Source of the DNA: Verrucomicrobiaceae bacterium
Lineage (GTDB): Bacteria > Verrucomicrobiota > Verrucomicrobiia > Chthoniobacterales > JAATET01
Assembly: GCA_027488755.1 (NCBI GenBank)
Contig: JAIYAZ010000105.1
Span: forward strand, 19,900 to 83,899
Length of the DNA stretch: 64,000 nucleotides
Direction of reading: 5' to 3'
Part shown: positions 1 through 64,000 of the stretch, piece after piece
How positions within the stretch are numbered: position 1 is the first letter of the stretch
Layout of the letters: each line of letters starts with the position of its first letter
Position numbers and translations under genes: made by a program
Notes under the pieces: generated by a model
What the model saw: only the letters and a program-made list of their open reading frames with translations
Databases searched by the model: none
What the model was told of the DNA's origin: nothing

Positions 1-1619
1 CGGGCGAAGGGATTGGCGGTCGGGTTCGCCGGGGTGGCGCTCGGCGCGGGCGGCGGGGTCGCGGGGGGCGTCGGGGTTGGGGTCGGGGTTGGAGCTGCGG
101 GGGGAGCGGGGGTGGCGCTTGGCGGCGTCGGGGCGGGAGCGTCGGCGGGGACGGGGGTCGCGGTGGCGACGGGAGCGGGAGTCGGGGTGGCGGGCGGGGG
201 CGTTGGGGCGGGGTCGGGTGAGGATGCGGCGGGAGCGGGCACCGGGATGGTGGGGGTGAGGCGGAGGTGGCCGTCCGCGAGCTGGAGGGTGAAGGCCTGG
301 GTGAGCCCGGTGCGGGCGAGGACGCGGCGGAGTTCGGGTTCGAGGCTGCTCCAGAGCGCCTGGGCGAGCGCGGGCGGGCAGGGGAGGGTACCGAGATCCA
401 CGCGTTCGAGGGTCAGCTTGTCGGCGTGGAGGGAGAGGGTGTAGCGGACGATCCATTGGCGGCCGGCCCAGCCGAGCAGTTCGAAGAGGAGGATGCGGTC
501 GGGTTGGAGGCGGGCGACGAGGCCGAGGCGGCGGGCGGCTCCGGGGGCGTCGGCGGCGGCGGGGAAGGTGAGGCGCACGCGGCGGGCGAGGAAGGCGTTG
601 AGGGCGGCCTCGGAGAGTTCGGCCGGCGGCGCGGCGACGGGGCCGGCCTGCGCGGCGAAGGCGAGGGCGGCGATGACGGGCCGGTCGTCGGGCGGAGTGC
701 CGCCGGGCGGGAGGTTCGCGGGGGTGCGGGTGAGGAGGAAAAACCCGCCGGCAGCGGCGAGCGGGGCGAGGGTGAGCAGGGCGACGCCGGCGCGGCGGAG
801 CGCGGCGCGGCGGCGGCCGAGCACGGCGAGGGCGAGGCCTAGCGCGGCGAGGGCGGCGGGAAGCCCCAGGCCGAGGCGCACGGCGGGGCGCGGGACGTCG
901 GGCGCAAGGGCGAGGCCGGAAATCGGGTAATCGAGCGAGCGCTGGAACTCGGTCTGCCGCCGGGTTTGCTCGCGGGCTTCGCGTTCGGCGCGGGTGACCC
1001 AGACGCCGTCCTCGCGTTCGTCGCCAGATTGGAGGTGCTCGCGGTGGGCGCGGAAGGGGGCGGCCCAGGCGTCGAGGCGCGTGGCGGCTTCGGGGTGCGC
1101 GGTGCCCACGGCTTCGGCCTCGGCGAGGAGGGCGTCGAGTTCGTCGGGGCGGTAGGGGTGGTTTTCGTCGTAGACGGGGGCGATGGCGCGGGCGATGCGG
1201 TCGCGCACGGCGCGTTCGCGGGCGGCGGCCTCGTCGAGCCGGGCTTTTTGCAGGCGTTCGAAGCGGTCGGCTTCGCGGAGGAGGAAGGTGCGGGCTTCGC
1301 CCGCGGAACGGGCGTAGGCGCGGTAGGTGGCGGCGAGGGCGGTGAGTTCGACGGTGCCGCCGGCGAGGGTCGCGTCGTCGTAGAGCGGGAGGCGGCCGAC
1401 GATGCTACGGGGCTGGACGACGGCGCGGCTGCCGGTGTCGGACACGATGACGATGACGTTGCCCTGCGGGGTGAAGGATTGGGCGCGGATGGCCGAGACG
1501 ACGCCGTCGCCGCCGCGCACGAGGAAGAGCGTTTTCTCCGGCGGGGGCGGCTCCGCCCGGGCAAGCGCCGCCGCCAGCGCGAGCAGGGCGACGACAAGGC
1601 GGCGGAACGGGGGTCGCAT
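1..1619 (-). CDS. Uncharacterised secreted/membrane protein with Pro/Thr/Ala-rich C-terminal tail (partial, runs off window start)
   Basis: Open minus-strand frame from ATG at 1619 (MRPPFRRLVVALLALAAALARAEPPPPEKTLFLVRGGDGVVSAIRAQSFTPQGNVIVIVSDTGSRAVVQ...); N-terminal signal-like segment, two hydrophobic segments mid-protein, low-complexity PTP/APT tail; absent from the ORF track because it has no stop in the window. Confidence 0.6.
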   Translation of the reverse strand, partial: MRPPFRRLVVALLALAAALARAEPPPPEKTLFLVRGGDGVVSAIRAQSFTPQGNVIVIVSDTGSRAVVQPRSIVGRLPLYDDATLAGGTVELTALAATYRAYARSAGEARTFLLREADRFERLQKARLDEAAARERAVRDRIARAIAPVYDENHPYRPDELDALLAEAEAVGTAHPEAATRLDAWAAPFRAHREHLQSGDEREDGVWVTRAEREAREQTRRQTEFQRSLDYPISGLALAPDVPRPAVRLGLGLPAALAALGLALAVLGRRRAALRRAGVALLTLAPLAAAGGFFLLTRTPANLPPGGTPPDDRPVIAALAFAAQAGPVAAPPAELSEAALNAFLARRVRLTFPAAADAPGAARRLGLVARLQPDRILLFELLGWAGRQWIVRYTLSLHADKLTLERVDLGTLPCPPALAQALWSSLEPELRRVLARTGLTQAFTLQLADGHLRLTPTIPVPAPAASSPDPAPTPPPATPTPAPVATATPVPADAPAPTPPSATPAPPAAPTPTPTPTPPATPPPAPSATPANPTANPFA

Positions 1620-1702
1620 GGTCGGGGGGAGCATAAGCGCGTTTCCCGGGCGGCTCCATCGCAAAGGCGACGGGCATTGCCCCCTGCGGTATGCTGCGGG
1701 GC

Positions 1703-2107
1703 ATGACTTTGGCGGAGAAACAGGCCGAGTGGACCGGGCGTTACGCGCTGATCCCGGACGCGCAGGAGCGGCTGTCGACGATCATCGCGCGGCGGAGCCG
1801 GCTGGAGCCGCTGCGTGAGGGGGAGCGGGTGGACGCGAATCTCGTGCCGGGCTGCGTGTCCCGCGTGTGGCTCGCGGGCGGGGTGGCGGAGGGACGACTG
1901 CGGCTGCGGGTGGACGCGGAGGCGGCGCTGGTGCGGGGGCTGGCGGGGTTTGTGGCGGAGTTTTTTGACGGCGAGCCGGCCGCGGAGGTGCGGGGGTTTT
2001 CGTTCACGCTGCTGGAGGATTTGCGGCTGACGCGGCAGCTCTCGCCCACGCGGGCGCAGGGCATGCAAAGCGTGGTGCGGCGGATTCAGGCGCTGGCGGG
2101 GGCATGA
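1703..2107 (+). CDS. sufE: SufE family Fe-S assembly / sulfur acceptor protein
   Basis: MTLAEKQAEWTGRYALIPDAQERLSTIIARR...LVPGCVSRVWL; SufE-like VPGCxSxVW motif with Cys. Confidence 0.85.
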   Translation: MTLAEKQAEWTGRYALIPDAQERLSTIIARRSRLEPLREGERVDANLVPGCVSRVWLAGGVAEGRLRLRVDAEAALVRGLAGFVAEFFDGEPAAEVRGFSFTLLEDLRLTRQLSPTRAQGMQSVVRRIQALAGA

Positions 2108-2883
2108 CGTTTTTCGACTCCCACAACCACCTGCAGGATGCGGCTCTCGACGGCGTGCGGGCGGAAGTGCTGCGCGGCGGCGCGGTGGCCGGCATGGTGG
2201 TGAACGGCACGGGTGAGGACGACTGGGCGGCGGTGGCGCGGCTCGCGGCGGAGCATGCGGGCGTGCGGCCGAGCTACGGGGTGCATCCGTGGCGGGTGGA
2301 TGAGGCGGGGCCGGGGTGGTTTGAGCGGCTGGGGGAGTTTCTCGACGGGGGCGGGCACGTGGGGGAGATCGGCCTCGACCGCTGGCGGACGACGGAGAAT
2401 TTTCCGCGGCAGTTGGAGTTTTTTCGGCGGCAGTTTGCCGAGGCGGGGCGGCGCGGTGTGGCGGCGAGCGTGCACGGGGTGCGGGCGTGGGGGGCGCTGT
2501 GGGATGAGGTGCGCACGGACCCGACGCCGGGCCGGGGCTGGCTACTGCATGCCTACGGCGGGCCGCCCGAAATGGTGGCGGGGTTCGCGGCGCGCGGGGC
2601 GTATTTTTCGTATTCGGGGTCGTTTGACAATCCGGGACGGGAGCGGAAACGCGAGGCGTTCCGGCGGGTGCCGGTGGAGCGCTTGCTGGTGGAGACGGAC
2701 GCGCCGGCGATGCCGCTCGACGCGACGCGGAGCCGGCATCCGCTGAGCGTCGCAGGGCGGGCGGTGCATCATCCGGCCGATCTTGCGGTGGCCTATGAGG
2801 GGCTGGCGCGGCTGCGGGGGATGCCGGTCGCGGAACTGGCGGAAATCGTGGCGGAGAATTACGCGCGGCTTTTCGGCTCCTGA
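2104..2883 (+). CDS. tatD: TatD family metal-dependent hydrolase (DNase)
   Basis: FFDSHNHLQD, GVHPW, GEIGLD, SVHGVRAWG, LVETDAP motifs typical of TatD; overlaps sufE stop by 4 nt. Confidence 0.85.
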   Translation: MTFFDSHNHLQDAALDGVRAEVLRGGAVAGMVVNGTGEDDWAAVARLAAEHAGVRPSYGVHPWRVDEAGPGWFERLGEFLDGGGHVGEIGLDRWRTTENFPRQLEFFRRQFAEAGRRGVAASVHGVRAWGALWDEVRTDPTPGRGWLLHAYGGPPEMVAGFAARGAYFSYSGSFDNPGRERKREAFRRVPVERLLVETDAPAMPLDATRSRHPLSVAGRAVHHPADLAVAYEGLARLRGMPVAELAEIVAENYARLFGS

Positions 2884-3662
2884 GCCGCGAGCCGGCGGAC
2901 GACCTCGCCGGCGGCGATGAAGCCGAAGGTGCCGGTGACGAAGCAGGCGGCGCCGAAGCCGGTGGCGCAGTCGAGGCGGAGTTCGCCGCCGGGCTCGGGC
3001 TCGGCGCAGACGCGGCCGTCGCTCCACGGGTAGCGGGGGGGCTCGCTGGTGATGATGGTGGGGATGCCGTAGTCGCGCCCCTCGCCCTTTTCCCAGTTGT
3101 ATTCGCGGCGGAGTTTGCGGCGGACTTGGCGGATCAATTCGTCGCCGCCGGCGAGGCCGAGGTCGACGCAGCGGATGAGGGTGGGGTCCGCGCGGCCGCC
3201 GGCGCTGCCGACGGTGACGGCGGGCAGGTCGAGCCGGCGGGCGGTGCCGAGGATGGCGGCCTTGACCGACATGCGGTCGGTGGCGTCGACGACAAAGTCG
3301 AGCGGGCCGCCGAGGAGGCGCGCGGCGTTGGCCTCGGTGAGGAATTCGGCGATCGGGGTGACGGCGCAGGCGGGGTGAATGGCGGCGATGCGGGCGGCGA
3401 GAACGTCAATTTTTGGCCGGCCGACGGTCTCGGTGAGGGCGGGGAGCTGGCGGTTGACGTTGGTGATGCAGACGTCGTCGAGGTCGATGAGCGTGAGGGC
3501 GCCGACGCCGGAGCGGGCGAGGGCTTCGACGGTCCAGGAGCCCACGCCGCCGACGCCGACGACGGCGACGTGCGCGGCATGGAGGCGGGGCAGGGCGGCG
3601 CGCCCGAGGAGGCGGGCGAGGCTGGTGAAACGGGGGTCGGGGGGATTTGCCGGGTCCGCCAT
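2859..3662 (-). CDS. tcdA: ThiF/MoeB-fold tRNA threonylcarbamoyladenosine dehydratase (TcdA/CsdL-like)
   Basis: HVAVVGVGGVGSWTVEALARSGVGALTLIDLDDVCITNVNRQ; E1-like GxGGVGS motif and CsdL-like layout. Confidence 0.85.
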   Translation of the reverse strand: MADPANPPDPRFTSLARLLGRAALPRLHAAHVAVVGVGGVGSWTVEALARSGVGALTLIDLDDVCITNVNRQLPALTETVGRPKIDVLAARIAAIHPACAVTPIAEFLTEANAARLLGGPLDFVVDATDRMSVKAAILGTARRLDLPAVTVGSAGGRADPTLIRCVDLGLAGGDELIRQVRRKLRREYNWEKGEGRDYGIPTIITSEPPRYPWSDGRVCAEPEPGGELRLDCATGFGAACFVTGTFGFIAAGEVVRRLAAQEPKSRA

Positions 3663-3667
3663 CGGGG

Positions 3668-6346
3668 CTATGCGGCAAAGGCGGTGACGCCTTCGGGGTG
3701 GGCGGCGTGCGCGGCGAGGTCGATGGCTTCCCAGACGCCGAGCTGGCGGCCGAGATTCCATTCGCGGAGGCGTTCGACGGGGTCGATCGCGGCCTTGAGG
3801 CGGTCGAGGGTGGCCTCCCAGGCGGGGAGGTCGGTCGAGTCGAGCATGATGCCGAGGGCTTCGCGGCCGGCCTCGGCGGCACCGAGCACGCGCGCGGCGA
3901 GGGCGGGTTCGTCCTCGAGGAGGAGGGCTTCGCCGAAGATGTGGAGCAGGAAGGGGGTGACCCAGCGGTTGCCGAGGCGGCGCGCGGTGGCGGTCCATTC
4001 GTTGAGGGCGGCGCGGGCGGCGGCGGCGTCACCATCCGCGACGCAGGTGCGGGCGATGCCCCAGAGCAGGTAGCCGCAGACCCACTGGTCGCCGACGGAG
4101 CGGTAGATGGCGAGGCTTTCCTCGCGGAGGCGGCGGGACTCCTTGTAATCGCCGCGGTCGGCGGCGCAACTGGCGAGGCCGCTAAGGCCGACGGCGGTGA
4201 GGGTGACGTCGCGGAGTTCGTGGCCGGCCTCGACGGCGCGCTGGAAGTGGGCGTCGATGCCCTCGGTCTGGCCGAGGTTGCGGCGGACGAAGCCGAGGAA
4301 GGCGAATTGCAGGGCGGCATCGCGGGTGCGGCCGAGGTTTTCGAGCAGGGTGACGGCCTGTCCGTAGTATTCGTTGGCCTCGGTGGAGTTGTCGCGGCAC
4401 CAGGCGATGCGGCCGGCGCCGACGAGGGCATCGGCGCGGGCGTCGGTGGGGGCTTCGGCCCCGGGGGCGGTGAGGAGCATGTCGAAGGCGGCGCGGGCTT
4501 CCTCAAAGTTCCCGCGGATTTCGGCGAAGCGGGTGAGGCAGCCGATCATGCGCAGGCCTTTTTGCACGCGGTCGGGGGATTCGGCGGCCCAGTTGGCGGC
4601 GAGGCGGAAGTTGAAGAGGTCGGCGTTGATGCGTTCGAGCCAGAGGGCGGTCTCGGGGCCTTCGAGTTTCGGGCGGGCGGTTTCCGCGAAGGCGAGGAAG
4701 TAGTCGAGGTGGCGGTCGCGCAGGGCGGGGAATTCGCCGGAGGCTTCGAGGCGCTCGCGGGAGTATTGCCAGACGGACTCGATCATGGTGTAGCGGGTTT
4801 CGTCGTTGGCGTCGGTTTCCACCGAGAGGAGGGATTTGTCGACGAGGAGCTGGAGGAGGTCGAGGGCGTCGTAGGCATCGACGCCGTCGCCGGTGCAGAT
4901 GGCCTCGATGGCGTCGATCGTGCGGCCGCCGCCGAAGACCCCGAGGCGGCGGAAGAGGACGCGTTCGCTTTCGGAAAGGAGGTCGTAGCTCCAGTCGATG
5001 AGGGTGCGGAGCGTCTGCTGGTGCGGGAGGACGGAGCGGCCGCCGCCGGTGAGGAGGCGGAAGCGGTCGTCGAGGCGGGTGGCGATTTGCTCGGGGGTGA
5101 GGACGCGGGCGCGGGCGGCGGCGAGCTCGATGGCGAGCGGGATGCCGTCGAGGCGCCAGCAGATCTGGGCGATGGCGGCGGCGTTTTGGCGGGTGATTTC
5201 GAAGCCGGGTTTGACGGCGGCGGCGCGGTCGATGAAGAGGCGGACGGCCTCGTATTGGGAGATGGTGGCGGCGAGGTCGGGGACCTGGAAGAGGTCGCGC
5301 GCGGGGTCGATGATGCCGAGCGGGGGGACGGCCCAGGTGCGTTCGCCGGCGATGCCGAGGGAGGCGCGGCTGGTGGCGAGGATTTTGATGGTGCTGCAAC
5401 CGCGGAGGATGTCGGCGACGAGGTCGGCGCAGGCGTTGAGGACGTGCTCGCAGTTGTCGAGGATGAGGAGGATGCGCCGGCCGCAGAGGAAGCGGATGAG
5501 GGCCTGGCGCGGGGATTCGCCGGGCTCCTCGCGCAGGCCGACGGTGCCGGCGGCGAGTTCGACGATGCGCTCGGGCTCGGAGATGGTGGCCAGTTCGACG
5601 AGCCAGACGCCGTCGGGGTAGTCGCCAAGGATTTCCTCGGCGACCTGGATGCTGAGGCGGGTTTTGCCGGTGCCGCCGGTGCCGGTGAGGGTGAGGAGGC
5701 GGGTTTCGCCGAGGAGGCGTTTGACCTCGGAGCGGTCGCGTTCGCGGCCGACAAAGGTGTTGAGCAGGGTGGGGAGGTTGTTCGGGGTGATCTCGAGGGT
5801 GCGCAGGGGCGGGAACTCGGCCGGCAGTCCGGGCAGGGCGAGCTGGAAGAGGTGCTCGGGCCGGGTGAGGTCGCGCAGGCGGCGTTCGCCCAGGTCGCGG
5901 AGCATGACGCCGGGGTGGAGGTGGTCGCGCACGAGCTCCTCGACGGGCAGCGAGAGCAGGACCTGGCCGCCGTGGGCGGCGGCGAGCATGCGGGCGACGC
6001 GGTTGAGGCTGTTGCCGAAGTAGTCGTTGTCGCGGAATTCCGCCGAGCCCGCGTGGAGGGCCATGCGCACGCGGAGCGGGCCGGTTTCGGCCCAGGGCTC
6101 CTGGTGGAGGGCGGACTGGGCCTGGGCGGCGGTGTTCACGGCGTCGCCGGCGCGGTCAAAGGCCACGCAGAAGGCGTCACCGATGGTTTTGAACACGTAG
6201 CCGTCGTTGGCGGCGATGGATTCCCGGAGGATTTCGTCGTGCCGGCGCAGGGCGACCCGCATGGCCTCGGGGTGGCGCTCCCAGAGCCGGGTGCTGCCCT
6301 CGATGTCGCTGAACAGGAAGGTGACGGTGCCGACCGGCGGGTTCAT
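3668..6346 (-). CDS. Class III nucleotidyl cyclase fused to STAND/NB-ARC-like ATPase and TPR-like repeats
   Basis: Cyclase domain TVTFLFSDIEGSTRLWERHPEAM...KTIGDAFCVAF...FGNSLNRVARML; Walker A TLTGTGGTGKTRL; LILDNCEHV Walker B; helical repeat C-terminus. Confidence 0.85.
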   Translation of the reverse strand: MNPPVGTVTFLFSDIEGSTRLWERHPEAMRVALRRHDEILRESIAANDGYVFKTIGDAFCVAFDRAGDAVNTAAQAQSALHQEPWAETGPLRVRMALHAGSAEFRDNDYFGNSLNRVARMLAAAHGGQVLLSLPVEELVRDHLHPGVMLRDLGERRLRDLTRPEHLFQLALPGLPAEFPPLRTLEITPNNLPTLLNTFVGRERDRSEVKRLLGETRLLTLTGTGGTGKTRLSIQVAEEILGDYPDGVWLVELATISEPERIVELAAGTVGLREEPGESPRQALIRFLCGRRILLILDNCEHVLNACADLVADILRGCSTIKILATSRASLGIAGERTWAVPPLGIIDPARDLFQVPDLAATISQYEAVRLFIDRAAAVKPGFEITRQNAAAIAQICWRLDGIPLAIELAAARARVLTPEQIATRLDDRFRLLTGGGRSVLPHQQTLRTLIDWSYDLLSESERVLFRRLGVFGGGRTIDAIEAICTGDGVDAYDALDLLQLLVDKSLLSVETDANDETRYTMIESVWQYSRERLEASGEFPALRDRHLDYFLAFAETARPKLEGPETALWLERINADLFNFRLAANWAAESPDRVQKGLRMIGCLTRFAEIRGNFEEARAAFDMLLTAPGAEAPTDARADALVGAGRIAWCRDNSTEANEYYGQAVTLLENLGRTRDAALQFAFLGFVRRNLGQTEGIDAHFQRAVEAGHELRDVTLTAVGLSGLASCAADRGDYKESRRLREESLAIYRSVGDQWVCGYLLWGIARTCVADGDAAAARAALNEWTATARRLGNRWVTPFLLHIFGEALLLEDEPALAARVLGAAEAGREALGIMLDSTDLPAWEATLDRLKAAIDPVERLREWNLGRQLGVWEAIDLAAHAAHPEGVTAFAA

Positions 6347-6397
6347 TTCACGGGCAGCGTAGCCGCGATGCGGCGGAACTCAAAACGCGAATGCGCG

Positions 6398-6760
6398 TCA
6401 GTCCCGAAACAACGTGCGGGCGGGTTTTGCCAGCAGCACGGCCAGGGTGATGAGGCTGAGCAGGAAGCCGTTGAAATACCCCACGCCCATCCAGAGGGCG
6501 ACCACCGGCACGAAGAGGAAAAAAATGACGACCTTGAGCCGGCGCTGCCGCCAGAGCGCCCAGGCAAGGGCGAAGTAGAGGGTCGTGAACGCCCACATGA
6601 TGCTGATCTGCACGGCGAAGCGGAGGAAGTCGTTGCGGGCCCCGCTTTCACTGGCGAGCCATTCGCCGCGGAAGGCCCCGAGAGCAATGACGGCCTCGTA
6701 GAGCGCGGCCAGGCCGAGGGCGAGAAAGAGGGCCGCGAGGATGGTGAGAACAAGACGCAT
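6398..6760 (-). CDS. Small integral membrane protein
   Basis: MRLVLTILAALFLALGLAALYEAVIALGAFRGEW... about four hydrophobic segments. Confidence 0.6.
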   Translation of the reverse strand: MRLVLTILAALFLALGLAALYEAVIALGAFRGEWLASESGARNDFLRFAVQISIMWAFTTLYFALAWALWRQRRLKVVIFFLFVPVVALWMGVGYFNGFLLSLITLAVLLAKPARTLFRD

Positions 6761-6793
6761 GACCCCGGGGTGTCGCACGGCGCGGCCGGGGAA

Positions 6794-7102
6794 TCAAGCC
6801 GCGGGCGGGCCGGGCCGGGGCGGAATCACCACGGGCGTGACGGCGGCCCAGTGTCCCCGCGGGCAGGAGGCGGTGCGCCAGGCGACCTTTTTGCCGACGT
6901 GGCAGCCGCATGCGGCGCATTGGTCGGCGGCGGCGAGATACTGACCGCAGGCGTTCGTGCGGCAGATGGCGTGGCGGCGGGCGATCTCGGCGGGATCCAT
7001 CTGAGGGTCACCCCGGTGCTCGGCGGCGCGCTCGCGGAGGGCCGCGAGAAGGTAGCGACCGATCCTTTGCAAAATACCGGGCGGGCGGGCCGGGGTGCTC
7101 AT
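6794..7102 (-). CDS. Small Cys-rich (zinc-ribbon-like) protein
   Basis: MSTPARPPGILQRIGRYLL...ICRTNACGQYLAAADQCAACGCHVGKKVAWRTASCPRGHW; paired Cys motifs. Confidence 0.55.
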   Translation of the reverse strand: MSTPARPPGILQRIGRYLLAALRERAAEHRGDPQMDPAEIARRHAICRTNACGQYLAAADQCAACGCHVGKKVAWRTASCPRGHWAAVTPVVIPPRPGPPAA

Positions 7103-7116
7103 CCTGTCGGAAAAAA

Positions 7117-7190
7117 TCGGGGCGACAGGATTCGAACCTGCGACCTCGTGGTCCCAAACCACGCGCTCTACCAAGCTAAGCTACGCCCCG
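7117..7190 (-). tRNA. tRNA-Pro (anticodon TGG)
   Basis: Reverse complement CGGGGCGTAGCTTAGCTTGGTAGAGCGCGTGGTTTGGGACCACGAGGTCGCAGGTTCGAATCCTGTCGCCCCGA; acceptor CGGGGCG/CGCCCCG, anticodon loop TTTGGGA, T-loop TTCGAAT. Confidence 0.95.
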
Positions 7191-7409
7191 TGAATGCGGA
7201 CGATGACCGATAATGCCGGGCGGCGCAAGCGGAGGAAGCGGGGCCGGCAGCGGCCGGGGATTCTGCGCCGGGAGCCCGCCGGAAACCAGTCCCTCCGCCC
7301 TATGGCCGGGGGCGCGCCCCCGTTTTTGATTGAATCCCCCGGAGCTTTGGGGTCGAAATGAGCATCGCAGGCTCGGAGCCATGCGTAAGTTCGAGAGATT
7401 ATTTCCAAC

Positions 7410-8741
7410 GTGGCGAAAGACTTAATTCAAAAGTGCCGCGAGTATCGCGACTCAGCCGATGCTCGGGCCCAGGGCTTTTACCCTTACTTCCGCCGCATCG
7501 ACGACACCATCGGCAACCACGTGATCTGCGACGGTGTTTCGCGGATCATGATCGGTTCGAACAACTACCTCGGCCTTGCCCAGGATGAACGGGTCATCGA
7601 AGCGGCCTGCGACGCCGCGCGCAAATACGGCGCGGGCTGCACCGGCTCCCGGCTGCTGAACGGCAACATCCGCCTGCACGAGCAGCTCGAGGAGGCTCTC
7701 GCCGACTTCCTTCAGCGCGAGTCCGTGCTTCTGTTTTCCACCGGCTTTTTTGCCAATCAGGGAGCCCTGGCCAGCCTCACGGACCATGAGGACGCCATCC
7801 TCTGCGACCGCGAAAACCACGCCTCGATCATCGACGGCTGCCAGTTTGCCCCGGCGAAGCTCGTGCCCTTCCGGCACAACTCCGCCACCTCCCTCCGCAA
7901 CCGCCTCAAGCGCCAGCCCGACACCGCCGGCAAGCTCGTCGTGCTCGACGGCGTGTTCAGCATGTCCGGCGACATCGCCGACCTGCCGCCCATCATTGAG
8001 GCCGCGAAGGAATTTGGCGCGCTGACCTACGTGGACGAAGCCCACGCGCTCGGCGTGCTCGGCCCGCTCGGCCGCGGCACCGTCCACCACTTTGGCCTCA
8101 ACGATGAGGTCGACCTCGTCATGGGCACGTTCTCGAAGTCGCTCGGCTCGATGGGCGGCTTCATCGCCGGCAAGCGCGAAGTGATCGAATACCTCCGCCA
8201 CAAGGCCCGCTGCTTCATCTTCACCGCCTCGCTTGCCCCGGCCGTCGCGGGCGGCGTGCTCAAGGCGCTCGAACTCATGCAGGCCGAGCCCGAGCGCATC
8301 GACGCCCTCTGGCGGAACACCCGCAAGATGCACGAAGGCTTCAAGCAGATCGGCTTCAAGATCGGTACCACGCAGACGCCCATCGTGCCCATCCTCATTG
8401 GGAGCGAGGCCCGCGCGTTCCAGTTCACCCAGCGGCTCTACGAAGAGGGCGTATTTGCCACGCCCGCGATCTACCCCGCCGTGCGCTACGGTGAGGCCAT
8501 CGTCCGCACCAGCTACATGTCGAGTCACACCGACGAGGACCTCGACCAGGTCCTGGAAATTTTCGCCCGGCTCGCCCGCGAGCTTGGCACGTTTGACGAT
8601 CCCGCCTATTCCGAACCTGGCCGCCGCAAAAATGTTTTCGATTTCAGCCTGTCATACACCGAGGGATCGGACGCGGTTCGAAACGGTGCCGGAGACCCTG
8701 CACGGAACGGATCCGAGTTTCATCCCGCCGTTTCCCGGTAG
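7410..8741 (+). CDS. spt: Alpha-oxoamine synthase, serine palmitoyltransferase-like
   Basis: GSNNYLGLAQDERV, DRENHASIIDG, VDEAHALGVLG, PLP-Lys motif GTFSKSLGSMGGFIAG; C-terminal half resembles bacterial SPT (EEGVFATPAIYPAV). Confidence 0.8.
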   Translation: MAKDLIQKCREYRDSADARAQGFYPYFRRIDDTIGNHVICDGVSRIMIGSNNYLGLAQDERVIEAACDAARKYGAGCTGSRLLNGNIRLHEQLEEALADFLQRESVLLFSTGFFANQGALASLTDHEDAILCDRENHASIIDGCQFAPAKLVPFRHNSATSLRNRLKRQPDTAGKLVVLDGVFSMSGDIADLPPIIEAAKEFGALTYVDEAHALGVLGPLGRGTVHHFGLNDEVDLVMGTFSKSLGSMGGFIAGKREVIEYLRHKARCFIFTASLAPAVAGGVLKALELMQAEPERIDALWRNTRKMHEGFKQIGFKIGTTQTPIVPILIGSEARAFQFTQRLYEEGVFATPAIYPAVRYGEAIVRTSYMSSHTDEDLDQVLEIFARLARELGTFDDPAYSEPGRRKNVFDFSLSYTEGSDAVRNGAGDPARNGSEFHPAVSR

Positions 8742-9750
8742 CGTCGCGAAGTTTCTCAAGCCGGACAGCCTCTTCAACCGGCAGGACGGCACCATCACCG
8801 GCTTCCTCGCCGAGCGCGACGGCCGCGTGGTTGGCCGCATCGCCGCGATCGTCAACCGCTCCCACAACCGCTACTGGCAGGACCAGATCGGCTTCTTTGG
8901 CTGGTTTGCCTGCGAGGACAACGCCGAGACCGCCCGCGCGCTCTTTGCCGAAGCCGCCCGCGTGCTCCGCGAGGCCGGCTGCACGGCCATCCGCGGCCCC
9001 TACAACCCGAACATCAACGAGGAATGCGGCCTCCTTACCGAGGGCTCCCACGAACCGCCCAACATCTCGGTGCCGTGGAATCCGCCCTACTACGCCGCGC
9101 TGGTTGAGGCGGCCGGGTTCGAGGTTACGCGCACCCTTTACGGCTACCACCTCCCTCTGCACATCGGCATCCCGAGCCGCGTGCAGAAAATCGCCGCCCG
9201 GCTCAAGCAGCGCTCGCCCGACATTCACATCCGCTCGTTTGACATGAAACGGCTCGACGAGGAGCTGCGCCTCGCCCACCGGCTCTACAACGTCACGCTC
9301 GACCGCAACTGGGGCTTCGTTCCCATCTCCGAGGCCGACCTCCTCGCGGCCGCCGACGACCTCAAGGCCTTCGCGGATCCCGATTTCCTCATCTTTGCCG
9401 AGGTCAACGGCGTGCCCGCCGGCTTCATGCTCACGCTGCCGAACTTCAACGAAATCCTCGCCGGCACCAAACGCTGCCCGCGCTGGCTCCGGCTCCCGTG
9501 GATCCTCTGGCTCATGAAAACCCGCCGCATCCGCAGCGTGCGCCAGGCCGTGCTGGGCGTCGCGCCCGAGCACCGCGACCGCGGCATCGCCGCCCTCATG
9601 TGCAACGAAATGGTCCTGCGCACGCAGAAAACCGCGGAGTTCGCCGAGCTTTCCTGGATCGAGGCGAATAACACCGAAGTCATCAACCTGATTGGTCTCA
9701 TGGGAGCCCACCAATCCCGCACCTTCCTGATTTACGAGAAAGCGTTGTGA
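8632..9750 (+). CDS. BcerS-like/YghO-like GNAT-fold protein, putative bacterial ceramide synthase
   Basis: RFETVPETLHGTDPSFIPPFPGSVAKFL...GFLAERDGRVVGRIAAIVNRSHNRY...GFFGWFACEDNAETARALF...AIRGPYNPNINEECGLL; family-typical N-terminus. ATG 8632 is the best in-frame start. Confidence 0.7.
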   Translation: MFSISACHTPRDRTRFETVPETLHGTDPSFIPPFPGSVAKFLKPDSLFNRQDGTITGFLAERDGRVVGRIAAIVNRSHNRYWQDQIGFFGWFACEDNAETARALFAEAARVLREAGCTAIRGPYNPNINEECGLLTEGSHEPPNISVPWNPPYYAALVEAAGFEVTRTLYGYHLPLHIGIPSRVQKIAARLKQRSPDIHIRSFDMKRLDEELRLAHRLYNVTLDRNWGFVPISEADLLAAADDLKAFADPDFLIFAEVNGVPAGFMLTLPNFNEILAGTKRCPRWLRLPWILWLMKTRRIRSVRQAVLGVAPEHRDRGIAALMCNEMVLRTQKTAEFAELSWIEANNTEVINLIGLMGAHQSRTFLIYEKAL

Positions 9751-9787
9751 GCCTGTGTCCGGCCGCGTCGCGCACCTTCGCTCACCC

Positions 9788-10768
9788 GTGAAACTTCTCC
9801 TCACCGGCGCCACCGGCTTCGTCGGACAGAACCTCCTCCTCGCCGCTCTCGCCTCCGGGCGCTTCACCGAGATCCTCACGCCCGTCCGCGATCCGGAGAA
9901 ACTCACGCGCCAGCTTGCCTTCGAGGGCGTCAACCCCGGCCCCGCCCTGCGCGTCACCGCCTGGCAGGACCCCGTCCCCGGCGACGTCACCCACGCCGTC
10001 CACTGCGCCGGCTCCCTCTTTGCCCGCGACCGCGCCACCTGCTTCCGCGTCAACGTCGACGACACCCTCCGCCTCCTCGCGCCGTTGCCCGCCGCCGCCC
10101 GCGTGCTCGTGCTCTCCTCGCAAAGCGCCGGTGGCCCCACCCCGCCCGGCCGCGAGGCCCGCACCGCCGCGGACCTGGACACCCCGCTCACCTGGTATGG
10201 CGAATCCAAGCTCGCCATGGAGCAACGGCTCGCCGCCGAGCGGCCCGACGCCATGGTCTGGCGGCCGCCCATGATCCTCGGCCCCCGCGACCGCGCCACC
10301 CTCCCGCTTTTCCAAATGGCCGCCGGCCCGCTCCGCATCAAGCCCGGCCTGCGCCCGAAAGCCTACAGCTGGATCGCCGTCGACGACCTCGTCCGCGCCA
10401 TCCTCCACGCCATCCAAAATCCAAAATCCAAAATCGAAAATCCAATGGGCGTCGCCGCCCCCGAGCCGATCACCGACACCGAGCTCATCGCCACCGCCGC
10501 CGCCGTGATGGGGGCCCGCGGCCGCACGCTCGCGCTGCCACACCCGGTCATCCGGCTGGTGTCGGCCGTGGTCGATGCCGTGCCGCCCCTGCGCGAAGGC
10601 ACGCCGAGCCTTACGCGCGACCGCGCGCGGGAAATCTTCCCCGAGCGCTGGGTGCTGGATGCCTCGGTCTTTCGGGAGCACTTCGCCGTCGGCCCCTTCG
10701 CCGGGCTCTCGGAGACCCTCGCCGCCACCCACGCCTGGTATGTGCGCGCGGGCCAGTTGCCGGGATGA
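9788..10768 (+). CDS. NAD-dependent epimerase/dehydratase (extended SDR); candidate ceramide reductase-like
   Basis: VKLLLTGATGFVGQNLLLAAL Rossmann motif; HCAGS; YGESKLAMEQ (YxxxK). Start GTG 9788. Confidence 0.75.
   Translation: MKLLLTGATGFVGQNLLLAALASGRFTEILTPVRDPEKLTRQLAFEGVNPGPALRVTAWQDPVPGDVTHAVHCAGSLFARDRATCFRVNVDDTLRLLAPLPAAARVLVLSSQSAGGPTPPGREARTAADLDTPLTWYGESKLAMEQRLAAERPDAMVWRPPMILGPRDRATLPLFQMAAGPLRIKPGLRPKAYSWIAVDDLVRAILHAIQNPKSKIENPMGVAAPEPITDTELIATAAAVMGARGRTLALPHPVIRLVSAVVDAVPPLREGTPSLTRDRAREIFPERWVLDASVFREHFAVGPFAGLSETLAATHAWYVRAGQLPG
10412..10446 (+). repeat. Heptanucleotide tandem repeat (ATCCAAA)n, about 5 units, inside CDS
   Basis: atccaaa atccaaa atccaaa atcgaaa atccaat; encodes [12 protein letters not shown]. 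Confidence 0.9.
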
Positions 10769-10799
10769 CAATCCCCCCGGCGTGCGTTATAGGGCGCAC

Positions 10800-11009
10800 G
10801 TGAAAGAGCAAATCGAGGCCTTGTTGCGGGCGACGCCGTTCGAGCCCTTTGCCGTCGAGATCGATCAGGATCTCGCGTGGTCCATCCCGTCGCCGGATCA
10901 CGCCATGGCGGCGAAGTCCGCGCTCGTCATCGAGGACGACGCCGGACTCGTGCACCTCGTTTCCTATCGCCACATCCGGCAGGTCGTCCACAAGGCGCCC
11001 GCGCCCTGA
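10800..11009 (+). CDS. Small uncharacterised protein
   Basis: GTG start; VKEQIEALLRATPFEPFAVEIDQDLAWSIPSPDHAMAAKSALVIEDDAGLVHLVSYRHIRQVVHKAPAP. Confidence 0.55.
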   Translation: MKEQIEALLRATPFEPFAVEIDQDLAWSIPSPDHAMAAKSALVIEDDAGLVHLVSYRHIRQVVHKAPAP

Positions 11010-11062
11010 TCCCGGGGCGCGCTTGAATTGCCCGGCGGGTTCACGTAACAACGAACGCACCG

Positions 11063-11788
11063 ATGACCGTTCGTGCCCTCCTCTTCGCCCCGCTTGCCAT
11101 CGCCCTCTCCGGCTGCTTCTGGGGGGGCTCCGTCAAGGAATCCGCGCCCACCGCGCAGCGCATCGTGCGCATCGACTGGTATGGCCAGCAATGCTTCCGC
11201 ATCAAAAGCGCGCTCGGCATTGCGGTGCTGACGAATCCCTTCGCGCCCGGCACCACGGAATTCAGCGCGCCGAAGAACCTCGCCCCCGAGATCATTCTCG
11301 TTTCGACCGAGAAGCCCGACGCGAACTACGTGGACCTCGTGGACAACACGCCGCACATCCTCCGCGGCAGCGTGGGCGTCGGCACGAACACCTCCTCGGG
11401 CCTGCGCATCCTCGGCGTGCCCGTCTTCAAGAATCCCGAGACCCAGGACGTCGGCGACATGAACGTCATCTACCGCTGGTCGATGGACGGCCTCCGCTTC
11501 TGCTTCCTCGGTCAGCTGGGCACGCTGCCGCCCCCGGCCGACCTCCAGCGCATTGGCCGCGTGGACGTGCTCTTCATCCCCGCCTCCGGCACGCTCACCG
11601 GCGCCCAGCGCCAGCAGATCGTCGAGGCGCTCCAGCCGCGCATCATTGTGCCGATGGGCTCGAGCGGGGCCGTCTCGCGCTACGCCTCGGGTTACACCGC
11701 GGTCTACCGCCTGAGCGGCTCGGCGGCGCTGCTCTCCCGCGATTCGCTGCCGGCGGTGCCCACCGTGCTTGTCTTTCGCGCGCCCTGA
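11063..11788 (+). CDS. UlaG/MBL-fold-like lipoprotein lacking canonical metal ligands
   Basis: Lipobox-like LSGC; RIVRIDWYGQQCFRIKS...ILVSTEKPDANYVDLVDNTPHILRG...LGQLGTLPP...GRVDVLFIPASGTLT...RIIVPMGSSG layout of MBL-fold hydrolases. Confidence 0.65.
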   Translation: MTVRALLFAPLAIALSGCFWGGSVKESAPTAQRIVRIDWYGQQCFRIKSALGIAVLTNPFAPGTTEFSAPKNLAPEIILVSTEKPDANYVDLVDNTPHILRGSVGVGTNTSSGLRILGVPVFKNPETQDVGDMNVIYRWSMDGLRFCFLGQLGTLPPPADLQRIGRVDVLFIPASGTLTGAQRQQIVEALQPRIIVPMGSSGAVSRYASGYTAVYRLSGSAALLSRDSLPAVPTVLVFRAP

Positions 11789-11794
11789 TTTCCC

Positions 11795-13057
11795 ATGAAT
11801 GTTCTTGTCGTTGGCTCGGGGGGACGGGAGCACGCGCTTGCGTGGAAAATCGCGAAGTCGCCCCGCGTGGAAAAGGTGTTCTGCGCCCCGGGCAACGCGG
11901 GCAGCGGCCGCTTCGGCGGCAACGTTCCGCTCGCCGCCTCGGACCACGCCGGGCTCATTGATTTCGCCCGCCGGGAGCGGGTGGGCCTCACCGTGATCGG
12001 GCCCGACGACGCGCTGGCGGCCGGCATCGTGGATGACTTTCGCGCGGCGGGGTTGCGGGCCTTCGGACCGGAGGCGGCCGCGGCGCGCCTCGAATCCTCG
12101 AAGGCCTTCGCGAAGGATTTCATGCGCCGCCACGGCATTCCCACGGCCGATTACCGCGAGTTCACCGACAGCGCGGAGGCGCGGGCGTATTGCGCCACGG
12201 CGAGTTACCCGCTCGTCGTGAAGGCCGATGGTCTCGCGCTCGGCAAGGGCGTGGTCATCGCCCAGGACATCGCCGAGGCCTGCGAGGCCATTCACCAATC
12301 GATGGAGGCCGCCGTCTTTGGCGACGCCGGCCGGCGCGTGGTGATCGAGGAATTCCTCGTCGGCACGGAGTGCTCGATCCACGCGCTCATCGACGGCTCC
12401 AGCCACCTGCTGTTTCCCGACGCGCGCGACCACAAGCAGGCCTTCGACGGGAACGTGGGCCCGAACACGGGCGGCATGGGCACCGTCTCGCCCAGCGGCC
12501 GGCTGGACGACGCGCTACTCGAGCGCGTGCGCACCGAGGTGCTTGATCGCTTTGTGGCCGGGGCGAAGGCCGATGGGCTGGATTTTCGCGGCATGCTTTT
12601 CCCGGGGCTGATGCTTACGGCCGACGGCCCGAAGGTGCTCGAGTTCAACTGCCGCTGGGGCGATCCCGAGACGCAGGTGCTCGTGCGCCGGCTCGAGAGC
12701 GACGTGGTCGATTTGCTCGAGGCCACGATCGACGGCACGCTGGCGTCCTGCGCCCCGACGTGGAGCGGGGAGACGGCGGTGTGCGTGATCCTCGCCTCCG
12801 GCGGCTACCCGGGGTCCTACCAAAAGGGTCTGCCCATCACCGGCATCGACCGCGCCGAGGCGCGGGACGGCGTGGTGGTCTTCCACGCGGGCACGACGGG
12901 GTCCCCCGACGGGCTGGTAACCAACGGCGGCCGCGTGCTCGGCGTCACCGCGCTGGGGGCCGACGTGGCGGCGGCGCGCGCCGCGGCCTACGCGGCGGCG
13001 GACGAGATTCATTTTGCGAACGCGCAGCGTCGCAACGACATTGGCGTCGCCCCGTGA
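11795..13057 (+). CDS. purD: Phosphoribosylamine--glycine ligase
   Basis: MNVLVVGSGGREHALAWKI...GNVGPNTGGMGTVSP...LEFNCRWGDPETQ. Confidence 0.95.
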   Translation: MNVLVVGSGGREHALAWKIAKSPRVEKVFCAPGNAGSGRFGGNVPLAASDHAGLIDFARRERVGLTVIGPDDALAAGIVDDFRAAGLRAFGPEAAAARLESSKAFAKDFMRRHGIPTADYREFTDSAEARAYCATASYPLVVKADGLALGKGVVIAQDIAEACEAIHQSMEAAVFGDAGRRVVIEEFLVGTECSIHALIDGSSHLLFPDARDHKQAFDGNVGPNTGGMGTVSPSGRLDDALLERVRTEVLDRFVAGAKADGLDFRGMLFPGLMLTADGPKVLEFNCRWGDPETQVLVRRLESDVVDLLEATIDGTLASCAPTWSGETAVCVILASGGYPGSYQKGLPITGIDRAEARDGVVVFHAGTTGSPDGLVTNGGRVLGVTALGADVAAARAAAYAAADEIHFANAQRRNDIGVAP

Positions 13058-14172
13058 AGATCCTGCGTTTGCTCCCCGTCCTCGCGCTCGGCGCCACCGC
13101 TTGGGCGCAGACGCCCGCGCCGAGTCCGGCGGCCTCCCCTTCGCCCAGCGCGGCTCCGTCGCCCTCGCCGAGCGCGACCCCCACGCCGCCGCCGACCCTC
13201 ACGCCGCGCGCGATCATCAACGTGCTGAGCGATTCGCAGCTCGATCAGGCCATCGCGAGCCTGAAGGCCACCTTTCTCGACGCGGGTCGCACGAACGACC
13301 GCGAGTTGCGCCGCGCCACGCTCGAGGGGCTTATCGACCGGCTGTCGCCCGGGGTGCTCATCAGCACGGAGTTTGCCGTCAAGCAGACGCCGGTCGCGCC
13401 GCCGTTCCTCGCGGAGATTCTCGACGCGCGCATCGGTTACGTGCGGCCCGGGGTGCTTGACCGCGAGGCGCTGGCCCAGCTCGATGCGGCGCTGGCGAGC
13501 TTCAACGCCAAGGGGCTGAAGGCGGCCATTCTCGACCTGCGCGGGGAACCGCCGGGGCGCGACTATGAGCTCGCGGCGGATTTTGCGCGGCGGTTCTCCC
13601 CGCGCGGTCGGGTGTTGTTTTCCATCGAAAAGCCCAGCGCGAAGCAGGAGCGGATTTTGACGGCGAGCGGTGATCCGGCGTTTGGCGGGATTCTGGTGAT
13701 CCTCACCGACGCGGAGACGAGCGGGGCCGCGGAGGCGCTCGCCGCGACGCTGCGGCTGAACGCGAACGCGATGATCGTCGGGGCGACGACGCGCGGCGAG
13801 GCCGTGGAGTTCGCCGACGTGCCGCTGGGCGACGGGAAGCTGCTGCGCGTGGCGGTGGCCCAGGTTTCGCTGCCGGACGTGGGGCCGATTTTTCCCGGCG
13901 GGGTGAAGCCCGACATCGCCGCGGCGCTGCCGCCCGACGTGCAGGCCCGGATCTTCGCGCAGACGAAGGAGAAGGGCGTGAGCCAGTTTGTGTTTGAGAG
14001 CGAGCGGCCGCACCTCAATGAGGCCGCGCTGGTGAGCAACACCAATCCCGAGCTGGACCCCGCCGTCGTGCGCGGCGGCAAGCGCGACGAGGTGTGGGAC
14101 ACCGTGCTGCAGCGGGCGGTGGATCTCGTCACCGCCATCAGCTTTTACCACGACCGCCCGGACAAGCCGTGA
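13054..14172 (+). CDS. S41 (C-terminal processing peptidase)-like secreted protein, probable pseudoenzyme
   Basis: GTG start overlapping purD stop (GTGA); signal peptide; Pro/Ser-rich linker; LKAAILDLRG...IVGATTRGEAVEFADVPLGDGKLLRVAVAQVSLPDVGPIFPGGVKPDI like CTP C-terminal core. Confidence 0.65.
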   Translation: MKILRLLPVLALGATAWAQTPAPSPAASPSPSAAPSPSPSATPTPPPTLTPRAIINVLSDSQLDQAIASLKATFLDAGRTNDRELRRATLEGLIDRLSPGVLISTEFAVKQTPVAPPFLAEILDARIGYVRPGVLDREALAQLDAALASFNAKGLKAAILDLRGEPPGRDYELAADFARRFSPRGRVLFSIEKPSAKQERILTASGDPAFGGILVILTDAETSGAAEALAATLRLNANAMIVGATTRGEAVEFADVPLGDGKLLRVAVAQVSLPDVGPIFPGGVKPDIAAALPPDVQARIFAQTKEKGVSQFVFESERPHLNEAALVSNTNPELDPAVVRGGKRDEVWDTVLQRAVDLVTAISFYHDRPDKP

Positions 14173-14185
14173 GCGGGGGGTGCCC

Positions 14186-15343
14186 TTAGCCGAGCCGGAC
14201 GGCGCGGGTCTTGTCGAGCTTGAGGATGCCGGTGGTGCCGGCGTCGAGGGGCGCTTTCGGGTCGGTGATTTTTTCGCCGTTGAGCTGGATGCTGCCCTGT
14301 TCGACGAGGCGGCGCACGTCGCTGCGGGAGCGGGTGGCGCCGAGGCTGGCGAAGGCGGCGACGACGTTCGAGACGAGGTCCTGCCCGGGCAGGAGCGCGA
14401 AGGTGGGGAGGTCGGCGCTGGCGAGGTCGCGCTGGCTGAAGCGGGCGTTGAAGTCCTCGAGCGCGTGGGCGGCGTCGGCCTCGGAGTGGAAGCGGGCGAC
14501 GATGCGGCGGGCGAGTTCCTTCTTGGCCACCATGGGGTGGGTGTCCGCGGCGAGCGATTCGTTGAGGAGAAGCTCGTAGTAGCCGGCCATCGCGGCGTCG
14601 GGGATGGACATGAGCTTGCCGAACATGGAGACGGGCGGCTCGGTGACGCCGACGGAGTTGCCGAGGCTTTTGCTCATCTTCTGCGTGCCGTCGAGGCCGA
14701 CGAGGATGGGGAGCATCATGGCGACCTGCTGGGGCTGGCCTTCCTCGCGCTGGAGGTCGCGGCCGACCATGATGTTGAAGAGCTGGTCGGTGCCGCCGAG
14801 TTCGATGTCGGCCTGGATTTGCACGGAGTCCCAGCCCTGCATGATGGGGTATTGGATTTCGTGGGCGCGGACGGGCAGGCCGCGGTCGAGGCGGTCGCGG
14901 AAGTCCTCGCGCTGGAGCATCTGCTGGAGGGTGACGCGGCTGTTGAGGCGGATGACCTCCTCGAAGCTCATCATTTCGAACCATTCGCCGTTGAAGACGA
15001 CGCGGGTGCGGGCGGGGTCGAGAATTTTGAAGGCCTGCTCCTGGTAGGTTTTGGCGTTGGCCATGACCTCGTCGTGCGTGAGCTGGGGGCGGGTGGCGGA
15101 GCGGCCGCTGGGGTCGCCGATCATGGCGGTGAAGTCGCCGATGATGAGGATGGCCTGGTGGCCGAGTTCCTGGAACTGGCGGAGCTTGGTGAGGCCGACG
15201 GTGTGGCCGAGGTGGATGTCGGGCGCGGTGGGATCCACGCCGAGCTTCACGCGCAGGGGGCGGCCCTCGGCGAGCTTTTTGCGGAGCTCGTCGGGGCTGA
15301 GAACCTGGGCGCAGTTGCGGAGGAGGTCGGGCAGGGGGTCCAT
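14186..15343 (-). CDS. tyrS: Tyrosine--tRNA ligase
   Basis: LGVDPTAPDIHLGHTVGL, KMSKSLGN, C-terminal S4-like domain. Confidence 0.95.
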   Translation of the reverse strand: MDPLPDLLRNCAQVLSPDELRKKLAEGRPLRVKLGVDPTAPDIHLGHTVGLTKLRQFQELGHQAILIIGDFTAMIGDPSGRSATRPQLTHDEVMANAKTYQEQAFKILDPARTRVVFNGEWFEMMSFEEVIRLNSRVTLQQMLQREDFRDRLDRGLPVRAHEIQYPIMQGWDSVQIQADIELGGTDQLFNIMVGRDLQREEGQPQQVAMMLPILVGLDGTQKMSKSLGNSVGVTEPPVSMFGKLMSIPDAAMAGYYELLLNESLAADTHPMVAKKELARRIVARFHSEADAAHALEDFNARFSQRDLASADLPTFALLPGQDLVSNVVAAFASLGATRSRSDVRRLVEQGSIQLNGEKITDPKAPLDAGTTGILKLDKTRAVRLG

Positions 15344-15356
15344 GGGGGCGGGGAGA

Positions 15357-15908
15357 TTAGTTGCTCTTCCCCTTGTTGAGCAAGTCGCGCACGTCGTCGA
15401 TGGTGAGATCCTTCTGGAGGTTCTGCGTGAATTGATCGAGGCCCTTCTGGGTTTTGCCGGGCACGAGGTAGGGGCGGGGCTGGGTGCCGGCGGCGGTGGT
15501 GTTGCCGGTGGCGAAGGCGCGGGGGGCCTGGGATTCGTTGGTCTGGAATTGGCCGGTGCGGTAGGCGGAGCCCGCGGCGCGGTCGGTTTTGTTTTCCAGC
15601 GCGGATTCGCCGGCGGCGAAGACCTTGCGGCCGAACCAGGGGTTTTTGAGGCCGAAGAAGGAGCGGGTGACGAATTCGCGGCTGGGGGCGGCCTTGATGT
15701 CGCCGTAGCTGTTGGCGGCGAATTTTTTCGTGCCGTAGGCGGGCACGGAGAAGGCCTGGTTTTGCATCGGGTTCACGCGCGTGCTGTCGGGCCGGGCGCT
15801 TTCGATGCGGGCGAGCATGCCCTGCTCCTGTTCCTGGGCGGACGCGGGGGCGGTGCCGGCGAGGAATCCGGCAGCGACGAGGAGAAGCGGCAGGAGGCGG
15901 AGGGGCAT
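15357..15908 (-). CDS. Uncharacterised secreted protein
   Basis: MPLRLLPLLLVAAGFLAGTAPASAQEQ signal peptide-like; no recognised domain. Confidence 0.55.
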   Translation of the reverse strand: MPLRLLPLLLVAAGFLAGTAPASAQEQEQGMLARIESARPDSTRVNPMQNQAFSVPAYGTKKFAANSYGDIKAAPSREFVTRSFFGLKNPWFGRKVFAAGESALENKTDRAAGSAYRTGQFQTNESQAPRAFATGNTTAAGTQPRPYLVPGKTQKGLDQFTQNLQKDLTIDDVRDLLNKGKSN

Positions 15909-15961
15909 GGGTTGCACGGTAAGGCCGCCGTGGCGGGGGACGCAAGCGGGGCGTGGCGCGG

Positions 15962-16633
15962 TTACTGGCCGAGGCCGGGCACCTTGGGTGCGGCCATGGT
16001 CTGGTAACCGGCGGGGATGCGGAAGGTGGAGTCGGGGACGGATTGCTCCTTGATGGAGAGGACGGTCATGGTCGAGGAGCCGGCTTCCCGGGACTTCACG
16101 ATCGTGCGGATGGGGAAGCCGGGGAAGTCGCTGCCGTCGGCGAGCGCGGCCTTCAAGGGGTCGGCGCCGCCGGAGAGCTGGCTCATTTGCTTGAGGAGGG
16201 TTTTCTGGGCGGGGACTTCCGTTTTGGTGATCCAGTAGGTGAGGTCGAGGCCCTGGAAGCTGCCGGTGTATTCCTCGCAGGGGTAGCCGCTGATGGTCTC
16301 GGTGCGGCCGGTGGGCTTGAGATTCGGCTTCTGGCTGGACTGGGCGGCGGCGGCGCGGGCGGCGTCGAGCATGGCCTTCGGCAGCGGCATGGCCATGCGC
16401 TGGGCGTGGAGGAGGGTGGTGATGGTGCCGGCCTTGAAGTCGACGATGCTGCTGAGCTGGTCGCCGATGTCCATGCGGGCGTTCTCGCCTTCGAGCGTCA
16501 TCGTGAGTTTGGTTTTCCCGGGCATGGGGCCGCCGGTTTGGTTGGCCTCCTGGATGAGGACGACGCCGGCGTCGGCGCGGACGGCGAGGGCGAGAAGAAG
16601 CGCCGCGGCGAGGGAGGCGGTCGGGCGGAACAT
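15962..16633 (-). CDS. Secreted DUF4412-like protein
   Basis: MFRPTASLAAALLLALAVRADAG...MTLEGENARMDIGDQLSSIVDFKAGTITTLLHAQRMAMPLP...GYPCEEY. Confidence 0.6.
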   Translation of the reverse strand: MFRPTASLAAALLLALAVRADAGVVLIQEANQTGGPMPGKTKLTMTLEGENARMDIGDQLSSIVDFKAGTITTLLHAQRMAMPLPKAMLDAARAAAAQSSQKPNLKPTGRTETISGYPCEEYTGSFQGLDLTYWITKTEVPAQKTLLKQMSQLSGGADPLKAALADGSDFPGFPIRTIVKSREAGSSTMTVLSIKEQSVPDSTFRIPAGYQTMAAPKVPGLGQ

Positions 16634-16652
16634 GGCGGCGCGGGGCGGGATT

Positions 16653-17117
16653 CTAGCGCGAGAGGTCGGCCTGGCGCAGGACGGGGAAGCCGTCGCCGCG
16701 GAGGACGGCGGACGCGCATTCGATGTCGTCGACGTTGAGCGCGAGCACGGCGCGGCCGCGGGGGCGGATGAGCAGCGGGTAGCTGAAGAGGACGTTGACT
16801 TCGGCCTTGAGCAGGGCGGCGAGGACGTTCGGCAGGTCAACGGCGCCTTCCTTGAGTTCGGTGACGAGGATTTCCGAGACGCTGTGCGGGATGTCGTTTT
16901 CCTCGAAGAGGTATTCGACGCGGTCGGGGTCGCTGACGATGAAGCGGCAGATGGAGCTCTCGGCGGAGTCCTGGATGCTGAGGGCGAGCACGATGATGTT
17001 GTGTTCGCCGAGGAGTTTGACGACCTCAAGGAGGGCGCCGACTTTGTTGTCGAGGAAGACGGAGAAGTGCCGCACTCCCTCGCTGTTGATTCCTTCGGTC
17101 GTAAGCGCTTCGGGCAT
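16653..17117 (-). CDS. ACT domain protein
   Basis: HFSVFLDNKVGALLEVVKLLGEHNIIVLALSIQDS; tandem ACT-like repeat. Confidence 0.8.
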   Translation of the reverse strand: MPEALTTEGINSEGVRHFSVFLDNKVGALLEVVKLLGEHNIIVLALSIQDSAESSICRFIVSDPDRVEYLFEENDIPHSVSEILVTELKEGAVDLPNVLAALLKAEVNVLFSYPLLIRPRGRAVLALNVDDIECASAVLRGDGFPVLRQADLSR

Positions 17118-17581
17118 TATTTGTAGCTGTAGAGAAAACAGACCGGGCCTTTTTCACCCTCGGCGAGGGTGACGCGCACCAGGTGCTTGCCGCTGACGGT
17201 GGCGACCACGCCGGCGGCGGCGCTGGCGCCCTCGGAGTAACTTTGCTGCGGGACGGGCTTGCCGTCCTCGCCGAAGACGCGGACTTCGAGCTTGCGCGCG
17301 GGGCTCACGCCGGCGGCGCAGAACCAGTATTCGTTGCCGGCGAAAAGGTTGACCTCGATGAGTTCGCTTTTGCCGGGCTCGAGCTCGGCGAAGTAGTAGC
17401 CGTCGCGAATTTTGTAGCCGTCGTTGGAGAAGGCGCCGGCGAGTTCGAGGGCGGCGCTGCGGGTGGCGGCGGGGGCGGAGTCGCCCGCGGTTTCGGCGGT
17501 CTCTGCCGGGGTCGGGCTCTGGGCGGCGAGGGGGCCGGCGGCCAGGAGCAGCAGCGGAAGGATGAGGCGCAGGGGCTTCAT
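17117..17581 (-). CDS. Uncharacterised secreted protein
   Basis: MKPLRLILPLLLLAAGPLAAQSPTPAE signal; abuts the upstream and downstream genes. Confidence 0.55.
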   Translation of the reverse strand: MKPLRLILPLLLLAAGPLAAQSPTPAETAETAGDSAPAATRSAALELAGAFSNDGYKIRDGYYFAELEPGKSELIEVNLFAGNEYWFCAAGVSPARKLEVRVFGEDGKPVPQQSYSEGASAAAGVVATVSGKHLVRVTLAEGEKGPVCFLYSYK

Positions 17582-18402
17582 GGCGCGGGGGTCGGGGTGG
17601 GGGCCGGGGCTCCGCTGATGGCGTCGATCAGCGTGCTGGTGGTTTTCTGGATGGATTTGACGGTTTCGGCGGAGGGCGGCTCGGTGGGGGCGACGGCGGC
17701 CTTGATTTCGAGCAGGCCGTTGCGGACCTGGGCGACGAGGGGATCGCCCTTGAGGCGGGGGGGGAGGGCGTCGAGGCGGGCGACGAGGATTTCGACGACG
17801 GCCGGCTGGCGGAGGAGGCGCGCGTTTTCGGGGAGGTAGGTGGTCTGGATGACGCTGCTGGCGGCCTGCACGCCGCGGAGCCAGGCGCCGATGGTGACGA
17901 GGGCGATGAGGTCCTCGTCCTTTTGCGCGGCCATCTGGAGCTTCACCTCGTTTTCGGTGGCGTCGAGTTCCTCCTTGAGGGCGCTCCAGTCGTTGTTCTC
18001 GGCGAAGTCGGCGAGGCTGTTGCCGCGGGCGAGGATGCTATGGGAGACGCCGAGACCCTTGGCGAGCTCGATGATGTCCTTGCCGGTGTTTTTGACCTGC
18101 TGGCCGTCCTGGGCTTCGACGGCGATGAAGCCGTCGGCGACGCGGACGCCGAGATTGAGGGAGGTTTGCGCGCGGTTCGCGGTGTTGAGGGGGCCGGCCT
18201 TGCGGGCGGCGAGCTGGGACCAGTTGGGGCGGTCGACCTTGTTGATGGCGGCAAAAAATTCCCCGGGGGTCGGCAGCGAGACCTCGTCGAGGACGATGGT
18301 CGCCTTCATCTCGGCCGGAGTGAGGGCGTCGTCCGCCGCGGAGAGGGGGCCGGCAGCGCCCAGCGCAAGGGCCAGCCAGACAAGATGCATTCCCGATCGC
18401 AT
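17578..18402 (-). CDS. Uncharacterised secreted protein
   Basis: MRSGMHLVWLALALGAAGPLSAADDALTP...; start overlaps following gene by 4 nt. Confidence 0.55.
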   Translation of the reverse strand: MRSGMHLVWLALALGAAGPLSAADDALTPAEMKATIVLDEVSLPTPGEFFAAINKVDRPNWSQLAARKAGPLNTANRAQTSLNLGVRVADGFIAVEAQDGQQVKNTGKDIIELAKGLGVSHSILARGNSLADFAENNDWSALKEELDATENEVKLQMAAQKDEDLIALVTIGAWLRGVQAASSVIQTTYLPENARLLRQPAVVEILVARLDALPPRLKGDPLVAQVRNGLLEIKAAVAPTEPPSAETVKSIQKTTSTLIDAISGAPAPTPTPAP

Positions 18403-18514
18403 TGGCGGAAACCTAGCGAAAGCCTCCCGGGCATGCCAGCGCGAACCGCGGGGAAAACGCGGCGGCGGGACATTCTGTTCGCGCCACGGGGCGGGAGCGG
18501 GTAAAGCGTGCCGG

Positions 18515-21043
18515 GTGAGCGAGTCGTTGCTGCCGATTTACGAGATCCGGGATGCGCTGGTGGAGCGGTTGACGCGGGGGTCCCGGTTGGTGCTGCGGGC
18601 GCCGACGGGCTCGGGCAAGTCGACGCAGGTGCCGCAGATGCTGCTGGATGCGGGGCTGCTGGGCGAGGGGGGGCAGGTGATCGTGCTGCAGCCGCGGCGG
18701 CTGGCCGCGCGGATGCTGGCGGCGCGGGTGGCGCACGAGCGGGCGGTGCGGCTGGGCGAGGAGGTGGGGTATCAGATCCGGCTGGATAATGTTTCCGGTC
18801 CGCGCACGCGCATTCTCTACGTGACCGAGGGCATCCTGCTGCGCCGGATGCTGGCGGATCCGACGCTGCGCGGGGTGGCGGCGATTGTTTTCGATGAGTT
18901 TCACGAGCGGCATTTGTTCGGCGATCTGTCGCTGGCGCAGGCGCTGGCGTTGCAGGAGGGCCGGCGGCCCGATCTCAAGCTGATCGTGATGTCCGCGACG
19001 CTGCAGGGCGGCGCGCTGGCGGACTACCTCGCGCCGTGCGAGGTGCTCGAGTCCGCGGGGCGCACGTTTCCGGTGGAGATCGAGTTTCTGGACCGCGAGC
19101 CGCAGGAGGAGCCGGTGTGGGAGCGGGCGGCGGAGGCGGTGGCGCGGGCGTTTCCCGCGGCGGCGGGGAATGCGCTGGTCTTCATGCCGGGAGCCTACGA
19201 AATCCAGCGCACGATTCAGGCCATTCAGCACCGGCTCGGGGCGGCGGTGCCCGTGCTGCCGCTGCACGGCGAGCTGCCGCCCGACGCGCAGGATCTCGCG
19301 GTGGCGGCGGGCGGGGCGCGGCGGGTGATTGTTTCGACGAACGTGGCGGAGACCTCGCTGACGATCCAGGACGTGACGCTGGTGGTCGACGCGGGGCTGG
19401 CGCGCGTGGCCCGCTTCGACGCGCACCGCGGCATCAACACGCTTTACGTCGAGAAGGTCAGCCATGCGTCGGCGGATCAGCGCGCGGGCCGGGCGGGCCG
19501 CACCGCGCCGGGCCGCTGCCTGCGTCTGTGGACGCGCCGCGACCACGAGCAGCGGCCGGCGGCGGAGCTGCCGGAGATCAAGCGGCTGGACCTCGCGGAG
19601 ACCGTGCTGACGCTGAAGGCGGCCGGGGTGGGGGATTTGCGGGCGTTTCGCTGGCTGGAGCCGCCGGATGCGCGCGGGCTGGAGCGGGCGGAGACTTTGC
19701 TGCGCGATCTCGGGGCGCTGGACGGGGAGGCGGGCGCGATCACGCCCGTGGGGCGGCGGATGCTTTCGTTCCCGGTGCATCCGCGGTATGCGCGGATGTT
19801 CCTCGCCGCGCAGGAGCTTGGCTGCGTGCGGGCGGCGGCGCTGATCGCGGCGATCACGCAATCGCGCGGGATGCTTTTGCGGGCGGACAAGCGCACGGAG
19901 GAGCAGCGCGAGGAGGCGTTTGGCGAGGGGATTTCGGATTTCCAGATCCTGATGCGGGCGTGGGCGTGGGCGGAGCGGCAGGGGTATCGCGTGGATGCGT
20001 GCCGCCGGCTGGCCGTGCATGCGGATGCGGCCCGGCAGGTGGGGAAGTTGTTTGAGCAATTCCTCGGAATCGCGAAGGGCGAGGGGCTCGATGTCGCGGC
20101 GCGTCCGGCGGAGGATGCGGCGATCGCGCGGTGTGTGCTGGCGGGGTTCGCGGATCAGGTGGCGCGCCGGCGCAGCATGGGCACGCTTGCGTGTGACATT
20201 GTGCATGGTCGCCGGGGCCTGCTGGCACGCGGCAGCGTGGCGCAGGGGAGCCGGCTGATCGTGGCGGCGGAGATCAACGACATCGAGAAGCGCGAGGGGG
20301 ATGCGCAGGTGACGCTGAATCTGGCGACGGAGATCGAGGAGGCGTGGCTGCGCGAGATGTTTCCGGGGGATTTTGCGGAGCGGATGGAGGTGTGCTTTGA
20401 CTCGGCGCAGAATCGCGTGGTCGAGCGGCGGGAGAAAATTTTCCGCGATCTTGTGCTGGAGTCGCGCGACCGCGACGCGGAGCCGTCGGCGGCGGCCTCG
20501 GCGTGCCTGGCGGAGCAGGTGCTGGAGGGCAATCTCGTGCTGCGGGAGTGGAACGACGCGATCGAGCAATGGATCGTGCGCGTGAACCGGCTGGCGGCGT
20601 GGATGCCGGATCTCGGCCTGCCGCCGATCGGTCCGGGCGAGCGGGAGTTGTTGATCCACGAGGCGTGCGCGGGGGCGACGTGCTACCGCGACATCAAGGA
20701 CCGGCCGGTGCGCGAGACGGTGCGCGGCTGGTTGACGCCGGCCCAGCAGCAGATGGTGGAGAAGTTTGCGCCGGAGCGGGTGGATCTGCCCGGGGGGCGG
20801 CGGGCGAAGGTGGTGTATGACGCGGACGCGGATCCGACCATTGCCGCGCGCATTCAGGAGCTTTACGGATTGGAGGGCGCGCTGAAGATCGCGGGCGGCC
20901 GGGTGGCGCTGACGATTCAGGTGCTCGCGCCGAACATGCGGCCGGTGCAGGTCACGCGGGATCTGGCCAATTTCTGGGTCGAGGCGTATCCGAAGCTCAA
21001 GACGCAGCTTTCGCGGCAATACCCCCGGCACGAGTGGCGCTAG
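18515..21043 (+). CDS. hrpB: ATP-dependent helicase HrpB
   Basis: GTG start; RAPTGSGKSTQVPQ, DEFHER (DEAH-like), SATLQ, STNVAETSLTI, QRAGRAGR, HrpB-type C-terminus. Confidence 0.9.
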   Translation: MSESLLPIYEIRDALVERLTRGSRLVLRAPTGSGKSTQVPQMLLDAGLLGEGGQVIVLQPRRLAARMLAARVAHERAVRLGEEVGYQIRLDNVSGPRTRILYVTEGILLRRMLADPTLRGVAAIVFDEFHERHLFGDLSLAQALALQEGRRPDLKLIVMSATLQGGALADYLAPCEVLESAGRTFPVEIEFLDREPQEEPVWERAAEAVARAFPAAAGNALVFMPGAYEIQRTIQAIQHRLGAAVPVLPLHGELPPDAQDLAVAAGGARRVIVSTNVAETSLTIQDVTLVVDAGLARVARFDAHRGINTLYVEKVSHASADQRAGRAGRTAPGRCLRLWTRRDHEQRPAAELPEIKRLDLAETVLTLKAAGVGDLRAFRWLEPPDARGLERAETLLRDLGALDGEAGAITPVGRRMLSFPVHPRYARMFLAAQELGCVRAAALIAAITQSRGMLLRADKRTEEQREEAFGEGISDFQILMRAWAWAERQGYRVDACRRLAVHADAARQVGKLFEQFLGIAKGEGLDVAARPAEDAAIARCVLAGFADQVARRRSMGTLACDIVHGRRGLLARGSVAQGSRLIVAAEINDIEKREGDAQVTLNLATEIEEAWLREMFPGDFAERMEVCFDSAQNRVVERREKIFRDLVLESRDRDAEPSAAASACLAEQVLEGNLVLREWNDAIEQWIVRVNRLAAWMPDLGLPPIGPGERELLIHEACAGATCYRDIKDRPVRETVRGWLTPAQQQMVEKFAPERVDLPGGRRAKVVYDADADPTIAARIQELYGLEGALKIAGGRVALTIQVLAPNMRPVQVTRDLANFWVEAYPKLKTQLSRQYPRHEWR

Positions 21044-21068
21044 CGGGCGGGAGGTTCCTGCGGCGGCC

Positions 21069-21596
21069 CTAGCGTTTCTGGTGCTGGGCGAGGTAGGTGT
21101 CCCAATCGTGCACGGAGCCGTCGGGCAGGATGAGGAGGGGTCCGTGGCCGAAGACGTTCGCGATCTGGACGAGCCAGGGCATGTTTGGCCAACGGAAGGC
21201 GGTGTTTGGCCGACCGTCGAACATGGTGGGCGAGTAATGGATGCGCGGCGAGATGCCGTTTTGCTGGATCTTGCCGAGGCGGAGAATGGCCGGGCATTGC
21301 CAGGTGACCGGCTTGATGTCGTAGGGCTTGAGGGCGTCGAGCCACCAATCCTCGTATTGCTTCTGCTGCGCCGCGGAGAACATGGGCTGCTGGGGCCACT
21401 GCTGGTTGTGGTCGTCCATGTATTGGTCCAGCGCGAGGTGCAGGGCGCGCAGGTTGGAGGTGGACTTCGCGCGGTCGCCGACGCCGGGCAGGCGTCCGAC
21501 CACGCCGGCGAAGAGCACGATGAGGACGGCGAGGATGCCGATGACGGCGATCAGCTCGATAAGAGTGAACCCCGCACGGGGGCGTGCGGGGTTCAT
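21069..21596 (-). CDS. Type IV pilin/pseudopilin-like protein (prepilin N-methylation motif)
   Basis: MNPARPRAGFTLIELIAVIGILAVLIVLFAGVV; GFTLIE prepilin peptidase motif. Confidence 0.85.
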   Translation of the reverse strand: MNPARPRAGFTLIELIAVIGILAVLIVLFAGVVGRLPGVGDRAKSTSNLRALHLALDQYMDDHNQQWPQQPMFSAAQQKQYEDWWLDALKPYDIKPVTWQCPAILRLGKIQQNGISPRIHYSPTMFDGRPNTAFRWPNMPWLVQIANVFGHGPLLILPDGSVHDWDTYLAQHQKR

Positions 21597-21648
21597 AAAG
21601 GGACAGGGACTGGCGATCCGCCGCATGGGCTGGGTCGCGGTGGCGGAT

Positions 21649-22323
21649 TTACTGATTGGAATTGGCGCTCGTGTCGTTCCTGAGTCCCCCACCGGAACCT
21701 TGGGCGAAGACGCTGGTGCGCACTCCCTCGAAGGTGAAATCCGCGGAAGCAATCGTGCTGGCTGGGATGGTGATCGGGACGTTGGTAACCACGATCGGCG
21801 GTGCCAACGTGACTTCGGCGGTGTTTTCAGCGATCGCCACGATGTTGATGTCCTCGGCCTTGGCCGGTCCGATGTTGCCCGTGCCGCTGAAGGCGGACAT
21901 GCGGTCTTCGAGGTCCATTTGACCTTCGAACTGACCGTTGGCGCGATTTCCGCGAATGACAAACACCGCCGGAAGCTCAACCCCGCCCGTCGCGTTGGTG
22001 GGGATGGTGAAGTCCTGGCCGCCGAGCACGCCGGCGAGCTGCTTGCCCGTGATGGATGCGGTCACGCCGCCGGTGGCGACGTCACCCTCGACATAAAAGC
22101 TGTAGGAGTTGGCGGATGGGATGGAGCTTTGGACGCCGTTTTCATAGGCGAAGCGAATCACGCCGGTAAGGTTGGTGCCGCGGGCGGTGGCCTGGTAGGA
22201 GCCGTCGATGCCGCTCTGGAGCGGGGAGAGATCCGTGAAGGGCGGCGGGCCACCAAAGGAACCGGCCTGCGTGGCGCCGGCGGCGGCGAGGAGGGCGAAA
22301 GTGCAGAGAACGGGGAGTTTCAT
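21649..22323 (-). CDS. Uncharacterised secreted protein
   Basis: MKLPVLCTFALLAAAGATQAGSFGGPPPF signal peptide-like; no recognised domain. Confidence 0.5.
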   Translation of the reverse strand: MKLPVLCTFALLAAAGATQAGSFGGPPPFTDLSPLQSGIDGSYQATARGTNLTGVIRFAYENGVQSSIPSANSYSFYVEGDVATGGVTASITGKQLAGVLGGQDFTIPTNATGGVELPAVFVIRGNRANGQFEGQMDLEDRMSAFSGTGNIGPAKAEDINIVAIAENTAEVTLAPPIVVTNVPITIPASTIASADFTFEGVRTSVFAQGSGGGLRNDTSANSNQ

Positions 22324-22362
22324 AACGGGCGTGTTTGGGAATTTCATTTTGGCGTGAGTGGG

Positions 22363-23346
22363 TCAAGCATTTCTGCCGGTTAATTTTGGGCCGGGGACCG
22401 GCAGGGTGCTGACGAGCAGGGAGGCCGGGCCGCCGACCGGGCGCAGCAATTCCCCGGCGGCCGGGGCGGGCACCAGAAAGATCGACCCGCGATCGAAGGT
22501 GGCCGAGCCGAAGCCGACGGTGCCCTGGACGACGGTGAGAATGGCAAAGAGCGGGCCGTCGAGGGCGGGGGCGGGCGTCGGGAGGGAGCGTTGTTCGACG
22601 ACGAAATGCTCGCAGGCGGCGAGCACGGCGTCGGGTTGGGCGGGGGTCACGCCGGGCTCGTAATCCGCGAAGTCGGTCGAAGCGAGGGACTCCGGGATGT
22701 GGAGGGCGCGCGGGTGGCCGTCGAGGCCGGTGCGGTTCCAGTCGAACACGCGGTAGGTCGTGTCGCTGTTTTGCTGGACCTCGACGATGAGGCAGCCTTC
22801 GGCGATGGCGTGGACCCGCCCGCTGGGGATGAAAATGCTTTCGCCGGTGTGGACGGCCGGGTGGTGCAGGGTGCTCTCGACTTCACCCTGCCGCATGGCC
22901 TCCTCAAAGCGTTCGCGGGTGATGCCGCGCTTGAGTCCCGCGTAAATGCTGGCCCCCGGCTGGCAGTCGAGGAAATACCACATCTCGGTCTTGGGTTCGC
23001 CGCCGAGGGCGGGCGCGATGCGCGCGGGCGGATGCACCTGCACGGAGAGGCGCTCGCGGGCGTCGAGAATTTTGACCAGGAGCGGGAAGCGCGGCGCGGG
23101 GTGGGCGGCGTAGGCGGCGCCGAAGATTTCGGTGCGGTGCTGCGTCCACAGCGTGTGCAGGGTCGTGCCGGCCAGCGGGCCGCCGTGGACGACGCTTTGC
23201 GCGTCATCGCGGTCGACGATTTCCCAGGATTCGCCGACGGGCACGCCGGGCGGCAGGCTTTTGCCCAGCACGGATTCCAGGCGGCGGCCACCCCAGACGC
23301 GTTCCATCGGCAGGGGCTCAAAAACGAGGGGCTCGGCAACGGACAT
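22363..23346 (-). CDS. manA: Class I mannose-6-phosphate isomerase
   Basis: VWGGRRLESVLGK, LSVQVHP, KTEMWYFLD, IFIPSGRVHAI, EVQQNSDTTYRVFDW. Confidence 0.9.
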   Translation of the reverse strand: MSVAEPLVFEPLPMERVWGGRRLESVLGKSLPPGVPVGESWEIVDRDDAQSVVHGGPLAGTTLHTLWTQHRTEIFGAAYAAHPAPRFPLLVKILDARERLSVQVHPPARIAPALGGEPKTEMWYFLDCQPGASIYAGLKRGITRERFEEAMRQGEVESTLHHPAVHTGESIFIPSGRVHAIAEGCLIVEVQQNSDTTYRVFDWNRTGLDGHPRALHIPESLASTDFADYEPGVTPAQPDAVLAACEHFVVEQRSLPTPAPALDGPLFAILTVVQGTVGFGSATFDRGSIFLVPAPAAGELLRPVGGPASLLVSTLPVPGPKLTGRNA

Positions 23347-23446
23347 ACGGGAGGCATTTATCACGCAGGGACGCCGTCGGGCGGAAGGGAAAGTTCGAAA
23401 TTCTTTTTCCCTGCGCGTCCGGGCTCCGGCGTGCTTCACTGCGCCG

Positions 23447-23857
23447 ATGGCCAGCACGGAGATCAGCACGGAAATTCCGGTGATGTATTTCGACACCGAC
23501 GCCGCCGGCGTGGTGAACAACATTGTTTATCTGCGTTTCATCGAAACGGCGCGCACCCTGCTTGCCATGCAGATGGGCATGAGCTTCGAGGAAATCGCGC
23601 GCACCAACATCCACGCCGTCGTCACGCGCACGGAGATCGACTACAAGCGCCCCGCGCTGCTCGGGGACGTGATTCGCGTGGACGGGCGGATTGCGGAGTG
23701 CTCGACCGCGCGGTTCTGGTGTGAGTTTGAGGTCGTGCGCCCGCGCGACGGGGCGCTGCTCGTGAAGTGCCGCCAGTCCCTCGCCCTCGTCAAAATGCCG
23801 GAGGGCCGCCCCGTGCGGCTCCCCGCGGGCTTTCCGGAGAATTTCTCCCTCGCGTAG
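23447..23857 (+). CDS. Acyl-CoA thioesterase, 4HBT/YbgC family
   Basis: YFDTDAAGVVNNIVYLRFIETART hot-dog fold motif. Confidence 0.85.
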   Translation: MASTEISTEIPVMYFDTDAAGVVNNIVYLRFIETARTLLAMQMGMSFEEIARTNIHAVVTRTEIDYKRPALLGDVIRVDGRIAECSTARFWCEFEVVRPRDGALLVKCRQSLALVKMPEGRPVRLPAGFPENFSLA

Positions 23858-25614
23858 TGGCGGCATCCGTGACGATCGGCCCCCGGGCCCCGGCCGCCCC
23901 CCCGCCCGGGCCCTCCGCTCCGGCCGCGGGCGGACTCACCACGCGGCGGGCGGTCCTCATTTTGCTGGGGCTTGCCGCGCTGCTGCTGATCCTGCCGGCC
24001 GGCGTCGGCGCGCTCTACAATGAAACCGACGGCCAGTATGCCGGCGCCGCCCGCCGGATGGTGCAGGGCGGCAGCTGGCTGATCCCGGAGAACAACGGCG
24101 TGCCGCGCCTCGTGAAGCCGCCGCTGCTGTATTGGATGATGGCGGGTTCGTTCCGCGTCTTCGGCGTGAATGAATTTGCCGCCCGGCTGCCCGGCGCGCT
24201 CGGGCTCACGGCGGCGGCGCTGCTCGTGTTTGCGCTGGCGGCGCGCTTTGGCGGGCCGCGGCGGGGCCTGCTGGCGGGGGTGGTTTTTTTGACCAGCCTC
24301 GGCGTGGCGACGCTGGGCCGGATCGTGATGCCGGAGCCGGTGTTCGTGGCTTTTATCGTGGGCGCGATTTACGCCGGGCTGCTGGCGATGGAGGCGCCCG
24401 ACCGCCGGGCGGCGAGGGGCTGGGCGATCTTGTTCTGGGTGGCGTGCGGGCTGGCTTGCCTCACGAAAGGCCCCCATGGCCTGGCCTACCCGCTGGCCAT
24501 CCTGCTGCTGAGCGGAGCCGGCGTGCCCGCGTGGCGGCCGGGGCTGGTGCGCCTCGCGAGCGTGGGGGGCGTGCTGGCGTTTCTGGCGATCAATCTTCCG
24601 TGGTATTTCTACGTGGAGTCGCGCTTTCCCGGCTGGTTAAGCAACCTCGTGCAGGCCGAGCACGGCGGGCATTTGCTGGGCAACGGCGCGCCGGCCACCC
24701 GCCACGGTGACGTGCCGCGCGGGCAATTCCTCGCGCTGCATCTGGCCTGGTTGTTCCCGTGGTCCATCGTGGGGCTGCTCGCCCTGCGCCGCGGTCTGCA
24801 CGTGGGCCGGCCGCTGGCCGTGCTGCTCGGGGTTTGGATCGCCGTGGTCGTGCTCCCGCTGCTGCTGCTGGGCGAACGGCAGGACTACTACGCGATGGCC
24901 GCGTGGCCCGCGGTCGCGGTGCTCGTGGCGGTCGTGCTCGACGGGGCCCGGCTGCGTGCGCCGGTGGCCGTGCTGGGGACGCTTTGCGCCGTGGGCGCGC
25001 TCGCCTGCGCCGGCTTTCTCGGGGCTCCGCCCGAGGCAACGGGTTCGGCCGCGCTGGCCGCCCGCGACACGGCGTGGACGACCGTGACCGGCTTCGGCCC
25101 CGAGGTCTGGCTCGGCGTGGCGCGCCTCGGGCTGGGGGTGTTCCTGGCCGGGCTGGCGGTGGCGGTGGTCGGCTGGATCCGTCCGCGCCGGGCGGTGGCG
25201 GCGTGCGCGGCGGTGGCGGCGGTTTTTTCCCTCGGCGCGATTCTGGGCTACGCGCTCGTGGCACCCTATTTCTCTCTCGCGCCCGCGGCGGCGGCGCTCA
25301 AACGGCTGCCGCCCGGCGCTCCGATCGGCTTTGAGGGCGGGATCGATACAGCCAGCAGCCTGCTGGTTTACGCCGACCAGCCGGTGCTGCTCATCGGCGG
25401 GAATCCGGCGGAGGATTTCGTGACGCGCACGACGGGCATCGGGCGGGAGCGCCTGATCACGCCGGAGAAATTCGCCGTCCTCTGGCGCTCCGGCGTGCCG
25501 ATGGGTTTTGTCGTTGAGCGCTCGGAGCGGGAACGCTGGGAGGCGCTGCTCGGCGCGCTGCCCGAGCCGGACGTCGTCTGCGGCACCCAGCTCGTCTACG
25601 TGCGCGCGCCATGA
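23857..25614 (+). CDS. ArnT-like glycosyltransferase family 39 membrane protein
   Basis: YNETDGQYAGAARRMVQGGSWLIPENNGVPRLVKPPLLYW; multiple hydrophobic segments. Confidence 0.85.
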   Translation: MAASVTIGPRAPAAPPPGPSAPAAGGLTTRRAVLILLGLAALLLILPAGVGALYNETDGQYAGAARRMVQGGSWLIPENNGVPRLVKPPLLYWMMAGSFRVFGVNEFAARLPGALGLTAAALLVFALAARFGGPRRGLLAGVVFLTSLGVATLGRIVMPEPVFVAFIVGAIYAGLLAMEAPDRRAARGWAILFWVACGLACLTKGPHGLAYPLAILLLSGAGVPAWRPGLVRLASVGGVLAFLAINLPWYFYVESRFPGWLSNLVQAEHGGHLLGNGAPATRHGDVPRGQFLALHLAWLFPWSIVGLLALRRGLHVGRPLAVLLGVWIAVVVLPLLLLGERQDYYAMAAWPAVAVLVAVVLDGARLRAPVAVLGTLCAVGALACAGFLGAPPEATGSAALAARDTAWTTVTGFGPEVWLGVARLGLGVFLAGLAVAVVGWIRPRRAVAACAAVAAVFSLGAILGYALVAPYFSLAPAAAALKRLPPGAPIGFEGGIDTASSLLVYADQPVLLIGGNPAEDFVTRTTGIGRERLITPEKFAVLWRSGVPMGFVVERSERERWEALLGALPEPDVVCGTQLVYVRAP

Positions 25615-25666
25615 CAGGACTTTTCTTTGCCGCCCCGCGGGGGCTCATGCTTAACTACCCGGCTCC

Positions 25667-26587
25667 ATGGAAAATGTGATCATCGTCGGCACCGGCTGCG
25701 CGGGCCTTACCGCCGCCATTTACACCGGGCGCGCCAATCTTTCCCCCCTCGTGCTCGAAGGCCGCCAGCCCGGCGGTCAGCTCACCACCACGACTGCGGT
25801 CGAAAATTTCCCCGGCTTCCCCGACGGGGTCGACGGCCCCGATCTCATCATGCGCATGCACGCGCAGGCCGAAAAATTCGGCGCCCGGTTCCGCTACGGC
25901 ACGGTCGAGGAGTTCGAGCACGTCGACGGAGTGAACCGCCTGAAGGTCGACGGCGACTGGATCGAAGCCAAGGCGGTGATCGTGGCAAGCGGCGCCTCGC
26001 CGCGTTATCTCGACCTCGACCGCGAAAAAGAGCTCATCGGCCACGGACTCACCTCCTGCGCGACCTGCGACGGGGCATTCTACCGCAATGTGCCCGTCTG
26101 TGTCGTGGGCGGCGGCGACTCCGCGGCGGAGGAGGCCACCTTCCTCACCCGCTTTGCCAGCAAGGTGTATCTCATCCACCGCCGCGGCGAACTGCGCGCC
26201 TCGAAAATCATGGCCGACCGCGCGCTGGCCAACCCGAAAATCGAGCCGGTCTGGAACTCCGTCATTACGAAATACCTCACCGACGACGAAGGCGAAGTCC
26301 GCGGCGTGGCCTTGAAAAACCTCGAAACCGGCGCCGAGTCCGAGCTCGCCCTTAAATGCGTCTTCGTCGCCATCGGACACGAGCCGAACACCCAGCCCTT
26401 CCGCGGCAAAATCGACACCGACGAGGGCGGCTACCTCGTCCAGACCAGCGGCACCCACACGAACGTCCCCGGCGTCTTCGCCGCCGGCGACGTCGCCGAC
26501 CACGTTTACCGCCAGGCCATCACCGCCGCCGGGCAGGGCTGCGCCGCCGCGATCGACGCCGAGCGCTGGCTCGCCGCCCGCGAGTGA
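25667..26587 (+). CDS. trxB: Thioredoxin-disulfide reductase
   Basis: [31 protein letters not shown] redox motif, [18 protein letters not shown]. Confidence 0.95.
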
Positions 26588-26595
26588 GCATTTGT

Positions 26596-26649
26596 TCCCG
26601 CGAAGGCGCAAAAAATTCCCTTCCTTCGCGTCTTCGCACCTTCGCGGGA
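26596..26649. repeat. Imperfect inverted repeat of the 'GCGAAGGCGCAAAGACG' intergenic REP-like type
   Basis: tcccgcgaaggcgc / gcaccttcgcggga arms (13 of 14 bp complementary), followed by TTTTT. Confidence 0.75.
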
Positions 26650-26658
26650 GTTTTTCCT

Positions 26659-27831
26659 TTGAAATTCTGCGACCTCACCCAGTTCTACTCGCCCGTGAGT
26701 GGCGGCGTGCGCCGCTACCTCGAGCAAAAGGTCGCCTACCTCCGCGCTCGCTGCCCCGGCGACGAACACATCCTCATCGTCCCCGGCGAGCGCACCGAAT
26801 GCCTCGGCGACGACCGCGCCCGCGTCTACACCATCGCGTCGCCCCTCGTCTCGCGCACCTCCCGCTACCGCGCGCTGCTGAAGCTCCACCTCGTCGAGGA
26901 AGTCCTCGAACGCGAAAAACCCCACCTCATCGAGTCCGGCGATCCCTACCAGGTCGCCTGGAAGGCCATCGCCTCCGGCCGCGCCCTCGGCATCCCCACC
27001 GTCGGCTTCTACCACTCACACTTCCCCGAGGCCACCATCCGCTCCGTCTCGAAATTCTTCGGCCGCACCGCCACCGACATCGCCCAGGAGGCCGCCCGCC
27101 GCTACATCCGCGCCCTCTACAATAAATTCGAGCGCACCCTCGTCCCCAGCCCCGCCCTCGCCGGCCTGCTCACCGACTGGGGCGTCGAAAACATCGCCCA
27201 CACCGACCTCGGCGTGGACGTCGATCTTTTCACCCCCGCGGACCGCGACGACCCCGCCCTCCGCCCCGCGCTCGGCCTGCCGACCGACCGCACGCTTCTC
27301 CTCTACGTCGGCCGCCTCGCCCCCGAGAAAAACGTCAAAACCCTCTTCGCCGCCTTCGAACTCCTCCACGCCCGCGAGCCCGACCGCTTCCACCTCCTCG
27401 TCGTCGGCGATGGCACCCGCCGCAGCGAGCTCGAGCAGGCCCGCGCCGCCACCGGCCAGGTCACCTGGCTCCCCCGCTGCGGCGGCGGTCCCGAACTCGC
27501 CGCCTGCTACCGCGCCGCCGATCTCTTCGTCCACCCCGGCATCCTCGAAACCTTCGGCCTCGTCACCCTCGAAGCCCAGGCCAGCGGCCTGCCCGTGGTC
27601 GGCATTCGCGGCAGCTACATGGACCGCATCGTCTTCACCACCCAGGCGCATTGGGCCCCCGAAAACACCCCGGAAGCCCTCGCCGAAGCCATCGACGCCG
27701 CCACCCGCACCGACCTCCGCGCCGCCGGCCTCGCCGCCAGCCAGACCGTCCGCGAACGCTTCGCCTGGCCGCTCATCTTCGACCGCCTCTTTGCGATTTA
27801 CCGCACCGTGATCGCCGAATACAAACCGTAG
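26659..27831 (+). CDS. Glycosyltransferase family 4
   Basis: TTG start; FYSPVSGGVRRYLEQK, LLYVGRLAPEKNVKTL, HPGILETFGLVTLEAQASGLPVV. Confidence 0.9.
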   Translation: MKFCDLTQFYSPVSGGVRRYLEQKVAYLRARCPGDEHILIVPGERTECLGDDRARVYTIASPLVSRTSRYRALLKLHLVEEVLEREKPHLIESGDPYQVAWKAIASGRALGIPTVGFYHSHFPEATIRSVSKFFGRTATDIAQEAARRYIRALYNKFERTLVPSPALAGLLTDWGVENIAHTDLGVDVDLFTPADRDDPALRPALGLPTDRTLLLYVGRLAPEKNVKTLFAAFELLHAREPDRFHLLVVGDGTRRSELEQARAATGQVTWLPRCGGGPELAACYRAADLFVHPGILETFGLVTLEAQASGLPVVGIRGSYMDRIVFTTQAHWAPENTPEALAEAIDAATRTDLRAAGLAASQTVRERFAWPLIFDRLFAIYRTVIAEYKP

Positions 27832-27869
27832 AACGGCGCCCGCCCGCGCCCGAGGCCTCCGCATCTATT

Positions 27870-28565
27870 ATGTCCGCCCCCTCCGGAATCTCCGTTCGTC
27901 CCCTCGCCCCCACCGACCGCGAGGCCGTGCGCCGGCTCTGCTGCGAAACCGGTTACCTCGGACAGCCCATCGACCCCGTTTTCGAGGACCGCGAACTCTT
28001 CGCCGACTACCTCACCTCCTACTACACCGACTGGGAGCCGGAATCCTCCTTCGTCCTCACGCACGAAGGCGTGGTCAAAGGCTACCTCCTCGGGTCCCGC
28101 CGCCCGCTCCGGCAGCAATTCTACGACTTCTTCCTCAACTTCAGCCTCTTCGCCCGCGCCGCCCGCCGCTACTGGGGCTACTCCCGCGCCACCCGCGACT
28201 TCATCGGCTGGATCCTCCGCAACTCCTGGCGCGAAGTCCCCGCCGCCCCCCGCCGCACCGCTCACTTCCACATCAATCTCCTGCCCGAGGTCCAAAGCGT
28301 CGCCGGCACCCGCGAACTCGTCGGCAGCTACCTCGATTACCTCCGTGCCAACGGCGAAAAAGCCGTCTTCGGCCAGATGGTCACCTTCGAAAGCCGCCGC
28401 GGCTCCCGCCTCTTCGAACGCTACGGCTTTCAAGTCGTCGAAAAGCGCGAAATCACCAAATACCGCAAGGTCCATCCCGAGCCCGTTTATCTCACGACCA
28501 TCGTGAAACAACTCGACCCAAACGAGCCCGACTACATCTCCAAGCCCGGCGCGATGAGTCGCTGA
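27870..28565 (+). CDS. GNAT family N-acetyltransferase
   Basis: ISVRPLAPTDREAVRRLCCETGY...SRRGSRLFERYGFQVVEKREITKY. Confidence 0.7.
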   Translation: MSAPSGISVRPLAPTDREAVRRLCCETGYLGQPIDPVFEDRELFADYLTSYYTDWEPESSFVLTHEGVVKGYLLGSRRPLRQQFYDFFLNFSLFARAARRYWGYSRATRDFIGWILRNSWREVPAAPRRTAHFHINLLPEVQSVAGTRELVGSYLDYLRANGEKAVFGQMVTFESRRGSRLFERYGFQVVEKREITKYRKVHPEPVYLTTIVKQLDPNEPDYISKPGAMSR

Positions 28566-28605
28566 CCGGTAAAGATTTCGCCGGATTTTCGCTTCCAGGC
28601 TTCCT

Positions 28606-28635
28606 AAGAATCGTTCTCGCCTTGGAATGATTCTT
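28606..28635. promoter_or_regulatory. Candidate Fur-family operator upstream of fur-like/suf genes
   Basis: Inverted repeat AAGAATCGTT-N10-AATGATTCTT (9 of 10 complementary) about 30 nt before the fur-like start. Confidence 0.4.
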
Positions 28636-28667
28636 GATCTTATTCCGAGCCGTGGCATCGTCTCCGT

Positions 28668-29123
28668 GTGAAGTCTGACCGACTCGACCATTACGAAGGA
28701 ACGATTCGCGGCGGCGTTTTGCGCGATACGCCGCAGCGCCGGCACGTTTACGATCTGCTGGTCGGCAAGCGCGACCACCCCACGGCCACGGAGGTCTTCA
28801 TGCGGGCGAAAAAATCCATGCCCAGCATCTCGCTGGCGACCGTTTACAACAGCCTCGAGGCCCTCGTCGCCTGCGGCCTCGTGAAGCAGGTCCACGTGGA
28901 CCGCGAGCCCACCCGCTTCTGCCCGAACCTCAAGGAACACGGCCACTTTGTCTGTGAACAGTGCGACCAGGTGTTCGATATCGATCTTGCTGCCGACCGC
29001 GGTTCCCAATGGAACCTGCCGCCCGGCTTCACTGTGAGTCACCACGAAGTTTCCCTGCGCGGCACCTGCGCCGCCTGCGCCGAAAAATCCAAAATCCAAA
29101 ATCCAAAATCCAAAATCGCGTGA
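28668..29123 (+). CDS. Fur/PerR family transcriptional regulator
   Basis: [26 protein letters not shown]...[11 protein letters not shown]...[14 protein letters not shown]...GTCAAC (two CxxC). Confidence 0.9.
29087..29118 (+). repeat. Heptanucleotide tandem repeat (ATCCAAA)4 at 3' end of fur-like CDS
   Basis: atccaaa x4 then atcg; encodes [11 protein letters not shown] tail. Confidence 0.9.
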
Positions 29124-29878
29124 GCCTCTCGATTCAAAACCTCACCGCCTCCATCGGCGACCAGCCCATCCTCAAGGGCCTCAACCTCGAAATCCCCAAG
29201 GGCGAAGTCCATGCCATCATGGGCAAAAACGGCTCCGGCAAAAGCACCCTCGCGAAGGTCATGGCCGGCCACCCCGACTACACCGTCACCGGCGGCGACG
29301 TCCTCCTCGACGGCGAGAGCCTTTTCACCCTCGAAGAGCCCGACCAGCGCGCCCGCGCCGGCCTTTTCCTCGCCTTCCAGTATCCGATGGAAATCCCCGG
29401 CGTCACCATCGCGAACTTCATCCGCGCCGCCGTCCAGGCCCGCCTCCCCGAGGGCGAGGAACTCGAGGCCACCGACTACTACGCGAACCTTTACGCGAAG
29501 ATGGACGCCCTCAAAATCGCCCGCACCTTCACCTCCCGCTCCGTCAACGAAGGCTTCTCCGGTGGCGAAAAGAAACGCTGCGAAATCCTCCAGATGGCCA
29601 TGCTCGAGCCGAAATACTGCGTCCTCGACGAGACCGACTCCGGCCTCGACATCGACGCCCTCAAGATCGTCTCCGAGGGCGTGAACGCCATGCGCTCCCC
29701 CGACCGCGGCTTCCTCGTCATCACCCACTACCAGCGCCTCCTCGACTACATCGTCCCCGACAAGGTCCACGTCATGGTCGACGGCCGCATCGTGATGACC
29801 GGCGACAAGGATCTCGCCCTCGAACTCGAAGCCAAGGGCTACGACTGGGTCACCGAAGACCAACTCGCCACCGCCTAA
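29120..29878 (+). CDS. sufC: Fe-S assembly ATPase SufC
   Basis: GTG start overlapping the fur-like stop; [52 protein letters not shown]. Confidence 0.95.
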
Positions 29879-29929
29879 ACCCTCACCCTTGGGGCCTTTG
29901 CGCCCCTTGTGTGAAAAAGAAATAACGCC

Positions 29930-31354
29930 ATGTCCGCTCCCGTCGAAGAAACCGAAAAGCCCAACATCGACATCGACCGCAGCGTCGGTGACTTCCGCTA
30001 CGACGTCGACTACGCCTACGACGCCGGCGTCGGCCTCACCGAGGCCACCATCGACTACATCTGCGACGTCAAGCAGGACCCCGAATGGGTCCGCGAGTTC
30101 CGCAAGGACGGCTACCGGAAATTCCTCGAGAAGCCCATGCCCACGCATTGGGCGAGCCACGACCTCGACAACATCGTCTTCGAAAACATCCGCTACTACC
30201 TCTCGCAGGGCGTAACCCCCAGCCGCACCTGGGACGATGTGCCCGAGGAAATGAAGCAGACCTTCGAGCGCCTCGGCATCCCGGAGCAGGAGCGCAAATT
30301 CCTCGCCGGCGTCGAGGCCCAGTTCGACTCCGAGGCCGCCTACTCGAACATCAAGGCCGCCGTCGGCGAGCAGGGCGTCATCTTCGTCGGCTCCACCGAA
30401 GGCCTCCACAAGCACCCGGAAATCTTCCGCAAGTGGTTCGGGAAGGTCATCCCCAGCAGCGACAACAAATTCTCCGCGCTCAACAGCGCCGTCTTCTCCG
30501 GCGGCTCCTTCATCTACGTCCCGCCCGGTGTGAAGGTGAAGCACCCGCTCCAGGCCTACTTCCGCATCAACGCCCAGAACTTCGGCCAGTTCGAGCGCAC
30601 CCTCATCATCGCCGACGAAGGCAGCGAGGTCATGTATATGGAGGGCTGCACCGCCCCGAAGTTCGAGACCGCCACGCTTCACAGCGCCGTCGTCGAGCTC
30701 GTCGCCCTCAAGGGCGCGAAGATCCAATACGTCACCGTCCAAAACTGGTCGCCCAACGTCTTCAACCTCGTCACCAAACGCGGCCTCGCCCACGAGGACG
30801 CCGAAATCAAATGGATCGACTGCAACATCGGCAGCCGCCTCACCATGAAATACCCCGGCGTCATCATGAAGGGCCGCCGCGCCCGCGGCGAAGTCATCTC
30901 CATCGCCCTCGCCAGCGACGGCCAGCACCAGGACACCGGCGCGAAAATGATCCACGCCGCCGACGACACCACCAGCAACGTCGTCTCGAAATCCATCTCG
31001 ATCGGCACCGGCATTGCCACCTACCGCGGCCTCGTCGACATCCCGCCGCACCGCAAGGGCTGCAAAAACAACACCGAGTGCGACGCCCTGCTCATCAACA
31101 GTCACAGCCGCACCGACACCTACCCCGCCATCGTCACCCGCGGCAACCAGAACGCCTGCCAGCACGAGGCCAGCGTCAGCAAGGTCAACGCCGAGCAGAT
31201 CTTCTACATGCAGCAGCGCGGCCTCAGCGAAGGCGAGGCCATGAGCCTCGCCGTCAACGGCTTCGTCAACGACCTCGTCCGTGAGTTCCCCATGGAATAC
31301 TCCGTCGAACTCAAACGCCTCATCGACCTCGAAATGGAAGGCAGCGTCGGCTGA
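29930..31354 (+). CDS. sufB: Fe-S assembly scaffold SufB
   Basis: [25 protein letters not shown]...YMEGCTAP...[12 protein letters not shown]. Confidence 0.95.
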
Positions 31355-31364
31355 TCCCGCCCCC

Positions 31365-32666
31365 ATGACCTCTGCACCCGAACACTCCGTGATCCCCGAA
31401 CCCGCCGCGCCGGCCGCGAATCCCTTCCCCGCCTGGTTCCAGGCCGAACAGGCCGCCGCCCTCGCCGACTACGAGGCCACCCCCGCACCCACCCGCCGCG
31501 ACGAATCCTGGCGCTTCGCCAGCCTCAAGGCCCTCGACCTCTCGGCCTTCGTGCCCGCCCCGCCCGTCGCGAGCGAAGGCCGCCTCATCACCGCCTCCAC
31601 CGGCCTCGGCGGCGACGCGGCCGCCCGGCTCGTCTTCGGCAACGACACCCTCCTCCACCGCGACGCCCCCGCCCTCCCGCCCGGCGTCCTCGTCAAACCC
31701 CTCGCCGAAGCCGCCCGCGAAAACGAAGCCCTCGTCCGCGAGTTCTTCATGGCCCAGCCCGTCGAACTCGGCTCCCACAAATACGCCCAGCTCCACCGCG
31801 CCCGTCTCGGCGGCGCCGGCGTCCTCGTCCACGTCCCCAAAAACGTCGAGGTCGCCCTCCCCATCGAGCTCTTCCACTGGGTCGAAGGCGAAAACAGCTC
31901 CGTCTTCCCCCACACCCTCATCGTCCTCGGTGAGAACGCGAAGGTCACCGTCGTCGACCACTTCCGCTCCGCCGACGGCGCCCGCGCCTTCGCCTGCGGC
32001 ATCAACGACTTCCACCTCGCCCGCGGCGCCCAGCTCACCTACGTCGCCGTGCAGGATTGGAGCCGCGACACCCTCGCCTTCCACCTCAACTCCACCGTCG
32101 TCGGCCGCGACGCCCAGGCGACCGCCCTCCTCATGAACTTCGGCGGCGGCCACGTCCGCGGCGAATCCCTCAGCCGCCTCGTCGAACCCGGCGCCCGCAG
32201 CGTCATGCTCTCGCTCAACCCCCTCGACGGCACCCGCCACCTCGACCAGCGCACCCTCCAGGACCACGTCGCCACCGACACCTTCAGCGACCTGCTCTAT
32301 CGGAATTCCCTCGACGACCGCTCGCAGGTCATCTTCGCCGGCCTCATCCGCCCCGGCGTCGGCGCCGCCCGCACCGACGGTTACCAGAAGATGGAAAACC
32401 TCATGCTCAGCGAGGACGCCGTCGCCCACGCCATGCCCGGCCTCGAAATCCTCACCGACGACGTCCGCTGCACCCACGGCGCCACCAGCGGCGGCGTCAG
32501 CGCCGACGAGCTTTTTTACATGCAGGCCCGCGGCATCCCCGAAAACCAGGGCCGCCGCCTCATCGTCGCCGGCTTCTTCCGTTCCCTCCTCGACCGGATC
32601 GAAAACGACAGCCTCCGCGAAAAACTTGGCGCGCTGGTTGCTTCCCGGTTGGAGGTCATCCGCTGA
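31365..32666 (+). CDS. sufD: Fe-S assembly protein SufD
   Basis: MTSAPEHS...RRDESWRFASLKALDLSAF...HGATSGGVSADELFYMQARGIPENQGRRLIVAGFF. Confidence 0.92.
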   Translation: MTSAPEHSVIPEPAAPAANPFPAWFQAEQAAALADYEATPAPTRRDESWRFASLKALDLSAFVPAPPVASEGRLITASTGLGGDAAARLVFGNDTLLHRDAPALPPGVLVKPLAEAARENEALVREFFMAQPVELGSHKYAQLHRARLGGAGVLVHVPKNVEVALPIELFHWVEGENSSVFPHTLIVLGENAKVTVVDHFRSADGARAFACGINDFHLARGAQLTYVAVQDWSRDTLAFHLNSTVVGRDAQATALLMNFGGGHVRGESLSRLVEPGARSVMLSLNPLDGTRHLDQRTLQDHVATDTFSDLLYRNSLDDRSQVIFAGLIRPGVGAARTDGYQKMENLMLSEDAVAHAMPGLEILTDDVRCTHGATSGGVSADELFYMQARGIPENQGRRLIVAGFFRSLLDRIENDSLREKLGALVASRLEVIR

Positions 32667-32780
32667 AATCCCGAAAAAACGTCACAAGATTGAAACAATT
32701 CCCCCGGAAATAGTAGTGGACAGCCCCACCGGGGCGATTCTACATTTTGCCAAGTTCCAAACCCGCCCAGTTTTACCCAC

Positions 32781-33317
32781 ATGAATGCTAAACTTCTCTC
32801 CGTTCTCACGGCGGCCGTTGTCGCCCTCGCGGTCTCCGTCCCCGCGTCCATCGCCAAGCCCTACACGCCGGCCCAGTTCAACGCCGAGTTGAAGAAGAAA
32901 GTCGGCAAGAAGACGGGCGCCGCCGCCTACAACGCCGCCGCGACCTTCTACCGCACCGCCCTCACCGACAAGGCCAACAAGAAGAACGCCTCGACCTACG
33001 TCTCCTCGATGACCGCCGTCCTCAAGAAGCAGGTGACCGTTTCGCTCCAGGCCAAGGCCTCCCAGGCCCTCATCAGTGCCCTTCAGGTTGGTTACTTCAC
33101 CGGCACCGCGTTCAACCTGAACGACGCCAAGTTCAGCCAGGCCCTCGTCAGCATCTCGAAGTTCATCCCGTTCTCGTCCCGCACGACGATCACCTCGCAG
33201 TCGATCTACCAGACGATGAAGAACTACGCGCTCTCCAAGGGCAGCACCCAGCTCACCATCTTCGATTACTACAAGGCGAAACTCACCCCGTTTCTCCCGG
33301 TCCCGCCGATCTCCTAA
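32781..33317 (+). CDS. Secreted Lys/Ala/Ser-rich protein of unknown function
   Basis: MNAKLLSVLTAAVVALAVSVPASIAKPYTPAQFNAELKKKVGKK... signal peptide-like; monocistronic with strong terminator. Confidence 0.65.
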   Translation: MNAKLLSVLTAAVVALAVSVPASIAKPYTPAQFNAELKKKVGKKTGAAAYNAAATFYRTALTDKANKKNASTYVSSMTAVLKKQVTVSLQAKASQALISALQVGYFTGTAFNLNDAKFSQALVSISKFIPFSSRTTITSQSIYQTMKNYALSKGSTQLTIFDYYKAKLTPFLPVPPIS

Positions 33318-33341
33318 GGCGCGGGTAATTTGATTCAGATC

Positions 33342-33374
33342 GGCGACGGCTCCTTCGGGAGCCGTCGCCTTTTT
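33342..33374 (+). terminator. Rho-independent terminator
   Basis: ggcgacggctcc-ttcg-ggagccgtcgcc-ttttt: perfect 12-bp stem, UUCG loop, T5. Confidence 0.95.
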
Positions 33375-33426
33375 CGCGTCCCGATGCTCGGCATTGAGCC
33401 CCGGCGACGAGCGGAATAAGCCCCGG

Positions 33427-34374
33427 TTACGGCTGCAACGCCGCGAGCTGCTCCCAAAGCCCCCGCTCCTGGGCATCCGGCGCCGTCGGCAGCTCCACGC
33501 TCAGGGCCGCGTAAAGATCGCCCCGGCGGCCATCCGCCCCCGGCAGACCGTGACCCGCGAGCCGAAACTTGCGGCCGTTCTGCGTCCCCGGGGGAATCCG
33601 CAACTTCGCCCGCCCCTCCAGGGTCAGCACCTCCGCCTCGCCACCCAGCACGCACTTCCACGCCGGCACCGGCAGTTCCCGGGTGAGGTCCACCCCGTCC
33701 ACGTCGTATTCCGGATGCTTCTGCAGCTTCACGCGCAAATACAGGTCGCCCGCGCCCGCGGTGCCCGCGCCGCCCTGCCCCGCCAGCCGAATCCGCTGCC
33801 CCTCGCGCACGCCCTTCGGAATCTTCACCGTGTAGGTCTGCACCTGCTGGGAATCACTCCGCCGGAACGAAATCTGCCGCGTCGAGCCGTGAAACGCCTC
33901 CTCGATCGTCACAAGAATGTCCGCCTCGATGTCGCTGCCCCGTTGCGGCGCCGCGCCATAGCCCTGCCCGCGAAAGCTCCCGCGCCGCGAGCCAAACATC
34001 TGCTCAAAAAAATCGCTGAACCCCGTGCCGCCGAACTCGAACTCCACGTCCTCGCCCGCGCCGCCCGTCGCTCCCCCCGGGAAGCCGCCCGCCCGCTGCC
34101 AGCCCCCGCCGCCCCCAAACGGCCCGCCCGGCCCCGCGCCCGCATGCTCCCAATTCGCCCCGAACTCATCATACTTCCGCCGCTTCTCGGGATCGCCGAG
34201 CACCTCGTAGGCCTCGTTGACCTCCTTGAACTTCTCCTCGGCCGTCTTTTTGTCCTCCGCCGTATCCGGGTGAAACTTCCGCGCCAGCTTGCGGAAGGCG
34301 CTCTTGATTTCGTCCTGCGTCGCCGTCTTGGCGACTCCGAGGGTCTGGTAATAATCGCGGTAGGTGGCGGGCAT
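33427..34374 (-). CDS. DnaJ/CbpA-type co-chaperone
   Basis: [31 protein letters not shown] (HPD), Gly-rich linker, DnaJ C-terminal domain. Confidence 0.9.
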
Positions 34375-34382
34375 GGGAACGG

Positions 34383-34481
34383 AACAGGATTACCAAGATT
34401 TACCCGATTTACGGGAGGAAAAGATCGATGCCGCGGAATTTCAAAAATCCTGTTAATCCCCAAAATCCTGCTCATCCTGTT
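34383..34481. repeat. Inverted pair of nonanucleotide arrays (AACAGGATT)n / (AATCCTGTT)n
   Basis: 34383-34418: aacaggatt accaagatt tacccgatt tacgggagg; 34446-34481: aatcctgtt aatccccaa aatcctgct catcctgtt. Confidence 0.8.
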
Positions 34482-34508
34482 CCCTTCGTCATCCCAGCCC
34501 CGTTCGTC

Positions 34509-35777
34509 ATGCTCGACATCCGCCTCATCCGCGAAAACCCCGACGCCGTCAAAACCAGCCTCGCCACCCGCGGCGCGGACCTCTCCGCCGACATCGACGC
34601 CGTCCTCGCGATCGACGTCGAGCGCCGCCGCAGCGAGACCGAACTCCAGCAGCTCCAGGCCGACCGCAAACGCCTCAGCAAGGACATCGGCGGCCTTCGC
34701 GCCCGCGGCGAGGATTCCACCGCCCTCGAGGCGCAGGTCCGGGGCTTCGGCGACCGCATGGAGGAACTCAACCGCGCCGCCGCCGAGCTCGACGCCCGCC
34801 AGCGCGACCTCCTCCTCCGCCTCCCGAATCTCCCCGCCGACACCGTGCCCGTCGGCCCCGACGCCAGCGCGAACCCCGTCCTGCGCACCTGGGGCGAACC
34901 CCCCGCCCTCACCCGCGTCGAGGACCACATCACCATCGGCCAGCGCCTCGGCCTCTTCGACTTCGACCGCGCCACCCGCATCAGCGGCAGCGGCTTCGTT
35001 TGCTACACCGGCCCCGGCGCCCGCCTTGAGCGCGCCCTCATCAACTTTCTCCTCGACCTCCACACCACCGAGCACGGCTACCGTGAAATCGCCCCGCCGC
35101 TCCTCGTCCGCGCCGAGGCCCTCATCGGCACCTCCCAGCTCCCGAAATTCGCCGACCAGCTCTACCACAGCGCCGAGGACGACCTCTACCTCGTGCCCAC
35201 CGCCGAGGTCCCTGTCACCAACCTCGAGGCCGGTGAACTCAAGGCCCTCGCCGACCTCCCCATCCGCTCCACCGCCTACACGCCCTGCTTCCGCCGCGAA
35301 GCCGGTGCCGCCGGCCTCGGCACCCGCGGCCTCATTCGCTCGCACCAGTTCGACAAGGTCGAACTCGTCAAAATCACGACCGCCGACACCTCCGCCGCCG
35401 AGCTGGAATCCCTCACCGCCGACGCCGAAAAGGTCCTCCAGCTCCTCGGCCTCCACTACCGCGTCATCGAGCTCTGCACCGGCGACCTCGGCTTCGGCTC
35501 GCAGCGGACCTACGACATCGAAGTCTGGTCCCCCGGCCAGCAGGCCTACCTCGAAGTCTCCAGCTGCTCGAACTTCGGCGACTTCCAGGCCCGCCGCATG
35601 AACCTCCGCTACAAAAACGCGGACGGCAAAAACGTCTTCGCCCACACCCTCAACGGCTCCGGCACCGCGCTCGCCCGCCTCTACGTCGCCCTCCTCGAGA
35701 CCGGCCTCCAGCCCGACGGCACCGTGCGCCTGCCCGAGCCGCTCCACCGCTACTTTGGAAGCGACCACCTTGGATGA
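34509..35777 (+). CDS. serS: Serine--tRNA ligase
   Basis: MLDIRLIRENPDAVKTSLATRG; class II motifs TPCFRREAGAAG, EVSSCSNFGDFQARRMNLRY. Confidence 0.95.
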   Translation: MLDIRLIRENPDAVKTSLATRGADLSADIDAVLAIDVERRRSETELQQLQADRKRLSKDIGGLRARGEDSTALEAQVRGFGDRMEELNRAAAELDARQRDLLLRLPNLPADTVPVGPDASANPVLRTWGEPPALTRVEDHITIGQRLGLFDFDRATRISGSGFVCYTGPGARLERALINFLLDLHTTEHGYREIAPPLLVRAEALIGTSQLPKFADQLYHSAEDDLYLVPTAEVPVTNLEAGELKALADLPIRSTAYTPCFRREAGAAGLGTRGLIRSHQFDKVELVKITTADTSAAELESLTADAEKVLQLLGLHYRVIELCTGDLGFGSQRTYDIEVWSPGQQAYLEVSSCSNFGDFQARRMNLRYKNADGKNVFAHTLNGSGTALARLYVALLETGLQPDGTVRLPEPLHRYFGSDHLG

Positions 35778-36678
35778 CGCCGTGGCGGCGCTCCCGCGCC
35801 GCCACTACCTCGTAGCCGTTTCCGGCGGCCGCGACTCCGTCGCGCTCCTCCACGCGCTCCACGCCGCCGGCCACCGGAAACTCACCGTCGTCCACCTCGA
35901 CCACCGCCTTCGCGGCCGCGCCTCCACCGCCGATGCCCGCTTCGTCGCCCGCCTCGCCGCCAAACTCGGCCTGCCCGTCCTGCTTGGCCGCGCCGACGCC
36001 GCCGCCTACGCCCGCGAACGCGGCCTCTCGCTCGAACACGCCGCCCGCGAACTCCGCCACGTCTTCTTCGAGGCCTGCGCCCGCCGCACCCGCTGCCGCA
36101 CCGTCCTCCTCGCGCACCACGCCGACGACCAGGTCGAAACCTGCCTCCACAACTTCCTCCGCGGCACCGGCACCGCCGGCCTCGCCGGCATGCGCCTCCG
36201 CACCGCCCTCGGCCGCCTTTTCCTCGAACGCCCGCTCCTCGGCGTCCGCCGCGCCGCCATCGACGCCTACGTCGCCGCCCACCGCCTCCGCTTCCGCGAG
36301 GACGCCACGAACGCCGCCCGCGATGCCACCCGCAACCGCCTCCGCCACGACGTCCTCCCCGCCCTTGAACGCGCCGTCGGCCCCGCCTTTGCCGCGGCCA
36401 TCCTCCGCCACGCGGACCTCGCCGCCGCCGAGCACGCCTGGATGGAATCCCTCGTGCCCGCGCCCGCCGCGCGCCTCCGCGTGAGCGAACTCCGCGCTCT
36501 CCCGCTCGCCGTCCGCCGCCGCCTCGTCCGCCGCTGGCTCGCGGAGCGCGGCGTCCCCGAACCCGGCTTCGCCGAAACCGAGCGCGTCCTCACGCTTCTG
36601 GACGGCCCCGCCAAGGTCAACCTCCCCGGCGACCGCCACGCCCGTCGCCGCGCCGGCGAGATCTTCGTCGAGCCATGA
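35755..36678 (+). CDS. tilS: tRNA(Ile)-lysidine synthase
   Basis: VAVSGGRDSVALLHAL PP-loop, HLDHRLR, LAHHADDQVET. Confidence 0.92.
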   Translation: MEATTLDDAVAALPRRHYLVAVSGGRDSVALLHALHAAGHRKLTVVHLDHRLRGRASTADARFVARLAAKLGLPVLLGRADAAAYARERGLSLEHAARELRHVFFEACARRTRCRTVLLAHHADDQVETCLHNFLRGTGTAGLAGMRLRTALGRLFLERPLLGVRRAAIDAYVAAHRLRFREDATNAARDATRNRLRHDVLPALERAVGPAFAAAILRHADLAAAEHAWMESLVPAPAARLRVSELRALPLAVRRRLVRRWLAERGVPEPGFAETERVLTLLDGPAKVNLPGDRHARRRAGEIFVEP

Positions 36679-37361
36679 CGCTGCGGCACAGCCTGCGCCT
36701 TGCCGCCGCCGCCGCCCGCGCGAACCTTCTCCCCGGTCTCCCTCTCCAGGCCGTCCTCGCTCTCTTTCTCGCCGCCTACATCTGGCACGAGCCGACCCGC
36801 GCGTTTCTCGAGCGCATCGCCGTCGTCAAACGCGAGCAGGGCTACGTCTTCTCCTTTGTCGCCTACGCGATCTCGGCCGCCCTTCTGCCCGAAATCCTCC
36901 GCGTCCTCCTCCTCCAGCGCGGCCGCGTCACCGCGTCAAACCGCTACGACCTCCTTACCGGCATCCCGCTCTGGGGCGCGTGGGGCATGATCGTTGACGG
37001 CTTCTACCGCCTCCAGAGCGGCTGGTTCGGCGACAGTTCCGGCCTCGGCATCGTCGCGGTCAAAATGCTCATCGACCAACTGCTCTTCAGCCCGTTCTTC
37101 GGGGCCCCGCTGCTCTCCGCCGTCTTCCTCTGGCGCGACGCCCGCTTCTCGCGGGCCGTGTGGCGGCGGGACGTCTTCACGCCCGCGTTCATCTGGGAGC
37201 GCGTCTTCCCCGTGCAGATCGCCGGCTGGATCGTGTGGGTGCCCGCCGTCTCGCTCGTCTACTTCATGCCGCCCGCGCTGCAGCTCCCCGTCGCCTCGCT
37301 CATCCAATGCTTCTGGGTGCTGATCTTTCTCTTCATCAATCGCCAGCCGCGACGGTCTTGA
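36675..37361 (+). CDS. Mpv17/PMP22-like membrane protein
   Basis: VKMLIDQLLFSPFFGAPL...VFPVQIAGWIVWVPAVSLVYFMPPALQLPVASLIQCFWVLIFLFI resembles the Mpv17/PMP22 C-terminal signature. Confidence 0.6.
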   Translation: MTLRHSLRLAAAAARANLLPGLPLQAVLALFLAAYIWHEPTRAFLERIAVVKREQGYVFSFVAYAISAALLPEILRVLLLQRGRVTASNRYDLLTGIPLWGAWGMIVDGFYRLQSGWFGDSSGLGIVAVKMLIDQLLFSPFFGAPLLSAVFLWRDARFSRAVWRRDVFTPAFIWERVFPVQIAGWIVWVPAVSLVYFMPPALQLPVASLIQCFWVLIFLFINRQPRRS

Positions 37362-38724
37362 ACATCGCCAGCGTGCGGTCGCGGGCCACCGCGTGGTCCA
37401 CCATCGGCAGCGGATAACCCGGCGCCAACGTCCGCCCGTCCGCCGGCGGCTTGGCGAACCGATCCGCGGGCACGTCGCGCAGCTCCGGCAGCCACTCCTT
37501 GATGTAGCGACCCTCGGGATCGTAGCGCTGCGTCTGCGTCCACGGATTCTGAATCCGAAAATACGGCGCCGCGTCCGCGCCGGTGCCCGCGCTCCATTGC
37601 CAGCCCCCGTTGTTGCTCGCGATCTCACCATCCGTGAGCTGCTGCATGAAATACTGCTCCCCGTGCCGCCAGTGGAGCTGGAGGTCCTTGGTGAGAAACA
37701 TGGCCACAATCATCCGCGCTCGGTTGTGCATGAACCCCGTCTCGTTGAGCTGGCGTATCGCCGCATCCACGATCGGGAAGCCCGTCGTCCCCGTCTTCCA
37801 GCGCTCCAGGTTCCGCTCGTCGCCGACCCACCGCATCCCGCGAAATTTCGGGCTGAAGTCCTGCTCCAGCACCTCCGGCCAATGCCAGAGAATCTGAAAG
37901 TAAAACTCCCGCCAGATCAGCTCATTGATAAACGTCTGCGCGCTCTTCCGCTCCGCCGCCGGAAGGTCGCGAGCGACCTCCTCGCAACGCGCGTAAACCT
38001 CGCGAATCGAAAGCAACCCGAACCGCAGATCCTGCGAGAGCCGCGAGGTCGTCTGCCCGGCAGGCAGATCGCGGTCGAGGCCGTAACGCCGGATCGGCCC
38101 GGCGAGAAACGCCTTCAGCCGCTCCCGCGCCGCGCGTTCCCCCGGTTCCATAATCCGCCTGTGCGGCGCGAGCCCCCAATCCGCCAGCGTCGGCACCGGA
38201 TCTCCCGCCACGCCCTGCGGCGTCGTGAGCGACTTGATCCTCCCCCGAACCGCCGGCTTCGCCAGCTTGAGCCAGGCGCGCGAGTAGGGCGTGAAAACGC
38301 GAAACGGATTGCCCTCGCCCGTGAGCACCTCATCGCGCTCGTGCACCGCGTGGTCCTTGCAGGCGTGGAGCTCCAGCCCGAGGCCCGCGAGCCGCTCCTC
38401 GACCGCGCGGCCAAAGGGATCGGGATCGCGGTTGAAAGAAATCGCCGTGGCCCCCGTCTCCCGAGCGAGCCGTGCCAGTTCCTCCACCGCGTCCCCGCGG
38501 CGCACGATCAACCGCGACCCGATGCTCCGCAGGTTGCCGTCCAGCGCCGCGAGCGAACCGCACAAAAACTCCTGGCGATGCGCCCCGGTCCAACGATGCG
38601 CGCCCTTCCACTCGCTCGCCACATACACCGGCACCACTGCCGCCCCCGTGCGGGCCGCGGCGTCCAGGGCTGTGTTGTCCGTGATGCGCAGATCGCGCCG
38701 AAACCAGTGAAGGACCGTCTTCAA
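37336..38724 (-). CDS. phr: Deoxyribodipyrimidine photo-lyase
   Basis: VLHWFRRDLRITDNTALDAA, RRYGLDRDLPAGQTTSRLSQDLRFG, WRHGEQYFMQQLTDGEIASNNGGWQWSAGTG. Start likely TTG 38724. Confidence 0.93.
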   Translation of the reverse strand: MKTVLHWFRRDLRITDNTALDAAARTGAAVVPVYVASEWKGAHRWTGAHRQEFLCGSLAALDGNLRSIGSRLIVRRGDAVEELARLARETGATAISFNRDPDPFGRAVEERLAGLGLELHACKDHAVHERDEVLTGEGNPFRVFTPYSRAWLKLAKPAVRGRIKSLTTPQGVAGDPVPTLADWGLAPHRRIMEPGERAARERLKAFLAGPIRRYGLDRDLPAGQTTSRLSQDLRFGLLSIREVYARCEEVARDLPAAERKSAQTFINELIWREFYFQILWHWPEVLEQDFSPKFRGMRWVGDERNLERWKTGTTGFPIVDAAIRQLNETGFMHNRARMIVAMFLTKDLQLHWRHGEQYFMQQLTDGEIASNNGGWQWSAGTGADAAPYFRIQNPWTQTQRYDPEGRYIKEWLPELRDVPADRFAKPPADGRTLAPGYPLPMVDHAVARDRTLAMFKTVAAGD

Positions 38725-38725
38725 A

Positions 38726-38746
38726 ATTTTGGATTTTGGAATTTGG
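38726..38746 (-). repeat. Heptanucleotide tandem repeat (CCAAAAT type, minus orientation), about 3 units
   Basis: attttgg attttgg aatttgg on + strand, abutting the phr start. Confidence 0.8.
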
Positions 38747-38764
38747 GGGCTGGATTGATACGGA

Positions 38765-39595
38765 TTGTGGCTCGCCTTGGACACGCCACAAACGCTTTTC
38801 CTCATCGCCGGCAGCGGTCGCTACCCCGAGCTCGTCATTCGGGCCGCGCGGCGCGCCGGCGTGGGCCGGGTGGCCGTGGCCGCCTTTGAAAACGAAACCA
38901 GCCCCGAGACGACCGCCCTCGCCGACGAAGTCACCTGGATGCGCGTCGGCCAACTGGGCCGCATGCTCGACGCCGCCAAAAAATCCGGCGCGGCCCACGC
39001 CATCATGGCCGGCCAGATCGCGCCGAAAAACCTCTTCGACCTCCGCCCCGACGTGAAGGCCCTGCTCCTCCTCGCCACGATCAAGGAGCGCAACGCCGAG
39101 ACGCTCTTCGGGGCCATCGGCGACGCCCTCGGCAAAAATGGCGTCGAACTCCTGCCCGCCACGACCTTCCTCGAGGACCAGCTCGCGACCAACGGCCACA
39201 TCGCCGGGCCGAAGCTGAAGGACCGCGAGATCGAGGACGCCGCCTTCGGCCTCCGCATCGCCAAGGAAACCAGCCGACTCGACATTGGCCAGACCGTCGT
39301 CGTGAAAAACGGGACCGTCCTCGCCGTCGAGGCCTTCGAGGGCACCAACGAAGCCATCGAGCGCGGCGGCCGTCTCGGCCGCGGCGGCGGGCTCGTCGTC
39401 AAGGTCTCGAAACCCAACCAGGACATGCGCTTCGACGTGCCGGTCGTCGGCGAGCAAACCCTCAACCACGCGGCCCGCGCGGGTTTGCGCGGCATCATTG
39501 TCGAAACCGGCCGCGTGCTGTTGCTTGATCGCGAGCGCCTCAGCCGCCTGGCCGAGGAGCGCAAGGTGACCCTCCACGGAGTGGAAAATTCATGA
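38765..39595 (+). CDS. lpxI: UDP-2,3-diacylglucosamine pyrophosphatase LpxI
   Basis: LIAGSGRYPELVIRAARRAG...MAGQIAPKNLFDLRPD... DUF1009/LpxI architecture, adjacent to lpxB. Confidence 0.88.
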   Translation: MWLALDTPQTLFLIAGSGRYPELVIRAARRAGVGRVAVAAFENETSPETTALADEVTWMRVGQLGRMLDAAKKSGAAHAIMAGQIAPKNLFDLRPDVKALLLLATIKERNAETLFGAIGDALGKNGVELLPATTFLEDQLATNGHIAGPKLKDREIEDAAFGLRIAKETSRLDIGQTVVVKNGTVLAVEAFEGTNEAIERGGRLGRGGGLVVKVSKPNQDMRFDVPVVGEQTLNHAARAGLRGIIVETGRVLLLDRERLSRLAEERKVTLHGVENS

Positions 39596-40578
39596 AAAAC
39601 GTAAGAGTTGGCGTGGTCGGCACCGGCAGCATGGGCATGAACCACGTGCGGGTGTATTCGGAACTCCCCGGCTGCGAGCTTGCCGCCATCTACGACGCGA
39701 ACCCCGCCGCCGCCGAGGCCGCCGGGAAAAAATTCCGCGTCCCCGTCGCCCGCTCGCTCGAGGAATTCGCCGACCGCGTGGACGCCGCCACCATCTGCAC
39801 GCCCACCGTCACCCATCACGAAATCGGCATGGCCCTGCTCGAGCGCGGCAAACACCTGCTCGTGGAAAAACCCATCGCCGACAACCCCGCCCACGCCCGC
39901 GAGCTCGCCGAGCGCGCGCAGGAACGCGGCTGCGTGCTCCAGGTCGGCCACATCGAGCGCTTCAACCCCGCCCTCCAGGCCCTCGAATCCAAGCTCCGGA
40001 ACCCCCGCTTCCTCGAGGTCACGCGCCTCTCGCCCTACCCGAACCGCAGCATGGACATCGGCGTCGTGCTCGACGTGATGATCCACGACATCGAGATCAT
40101 CCTCCACCTCGTCCGCTCGCCCATCGTGAGCATGGACCCCGTGGGCGTCGCCGTCCTCAGCAAGGGCGAGGACATCGCCAACGTCCGCTTCCGCTTCGAA
40201 AACGGCTGCGTCGCCAACGTCACCGCCAGCCGCATCAGCTCCGACAAGCTCCGCAAGATCCGCGTCTTCCAGGAGGACGCCTACCTCTCGCTCGATTACA
40301 TGAAGCAGGACGGCGTGATGTATCGCCTCGCCGACGGCAAAATCGTCCGCGAATCCGTCGAGGTCGTGAAGGGCGAGCCGCTCCGCAACCAGCTCGAATC
40401 CTTCGTCGCCTGCGCCCGCGACGGCCTCCAGCCCAAGGTCTCCGGACAGGCCGCCGCCGCCGCCCTCGACATCGCGCTCGAAATCACCCGCCAGATCGCC
40501 GCCGCCGATCCCCGCCAGGGCCAGGGCCCCGGCGACATCCGAATTCCGGGCATTCTGGACCTGCTTCGTCCGTCGTGA
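39592..40578 (+). CDS. Gfo/Idh/MocA family oxidoreductase
   Basis: VRVGVVGTGSMGMNHVRVYSELPGCEL...EKPIADNP; between lpxI and lpxB. Confidence 0.9.
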   Translation: MKNVRVGVVGTGSMGMNHVRVYSELPGCELAAIYDANPAAAEAAGKKFRVPVARSLEEFADRVDAATICTPTVTHHEIGMALLERGKHLLVEKPIADNPAHARELAERAQERGCVLQVGHIERFNPALQALESKLRNPRFLEVTRLSPYPNRSMDIGVVLDVMIHDIEIILHLVRSPIVSMDPVGVAVLSKGEDIANVRFRFENGCVANVTASRISSDKLRKIRVFQEDAYLSLDYMKQDGVMYRLADGKIVRESVEVVKGEPLRNQLESFVACARDGLQPKVSGQAAAAALDIALEITRQIAAADPRQGQGPGDIRIPGILDLLRPS

Positions 40579-41693
40579 GCCGTCGCATTTGGATCGTCGC
40601 GGGCGAGACGAGCGGGGACGCCCGCTCCGCCGAACTCATGCGCGCCGTGCACGCGCTCGATCCCGACGTCGCCTTCATCGGGGCCGGCGGCCCGCGCATG
40701 CAGGCGCTGGCGGCCGAGCCGTTTGACAACTGGATCGCCGAAGCCGGCGTGCTCGGGCTCTGGGACGTGCTGCGTAACTACGGCTACTTCCGCGCGAAGT
40801 TCACGCGCATGCTCGCCGACATCGCCCGCCTCCAGCCCGACGCCGTCCTTCTTGTCGACTACCCCGGCTTTAACCTCCGCCTCGCGAAGGCGCTGCGCGC
40901 CGCGCACCCGCGGTTGAAAATTCTCTACTACGTGAGCCCGCAGGTCTGGGCGTGGAACCGCGGACGCATCCCGAAAATGGCGCGCTGGCTCGACCTCATG
41001 CTCTGCATCTTCCCGTTCGAGAAGGACCTCTACGAGGCCTCGGGCCTGCGCACCGAATTCGTCGGCCACCCCATCGTCGAACAGATGGCCCGCGACCGCG
41101 TGCCCGCCGCCCGCGACCCGCTCCTGCTCGGGCTTTTTCCAGGCAGCCGCGAGCGCGAGGTCAACCGCATCTTCCCGGCGATGGTCGGGGCCGCGCGGAT
41201 CGTCGCGAAAAGTCGCCCCGACGTCCGCTTCGAGGCCGCCGCCGCCACCGAGGCGCACGCGGCCACCATGCGCGCCATGGCCGGTGACGCGCCGATCACG
41301 ATCCGCGCCGGCACGGCCCACGAGCTCATGCAGCGCGCCGGCGTGGGCATCGTCTGCTCTGGCACCGCCACGCTGGAGGCGGCGTGCTTCGGCCTGCCCT
41401 ACGCGCTCGTTTACAAAACGGCGTGGCTCACCTACGCGGTCGGCCGCCGGCTCGTGAAGGTGAACCACCTCGGCATCGTGAACATCCTCGCGGGCCGCAC
41501 CGTCGTGCGGGAGTTCATTCAGGATGGCGCGACGCCCGCCACCCTCGCCGATGAGGCGCTCCGCCTGCTCAACGACGACGCGGCCCGCGCCCGCCTCGCC
41601 GACGAACTCGCCGCCGTCGTGGCCACGCTCAACGGTGACCGCGCCGCCGAACGCGCCGCCCGCGCGGTGCTGGAAGAAGTGGGACCCGCATAA
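40575..41693 (+). CDS. lpxB: Lipid-A-disaccharide synthase
   Basis: IWIVAGETSGDARSAELMRAV, YYVSPQVWAWNRGRIPKM, LGLFPGSREREV, SGTATLEAACFGLP. Confidence 0.95.
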   Translation: MSRRIWIVAGETSGDARSAELMRAVHALDPDVAFIGAGGPRMQALAAEPFDNWIAEAGVLGLWDVLRNYGYFRAKFTRMLADIARLQPDAVLLVDYPGFNLRLAKALRAAHPRLKILYYVSPQVWAWNRGRIPKMARWLDLMLCIFPFEKDLYEASGLRTEFVGHPIVEQMARDRVPAARDPLLLGLFPGSREREVNRIFPAMVGAARIVAKSRPDVRFEAAAATEAHAATMRAMAGDAPITIRAGTAHELMQRAGVGIVCSGTATLEAACFGLPYALVYKTAWLTYAVGRRLVKVNHLGIVNILAGRTVVREFIQDGATPATLADEALRLLNDDAARARLADELAAVVATLNGDRAAERAARAVLEEVGPA

Positions 41694-41701
41694 AATGGTA
41701 G

Positions 41702-41723
41702 GGACGGCAGTCCGTCGCCGTCC
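41702..41723. repeat. REP-like hairpin unit
   Basis: ggacggc-agtccgtc-gccgtcc, 7-bp stem, between lpxB and HIT gene. Confidence 0.6.
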
Positions 41724-41736
41724 GTAGAATATCTCC

Positions 41737-42249
41737 ATGGAATCGTCCTTCCCGAAAGATCACCTCGAGTCCCTCTGGTCGCCCTGGCGCGTCGAGTATT
41801 TCCAGCGCCCGGCCGACTCCCCGCGTGACTTCCTGCTCGCGGCGGCAAACGCGACCAACGACGCCGAGCAATTCGTCGTCACGCGCCGCCGGGCCGCCTT
41901 CCTCATGCTCAACCGTTACCCCTACACCGTCGGCCACCTCATGGCGGTGCCCTACCGCAAGGTCGCGGGCATGGACGAACTCACCGACGACGAATCGCGC
42001 GACATCTGGGAGCTGTGCACCCACGGTCAGCGGCTCCTGCGCGCCGTGGTGAAGGCCCAGGGCTTCAACGTCGGCGTCAACCTCGGCTCCGCCGGCGGCG
42101 CGGGCTGCGCGGAACACATCCACTTCCACATCGTTCCGCGCTGGGAGGGCGACTCGAACTTCATGCCCGTGATCGGCGGCGCGCGGCTGCTGCCCGACGC
42201 CCTGGACCGCGTGTATCAGGCGCTCATCAACGAACAGGCAACCCTGTAG
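41737..42249 (+). CDS. HIT family nucleotide hydrolase/transferase
   Basis: LMLNRYPYTVGHLMAVPYR...EHIHFHIVPRW (HxHxH). Confidence 0.9.
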   Translation: MESSFPKDHLESLWSPWRVEYFQRPADSPRDFLLAAANATNDAEQFVVTRRRAAFLMLNRYPYTVGHLMAVPYRKVAGMDELTDDESRDIWELCTHGQRLLRAVVKAQGFNVGVNLGSAGGAGCAEHIHFHIVPRWEGDSNFMPVIGGARLLPDALDRVYQALINEQATL

Positions 42250-42327
42250 CGGCGGTCTATGACCGCCGAACGACGACGCGCGCGATCTCACCAAAGCAAG
42301 CGACGGTCATAGACCGCCGCTACAGGG
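42242..42327. repeat. Paired head-to-head REP-like elements (27-bp inverted repeat)
   Basis: ccctgtagcggcggtctatgaccgccg / cgacggtcatagaccgccgctacaggg, 26 of 27 complementary, 32-nt spacer. Confidence 0.9.
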
Positions 42328-43453
42328 CATTCAGCACCCGCGTGATCACCTTCGCGCTGTCGAAGTATTCCTCGGCGAGCGCGCGGGCGGCGCGCTGTTG
42401 ATTCGGGAAATCCGCGATGACCCGCTCGCCGGCCGCTGCCGCCTCGGCGGGCGTGCGGAAGGCGTGGAATCCCTCGCCCGGCGGCAGCAGGTCGCCCACG
42501 CCGGTGTCCTGCGCCACCAGCGGTTTGCCGCTCGCCGCGTAGCACACCGCGCGGTCGCTGAACCACCCCGCCCGTGAGAGCACGTAACCGCCCTTGGCGA
42601 TGCTGAACTCCGCGGACGATCCGCGAATGTAGGCCGCGTAGGCGTCCAGCGTGCCGCAGACCGGCGCGGCCTCGACAAACCGCCAGCCGCCCTCGCGGAA
42701 CGGCCCGAGCTCGGATTCGTGCACGCTCACGTGGGTCGCCAGCTCGATGGGACGCGACACCGCGCGCGGCACGTCCGTGAACTTCAAAAACTCCTCGCGC
42801 TTGCCGTGGAACCACTCGCCGCGCCACTCGCTGCTCTTGTAGCCCTCCCAGTGCGCGACGCTCGTGAAGCGGTCGAAGCTCTCCTGCGGCGCGTAGGGCC
42901 AGTATTTCAGCACCACGGGCGGGAACGTCGGGATCCACTCGATGCCGCACGTCGGGGCAAACGTTCCCGGTTGCCCGAGGCGCAGACCGGCGGTGAGAAA
43001 CCGGTCGTGCGCGGAGAAATGCATGTCCACGCCGTAGCTCTCGGCCCAGACCTGACTGAAGGCGGGGTCGCCGTCCTGGTAAATCTTCACCGCGCGCGGA
43101 AATGTCACCGCGTCGCTGTGGAAGTGGCCGGAGAGATTCAAAAACAGGTCGGCCTCGGCGGCGAAGTCGCGCAACTCCGCGAGGTCGGGTGCGGCGTCGT
43201 CCACGAGCAGCGTGGCGCGGCCGGTGAAGCCGAAGCGGGCGGTGATTTCGCGCCAGTAGGCGAGGTTCGCGCTTTCGGCGGGTGGCACGCGGTTCCATTG
43301 CGCGTCCACCGTGCGGTCCGAGGCCACGCGCTCGAGCAGCCAGACGTCCCAGCCGAGTTCGCGGAAACCGAGCGCCCAGTTGAGGGAGTTCCACGTGTTT
43401 CCGGCGGCGGAAATCGGGTGGGAGGCGATGCCGACGGCGACGACGATTTTCAC
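42320..43453 (-). CDS. Glycosyltransferase (paralogue of 43490-44647)
   Basis: VKIVVAVGIASHPISAAGNTWNSLNWALGFRELGWDVWLLERV...SSAEFSIAKGGYVLSRAGWFSDRAVCYAASGKPLVAQDTG. GTG start. Confidence 0.75.
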   Translation of the reverse strand: MKIVVAVGIASHPISAAGNTWNSLNWALGFRELGWDVWLLERVASDRTVDAQWNRVPPAESANLAYWREITARFGFTGRATLLVDDAAPDLAELRDFAAEADLFLNLSGHFHSDAVTFPRAVKIYQDGDPAFSQVWAESYGVDMHFSAHDRFLTAGLRLGQPGTFAPTCGIEWIPTFPPVVLKYWPYAPQESFDRFTSVAHWEGYKSSEWRGEWFHGKREEFLKFTDVPRAVSRPIELATHVSVHESELGPFREGGWRFVEAAPVCGTLDAYAAYIRGSSAEFSIAKGGYVLSRAGWFSDRAVCYAASGKPLVAQDTGVGDLLPPGEGFHAFRTPAEAAAAGERVIADFPNQQRAARALAEEYFDSAKVITRVLNAL

Positions 43454-43489
43454 GCGGGAGTTTTTAGCCGAGGACGCTAGGCTGGCGCG

Positions 43490-44647
43490 ATGCGGATTTT
43501 GGTGACCGGCCTCATCGGCCAATACGCCTTCGGCGGCGTGACGTGGGACTACCTCCAATACGTGCTCGGCTTCCAGGCCCTCGGGCACGACGTCTGGTAT
43601 CTGGAGGACACCGCCTGCTGGGCCTACGATCCGATCAAGGAGGAGCCCTCCGCCGACTGTTCCTACAACGTGAACTACCTCGAGCGGGTGATGCACGAGT
43701 TCGACCTCGGCGACCGCTGGATCTACCGCAACGAGGCGACCGACACCTACCACGGCCCCGCCGGTGCCGCGGCGGACGAGATCATCCGCACGGCCGACGT
43801 GCTCGTGAATGTCTCCGGCGCCTGCTGGCTGCGCGACGTGACCGCCGCCGTGCCGCGCAAGCTCTTCGTGGACGGCGACCCGATGTTCACCCACATCGGC
43901 CTCACGACGAACGGCAAGACCCGCGACCACGTGCTCGCCCACGAGGAGCACTGGACCTTCGGGCTCAACGTCGGCCGCCCCGGCTGCAAGGTCCCCACGG
44001 CCGGCATCGTCTGGCGGCCCACGGTGCAGCCGATCGCGATCGACTGGTGGCGCAAGAATCTCCTGCCCGTCACGCACGACCACGTCGCCCGCGGCGCGTG
44101 GACGACGGTGATGAACTGGGCGAGCTACCGGCCGCAGATTTTCGAGGGCGCGGAATACGGCAACAAGGACCTCGAGTTCGCCCGCTTCTTCGACCTGCCG
44201 CGCCATACGACGGAGAAGTTCGTTCTCGCGATGGGGCAGGGGATCGGCCGCAACCGCCCGACCGAGCGCCTGAACGAGGCGGGCTGGACGATCATCGAGC
44301 CTGACGTCCATCTGCCTGACTACGCGACGTATCACGATTTTCTCGCGAACTCGAAGGCCGAGTGGAGCATCGCCAAGCACGGCTACGTGCAGTCGCGCAG
44401 CGGCTGGTTCAGCTGCCGCAGCGCGTGCTACCTCGCGCTCGGCAAGCCGGTGGTCGTGCAGGACACGGGCTGGAGCGAGCATCTTCCGGCGGGTGAGGGC
44501 GCGCTGGCCTTTTCCACGATGGACGAGGCGGCGGCCGGCATCGCGGCGGTCGCGGCGGATTACGCGCGGCACTCCGCGGCGGCGCGGCGGTTTGCGGAGA
44601 CGCATTTCGACGCGGCGAAGGTCTGCGCGGAATTGCTCGGCGCGTAA
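43490..44647 (+). CDS. Glycosyltransferase (paralogue of 42320-43453)
   Basis: MRILVTGLIGQYAFGGVTWDYLQYVLGFQALGHDVWYLEDT...KAEWSIAKHGYVQSRSGWFSCRSACYLALGKPVVVQDTG. Confidence 0.75.
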   Translation: MRILVTGLIGQYAFGGVTWDYLQYVLGFQALGHDVWYLEDTACWAYDPIKEEPSADCSYNVNYLERVMHEFDLGDRWIYRNEATDTYHGPAGAAADEIIRTADVLVNVSGACWLRDVTAAVPRKLFVDGDPMFTHIGLTTNGKTRDHVLAHEEHWTFGLNVGRPGCKVPTAGIVWRPTVQPIAIDWWRKNLLPVTHDHVARGAWTTVMNWASYRPQIFEGAEYGNKDLEFARFFDLPRHTTEKFVLAMGQGIGRNRPTERLNEAGWTIIEPDVHLPDYATYHDFLANSKAEWSIAKHGYVQSRSGWFSCRSACYLALGKPVVVQDTGWSEHLPAGEGALAFSTMDEAAAGIAAVAADYARHSAAARRFAETHFDAAKVCAELLGA

Positions 44648-44688
44648 CCGGAGCTTGGAGGCGGGCGGTTTCCTTGCTACAAGGAGCC

Positions 44689-46095
44689 ATGACCCCCCAA
44701 GTCAAAAAACCGCGGTTCATCGTCTACTTCATCGGCTTCACCGCGGCGCTCGCGGGGTTGCTCTTCGGCCTGGACGTCGGCGTCATTTCCGGTGCGTCGA
44801 AGTTCATTCAGGCCGAGTTCACCATCGACGACAACGTGCTCGGCCTCGTCGTCAGCGCGCTGCTGTGGGGCGCGGTGTTCGGCACGCTGCTGAGCGGCCT
44901 GCTCTCGAACAAGTTCGGCCGCCGCAAAACGATCCTCATCAGCGCGGTGATCTTTGTGGTCGGCTCGATCCTCTGCGCCATCGCGCCGAGCGAGCACCTG
45001 CTTATCGTCGCGCGCTTCCTGCTCGGCATCGCGGTGGGCGTCGCGTCGTTCACCGCGCCGCTTTATCTCTCGGAGATTTCCCCGCAGCGCGTGCGCGGTT
45101 CGATGATCTCGATGTATCAGCTCATGATCACCATCGGCATCGTGATGGCGTTTTTGAGCGACACGTATCTGGCGAGCTACGCGACGATCGGCGGGGTGAC
45201 CGGCGGCCACTGGCGCTGGATGCTCGGGGTGATCGCGGTGCCGGCGGCGATCATGTTCCTCGGCGTGCTGTTTCTGCCGGAGAGCCCGCGGTGGCTGTTT
45301 TTGAAGGGCTTCAAGGAGCGGGCCGTGGCGGTGTTCCAGCGCATGCACCTTGATGACGCGGAGATCGCCGCGGAGGTGCGTGAAATCGAGGACAGCCTCA
45401 AGGTGAAGCAGGGCGGCTTTAACCTGCTGCGCACGAACCCGAATTTCGCCCGCGCCATCGGCCTCGGCGTGGGATTGCAGGTCATCCAGCAGCTCACGGG
45501 TATCAACGTGCTGATGTATTACGCCCCGCGCATCCTTGAGATGGCGGGCTTCCAGGGCACGGAGAAGGAGATGTGGGGCACGGTGCTCATCGGCGTGACG
45601 AACGTGCTGGCGACCTTCATTGCCATTGCCTTCGTGGACCGCCTCGGCCGCAAACCGATCATGTATGCCGGCTTTGTGACCATGGGCCTCGCGATGGCGG
45701 CGGTGGGCACGTTCTTCAACATGGACATCGAGAACAACCCGAGTCTCGGTTACCCGGCCGTCGCCGCGCTCCTGCTCTTCATCGTGGGTTTCGCGATGAG
45801 CGCGGGCCCGATCATTTGGGTGATCTGCTCGGAGATTTATCCGCTGGCGGGCCGCGACCTCGGCGTGACCTTCAGCACGGCGACGAACTGGATCGCGAAC
45901 GCCATTGTCGGCCAGTATTTCCTGAACGTCCTGCTGCTCCTCGGCAACGGAAACACCTTCCTGCTGCTCGGCGCGGTGAACGCGGTGTTCATCGTGTTTT
46001 TCATCCTCTTCGTCCCGGAGACGAAGGGCGTGTCGCTCGAGAAGATCGAGGCAAACCTCCGCGCCGGCCTGCCGCTGCGGAAGATCGGGCGGTAG
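44689..46095 (+). CDS. Sugar porter family MFS transporter
   Basis: GLLFGLDVGVISGA, KFGRRKTILISA, PESPRWL, QQLTGINVLMYYAP, DRLGRKP, PETKGVSLE. Confidence 0.92.
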   Translation: MTPQVKKPRFIVYFIGFTAALAGLLFGLDVGVISGASKFIQAEFTIDDNVLGLVVSALLWGAVFGTLLSGLLSNKFGRRKTILISAVIFVVGSILCAIAPSEHLLIVARFLLGIAVGVASFTAPLYLSEISPQRVRGSMISMYQLMITIGIVMAFLSDTYLASYATIGGVTGGHWRWMLGVIAVPAAIMFLGVLFLPESPRWLFLKGFKERAVAVFQRMHLDDAEIAAEVREIEDSLKVKQGGFNLLRTNPNFARAIGLGVGLQVIQQLTGINVLMYYAPRILEMAGFQGTEKEMWGTVLIGVTNVLATFIAIAFVDRLGRKPIMYAGFVTMGLAMAAVGTFFNMDIENNPSLGYPAVAALLLFIVGFAMSAGPIIWVICSEIYPLAGRDLGVTFSTATNWIANAIVGQYFLNVLLLLGNGNTFLLLGAVNAVFIVFFILFVPETKGVSLEKIEANLRAGLPLRKIGR

Positions 46096-46104
46096 CGCGG
46101 GGAG

Positions 46105-47139
46105 TTACTGGCCGGAGGAAAGGCTTTCCTGAAGCTCGGCGGTGCGCCGGTTGGTGAGGTCCAGTCGGCTCTCGCTGAAGATGAGCGGAGCCAGGGAGCC
46201 GCCCCGCGCCTGGAGGTCGGCGAGGAAGTCGGACTGAGCGTCCCGATACGCGAGCCACGCGCGTTGGGCGACCTTGAGTTTGTTTTGCCCGTCTTCGTCG
46301 AGTTGGCCGCGCAGTTGCGCGTAGACTTTGTTGAGCGCGGCATCGGCGGTTTCGAAGGCGGCGCGGCTGCGGGCGTTCATTTCGGCCTGCGTTTCCGCCG
46401 CCTCCTCCGGTTGGTCGGGGGATTGGAACTCGGTGAGGGTGAGTTCGACGTCCGCCGGGGTGCCGTTGTGGTGGTAGTTGTAGGAGAGGATTCCGACGCC
46501 AGGCGTGAAGCGGATGAGGATGCGATCCGGGCTGGTGCGCAGCGCGAGATCGTAGGTTTCGGCGGGGTCGGACGGCAGGCCGGCGATTTCCGGGGTGGGA
46601 CCCTGGCCGGTGACGTTCCAGCAGTAGCTCGATCGGAAGGTTTGGGTCGGATCGCCGAAGCGCATGCCGACGTGCAGCGGGGCCTGCAGGATGAGGTTTT
46701 CGCCGGTGAGGCTTTCGGCGAGCGCGCCGATTTCGCCGGCTTTCAGCCTGGCCCAGAGGGCGTCCACGTTTTCCGTGAGGCGGAAGTATTTGTTCGTGCC
46801 GGTGCGGAGAAGGATGCAGGGCGTGCCGGCGGGAGGGGTGGTGCTCCATGGCAGGTCGTCGGGATATCCGCTGAGGAGGGCGGCGGCCCAGCCTTCGCCC
46901 GCGGCTGAGTCGGTGATGCGGATGACAAAGGGGAACGTGAGTTTGGTGGGGGCGGCGGCGCTGTTTTTGGCGTCGGCGGTCGCGACGGTCGCCGCGTAGG
47001 TCCACGTGGTGCCCTTCGCCAGCGGAAAGCAGGCTTCGGGCGGGACAACCTCCCCGGCGCCCCGGGCGGTCGGGCTGGCGGCGAGGCTGATCGCGGCCAG
47101 GGCGGCACAAACGGCGGCTGGGAGGAGGGGGTGGCGCAT
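46105..47139 (-). CDS. Secreted protein with C-terminal LprI/DUF1311-like domain
   Basis: Signal peptide-like N-terminus; C-terminus ADAALNKVYAQLRGQLDEDGQNKLKVAQRAWLAYRDAQSDF. Confidence 0.7.
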   Translation of the reverse strand: MRHPLLPAAVCAALAAISLAASPTARGAGEVVPPEACFPLAKGTTWTYAATVATADAKNSAAAPTKLTFPFVIRITDSAAGEGWAAALLSGYPDDLPWSTTPPAGTPCILLRTGTNKYFRLTENVDALWARLKAGEIGALAESLTGENLILQAPLHVGMRFGDPTQTFRSSYCWNVTGQGPTPEIAGLPSDPAETYDLALRTSPDRILIRFTPGVGILSYNYHHNGTPADVELTLTEFQSPDQPEEAAETQAEMNARSRAAFETADAALNKVYAQLRGQLDEDGQNKLKVAQRAWLAYRDAQSDFLADLQARGGSLAPLIFSESRLDLTNRRTAELQESLSSGQ

Positions 47140-47148
47140 GCTGATTTT

Positions 47149-47718
47149 CTATTTGCTGCCGGGTTTGGTGGCGGGGATGGCGGCGAGGTCGGCGGGGAGT
47201 TGGTCGGCTTCGAAGGTCTCGGGGGTCATCTGCACGAGGGAGACGAACGGGCAGCCGAAGTCGGGGATGTTGCCGCCGCTGCGGTCGACGATGGCGCCGG
47301 CCGCCACGACCACGCCGCCGGCGGCGCGGAGGATGTCGATGGTTTCCTGCACGCGGCCGCCGCGGGTGACGACGTCCTCGGCGACGACGTAGCGTTCGCC
47401 GGGCACGATCGCAAAGCGGCGCATGACGAGGGCGCCCTGGCCGTCCTTCTCGACGAAGATGTGGCGGGTGTCGAGGTGGCGGGCGACTTCCTGCCCGACG
47501 ACGATGCCGCCGACAGCGGGGGAGACGACGATGGCGCCGGCCGCGTGGGGGCGGAGTTTATCGGCGAGGCGGCCGCAGACGTCCGCGGCGATGCGGGCGT
47601 GCTGGAGAAGGATGGCGCACTGGAAGAATTCCCGGCTGTGCAGCCCGCTGCGGAGAATGAAGTGACCGTGGAGGAGGGCGCCGGTCTGGCGGAAGAGGGC
47701 GAGGACGTCGTCGGACAT
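47149..47718 (-). CDS. pyrE: Orotate phosphoribosyltransferase
   Basis: FILRSGLHSREFFQCAIL, VGGIVVGQEVARHL, VVAEDVVTRGGRVQETIDIL PRPP loop. Confidence 0.92.
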   Translation of the reverse strand: MSDDVLALFRQTGALLHGHFILRSGLHSREFFQCAILLQHARIAADVCGRLADKLRPHAAGAIVVSPAVGGIVVGQEVARHLDTRHIFVEKDGQGALVMRRFAIVPGERYVVAEDVVTRGGRVQETIDILRAAGGVVVAAGAIVDRSGGNIPDFGCPFVSLVQMTPETFEADQLPADLAAIPATKPGSK

Positions 47719-47747
47719 GGCGTCCAGCTTAGGGAAATTGCCCCCGC

Positions 47748-47771
47748 GGGAAATGGGGAAATTGGGAAATG
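47748..47771. repeat. Octanucleotide tandem repeat (GGGAAATK)3, extra unit at 47732-47739
   Basis: gggaaatg gggaaatt gggaaatg; upstream gggaaatt. Confidence 0.7.
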
Positions 47772-47815
47772 GCCCGGGGGCGGCGGACGCTGGGCGTTGC
47801 TTGTTTTTAAGAAAT

Positions 47816-47841
47816 GCGGCGGTCACAGACCGCCGCTACAG
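47816..47841. repeat. REP-like unit of the same family as 42242-42327
   Basis: gcggcggtc-aca-gaccgccgc-tacag; perfect 9-bp stem, same flanking TACAG. Confidence 0.85.
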
Positions 47842-47852
47842 GAGTGGGAGTT

Positions 47853-48521
47853 TTAGGGCTGGTAGCGAAAGGCGGTTAGTCGTTTCCGCCATGCGGTGAG
47901 GGCGGTGCGGGTTTTTGGGAGTTGATTCCAGCCTTTCCAGGTGGCGTTGCCGATGACGCCAAGGAGGGCGAAGTCGGCGTAGACCGGCTCGTCGCCAAGG
48001 AGGAACGGGCGGTGGCGCAAAGTGGTCTCGTAGGGGTCGAGCAGGGCGTCGAATTCGGCGGCGAGCCGGGCGCGGTCGCGTTTCCATGCTGCCACGCAGC
48101 CGCGGCCATAGGCTCGTTCCTTGTGGCGAATGACGAGCGTGCGGGTGAGGACGTCCTTGATCGCGGCGACGTAGAAGGGGTCGGTGAGTTTGAACCCGGC
48201 GTCCTCCAGGGGGCCTTCGATGTGGCGGGTGAGGATGAGGTTCGCGGCCTCCAGCGCGGCGGGGAAGAGGCGGCCCCGGAGAAATTTGCGGTCGACGTAG
48301 CGGGCGATGTCGAGGGAGGCGCCGGAGGATTCGCCGACGACGCGCCTGCCGTCGACGAGCAGGGGAACCTGGTAGAATTTTCCGCCGCTGGCGCGGATGA
48401 CTTCTTCGCGGGTGTGGGGGGCGACTTCGATGGTCTCGAAGGCGATGCCGCCGGCGGTGAGGGCCTGCGTGATCGGGATACAGTAGGGGCTGTGGCCGTA
48501 TTGGTAGATCGTGAGGGACAT
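47853..48521 (-). CDS. Glutathione S-transferase-like protein
   Basis: LTIYQYGHSPYCIPITQALTAGGIAFETIEV...YQVPLLVDGRRVVGESSGASLDIARYVD thioredoxin-fold N-domain. Confidence 0.8.
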   Translation of the reverse strand: MSLTIYQYGHSPYCIPITQALTAGGIAFETIEVAPHTREEVIRASGGKFYQVPLLVDGRRVVGESSGASLDIARYVDRKFLRGRLFPAALEAANLILTRHIEGPLEDAGFKLTDPFYVAAIKDVLTRTLVIRHKERAYGRGCVAAWKRDRARLAAEFDALLDPYETTLRHRPFLLGDEPVYADFALLGVIGNATWKGWNQLPKTRTALTAWRKRLTAFRYQP

Positions 48522-48541
48522 CGCAGCGGAGCGGCCGGGCT

Positions 48542-49348
48542 TCACGAGGCGGCGGGCGGGACGAAGCGGATGCCGGCGGCCTGGCGTTTGAGGAGCTCTT
48601 CGGCGAGGGCGAGGTAGGCGAGGGAGCCGGCGCCGGTGGGGTCGTGCTCAAAGATGGTGCGGCCGAAGCTGGGCGCTTCGCCGAAGCGGACGCTGCGGGG
48701 GATGACGGTGTCGAAGACGACGGTCTGGAAGTGGTCGCGGACGTCCTTGACGACGGCCTGGTTGAGGTTCGTGCGGCTGTCGAACATGGTGAGGACGAGG
48801 CCGGCGATGGTGAGGTCGGGGTTGTCGCCGCCGTCGCGGAGGAGGTTCATGACCTGCATGAGGAGGCCGAGGCCTTCGAGCGCGTAGTATTCGCACTGGA
48901 TGGGGATGAGGAGCTCGTCGGCGGCGACGAGGGCGTTGGTCATGAGGACGCCGAGCGAGGGAGGGCAGTCGAGGATGGCGTAGTCGAACTGGTTTTGCTC
49001 GTGGATGGAGCCGAGGGCGCGGCGGATTTGTTTGTTGTGGTCGTCGAGGCGGGCGACTTCGGCTTCGGCGCCGGCCATTTCGAGGTTCGCGGGGATGGCG
49101 GAGAGGCGCTCGAAGCGGGTGGGGCGGATGAGCGCGGTGGCGGGGGTGTCGCCGACGATGGCGTGGTAGAGGCTGCGGCGTTCGGCGGGGTCGTCGGTGG
49201 CGAGGACGGCGCTGGTGGCGTTGCCCTGGGGGTCGAGGTCGACGAGGAGGGTGCGCTGGCCGGCGGCGGCGAGGGCGGCGGCGAGGTTGACGGAGGTGGT
49301 GGTTTTGCCCACGCCTCCTTTTTGGTTCGCGACGGCGAGAGTTTTCAT
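48542..49348 (-). CDS. parA: ParA/Soj family ATPase
   Basis: LAVANQKGGVGKTTTSVNLAAALAAAGQRTLLVDLDPQGNAT deviant Walker A; DYAILDCPPSLG. Confidence 0.93.
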   Translation of the reverse strand: MKTLAVANQKGGVGKTTTSVNLAAALAAAGQRTLLVDLDPQGNATSAVLATDDPAERRSLYHAIVGDTPATALIRPTRFERLSAIPANLEMAGAEAEVARLDDHNKQIRRALGSIHEQNQFDYAILDCPPSLGVLMTNALVAADELLIPIQCEYYALEGLGLLMQVMNLLRDGGDNPDLTIAGLVLTMFDSRTNLNQAVVKDVRDHFQTVVFDTVIPRSVRFGEAPSFGRTIFEHDPTGAGSLAYLALAEELLKRQAAGIRFVPPAAS

Positions 49349-50592
49349 CGGGATGGGGAAGAGTAGTAGGCGACGAGGCCCTGGACGAGCGAGTCGGCGT
49401 ATTCGCGGTAGATGCTGCGCTGGGGGCGGCCGGCGACGGGGCGGGTGCCGTCGTAGTCGCCGGCCTGGAGGCGCGTGAAGACGGCGCGGCTGTTCATGAC
49501 GTAGGGTTCGACGTAGATGACGGGGCACTGAAAGAGGCGGTTGGCGAGGAGGTTGCGGGCCCAGACGTAGGGGCTGGTGCCGACGCGGACGGCGTTGGTG
49601 CCTTCGTATTGGTAGGGGGGGAGGTGGGTGGCGCGGCCCATAGCGGCGGCGACGGCCTCGGAGGCGGCGAGTTCCTCGCGGTAGACGCGGCCGAGGAGCT
49701 TGTGGAGCATGTTGAAGCGGTGGTCGTCGTAGCCGAGTTCCTTTTCGGAGAAGCTGCCGGTGATGAGGAAGTGGAGGTGGTTTTTGTCGGTGAGGGTGGG
49801 GTTTTTCTCGTCGCCCCAGGCTTCGGCGTTGAAGTGGAGGCAGAGGACGAGGTCGGGCTGGATGCTGGTGTTGACGAGCGCGGCGCGCTGGCGGATTTCG
49901 CCGACGCGGTAGAAGAGGCGGTCGGCTTCCTTTTTGACGGCTTCGGCGGTGGCGGGCTCGCCCTTGTCGGCGAGGGAGGCGACGGCGGCCTTGCGGAGGC
50001 GTTCGGGTCGCAGCGAGGTGACGGGGGCGGCCTTGCGGCGGGTGAGGAAGACTTCGGCGCCGAGGGCCTCGAGCCGGGGGACGAGGAGCTTGGCGACGTA
50101 GAGGGTCATGTCGCCTTCGGTGACGGGGCGGGTTTTGCCGAGCTGGAACCAGCGTTCCTCGATTTTCGCCCAGGAGCCGCCGATGTGGCCGGGGTCGAGG
50201 GCGATTTTGACGCCCTGGAGGGGCTTGCCCGGCGGGCGGGGCGGGAGCTGGGACTTCGCGCGCCAGAAGCGGGGGACGGGCCGGGCGGCGGCCGGGCTGG
50301 CGGCAAACCGCAGCACGAAGGGGGGCTGGCCGGCGCGGGTCTGGATGGCGGCGGTGCGGTCGCCGATGGTGATATAGGGTCGCCAGGCGCCGCCGGGGGC
50401 GTAAACGTGATCGAGCAGGTAGACGAAGTCGGCGCGGGTGATGGTTTCCTGGTATTTTTCGAGGGAGCGCCAGTCCGGCGCGGCCGCGAGGGGGCTGAGC
50501 CGCTGGGCCGAGAGCGGGGCGGCGAAGGCCGGCAGCAGGAGCAGGGCGGGCAGCAGTCGGCGAATTTTCAAAGCCCTTGGGTTGTAACGCAT
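49345..50592 (-). CDS. N-acetylmuramoyl-L-alanine amidase family protein
   Basis: KIALDPGHIGGSWAKIEERWF...YVAKLLVPRLEALGAEVFLTR amidase_3 motifs. Confidence 0.8.
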   Translation of the reverse strand: MRYNPRALKIRRLLPALLLLPAFAAPLSAQRLSPLAAAPDWRSLEKYQETITRADFVYLLDHVYAPGGAWRPYITIGDRTAAIQTRAGQPPFVLRFAASPAAARPVPRFWRAKSQLPPRPPGKPLQGVKIALDPGHIGGSWAKIEERWFQLGKTRPVTEGDMTLYVAKLLVPRLEALGAEVFLTRRKAAPVTSLRPERLRKAAVASLADKGEPATAEAVKKEADRLFYRVGEIRQRAALVNTSIQPDLVLCLHFNAEAWGDEKNPTLTDKNHLHFLITGSFSEKELGYDDHRFNMLHKLLGRVYREELAASEAVAAAMGRATHLPPYQYEGTNAVRVGTSPYVWARNLLANRLFQCPVIYVEPYVMNSRAVFTRLQAGDYDGTRPVAGRPQRSIYREYADSLVQGLVAYYSSPSR

Positions 50593-50619
50593 CGCGGGGC
50601 GCGGATACGATAAAAACGC

Positions 50620-51426
50620 ATGATTCGAATTCTTTTTCTCGGGGACATCGTGGGCGAGCCCGGACGGCAGGCGGTGATCCAGCGGGTGCCGGCGCTCCGC
50701 GAGGAGCGGGCGATTGATTTTGTGATCGTCAACGGGGAAAACGCCGCCGGCGGCCGGGGCATCACGCCGAAGATCGCCATCGACCTGCTACGCTGCGGCG
50801 TGGCGGTGATCACGACCGGCGACCACGTGTGGGATCAAAAGGATCTCGCGCCCTGGCTGCCGACGGAGCCGCGCGTGTTGCGACCGGCGAATTATCCCGC
50901 GGGGGCGCCGGGTTTTTCCAGCGTGGTGCTGCCAACGGCGAAGGGCCCCGTGGCCGTGCTGAACCTCCAGGGGCGCACGTTCATGCAGCCGATCCTGGAA
51001 AATCCGTTCCACGTCGCCAACGCCGAGGTGGAGCGCCTCCGCGCGCAGACGCCGGTGATCTTCGTGGACATGCACGCCGAGACCACGAGCGAGAAAATCG
51101 CCATGGGCCGCCATCTCGACGGCCGCGTCTCCGCGGTGGTCGGCACGCACACGCACACGCAGACGGCGGACGAGCGGATTTTTCCCGGCGGCACGGCGTT
51201 CCTTTGCGACGCGGGCATGTGCGGGCCGGACGACTCCGTGCTGGGGCGGGCGGTGGAGCCCATCGTCGGGCGGTTTCTTTCGAACCTGCCGGTGAATTTT
51301 CCCATCGCCCGGGGGCCGGTGCGTCTCTGTGGCGTGATCGTGGACATCGACGAGTCCACGGGGCGCGCCCTCGCGGTGGAGCGGTTCAACGAGCGGCAGC
51401 CGGGTGAGGGCCCCGCGGGCGGGTAA
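50620..51426 (+). CDS. YmdB family (TIGR00282) metallophosphoesterase
   Basis: MIRILFLGDIVGEPGRQAV, VNGENAAGGRGITPK, TTGDHVWDQKD, DMHAETTSEKIAMG, GTHTHTQTADERI. Confidence 0.92.
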   Translation: MIRILFLGDIVGEPGRQAVIQRVPALREERAIDFVIVNGENAAGGRGITPKIAIDLLRCGVAVITTGDHVWDQKDLAPWLPTEPRVLRPANYPAGAPGFSSVVLPTAKGPVAVLNLQGRTFMQPILENPFHVANAEVERLRAQTPVIFVDMHAETTSEKIAMGRHLDGRVSAVVGTHTHTQTADERIFPGGTAFLCDAGMCGPDDSVLGRAVEPIVGRFLSNLPVNFPIARGPVRLCGVIVDIDESTGRALAVERFNERQPGEGPAGG

Positions 51427-51436
51427 AAACGGAGTC

Positions 51437-51465
51437 TTGACTTCCGCGGCGGGGAACCGAATATT
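51437..51465 (+). promoter_or_regulatory. Candidate sigma70-type promoter for rpmH operon
   Basis: TTGACT-N17-AATATT, 21 nt upstream of rpmH ATG. Confidence 0.4.
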
Positions 51466-51486
51466 CGCGGGCTCTTTTCACGCTTT

Positions 51487-51660
51487 ATGAAACGCACTTA
51501 TCAACCCAGCAAGCGCACGCGCAAGCGGCAGTTCGGATTTCGCGCGCGGATGGCGACCAAGGGCGGCCGCGCCATTCTCAACCGCCGCCGCGCCCGCGGC
51601 CGCAAGCGTCTCCTGCCCAAGGGCGTGGAGGTGCATTACGCGCGCCACACCGGGGCCTAA
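51487..51660 (+). CDS. rpmH: 50S ribosomal protein L34
   Basis: [57 protein letters not shown]; below the ORF-track length cutoff. Confidence 0.97.
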
Positions 51661-51672
51661 TCGCCTGTTCCG

Positions 51673-52035
51673 CTGTCTGCCACGCACCGTTTTCCGGCCA
51701 CGGCCCGCCTGCGCGCTTCGGGAGAATTCTCCCTCGTGCGCTCCGCGGGCCGCATGGTGCAGGGGCGCTGGCTCCGCGTGACCGCCCTTTTCCGCGCCGA
51801 GGAACCCGCTCCCCGCCTGGGGGTCGTTACCTCCCGCCGCGTGGGCGGAGCGGTGCAGCGCAACCGGGTCCGCCGCCGGGTGCGGGAAATGTTTCGCGCG
51901 CGGCGAGGGGAGCTGATCCCCGGTCTCTGGCTGGTTGTTGTCGCCAAACCCGGCGCGGCCGAGGCCACCTTTGCGGAACTTCGCGACGAATGGTTGCGCC
52001 TCGGCGGGCGGCTCTCTATTTTCCGGGACCCTTGA
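51673..52035 (+). CDS. rnpA: Ribonuclease P protein component; start codon unusual (CTG 51673 suggested)
   Basis: In-frame translation [39 protein letters not shown]...[26 protein letters not shown] (RNR motif). First canonical start is GTG 51736. Confidence 0.8.
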
Positions 52036-52042
52036 CCCCGCT

Positions 52043-52300
52043 ATGAAGCTTTTGCTGCTCGCGCTCCTTTCCGTTTATCGCCTCGTTGTGCGGCCGGCGC
52101 TCAGCTTCATCGTCGGGCCGGGCGGCTTCTGCCGTTACACCCCGACGTGCTCCCAATACTGCGCGGAGGCCATCCAGCTCCACGGCCCCTGGCGGGGGCT
52201 GCGGCTCGGGGCCACCCGCATCTGCCGTTGCCACCCCTGGGGCGGGCAGGGTTACGACCCGGTGCCCCTCGATCTCCTGAAACTCCGCCGCGAAATTTGA
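52043..52300 (+). CDS. yidD: Membrane protein insertion efficiency factor YidD
   Basis: [37 protein letters not shown]. Confidence 0.95.
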
Positions 52301-52303
52301 CGC

Positions 52304-54076
52304 ATGGACCGCAAAACCTGGCTCGCCGTGGGCCTTTCCATCCTCGGCATCATCCTCTTCCAGTGGTATTACGACGCCACCTACGGGCCCTACCTCCGCC
52401 ACCAGGAGGAGGTCCGCCGGCAGCAGGCCGCCGCGGCGGCCGCGGCCTCTCCATCCGCCACGCCCGCCTCGGTTCCAAGCGCGGCGACCGCCACGCCCGC
52501 CCCGGCCCGCCCGGTGGCGGAAATGACGGCCCGCAGCGAGACCCTTTCCGCCCGGGGCGGCAAGGATACCGCGGACTTTGTCTTTAATAACGACACCGGC
52601 GGCATCGAGGCGGTCCTGCTCCGCATGCACCTCAACGAGAAGCAGTCGGCCGTCAGCCTCAACGGCGACCGCCGCATGCCCATCGGCGCCCTTTCGACGG
52701 GCATCCAGAGCCCCCTCGGCGGTTTCGAGATGCAGTCGGATGCCCCGGGCGGCGTCGTCACCTTCACCAAGCGCGAGGGCGACGGGCTCGAGATCGAAAA
52801 GAAATTCCGTCTCCCCAATGACGGCGAACCCGGCGCTCCCTACCTGGCCACGCTGGAGCTGACCTTCCGCAACCCGACCGCCGTCGCGCTCTCGCGTCCC
52901 GCCCTCTACCTCAGCACCGGTGGGGCCGCCCCCATCCACAAGACCGACCTCCCGCTCTACACCCGCTTCGATTGGTCGAGGGACGACCACATGTCCGGCA
53001 TCGACGTGAACCATTTCAACGCCGGCGGCATCCTCGGCTTCGAGTGGCGGCAGGCGACGGAAACCTTCGCCGAGACCGTCGCGCCCGTGCGTTGGGCCGC
53101 GGTCACGAGCCAGTATTTCTGCACGATTGTCACCGCCCTCGACGTCCAGGGCACCTCGGTGGCCGCCGCGCGTTTTGTCGTGCCGGGAGCGGCCCCCGGG
53201 TCGCATCCCGTCTACGGCGTGCAGGGGGCGCTCGGCCTGCCGCCCTTCACGCTTGAGGCCGGCAAGACCATCACCCAGAAGTTCCAGATCTACGCCGGCC
53301 CGAAGGAACTCGGCCGCCTGGAAAAGCTGGGCCAGGGCGAAAGCGCGGTCATGAACTTCGGCTGGTTCGGCTTCGTGAGCAAATTCCTGCTCTGGGCCAT
53401 GAACCTCCTCCACGGCCCGCTCCAGAGCTACGCGGCGGCCATCATCGTTCTTACGATCCTCATCAAGCTGGCCCTCTGGCCGCTGCAGAACAAGGCGACG
53501 AACTCCATGCGCCGCATGGCCGCCCTCTCGCCCAAGATGACCGAGCTGCGCGAGAAGTATAAGGACGACCCGCAGAAGATGAACGAGGAGCTCATGAAGC
53601 TCTACCGCGACTACGGGGTGAACCCCTTCAGCGGCTGCCTGCCCATGCTCATCCAGATCCCGATCTTCTTCGGCTTCTACTCGATGCTCGGCTGCGCCAT
53701 CGAGCTGCGCAACAGCTCCTTCTTCTGGATTCACGACCTCTCGCAGCCCGACACGGTGTTTCACCTCCTCGGCTTCCCGATCAACATTCTGCCCCTCGTC
53801 ATGGCCGGCACCATGGTCTGGCAAATGGCCATCACGCCCAAGACCGGCGATGCGACCCAGCAGCGCATCATGATGTTCATGCCGATCATCTTTATTGTCT
53901 TTGCCTACAATTACGCGTCGGCCCTCTCCCTGTATTGGACAACGCAGAACCTTTTCTCTATTATTCAGCTTTATCTGACCCGGAACACACCCCTGCCGAA
54001 GCTGGAGAAAATCAAGCATCCCGCCAAACGCGGATCCGATCCCAGCCCTGGCAGCCGCAAAAAACGGAAACCATGA
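52304..54076 (+). CDS. yidC: Membrane protein insertase YidC
   Basis: MDRKTWLAVGLSILGIILFQWYY; C-terminal MRRMAALSPKMTELREKYKDDPQKMNEELMKLYRDYGVNPFSGCLPMLIQIPIFFGFY. Confidence 0.96.
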   Translation: MDRKTWLAVGLSILGIILFQWYYDATYGPYLRHQEEVRRQQAAAAAAASPSATPASVPSAATATPAPARPVAEMTARSETLSARGGKDTADFVFNNDTGGIEAVLLRMHLNEKQSAVSLNGDRRMPIGALSTGIQSPLGGFEMQSDAPGGVVTFTKREGDGLEIEKKFRLPNDGEPGAPYLATLELTFRNPTAVALSRPALYLSTGGAAPIHKTDLPLYTRFDWSRDDHMSGIDVNHFNAGGILGFEWRQATETFAETVAPVRWAAVTSQYFCTIVTALDVQGTSVAAARFVVPGAAPGSHPVYGVQGALGLPPFTLEAGKTITQKFQIYAGPKELGRLEKLGQGESAVMNFGWFGFVSKFLLWAMNLLHGPLQSYAAAIIVLTILIKLALWPLQNKATNSMRRMAALSPKMTELREKYKDDPQKMNEELMKLYRDYGVNPFSGCLPMLIQIPIFFGFYSMLGCAIELRNSSFFWIHDLSQPDTVFHLLGFPINILPLVMAGTMVWQMAITPKTGDATQQRIMMFMPIIFIVFAYNYASALSLYWTTQNLFSIIQLYLTRNTPLPKLEKIKHPAKRGSDPSPGSRKKRKP

Positions 54077-54525
54077 GCGACACGCCGAAGGAGATTCTGG
54101 ATACCATCCTGGGATACCTCGGCTTCGCCTTCGACATTCAGGAGCAGGAGCGCGACGGCCACGCCCTGCTCCAGGTCTACACCCGCGATGCCGGCCTCCT
54201 CATCGGCCGCCACGAGCAGACGCTGGAGGACATCCAGTTCCTCGTGAACCGCATCCTCCAGGCGCAGGACCCCAAGGCCCCCCGCATCATCGTGGACGTC
54301 GAACACCACCGCGACATGCGCGACGACGCCCTCATCCAAAAGGTCCAGCACCTCGCCGAAGCCGTGCGCAACAGCGGCCGCCCGCTCCAGACCGAGCCGC
54401 TCAATTCCTACGACCGCCGCCTCGTCCACAACGCCTTCAAGGACGACCCCCAGATCTCCACCTGGAGCCCGCCCGACGAGGCCCGCGTGAAGCGGATCAC
54501 CCTGCGCCTGCGCCGCCCGGCGTGA
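54073..54525 (+). CDS. jag: Jag/KhpB-like KH-R3H RNA-binding protein
   Basis: YTRDAGLLIGRHEQTLEDIQFLVNRIL (KH), R3H-like YDRRLVHNAFKDDPQISTWS; downstream of yidC (ATGA overlap). Confidence 0.85.
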   Translation: MSDTPKEILDTILGYLGFAFDIQEQERDGHALLQVYTRDAGLLIGRHEQTLEDIQFLVNRILQAQDPKAPRIIVDVEHHRDMRDDALIQKVQHLAEAVRNSGRPLQTEPLNSYDRRLVHNAFKDDPQISTWSPPDEARVKRITLRLRRPA

Positions 54526-55041
54526 TCAGGCCGCCAGCTGCGGACGCTCAATGAGCTCCGCCTCGCCGCCGAACTTCGGGTAGACAAACCGCGCCACCGT
54601 TGAGTTCACGCGCGCCACGCCGACCGCTCGGCGCAGGCCCTCCGCGCGCAGCCGACGCAGCGAGTCCAACAGCAACGCCGTGCCGAGGCCGCGGCTGCGG
54701 TATTCGTGGAGAATGCACGGCCCCGTCACCAGGTGCGTCGGGGCGTCCACCGCAAAATCCAGCACCGAAGCGCCGATCACCCGGCTCCCGTGCTGCACGA
54801 CCATGCAGCCCGGCTCCAGGCGGTCAAACGCGAGGTCGCAGCGCGCTTCGATGTCGGCCGCCAGCGCCGAGCTCGTGCCGTTCCACGCCCGCTCCATCAT
54901 GAGCGCGCTCACCACCACGCGCCACGCCGTCGCGCCTTCGTCCGCCGTCGCGGGACGAAACACAAAGGGCGGAAGCGCCGGCCCGTCTGCGTCGAGGCGG
55001 GCGTCAAGCGTCCAATGAAAGCGTTGCCAGTCGTTAGCCAT
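54526..55041 (-). CDS. GNAT family N-acetyltransferase
   Basis: GPCILHEYRSRGLGTALLLDSLRRLRAEGLRRAVGVARVNSTVARFVYPKFGG; ends exactly adjacent to jag. Confidence 0.75.
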   Translation of the reverse strand: MANDWQRFHWTLDARLDADGPALPPFVFRPATADEGATAWRVVVSALMMERAWNGTSSALAADIEARCDLAFDRLEPGCMVVQHGSRVIGASVLDFAVDAPTHLVTGPCILHEYRSRGLGTALLLDSLRRLRAEGLRRAVGVARVNSTVARFVYPKFGGEAELIERPQLAA

Positions 55042-55092
55042 TCCCCGGGTGCTTGCCGCTGCAAAAAAGGGCAGAGCGGAAGCGAAGTTCGC

Positions 55093-55191
55093 TCAGGAGA
55101 CGTCCTGATCGTTGTGACAGACCCACCACACGCCCCCGAGGAGGGCGAATGCGAGCACGCTGAAGGAGGTGAAGGCGGCGAAGTCGAACAT
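55093..55191 (-). CDS. Candidate 32-aa single-pass membrane microprotein
   Basis: MFDFAAFTSFSVLAFALLGGVWWVCHNDQDVS; fills an otherwise empty gap; below ORF-track cutoff. Confidence 0.4.
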   Translation of the reverse strand: MFDFAAFTSFSVLAFALLGGVWWVCHNDQDVS

Positions 55192-55238
55192 GGACGCGCA
55201 CGGAAATCCCAAAGCCCCCCGTCGGAGTCAATCCAATT

Positions 55239-55727
55239 TCAAGAAGTTTTTTCACGCCCGCCGGTCTCGGTACCCTCCAAAAGCGTCACGCCAAAGAAAT
55301 CCGCCAGCACCGCGCGATACACCGGCCGCTTCATCGCCGCCACCCAGACGAGGTCAAACTCCGCGGGCGCCACCCAGCGCACGGCGCGGAATTCCACCGT
55401 CTCCGGCTCCGCGAGAATCGCCCGCTCGTCCCCCGTAAAGTCGGCCAGAAAATACGTCTGCTCCTGCCCGCCGTAGCCGTTCTTCGTGCGCCCGGCCGGG
55501 AACTCGTAGCGATACGGCCCCCGCCGCGCCACCACCCGATAGGTCTCCGGCCCGAGCGCGAGCTCCTCGCGCACCTCCCGCGCCAGCGCCTCCTCAATCG
55601 TCTCGCCCGGGTCCACCCCGCCCTGCGGAAACTGCCAGGCGCCCGCCACGTCCGACCGTTCGCCGACGAGCACGCAGCCGTCGGCCCGGCAAAGAATCAA
55701 CGCGACATTGGGACGGTAGCGCACCAC
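55239..55727 (-). CDS. NUDIX hydrolase, RppH-like
   Basis: YRPNVALILCRADGCVLVGERSDVAGAWQFPQGGVDPGETIEEALAREVREELAL Nudix box. Start GTG 55727 suggested (ORF open to 55862). Confidence 0.85.
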   Translation of the reverse strand: MVRYRPNVALILCRADGCVLVGERSDVAGAWQFPQGGVDPGETIEEALAREVREELALGPETYRVVARRGPYRYEFPAGRTKNGYGGQEQTYFLADFTGDERAILAEPETVEFRAVRWVAPAEFDLVWVAAMKRPVYRAVLADFFGVTLLEGTETGGREKTS

Positions 55728-55861
55728 CGCGCCACGTTGCCCGCCGCCCGCGGTCCGCGCCAGCGCGAATTCACCCCCCCCGCCCCCGAGTCGCGCAACG
55801 AAGGGCTGGAATCGCCCGGGCGGTGGTCTATATTGCCGGCTCCGCTGCCCACCTTTTCCCA

Positions 55862-57331
55862 TTGAATAAACCCACGCACGAGTGCGGCGTCTTCGCCGTT
55901 TACGGCCATCCCGACGCCGCCATCCTCACCTACTACGGCCTCTTCGCGCTGCAACACCGCGGCCAGGAAAGCGCCGGCATCGTCTCCGCCGTCGGATCCG
56001 AGCGCACCTTCAACAGCCACAAAGGCATGGGCCTCGTCTCGCAGGTCTTCAGCATGCCCGAGCTCGAGCGGCTCAAGGGCGACCGCGCCATCGGCCACGT
56101 CCGCTACTCCACCACCGGCTCCAGCAACCTAAAGAACGCCCAGCCCTTCGTCGTCGACACCGCGCGCGGCCAGATCGCCATCGCCCACAACGGCAACCTC
56201 GTCAACGCCGCCCAGCTCCGCATCGAGCTCGAGGCCGAGGGTTCCATTTTCCAGACCACCGTCGACAGCGAGATCGCGCTCCACCTCCTCGCCAAGGCCC
56301 CCGAAGGCACGAACCCCATCGCCGCGCTCCGCCGCATGGAGGGCGCCTTCTCGCTCGTGATCCTCGGCGAGAACGAAATCATCGGCGTGCGCGACCCCTT
56401 CGGCTTCCGCCCGCTCGCGCTCGGCCGCCTCGACGGCGCCTACGTGCTTTCGTCCGAGACCTGCGCGTTCGACCTCATCCACGCCGAGTTCATCCGCGAG
56501 ATCGAACCCGGCGAGGTCGTCATCATCGACGACAACGGCATCCGCTCCGAGTGGCCGTTCCGCCGGGCGAAGAAGTCGTTCTGCATTTTCGAATACGTCT
56601 ATTTCGCCCGCCCCGACAGCACCATCGACGACATGAACGTCAAGGAGGTCCGCGTGCAAATGGGCCGCGAGCTCGCCCGCCTCCACCCCGTCGAAGCCGA
56701 TGTCGTCGTCCCCGTGCCGGACTCCGGCATCTACTCCGCCCTCGGATTTTCCGAGGAGCTCGGCATCCCCTTCGACCTCGCCTTCGTGCGCAACCACTAC
56801 ATCGGCCGCACCTTCATCCAGCCCACGCAGCTCATCCGCGACTTCAACGTCCGCGTGAAGCTCAACCTCATTGGCGACGCCGTGCGGGGCAAACGCGTCG
56901 TCGTCATCGACGACTCGATCGTCCGCGGCACCACCGCCCGCACCCGCGTCGTCAATCTCCGCGAGGCCGGCGCCAAGGAGGTCCACCTCCGCATCAGCTG
57001 CCCGCCGCACAAGCACGCCTGCTTCTACGGCATCGACTTCCCCGACCCCGAGAAGCTCCTCGCGAACCAGATGTCGCCCGAGCAAATCTGCGACTACCTC
57101 GGCGCCGACAGCCTCGGCTACCTCGACGTCGACGCCATGGTCCGCGCCACCGGCCTCCCGAAAAGCGGCTTCTGCATGGCCTGCTTCGACGGCCATTACC
57201 CGCTGCCCTACGACGAGGCCTTCGACAAACTCGTCATGGAAAAACGCCGCGGCCGGGCCCGCCTCCTGCCCCCGCCCGAAACCGAAACCCCCCTCTTCCC
57301 CGCCGAGTCCACCCTTGGCCGCCAACCCTGA
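55862..57331 (+). CDS. purF: Amidophosphoribosyltransferase
   Basis: ECGVFAVYGHPDAAILTYYGLFALQHRGQESAGI; PRPP motif VVVIDDSIVRGTTARTRVV; TTG start 55862 suggested. Confidence 0.95.
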   Translation: MNKPTHECGVFAVYGHPDAAILTYYGLFALQHRGQESAGIVSAVGSERTFNSHKGMGLVSQVFSMPELERLKGDRAIGHVRYSTTGSSNLKNAQPFVVDTARGQIAIAHNGNLVNAAQLRIELEAEGSIFQTTVDSEIALHLLAKAPEGTNPIAALRRMEGAFSLVILGENEIIGVRDPFGFRPLALGRLDGAYVLSSETCAFDLIHAEFIREIEPGEVVIIDDNGIRSEWPFRRAKKSFCIFEYVYFARPDSTIDDMNVKEVRVQMGRELARLHPVEADVVVPVPDSGIYSALGFSEELGIPFDLAFVRNHYIGRTFIQPTQLIRDFNVRVKLNLIGDAVRGKRVVVIDDSIVRGTTARTRVVNLREAGAKEVHLRISCPPHKHACFYGIDFPDPEKLLANQMSPEQICDYLGADSLGYLDVDAMVRATGLPKSGFCMACFDGHYPLPYDEAFDKLVMEKRRGRARLLPPPETETPLFPAESTLGRQP

Positions 57332-57338
57332 CCCCGCC

Positions 57339-58397
57339 GTGCCCAGCCATCCAAAGTCCAAAGTCTCCCGTCCGAAATCCCAAAAGGCCTACGCGGCCGC
57401 CGGCGTCGACGTGGATCTCGGCAACGCCGTGAAGCGCGGCATCCAGCGCCTCGTCCGCGAAACGCACGGCCCGGAGGTCCTCGGCAAAATCGGCGGATTC
57501 GGCGGCCTCTTCCGCCCCGACTTCCGCGGCATGAAGGAGCCCGTTCTCGTTTCCAGCGTCGACGGCGTCGGCACGAAGCTGAAGATCGCCTTCGCCACCG
57601 GCCGCCACGACACCATCGGGCAGGACCTCGTGAACCACTGCATCGACGACATCGCCGTCGTCGGCGCCCGCCCGCTCTTCTTCCTCGATTACCTCGCCAG
57701 CGCCACGCTCGAGCCCGCCGTTTTCACGCAAATCCTCAAGGGCTTCGCCAAGGCCTGCAAAGCCGGCGGCTGCGCCCTCATCGGCGGCGAAACCGCGCAG
57801 ATGCCCGGCATGTATCTGCCCGGCGAATACGACGTCGCCGGCACCATCGTCGGCGTCGTCGACCGCGCGAAAATGCTCGACGGCTCCCGCGTCAAAAAAG
57901 GCGACGTCCTCATCGGCCTCGCCTCCAACGGCCTGCACACGAACGGCTACTCGCTCGCCCGCAAGGTCCTCTTCGATCAACTCGGCCTCACCCCCGCGTC
58001 GAAGCTCGAGGGCGTCAAGGGCACGCTCGGCGACGAACTCCTCCGCGTGCACAAAAACTACCAGCCGCTCATGGCCGGCCTGCCGCCCCGCGTCCTCAAG
58101 GCCGCCGCGCACATCACCGGCGGCGGCTTGATCGACAACCTTCCCCGCGTGCTCCCCTCCACGCTCGACGCCCGCATCGACGTCGGCACCTGGAAGGTGC
58201 CTGCCATCTTCCAGCACATCGGCCAGGCCGGCAAAATCGACCCCGTCGAAATGCACCAGGTCTTTAACATGGGCATCGGCATGGTGCTCATCGTCGCGGA
58301 GAAGGACGTCGCCGCCACCCTGCGTCACACCCGCGGCGCGGTGATCGGGCGCATCGTCCCCGGCGGACGCGGCGTCGTCCGCCTCGAGGGGCTGTAA
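57339..58397 (+). CDS. purM: Phosphoribosylformylglycinamidine cyclo-ligase
   Basis: AYAAAGVDVDLGNAVKRG...SVDGVGTKLKIAFATGRHDTIGQDLVNHCIDDI...GETAQMPGMYLPGEYDVAG. GTG start 57339. Confidence 0.95.
   Translation: MPSHPKSKVSRPKSQKAYAAAGVDVDLGNAVKRGIQRLVRETHGPEVLGKIGGFGGLFRPDFRGMKEPVLVSSVDGVGTKLKIAFATGRHDTIGQDLVNHCIDDIAVVGARPLFFLDYLASATLEPAVFTQILKGFAKACKAGGCALIGGETAQMPGMYLPGEYDVAGTIVGVVDRAKMLDGSRVKKGDVLIGLASNGLHTNGYSLARKVLFDQLGLTPASKLEGVKGTLGDELLRVHKNYQPLMAGLPPRVLKAAAHITGGGLIDNLPRVLPSTLDARIDVGTWKVPAIFQHIGQAGKIDPVEMHQVFNMGIGMVLIVAEKDVAATLRHTRGAVIGRIVPGGRGVVRLEGL
57349..57383 (+). repeat. Degenerate heptanucleotide array (RTCCAAA)5 at 5' end of purM
   Basis: atccaaa gtccaaa gtctccc gtccgaa atcccaa; encodes HPKSKVSRPKSQ. 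Confidence 0.65.
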
Positions 58398-58412
58398 GTC
58401 CCGTTCGCCCGC

Positions 58413-60047
58413 ATGTCCGCACCCGCCCCGATCGACCGCCCCCGCACCCGCTGGGCGATGCGTCTCCTGGGGTGGCTGGCCCTGGCCGCCCTCGCCCTGC
58501 TCTTCACGACGGCGAACTGGTTCTCCTCGCTCAAAGTCGGGCCGCTCTCGATGACGCCCGCCTACGACGACGTCGTCTACCTCAACAAGGCGTCCATCGC
58601 CCACCACCTCGCCCGCGAACAGGGCCCGCTCGCGATGGTCCGCTACCTCGGCACGGAGTATCTCCACGCCCCCTTCCCGGTGCTGCTCGCCCTCGGCGGA
58701 TTCGCCGTCCTCGGGCCCGACCTGGCCCGCGTCTACTTCGCGCTCGCCCTCGTCGTCTTCACCTGGCTCGCCCTCGTGGCCTGGCTGGCGCGCGCGCTGC
58801 CGCCCGGCCTGCGCGCCGCCGTCGTGCTCGGCTCGCTCACGCTGCCCTTCGTCGCCACCGCCGCGCAGCAATTCCGCCCCGACCCGATGTGGACCATCGT
58901 GCTCTCCGCGGCCGGCGTGTTTTTTCTCGCCGCCGAACGCCCGTTCGCCGGCCGCCGTCCCGCCGTGCTCTACGGCCTCGCCCTCGGCCTCGCGCTGCTG
59001 ACGAAGCCCTCGACCTTCGCGATGACGTTTCTCGTTATGGGCGGCTGCTGGCTGCTCGCCGCCGGCGCGGCCCTCGTCACCCGCCGCGCCGACGCCCGCG
59101 CGCTCGGCGTCTCCCTGGCCTGGACCGCCGCGGTCGCCGTGCTGGTCTGCGGCTGGTATGTCGGCCCGAACGCCCGCCCGATTTTCGACTACTTCTACCA
59201 GAACAGCTTTGGCGAAAACCGGGATGTCTGGGGTTACAAATTCGGCCTCTGGAAGCAGTGGACGTATTACTTCCAGGGTCCCGCCCTCGCCTCGAATCTC
59301 GGCGGCCTCGTCTTCCCGCTCCTCTTCGCCTACCTCGTCGGCGCCGGGCGCGACCTCTGGCGCGGCGAAACCCTCTTCGTGCGCATCCGCGGCGGGGCGT
59401 TTCTCTGGATGCTCGGCGGCCTCATCCTCGTGAACAGCGCCTTCGGCATGAAAAGCCCGTATCTCGGTGGGTCGCTCTACGGCTTCCTCATGTTCGGCGC
59501 CCTCTGGCAGATCACCCGCTTTCTGGGCTGGGGCATCACCGCCGGCTGGTGGGCCTCCCGCCCGCGCCAAATCGTGGCGGCCCTCGGCTTCTGCGCCGTG
59601 ATGCTCGGCGGCATGAGCTACCCCGAGGTCTGCGTCGTCAACCGCTTCACCGCCGCGCCGGTCACCGCGATCAACCGCGGCGTCTTTCGCGACCTCGCCC
59701 GCAACGCCCAGGCCGGCCAGACGCTCCTCGCCGTCCAGTCCGGGCCGGTCGTGCATGAATACCTCGCCATGGCCCTTCGCGCGAAAAAGCGGCCCATCGA
59801 AATCCGCAGCGGCGCCTTCTTCAGCGACCTCGACCGGCTCAAACGCGTCGCCCGCAAGACGGATTTCGTGCTCCTCCAGGACCCCGGGACCCTCGGCCGC
59901 CCCGGGGCCGAAATGCCGTCCGAGGCCCTCCTGCCGTCCGCCCTGACCTTTTTCCAGGGCAGCCCCGACTGGCAGTTGGTCAACCAATACCCCGATCAAC
60001 GCGGCAAGTTCGTTTACCTCTACCGCAACCTCTCGCCCGCCCGATGA
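58413..60047 (+). CDS. Glycosyltransferase family 39-like multi-pass membrane protein
   Basis: PAYDDVVYLNKASIAHHLAREQGPLAMVRYLGTEYLHAPFPVLL; about ten hydrophobic segments. Confidence 0.75.
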   Translation: MSAPAPIDRPRTRWAMRLLGWLALAALALLFTTANWFSSLKVGPLSMTPAYDDVVYLNKASIAHHLAREQGPLAMVRYLGTEYLHAPFPVLLALGGFAVLGPDLARVYFALALVVFTWLALVAWLARALPPGLRAAVVLGSLTLPFVATAAQQFRPDPMWTIVLSAAGVFFLAAERPFAGRRPAVLYGLALGLALLTKPSTFAMTFLVMGGCWLLAAGAALVTRRADARALGVSLAWTAAVAVLVCGWYVGPNARPIFDYFYQNSFGENRDVWGYKFGLWKQWTYYFQGPALASNLGGLVFPLLFAYLVGAGRDLWRGETLFVRIRGGAFLWMLGGLILVNSAFGMKSPYLGGSLYGFLMFGALWQITRFLGWGITAGWWASRPRQIVAALGFCAVMLGGMSYPEVCVVNRFTAAPVTAINRGVFRDLARNAQAGQTLLAVQSGPVVHEYLAMALRAKKRPIEIRSGAFFSDLDRLKRVARKTDFVLLQDPGTLGRPGAEMPSEALLPSALTFFQGSPDWQLVNQYPDQRGKFVYLYRNLSPAR

Positions 60048-60787
60048 ACGTCTGCGTGGTGATTCCCTGCTACCGGGATGCCGACCGCCTCGCGCGCTAC
60101 CTGCCGCTCCTCGCGGAGGCCCTCCCCGCCGACGCCGGCGCCACGCTCCTCGTCGTCGACGACGGCTCGGGCCCCGGGCACGCCGAACATACCGCCGAAG
60201 TCGTCGAAGCCGCCCGCGCCCGCTTCCCCCACGTCCTGCCGCTCCTCGCGCTGCCGGCCAATCGCGGCAAGGGCGGTGCCGTTTACGCCGGCTGGGAGGC
60301 CGCCCCCGCCGACGCCGAATGGCTTGCCTTCGTCGACGCCGACGGTGCCGTCTCCGCGCCCGAGGTGGCGCGCGTTTTGGAACTCGTGCGCGCCGACTCC
60401 ACCGGCACCGCCGCCTGGCTCGCCAGCCGCGTCAAAATGCTCGGCCATACCGTCGACCGCAGCGTGAAGCGCCACCTCAGCGGGCGGATCTTCGCCACGC
60501 TCACCTCGATCGCCACCGGGCTCGGCGTCTACGACTCCCAGTGCGGGCTCAAGGTCGTCCGCCGCGACGCCTTCGCGCGCATCCGCCCCCACCTGCGCGA
60601 AACCCGCTTCGCCTTTGACGTCGAACTGCTCGTCCACCTCGACCGTGCCGGATACCGCCTCCGCGAAGTGCCCGTGGACTGGAGCGACGTCCCCGGCAGC
60701 AAGGTCGCCCTCGGCCGCGACAGCCTCCAAATGGCCGGCGCACTCCTGCGCATTCGCCGCGGGTTGGCCCCAATTTCACGCCCCTAG
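60044..60787 (+). CDS. GT2 family glycosyltransferase (dolichyl-phosphate glucosyltransferase-like)
   Basis: VCVVIPCYRDADRLARYLPLL...LLVVDDGSGPG...NRGKGGAVYAGW...FVDADGAV. Confidence 0.88.
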   Translation: MNVCVVIPCYRDADRLARYLPLLAEALPADAGATLLVVDDGSGPGHAEHTAEVVEAARARFPHVLPLLALPANRGKGGAVYAGWEAAPADAEWLAFVDADGAVSAPEVARVLELVRADSTGTAAWLASRVKMLGHTVDRSVKRHLSGRIFATLTSIATGLGVYDSQCGLKVVRRDAFARIRPHLRETRFAFDVELLVHLDRAGYRLREVPVDWSDVPGSKVALGRDSLQMAGALLRIRRGLAPISRP

Positions 60788-60835
60788 CGAATCCTGCTTG
60801 CGTCGGGCCGTCCGCCCGCCGACTTATGAAGCACC

Positions 60836-61822
60836 ATGTTTTGGAAACGCCTGGGGAATAAGCCGGTGCTCGGCGTTGGCCTTGGCGTTGGCCTCGTGGG
60901 TGCCGTCGCCCTGGCCGTGCGCTACGGCATGCAGCGCGTCACCCGCCAGCCGTTGCCCGACATCATTTCCCCCGCGATCTTCGCGACCCGCGTCTGCCAG
61001 AGCACGCACGGCGAAATCGTCTACCACACCTCGGGCGCGGGGGAGCCCCTCGTCTTCCTCCACGGCATCTACCCCGGGGCCTCGTCGTTTGAATGGTCGC
61101 GCGTCTACCCGCAGTTCGCCGTCGGCTGGCAGGTCGTCGCGCCGGACCTCATCGGCTTCGGCGAGTCCGAGCGCCCCCGCCGTGGCCTGGACGCCGACGA
61201 CCACGTGCGTGCCCTCGCCGATCTGCTCTTTACCGTCAGTCCCGGCCAGCCCGCCACCCTCGTCGCCTCCGGCTTCGGTGCCGCCCTCGCCGTGAAGCTG
61301 GCCGTCCAGCACCCCGACCTCGTCCGTCGCCTCGTGCTCTACGCGCCCATCGGCCTCGACGCCTCGCTCCGCCGCATGCCCTTCGGCATGGCCGCGCTCT
61401 CCCGCGTCCCCGCCCTCAACCGTTTCGTTTACCGGAACTACTTCGCCCGCGGGCCCTTCATCCGCGGTTGGGTCAGCCGCTTCGGCTACGGCGACCCCTC
61501 CCGCGCCGGCGACGACATCATCGACGTGCTCACGAGCTTTGCCGGCCAATACGGCGCCGAGCACGCCATGCTCGCATTCCTCCGCGGCCGTCTCCTCTAC
61601 GACGTGAAATCCCAGCTCGGCCGCCTCGCCCCGCCCGTCTCGGTCCTCTGGCCCAACCTCCCCGACCGCTACCCGCCCGCCGCCGCCGAGCGGCTCGTCG
61701 CCGCCATGCCCCGCGCCCGCCTCCTGCTGGCCGGCTGCACCGCCGCGCTCGGCGCGCTCGAAACCCCCGACATTCTCCAGCGCCTCCTCGACGAGGAACT
61801 CCACCGCGCCGAGGCCGCCTGA
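60836..61822 (+). CDS. Alpha/beta-hydrolase fold protein, probable pseudoenzyme
   Basis: PLVFLHGIYPGASSFEWSRVYPQFAVGWQVVAPDLIGFGESERP...TLVASGFGAALAVKLAVQHPDLVRRLVLYAP. Confidence 0.8.
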   Translation: MFWKRLGNKPVLGVGLGVGLVGAVALAVRYGMQRVTRQPLPDIISPAIFATRVCQSTHGEIVYHTSGAGEPLVFLHGIYPGASSFEWSRVYPQFAVGWQVVAPDLIGFGESERPRRGLDADDHVRALADLLFTVSPGQPATLVASGFGAALAVKLAVQHPDLVRRLVLYAPIGLDASLRRMPFGMAALSRVPALNRFVYRNYFARGPFIRGWVSRFGYGDPSRAGDDIIDVLTSFAGQYGAEHAMLAFLRGRLLYDVKSQLGRLAPPVSVLWPNLPDRYPPAAAERLVAAMPRARLLLAGCTAALGALETPDILQRLLDEELHRAEAA

Positions 61823-61890
61823 CCGCCCGGCAAAAAGCCTTCCCGATCCTTGCACTTTCGCCGCGCCGACCCCATAAACGTCGCGCTGCC

Positions 61891-63177
61891 GTGAACGTCT
61901 CCGATCTCCGGGAAATTCTCCAATACGTGCCCCGCTTCCGGGGCCGCACGTTCGTGGTTGCGGTCGACGGGGAAGTCGCCGCCTCCCCGAATTTTCAAAA
62001 CATCCTCCTCGACCTCGCCGTGCTCCGCTCCCTCAGCGTGCGCACCGTCGTCGTCCACGGCGCCAGCTGGCAGATCGGCGAACTCGCCCGCGACCGCGGC
62101 GTCGCCCTCACCAACGCCGACGGCACCGGCATCACCGACGCCGGCACGCTTCAGGTCAGCATCGACGCCGCCATCCGGCTCACCAACGAAATCATGGAGG
62201 GCCTCTCGGCCGTGGACCTCCGCGCCGCCTACCTCAACGCCATCATCGCGCACCCCGCCGGCATCCTCGGCGGCACCGATTTCCAATTCACCGGCCGGGT
62301 CGAACGCGTCGACACTAAGGCGCTCAAGCTCCTCCTCGAGGAAGGCATTGTGCCCGTCATCCCCCCGCTCGGTTTTGACGGCGAAGGCCGCACCTACCGC
62401 GTGAACTCCGACAGCATCGCCGTCGAGGTCGCCGAGGCCCTGCAAGCCGCCAAAATCATTTTCCTCGCGCCCACCGCCGCCTTCCAGCCCGCCGGCTGGC
62501 TGCCGCGCCTCCTCTCCATTGCCGAGACCGAGGACGTCCTCCGCCGCCACCGCGCCACCGCCCCCGTCGGCCTGCTCTCCAAGCTCGAGGCCGCCGCTCG
62601 CGCCTGCCGCCAGGGCGTGCCCCGCGCCCACCTCCTCGACGGCGAGATCAACGAAGCCCTGCTCACCGAAATCTTCAGCCACGAAGGCTTCGGCACCATG
62701 GTCTACTCCAACGAATACCAGCAGATCCGCCGCATCTTCAAAAAGGACGTCCGCAGCGTGATGACGCTCATCCGGCAGTCCGTGCAAAGCGAGGAACTCG
62801 TCAACCGCACCCGCAACGACATCCTCGAACACATCGAGGATTACTGGGTCCTCGAGGTCGACCGGCAGCCCGTCGCCTGCGTCGCCCTCCACGTCTACCC
62901 CGAGGAAAAGGCCGGCGAGCTCGCCTGCCTCTACGTCAGCAAGGCCCACGAAAACCAGGGCTACGGCCGCAAGCTCATGGGCTTCGTCGAAAGCCTCGCC
63001 CGCGACAAGGGCCTCACCCGCCTCTTCGCCCTCTCCACCCAGGCCTTTATGTTCCTCCAGCAAAAAGGCGGTTACGCCGAGATCTCCCCCGAGGCCCTGC
63101 CGCCGGTCCGCCTCGAACGATACGTCCAGAGCGGCCGCCGCTCCAAGGTGCTCGTGAAATCGATCGCCGCCGCCTGA
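61891..63177 (+). CDS. argA: Amino-acid N-acetyltransferase (ArgA-type AAK + GNAT)
   Basis: GTG start; RGRTFVVAVDGEVAASPNFQNILLDLAVLRSLSVRTVVVHGAS...RVNSDSIAVEVAEAL; C-terminal GNAT LYVSKAHENQGYGRKLMGFVE. Confidence 0.88.
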   Translation: MNVSDLREILQYVPRFRGRTFVVAVDGEVAASPNFQNILLDLAVLRSLSVRTVVVHGASWQIGELARDRGVALTNADGTGITDAGTLQVSIDAAIRLTNEIMEGLSAVDLRAAYLNAIIAHPAGILGGTDFQFTGRVERVDTKALKLLLEEGIVPVIPPLGFDGEGRTYRVNSDSIAVEVAEALQAAKIIFLAPTAAFQPAGWLPRLLSIAETEDVLRRHRATAPVGLLSKLEAAARACRQGVPRAHLLDGEINEALLTEIFSHEGFGTMVYSNEYQQIRRIFKKDVRSVMTLIRQSVQSEELVNRTRNDILEHIEDYWVLEVDRQPVACVALHVYPEEKAGELACLYVSKAHENQGYGRKLMGFVESLARDKGLTRLFALSTQAFMFLQQKGGYAEISPEALPPVRLERYVQSGRRSKVLVKSIAAA

Positions 63178-64000
63178 TGCACCCCTCCCTCAATGGTTGG
63201 AACCTGTTTGTCGACGGGTTCGTCATCGTCGTTTATTTCGTCGCCATCGTCGGCATCGGGCTCTACGCCGGCCGGCGCAACACCAGCCTCAAGGAGTTCT
63301 CCCTCGGCGGACACAGCATCCCCTGGTGGGCCGTGCTCGCCTCCATCATCGCCGCGGAAACCAGCGCCGCGACCTTTCTCGGCGCACCCGCCGAGGGCTT
63401 CAAGACCCGCAGCTTCGCCTACGCCCAGCTCGCCATCGGCACCATCATCGCCCGCATCATCATCGCCTACCTCTTCATCGCGCCCTACTACAAATACAAC
63501 GTCCAGAGCATCTACGAATTCCTCACCATCCGCTTCGGCACCCGCACGAAAAACATGGCCAGCGGCATCTTCCTGGTCACCCGCGTGCTCGGCATCGGCG
63601 TGCGGCTCTACCTCGGCGGCGTGATCCTCGTCGTCATCTGGCGCTACCTCCTGCCGGACATTCCCGTTAACCTCGGCACCTACTTCTGGGGCATCGTCTT
63701 CGTCACCTTCGTCACCACGCTCTACACCGCCATCGGCGGCATCAAGGCCGTCGTCTGGACCGACCTCATCCAGGCCTGCCTCATGATCGGCGCCATCTTT
63801 TTCGCCATCGGCGCCATCCTCATGGACATCCCCGGCGGCCTGGCCGAGGTCGGCCGCCGCCTCGAAGGGCAGGATCTCTCGATGTTCCAGACCGGCTGGG
63901 ACGCCGCGAAACCCTTCGGCGACGCGCTCCGCGGCATGCTCGAAAATCCCTACACGATCTTCGCCGCCGTCATCGGCTCGACCTTCCTCACCATGGCCAC
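63177..64000 (+). CDS. Sodium:solute symporter (SSS family), partial at window end
   Basis: DGFVIVVYFVAIVGIGLYAGRRNTSLKEFSLGGHSIPWWAVLASIIAAETSAATFLGAPAEGF; open to window end. Confidence 0.88.
   Translation, partial: MHPSLNGWNLFVDGFVIVVYFVAIVGIGLYAGRRNTSLKEFSLGGHSIPWWAVLASIIAAETSAATFLGAPAEGFKTRSFAYAQLAIGTIIARIIIAYLFIAPYYKYNVQSIYEFLTIRFGTRTKNMASGIFLVTRVLGIGVRLYLGGVILVVIWRYLLPDIPVNLGTYFWGIVFVTFVTTLYTAIGGIKAVVWTDLIQACLMIGAIFFAIGAILMDIPGGLAEVGRRLEGQDLSMFQTGWDAAKPFGDALRGMLENPYTIFAAVIGSTFLTMA

Follow-up and report, generated by a model that had tools for sequence, protein, structure and literature searches.

An spt-GNAT-SDR gene set with overlapping genes in a Verrucomicrobiaceae bacterium, a candidate operon for ceramide backbone synthesis

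The DNA analysed here, referred to as the window, is a stretch of 64,000 nucleotides from a Verrucomicrobiaceae bacterium (contig JAIYAZ010000105.1, positions 19,900 to 83,899). Open reading frames and their translations place three consecutive genes, spt, GNAT and SDR, on the + strand between positions 7410 and 10768, and the gene order and adjacency described in a previous sequence-only reading of this DNA were reproduced, with family matches well above chance level. The features of the locus and its surroundings are:

7117-7190, - strand (opposite to spt): tRNA-Pro, upstream of spt
7307..7322, + strand: terminator-like stem with T run, upstream of spt (consensus scan only)
7410..8741, + strand: spt, predicted serine palmitoyltransferase (SPT), 443 aa, GTG start at 7410, Bacteroidota (CFB)-like
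8632..8741, + strand: dual-coding overlap of the spt 3' end and the GNAT 5' end, 110 nt (length conservation, codon-position substitutions)
8632..9750, + strand: bcerS-like (yghO/aca family) putative tandem-GNAT N-acyltransferase, 372 aa, ATG start at 8632
9755..10768, + strand: cerR-like extended SDR, open frame from GTG 9755, with GTG 9788 as the likelier start because homologues begin at residues 10-12
Downstream of SDR: a metallo-beta-lactamase-fold gene, then purD (called from the sequence by eye)

The stem and T run at 7307..7322 represent a possible operon boundary. No promoter was found when the locus was scanned, such a scan being uninformative for Verrucomicrobiota. Two other open reading frames of the window may be mentioned: one of 69 aa between SDR and the lactamase-fold gene (10800-11009, + strand), with no family match in Pfam or NCBIfam, and one at 3668-6346 (- strand) for a large signalling regulator of 892 aa, in which adenylate/guanylate cyclase, STAND/AAA and TPR domains are combined.

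When the product of the first gene was searched by sequence against all PDB chains, the top matches were the Sphingobacterium SPT structures 8guh/3a2b (388 bits), followed by a bifunctional KBL/BioF enzyme (299 bits), Sphingomonas SPTs (280-291), E. coli KBL (262), cysteate acyltransferase (239) and BioF (up to 204 bits). The ungapped alignment with 8guh covers 384 residues (45.6% identity), and residues H137, D209, K243 and R366 align with H138, D210, K244 and R367 of that structure; we take them to be the stacking histidine, the aspartate, the PLP lysine and the substrate arginine, respectively. NF047600 (SPT, CFB type) was the best NCBIfam model, with 478 bits, while KBL, BioF and related models gave 387-410 bits. 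Since this score stays under the strict cut-off of 640 for NF047600, which is a database criterion and not a biochemical one, we regard the protein as a divergent SPT, its putative function being claimed from tree and context and not as an NCBIfam equivalog. In a tree of 87 sequences all SPTs, that of the window included, formed one clade (98/95) together with the Sphingobacterium, Sphingomonas and E. coli enzymes; KBL, BioF, 8s1y and a BioF-like paralogue from the same genome (L005) fell outside it. Alpha-oxoamine synthases from several families of the class (L214-L235), of putative function, also fall within the SPT clade, and the SPT model gave the best score in the two members of this group that were tested.

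The sequence-only reading had preferred SPT over BioF or KBL because of a C-terminal segment. The preference was borne out by the full-length score, the profile ranking and the tree, where the first gene did not group with BioF/KBL, but the argument from the motif was not: the segment EPERIDALWRNTRKMHEG...TQTPIVPI...EEGVFATPAIYPAV is nearly as well kept in the bifunctional KBL/BioF enzyme 8s1y/7poa (EPERVERLWENTR...), and since this enzyme of known structure has it too, the segment alone cannot separate SPT from KBL/BioF. This shared motif and the 387-410 bits obtained with general BioF and KBL models could be taken to mean that the first gene encodes KBL or BioF and that the three genes together serve some unrelated metabolic purpose, which we consider extremely improbable in view of the higher scores with SPT models and structures, the position of KBL and BioF outside the clade, the presence of bCerS and CerR homologues as neighbours and the existence of a separate BioF-like gene in the genome. 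For the first gene itself, a KBL/BioF identity was rejected on scores and tree.

The window SPT would use L-serine and a long-chain acyl thioester. The same three-step logic could nevertheless be applied to another amino acid, with a 1-deoxyceramide (from alanine or glycine) or a sulfonolipid of the capnine type (from cysteate) as product. Alpha-oxoamine synthases vary in amino acid use, cysteate C-fatty acyltransferase 28eh is among the PDB matches, and the use of alanine by Spt, leading to 1-deoxyceramides, is discussed in a survey (PMC11334938). However, with 239 bits the cysteate enzyme ranks behind serine SPT (388 bits), and all SPT key residues are kept (residue conservation being no proof of serine specificity), which makes another amino acid improbable.

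According to Pfam, the product of the second gene contains only a weak GNAT domain, and a sequence search against PDB gave no match. Its AlphaFold model (pLDDT 90.9) has a tandem GNAT fold, and a fold search of this model against PDB placed tandem GNATs on top (E 8e-16), with N-myristoyltransferases also matched. The link to bCerS was made by comparison with YghO of E. coli BL21, to which the window GNAT is 28% identical over 386 columns, full length (E 2e-53), the equivalence of YghO with the CC_1154 family being taken from PMC9386255. The proposal that the second gene belongs to the BcerS/YghO family is supported by end-to-end homology and a common tree. In a family-alignment scan of the genome collection, the YghO family was detected in numerous Pseudomonadota, where spt, cerR, acpR and aasR adjoin it.

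The third product, for which a CerR-like extended SDR had been proposed, is in agreement with that assignment: it shares 28% identity over 317 columns with the epi/CerR product of E. coli BL21 (E 2e-20), the homology extending into the C-terminal part beyond the Rossmann fold, and it presents the GxxGxxG (GATGFVG), Ser (SSQS) and YxxxK (YGESK) motifs, along with a Pfam Epimerase match of 4e-16. A periplasmic location has been reported for Caulobacter CerR; in the window SDR no obvious signal peptide was seen when the translation was judged by eye. Its PDB sequence matches include NDUFA9 (7ar7, 7a23), a homologue of CerR (PMC11087976), which also fits the proposed identity.

Neighbourhood conservation, suggested earlier as a check, was evident across the order. 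Contiguous spt-GNAT-SDR was found at at least 22 loci in five families (one locus with two GNATs), and ten further loci in the order have spt-GNAT with SDR not adjoining. Strong matches to both GNAT and SDR were present in 61 genomes, to only one of them in 3 and 1, and to neither in 132, so that the two occurred together in 61 of the 65 genomes having either (Fisher p 5e-46, a value that ignores shared ancestry); two genomes of the set of three carry SDR fragments, their assemblies being incomplete. The co-occurrence persists in genomes with an unlinked SDR and therefore supports a functional, not merely positional, tie. No acpR or aasR homologue was found in the operons of the order, and the search for AasR in the genome of the window gave only generic, weak AMP-ligase matches (best E 1e-8). 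Acyl carrier proteins are encoded elsewhere in that genome (contig 13), outside the operon. At two loci of another family of the same order, f2 (L039 6511-9990 and L119 6312-9375), a BioF-like alpha-oxoamine synthase has a more distant GNAT (32%) in its vicinity and no close SDR.

Ceramide is a lipid of membranes, familiar mainly from animals and plants. With a probability of roughly 0.87, the three genes would constitute an operon for the synthesis of its backbone. Homology, catalytic motifs, operon conservation and dual coding of the overlap were established by computation; substrates, step order, translational coupling and the lipid itself are inferred. SPT, a PLP enzyme, would form 3-ketosphinganine from L-serine and a fatty acyl thioester (acyl-CoA or a housekeeping acyl-ACP being the likeliest donors); the tandem GNAT of YghO/bCerS type would carry out the N-acylation of 3-ketosphinganine, and the CerR-type SDR, with NAD(P)H, would reduce the 3-keto group to give dihydroceramide. 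Against this reading, GNAT and SDR are just 28% identical to the proteobacterial references, and there is no partner equivalent to AcpR/AasR, which proteobacterial SPTs need. Regarding the order of steps, acylation before reduction has been argued for Caulobacter (PMC11087976), and the opposite model has been noted (PMC9386255). Replacement of LPS by sphingolipids, as in Sphingomonas, was considered separately and is unsupported, LpxC being present in this genome and in 28/28 genomes searched.

The ATG of the GNAT gene at 8632 sits within spt, the stop codon of which is located 110 nt downstream of this start, and SPT residues 408-443 are encoded within the overlap. This arrangement had not been noted in the sequence-only reading and is new here. 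The exact length of 110 nt is found in the window, in 3/3 other members of the genus tested and in further f4 and f53 genomes, that is, in three families (f1, f4 and f53); elsewhere the overlap measures 134 nt (f3) or 50 nt (f52), and it is absent in genus g106. In the part of spt that precedes the overlap, substitutions were concentrated at third codon positions (0.16, 0.09 and 0.55 for positions 1, 2 and 3), and inside the overlap they changed to 0.33, 0.24 and 0.27, the peak corresponding to the third position of the GNAT frame. Given this shifted pattern, the overlap behaves as expected for DNA read in two frames; it evolves as double-coding DNA. Read in the other frame, the DNA of the conserved GNAT motif DPxFxPPFPGS gives the SPT tail HPAVSR-stop, from which we infer that this tail arose via overprinting onto the GNAT start. 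No remnant of the spt 3' end was seen upstream of stand-alone type-B GNATs. A start 110 nt inside spt makes translational coupling of the GNAT gene to spt probable, and such coupling would result in matched enzyme levels.

Comparison with genomes of the same genus gave identities of 87-90% for SPT, 63-66% for SDR and only 55-57% for GNAT; with the stand-alone GNATs of genus g106, which belongs to another family, the window GNAT shares 69-70%. In the corresponding trees, the window SPT and SDR fall with their own genus, whereas GNAT joins the g106 stand-alone copies (100/100), and forcing it into the genus was rejected (AU p = 0.0002, with the group chosen after the tree had been seen). The window GNAT is assigned from these comparisons to a paralogue lineage other than that of the operon copies of the genus, which is also new here. 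Its first ~38 residues are genus-like and the remainder resembles the other lineage (permutation p 0.014). This suggests that the gene body, beyond the overlap, was exchanged; it is no more than suggestive, because the overlap constrains those first residues.

The odd position in the tree could also reflect an ancient duplication followed by differential loss within the genus, and not import. Two copies do coexist in some operons, as in genome G240, where tandem GNATs lie between spt and SDR, and genus g106 retains both GNAT types. Yet the GNAT type of the window is absent from the other three members of the genus, which have one GNAT each, and the composite sequence just described fits replacement of the gene body, albeit as a suggestion. 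Duplication and loss is in our opinion a genuine possibility, with somewhat less than an even chance. The tandem pair of G240 (locus L095, 5711-10372) is of interest in itself, since its members are possibly ceramide synthases with different chain preference.

Returning to exchange of the gene body, a broader proposal would have the overlap as a selected coupling device, the SPT tail overprinted, the body of bCerS swapped with the overlap kept and the acyl chain of the ceramide altered; taken as a whole, we consider it speculative and rather unlikely.

Related gene sets were observed in other genomes. Class-level relatives of family f8 encode a protein of ~1350 aa with KS, ACP and PKS-dehydratase domains and a C-terminal alpha-oxoamine synthase (AOS), the gene for which adjoins or overlaps one for a YghO/bCerS-like GNAT. 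The fused PKS/AOS plus GNAT loci are:

L036, 8945-13000, - strand
L038, 4642-8616, + strand
L040, 9336-13358, - strand
L041, 4619-8734, + strand

By its domains, the f8 protein looks like a fused version of SgaAB, the PKS/AOS sphinganine route of Pseudomonas (PMC12134224), plus a ceramide-synthase-like acyltransferase. Another genome of the same phylum (G130) has a yghO, aasR, cerR, acpR, spt cluster of proteobacterial type (L037, 7912-13416), and its sequences nest among Geobacter-like ones in the GNAT and SDR trees, suggesting that this cluster was gained by horizontal transfer.

In E. coli BL21, spt/acpR/epi/aasR/yghO form a ceramide gene set matching CC_1162/1163/1164/1165/1154 of Caulobacter, and yghO (ECD_02850), the counterpart of CC_1154, has aasR, epi, acpR and spt as neighbours (PMC9386255), a yghO/aasR/epi/acpR/spt cluster that can be seen in the RefSeq record of the strain. 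The three core enzymes of the window are homologous over their full length to the BL21 proteins, with the same predicted chemistry. The differences from the Caulobacter crescentus/BL21 set are the lack of acpR and aasR in the operon, with no convincing AasR in the genome, an SPT nearer to the Bacteroidota type, and the order spt-bcerS-cerR, with spt and bcerS overlapping. The SPT of Sphingobacterium multivorum (8guh/3a2b) is the closest solved relative and has the same catalytic residues, but the window SPT has an extended C-terminus, for which the overlap codes. According to PMC11334938, Bacteroidota that produce sphingolipids do not carry the three genes close together, whereas in the window they form an operon.

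That survey of Black Sea metagenomes lists 22 MAGs of Verrucomicrobiota, the phylum of the window, with Spt-like proteins as predicted sphingolipid producers, and describes in general terms the clustering of spt with bCerS and CerR; neither this operon, nor the overlap, nor the replacement of GNAT is described in its accessible part (PMC11334938). The literature searched contained no lipid study of this group. The operon would represent a compact bacterial route to ceramide that lacks a dedicated acyl carrier, kept over at least five families, and the overlap together with the putatively replaced acyltransferase would be a natural experiment on swapping a ceramide synthase inside a fixed operon. 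The pathway had already been predicted for Verrucomicrobiota, and what the window contains is a known kind of gene set in an unusual arrangement.
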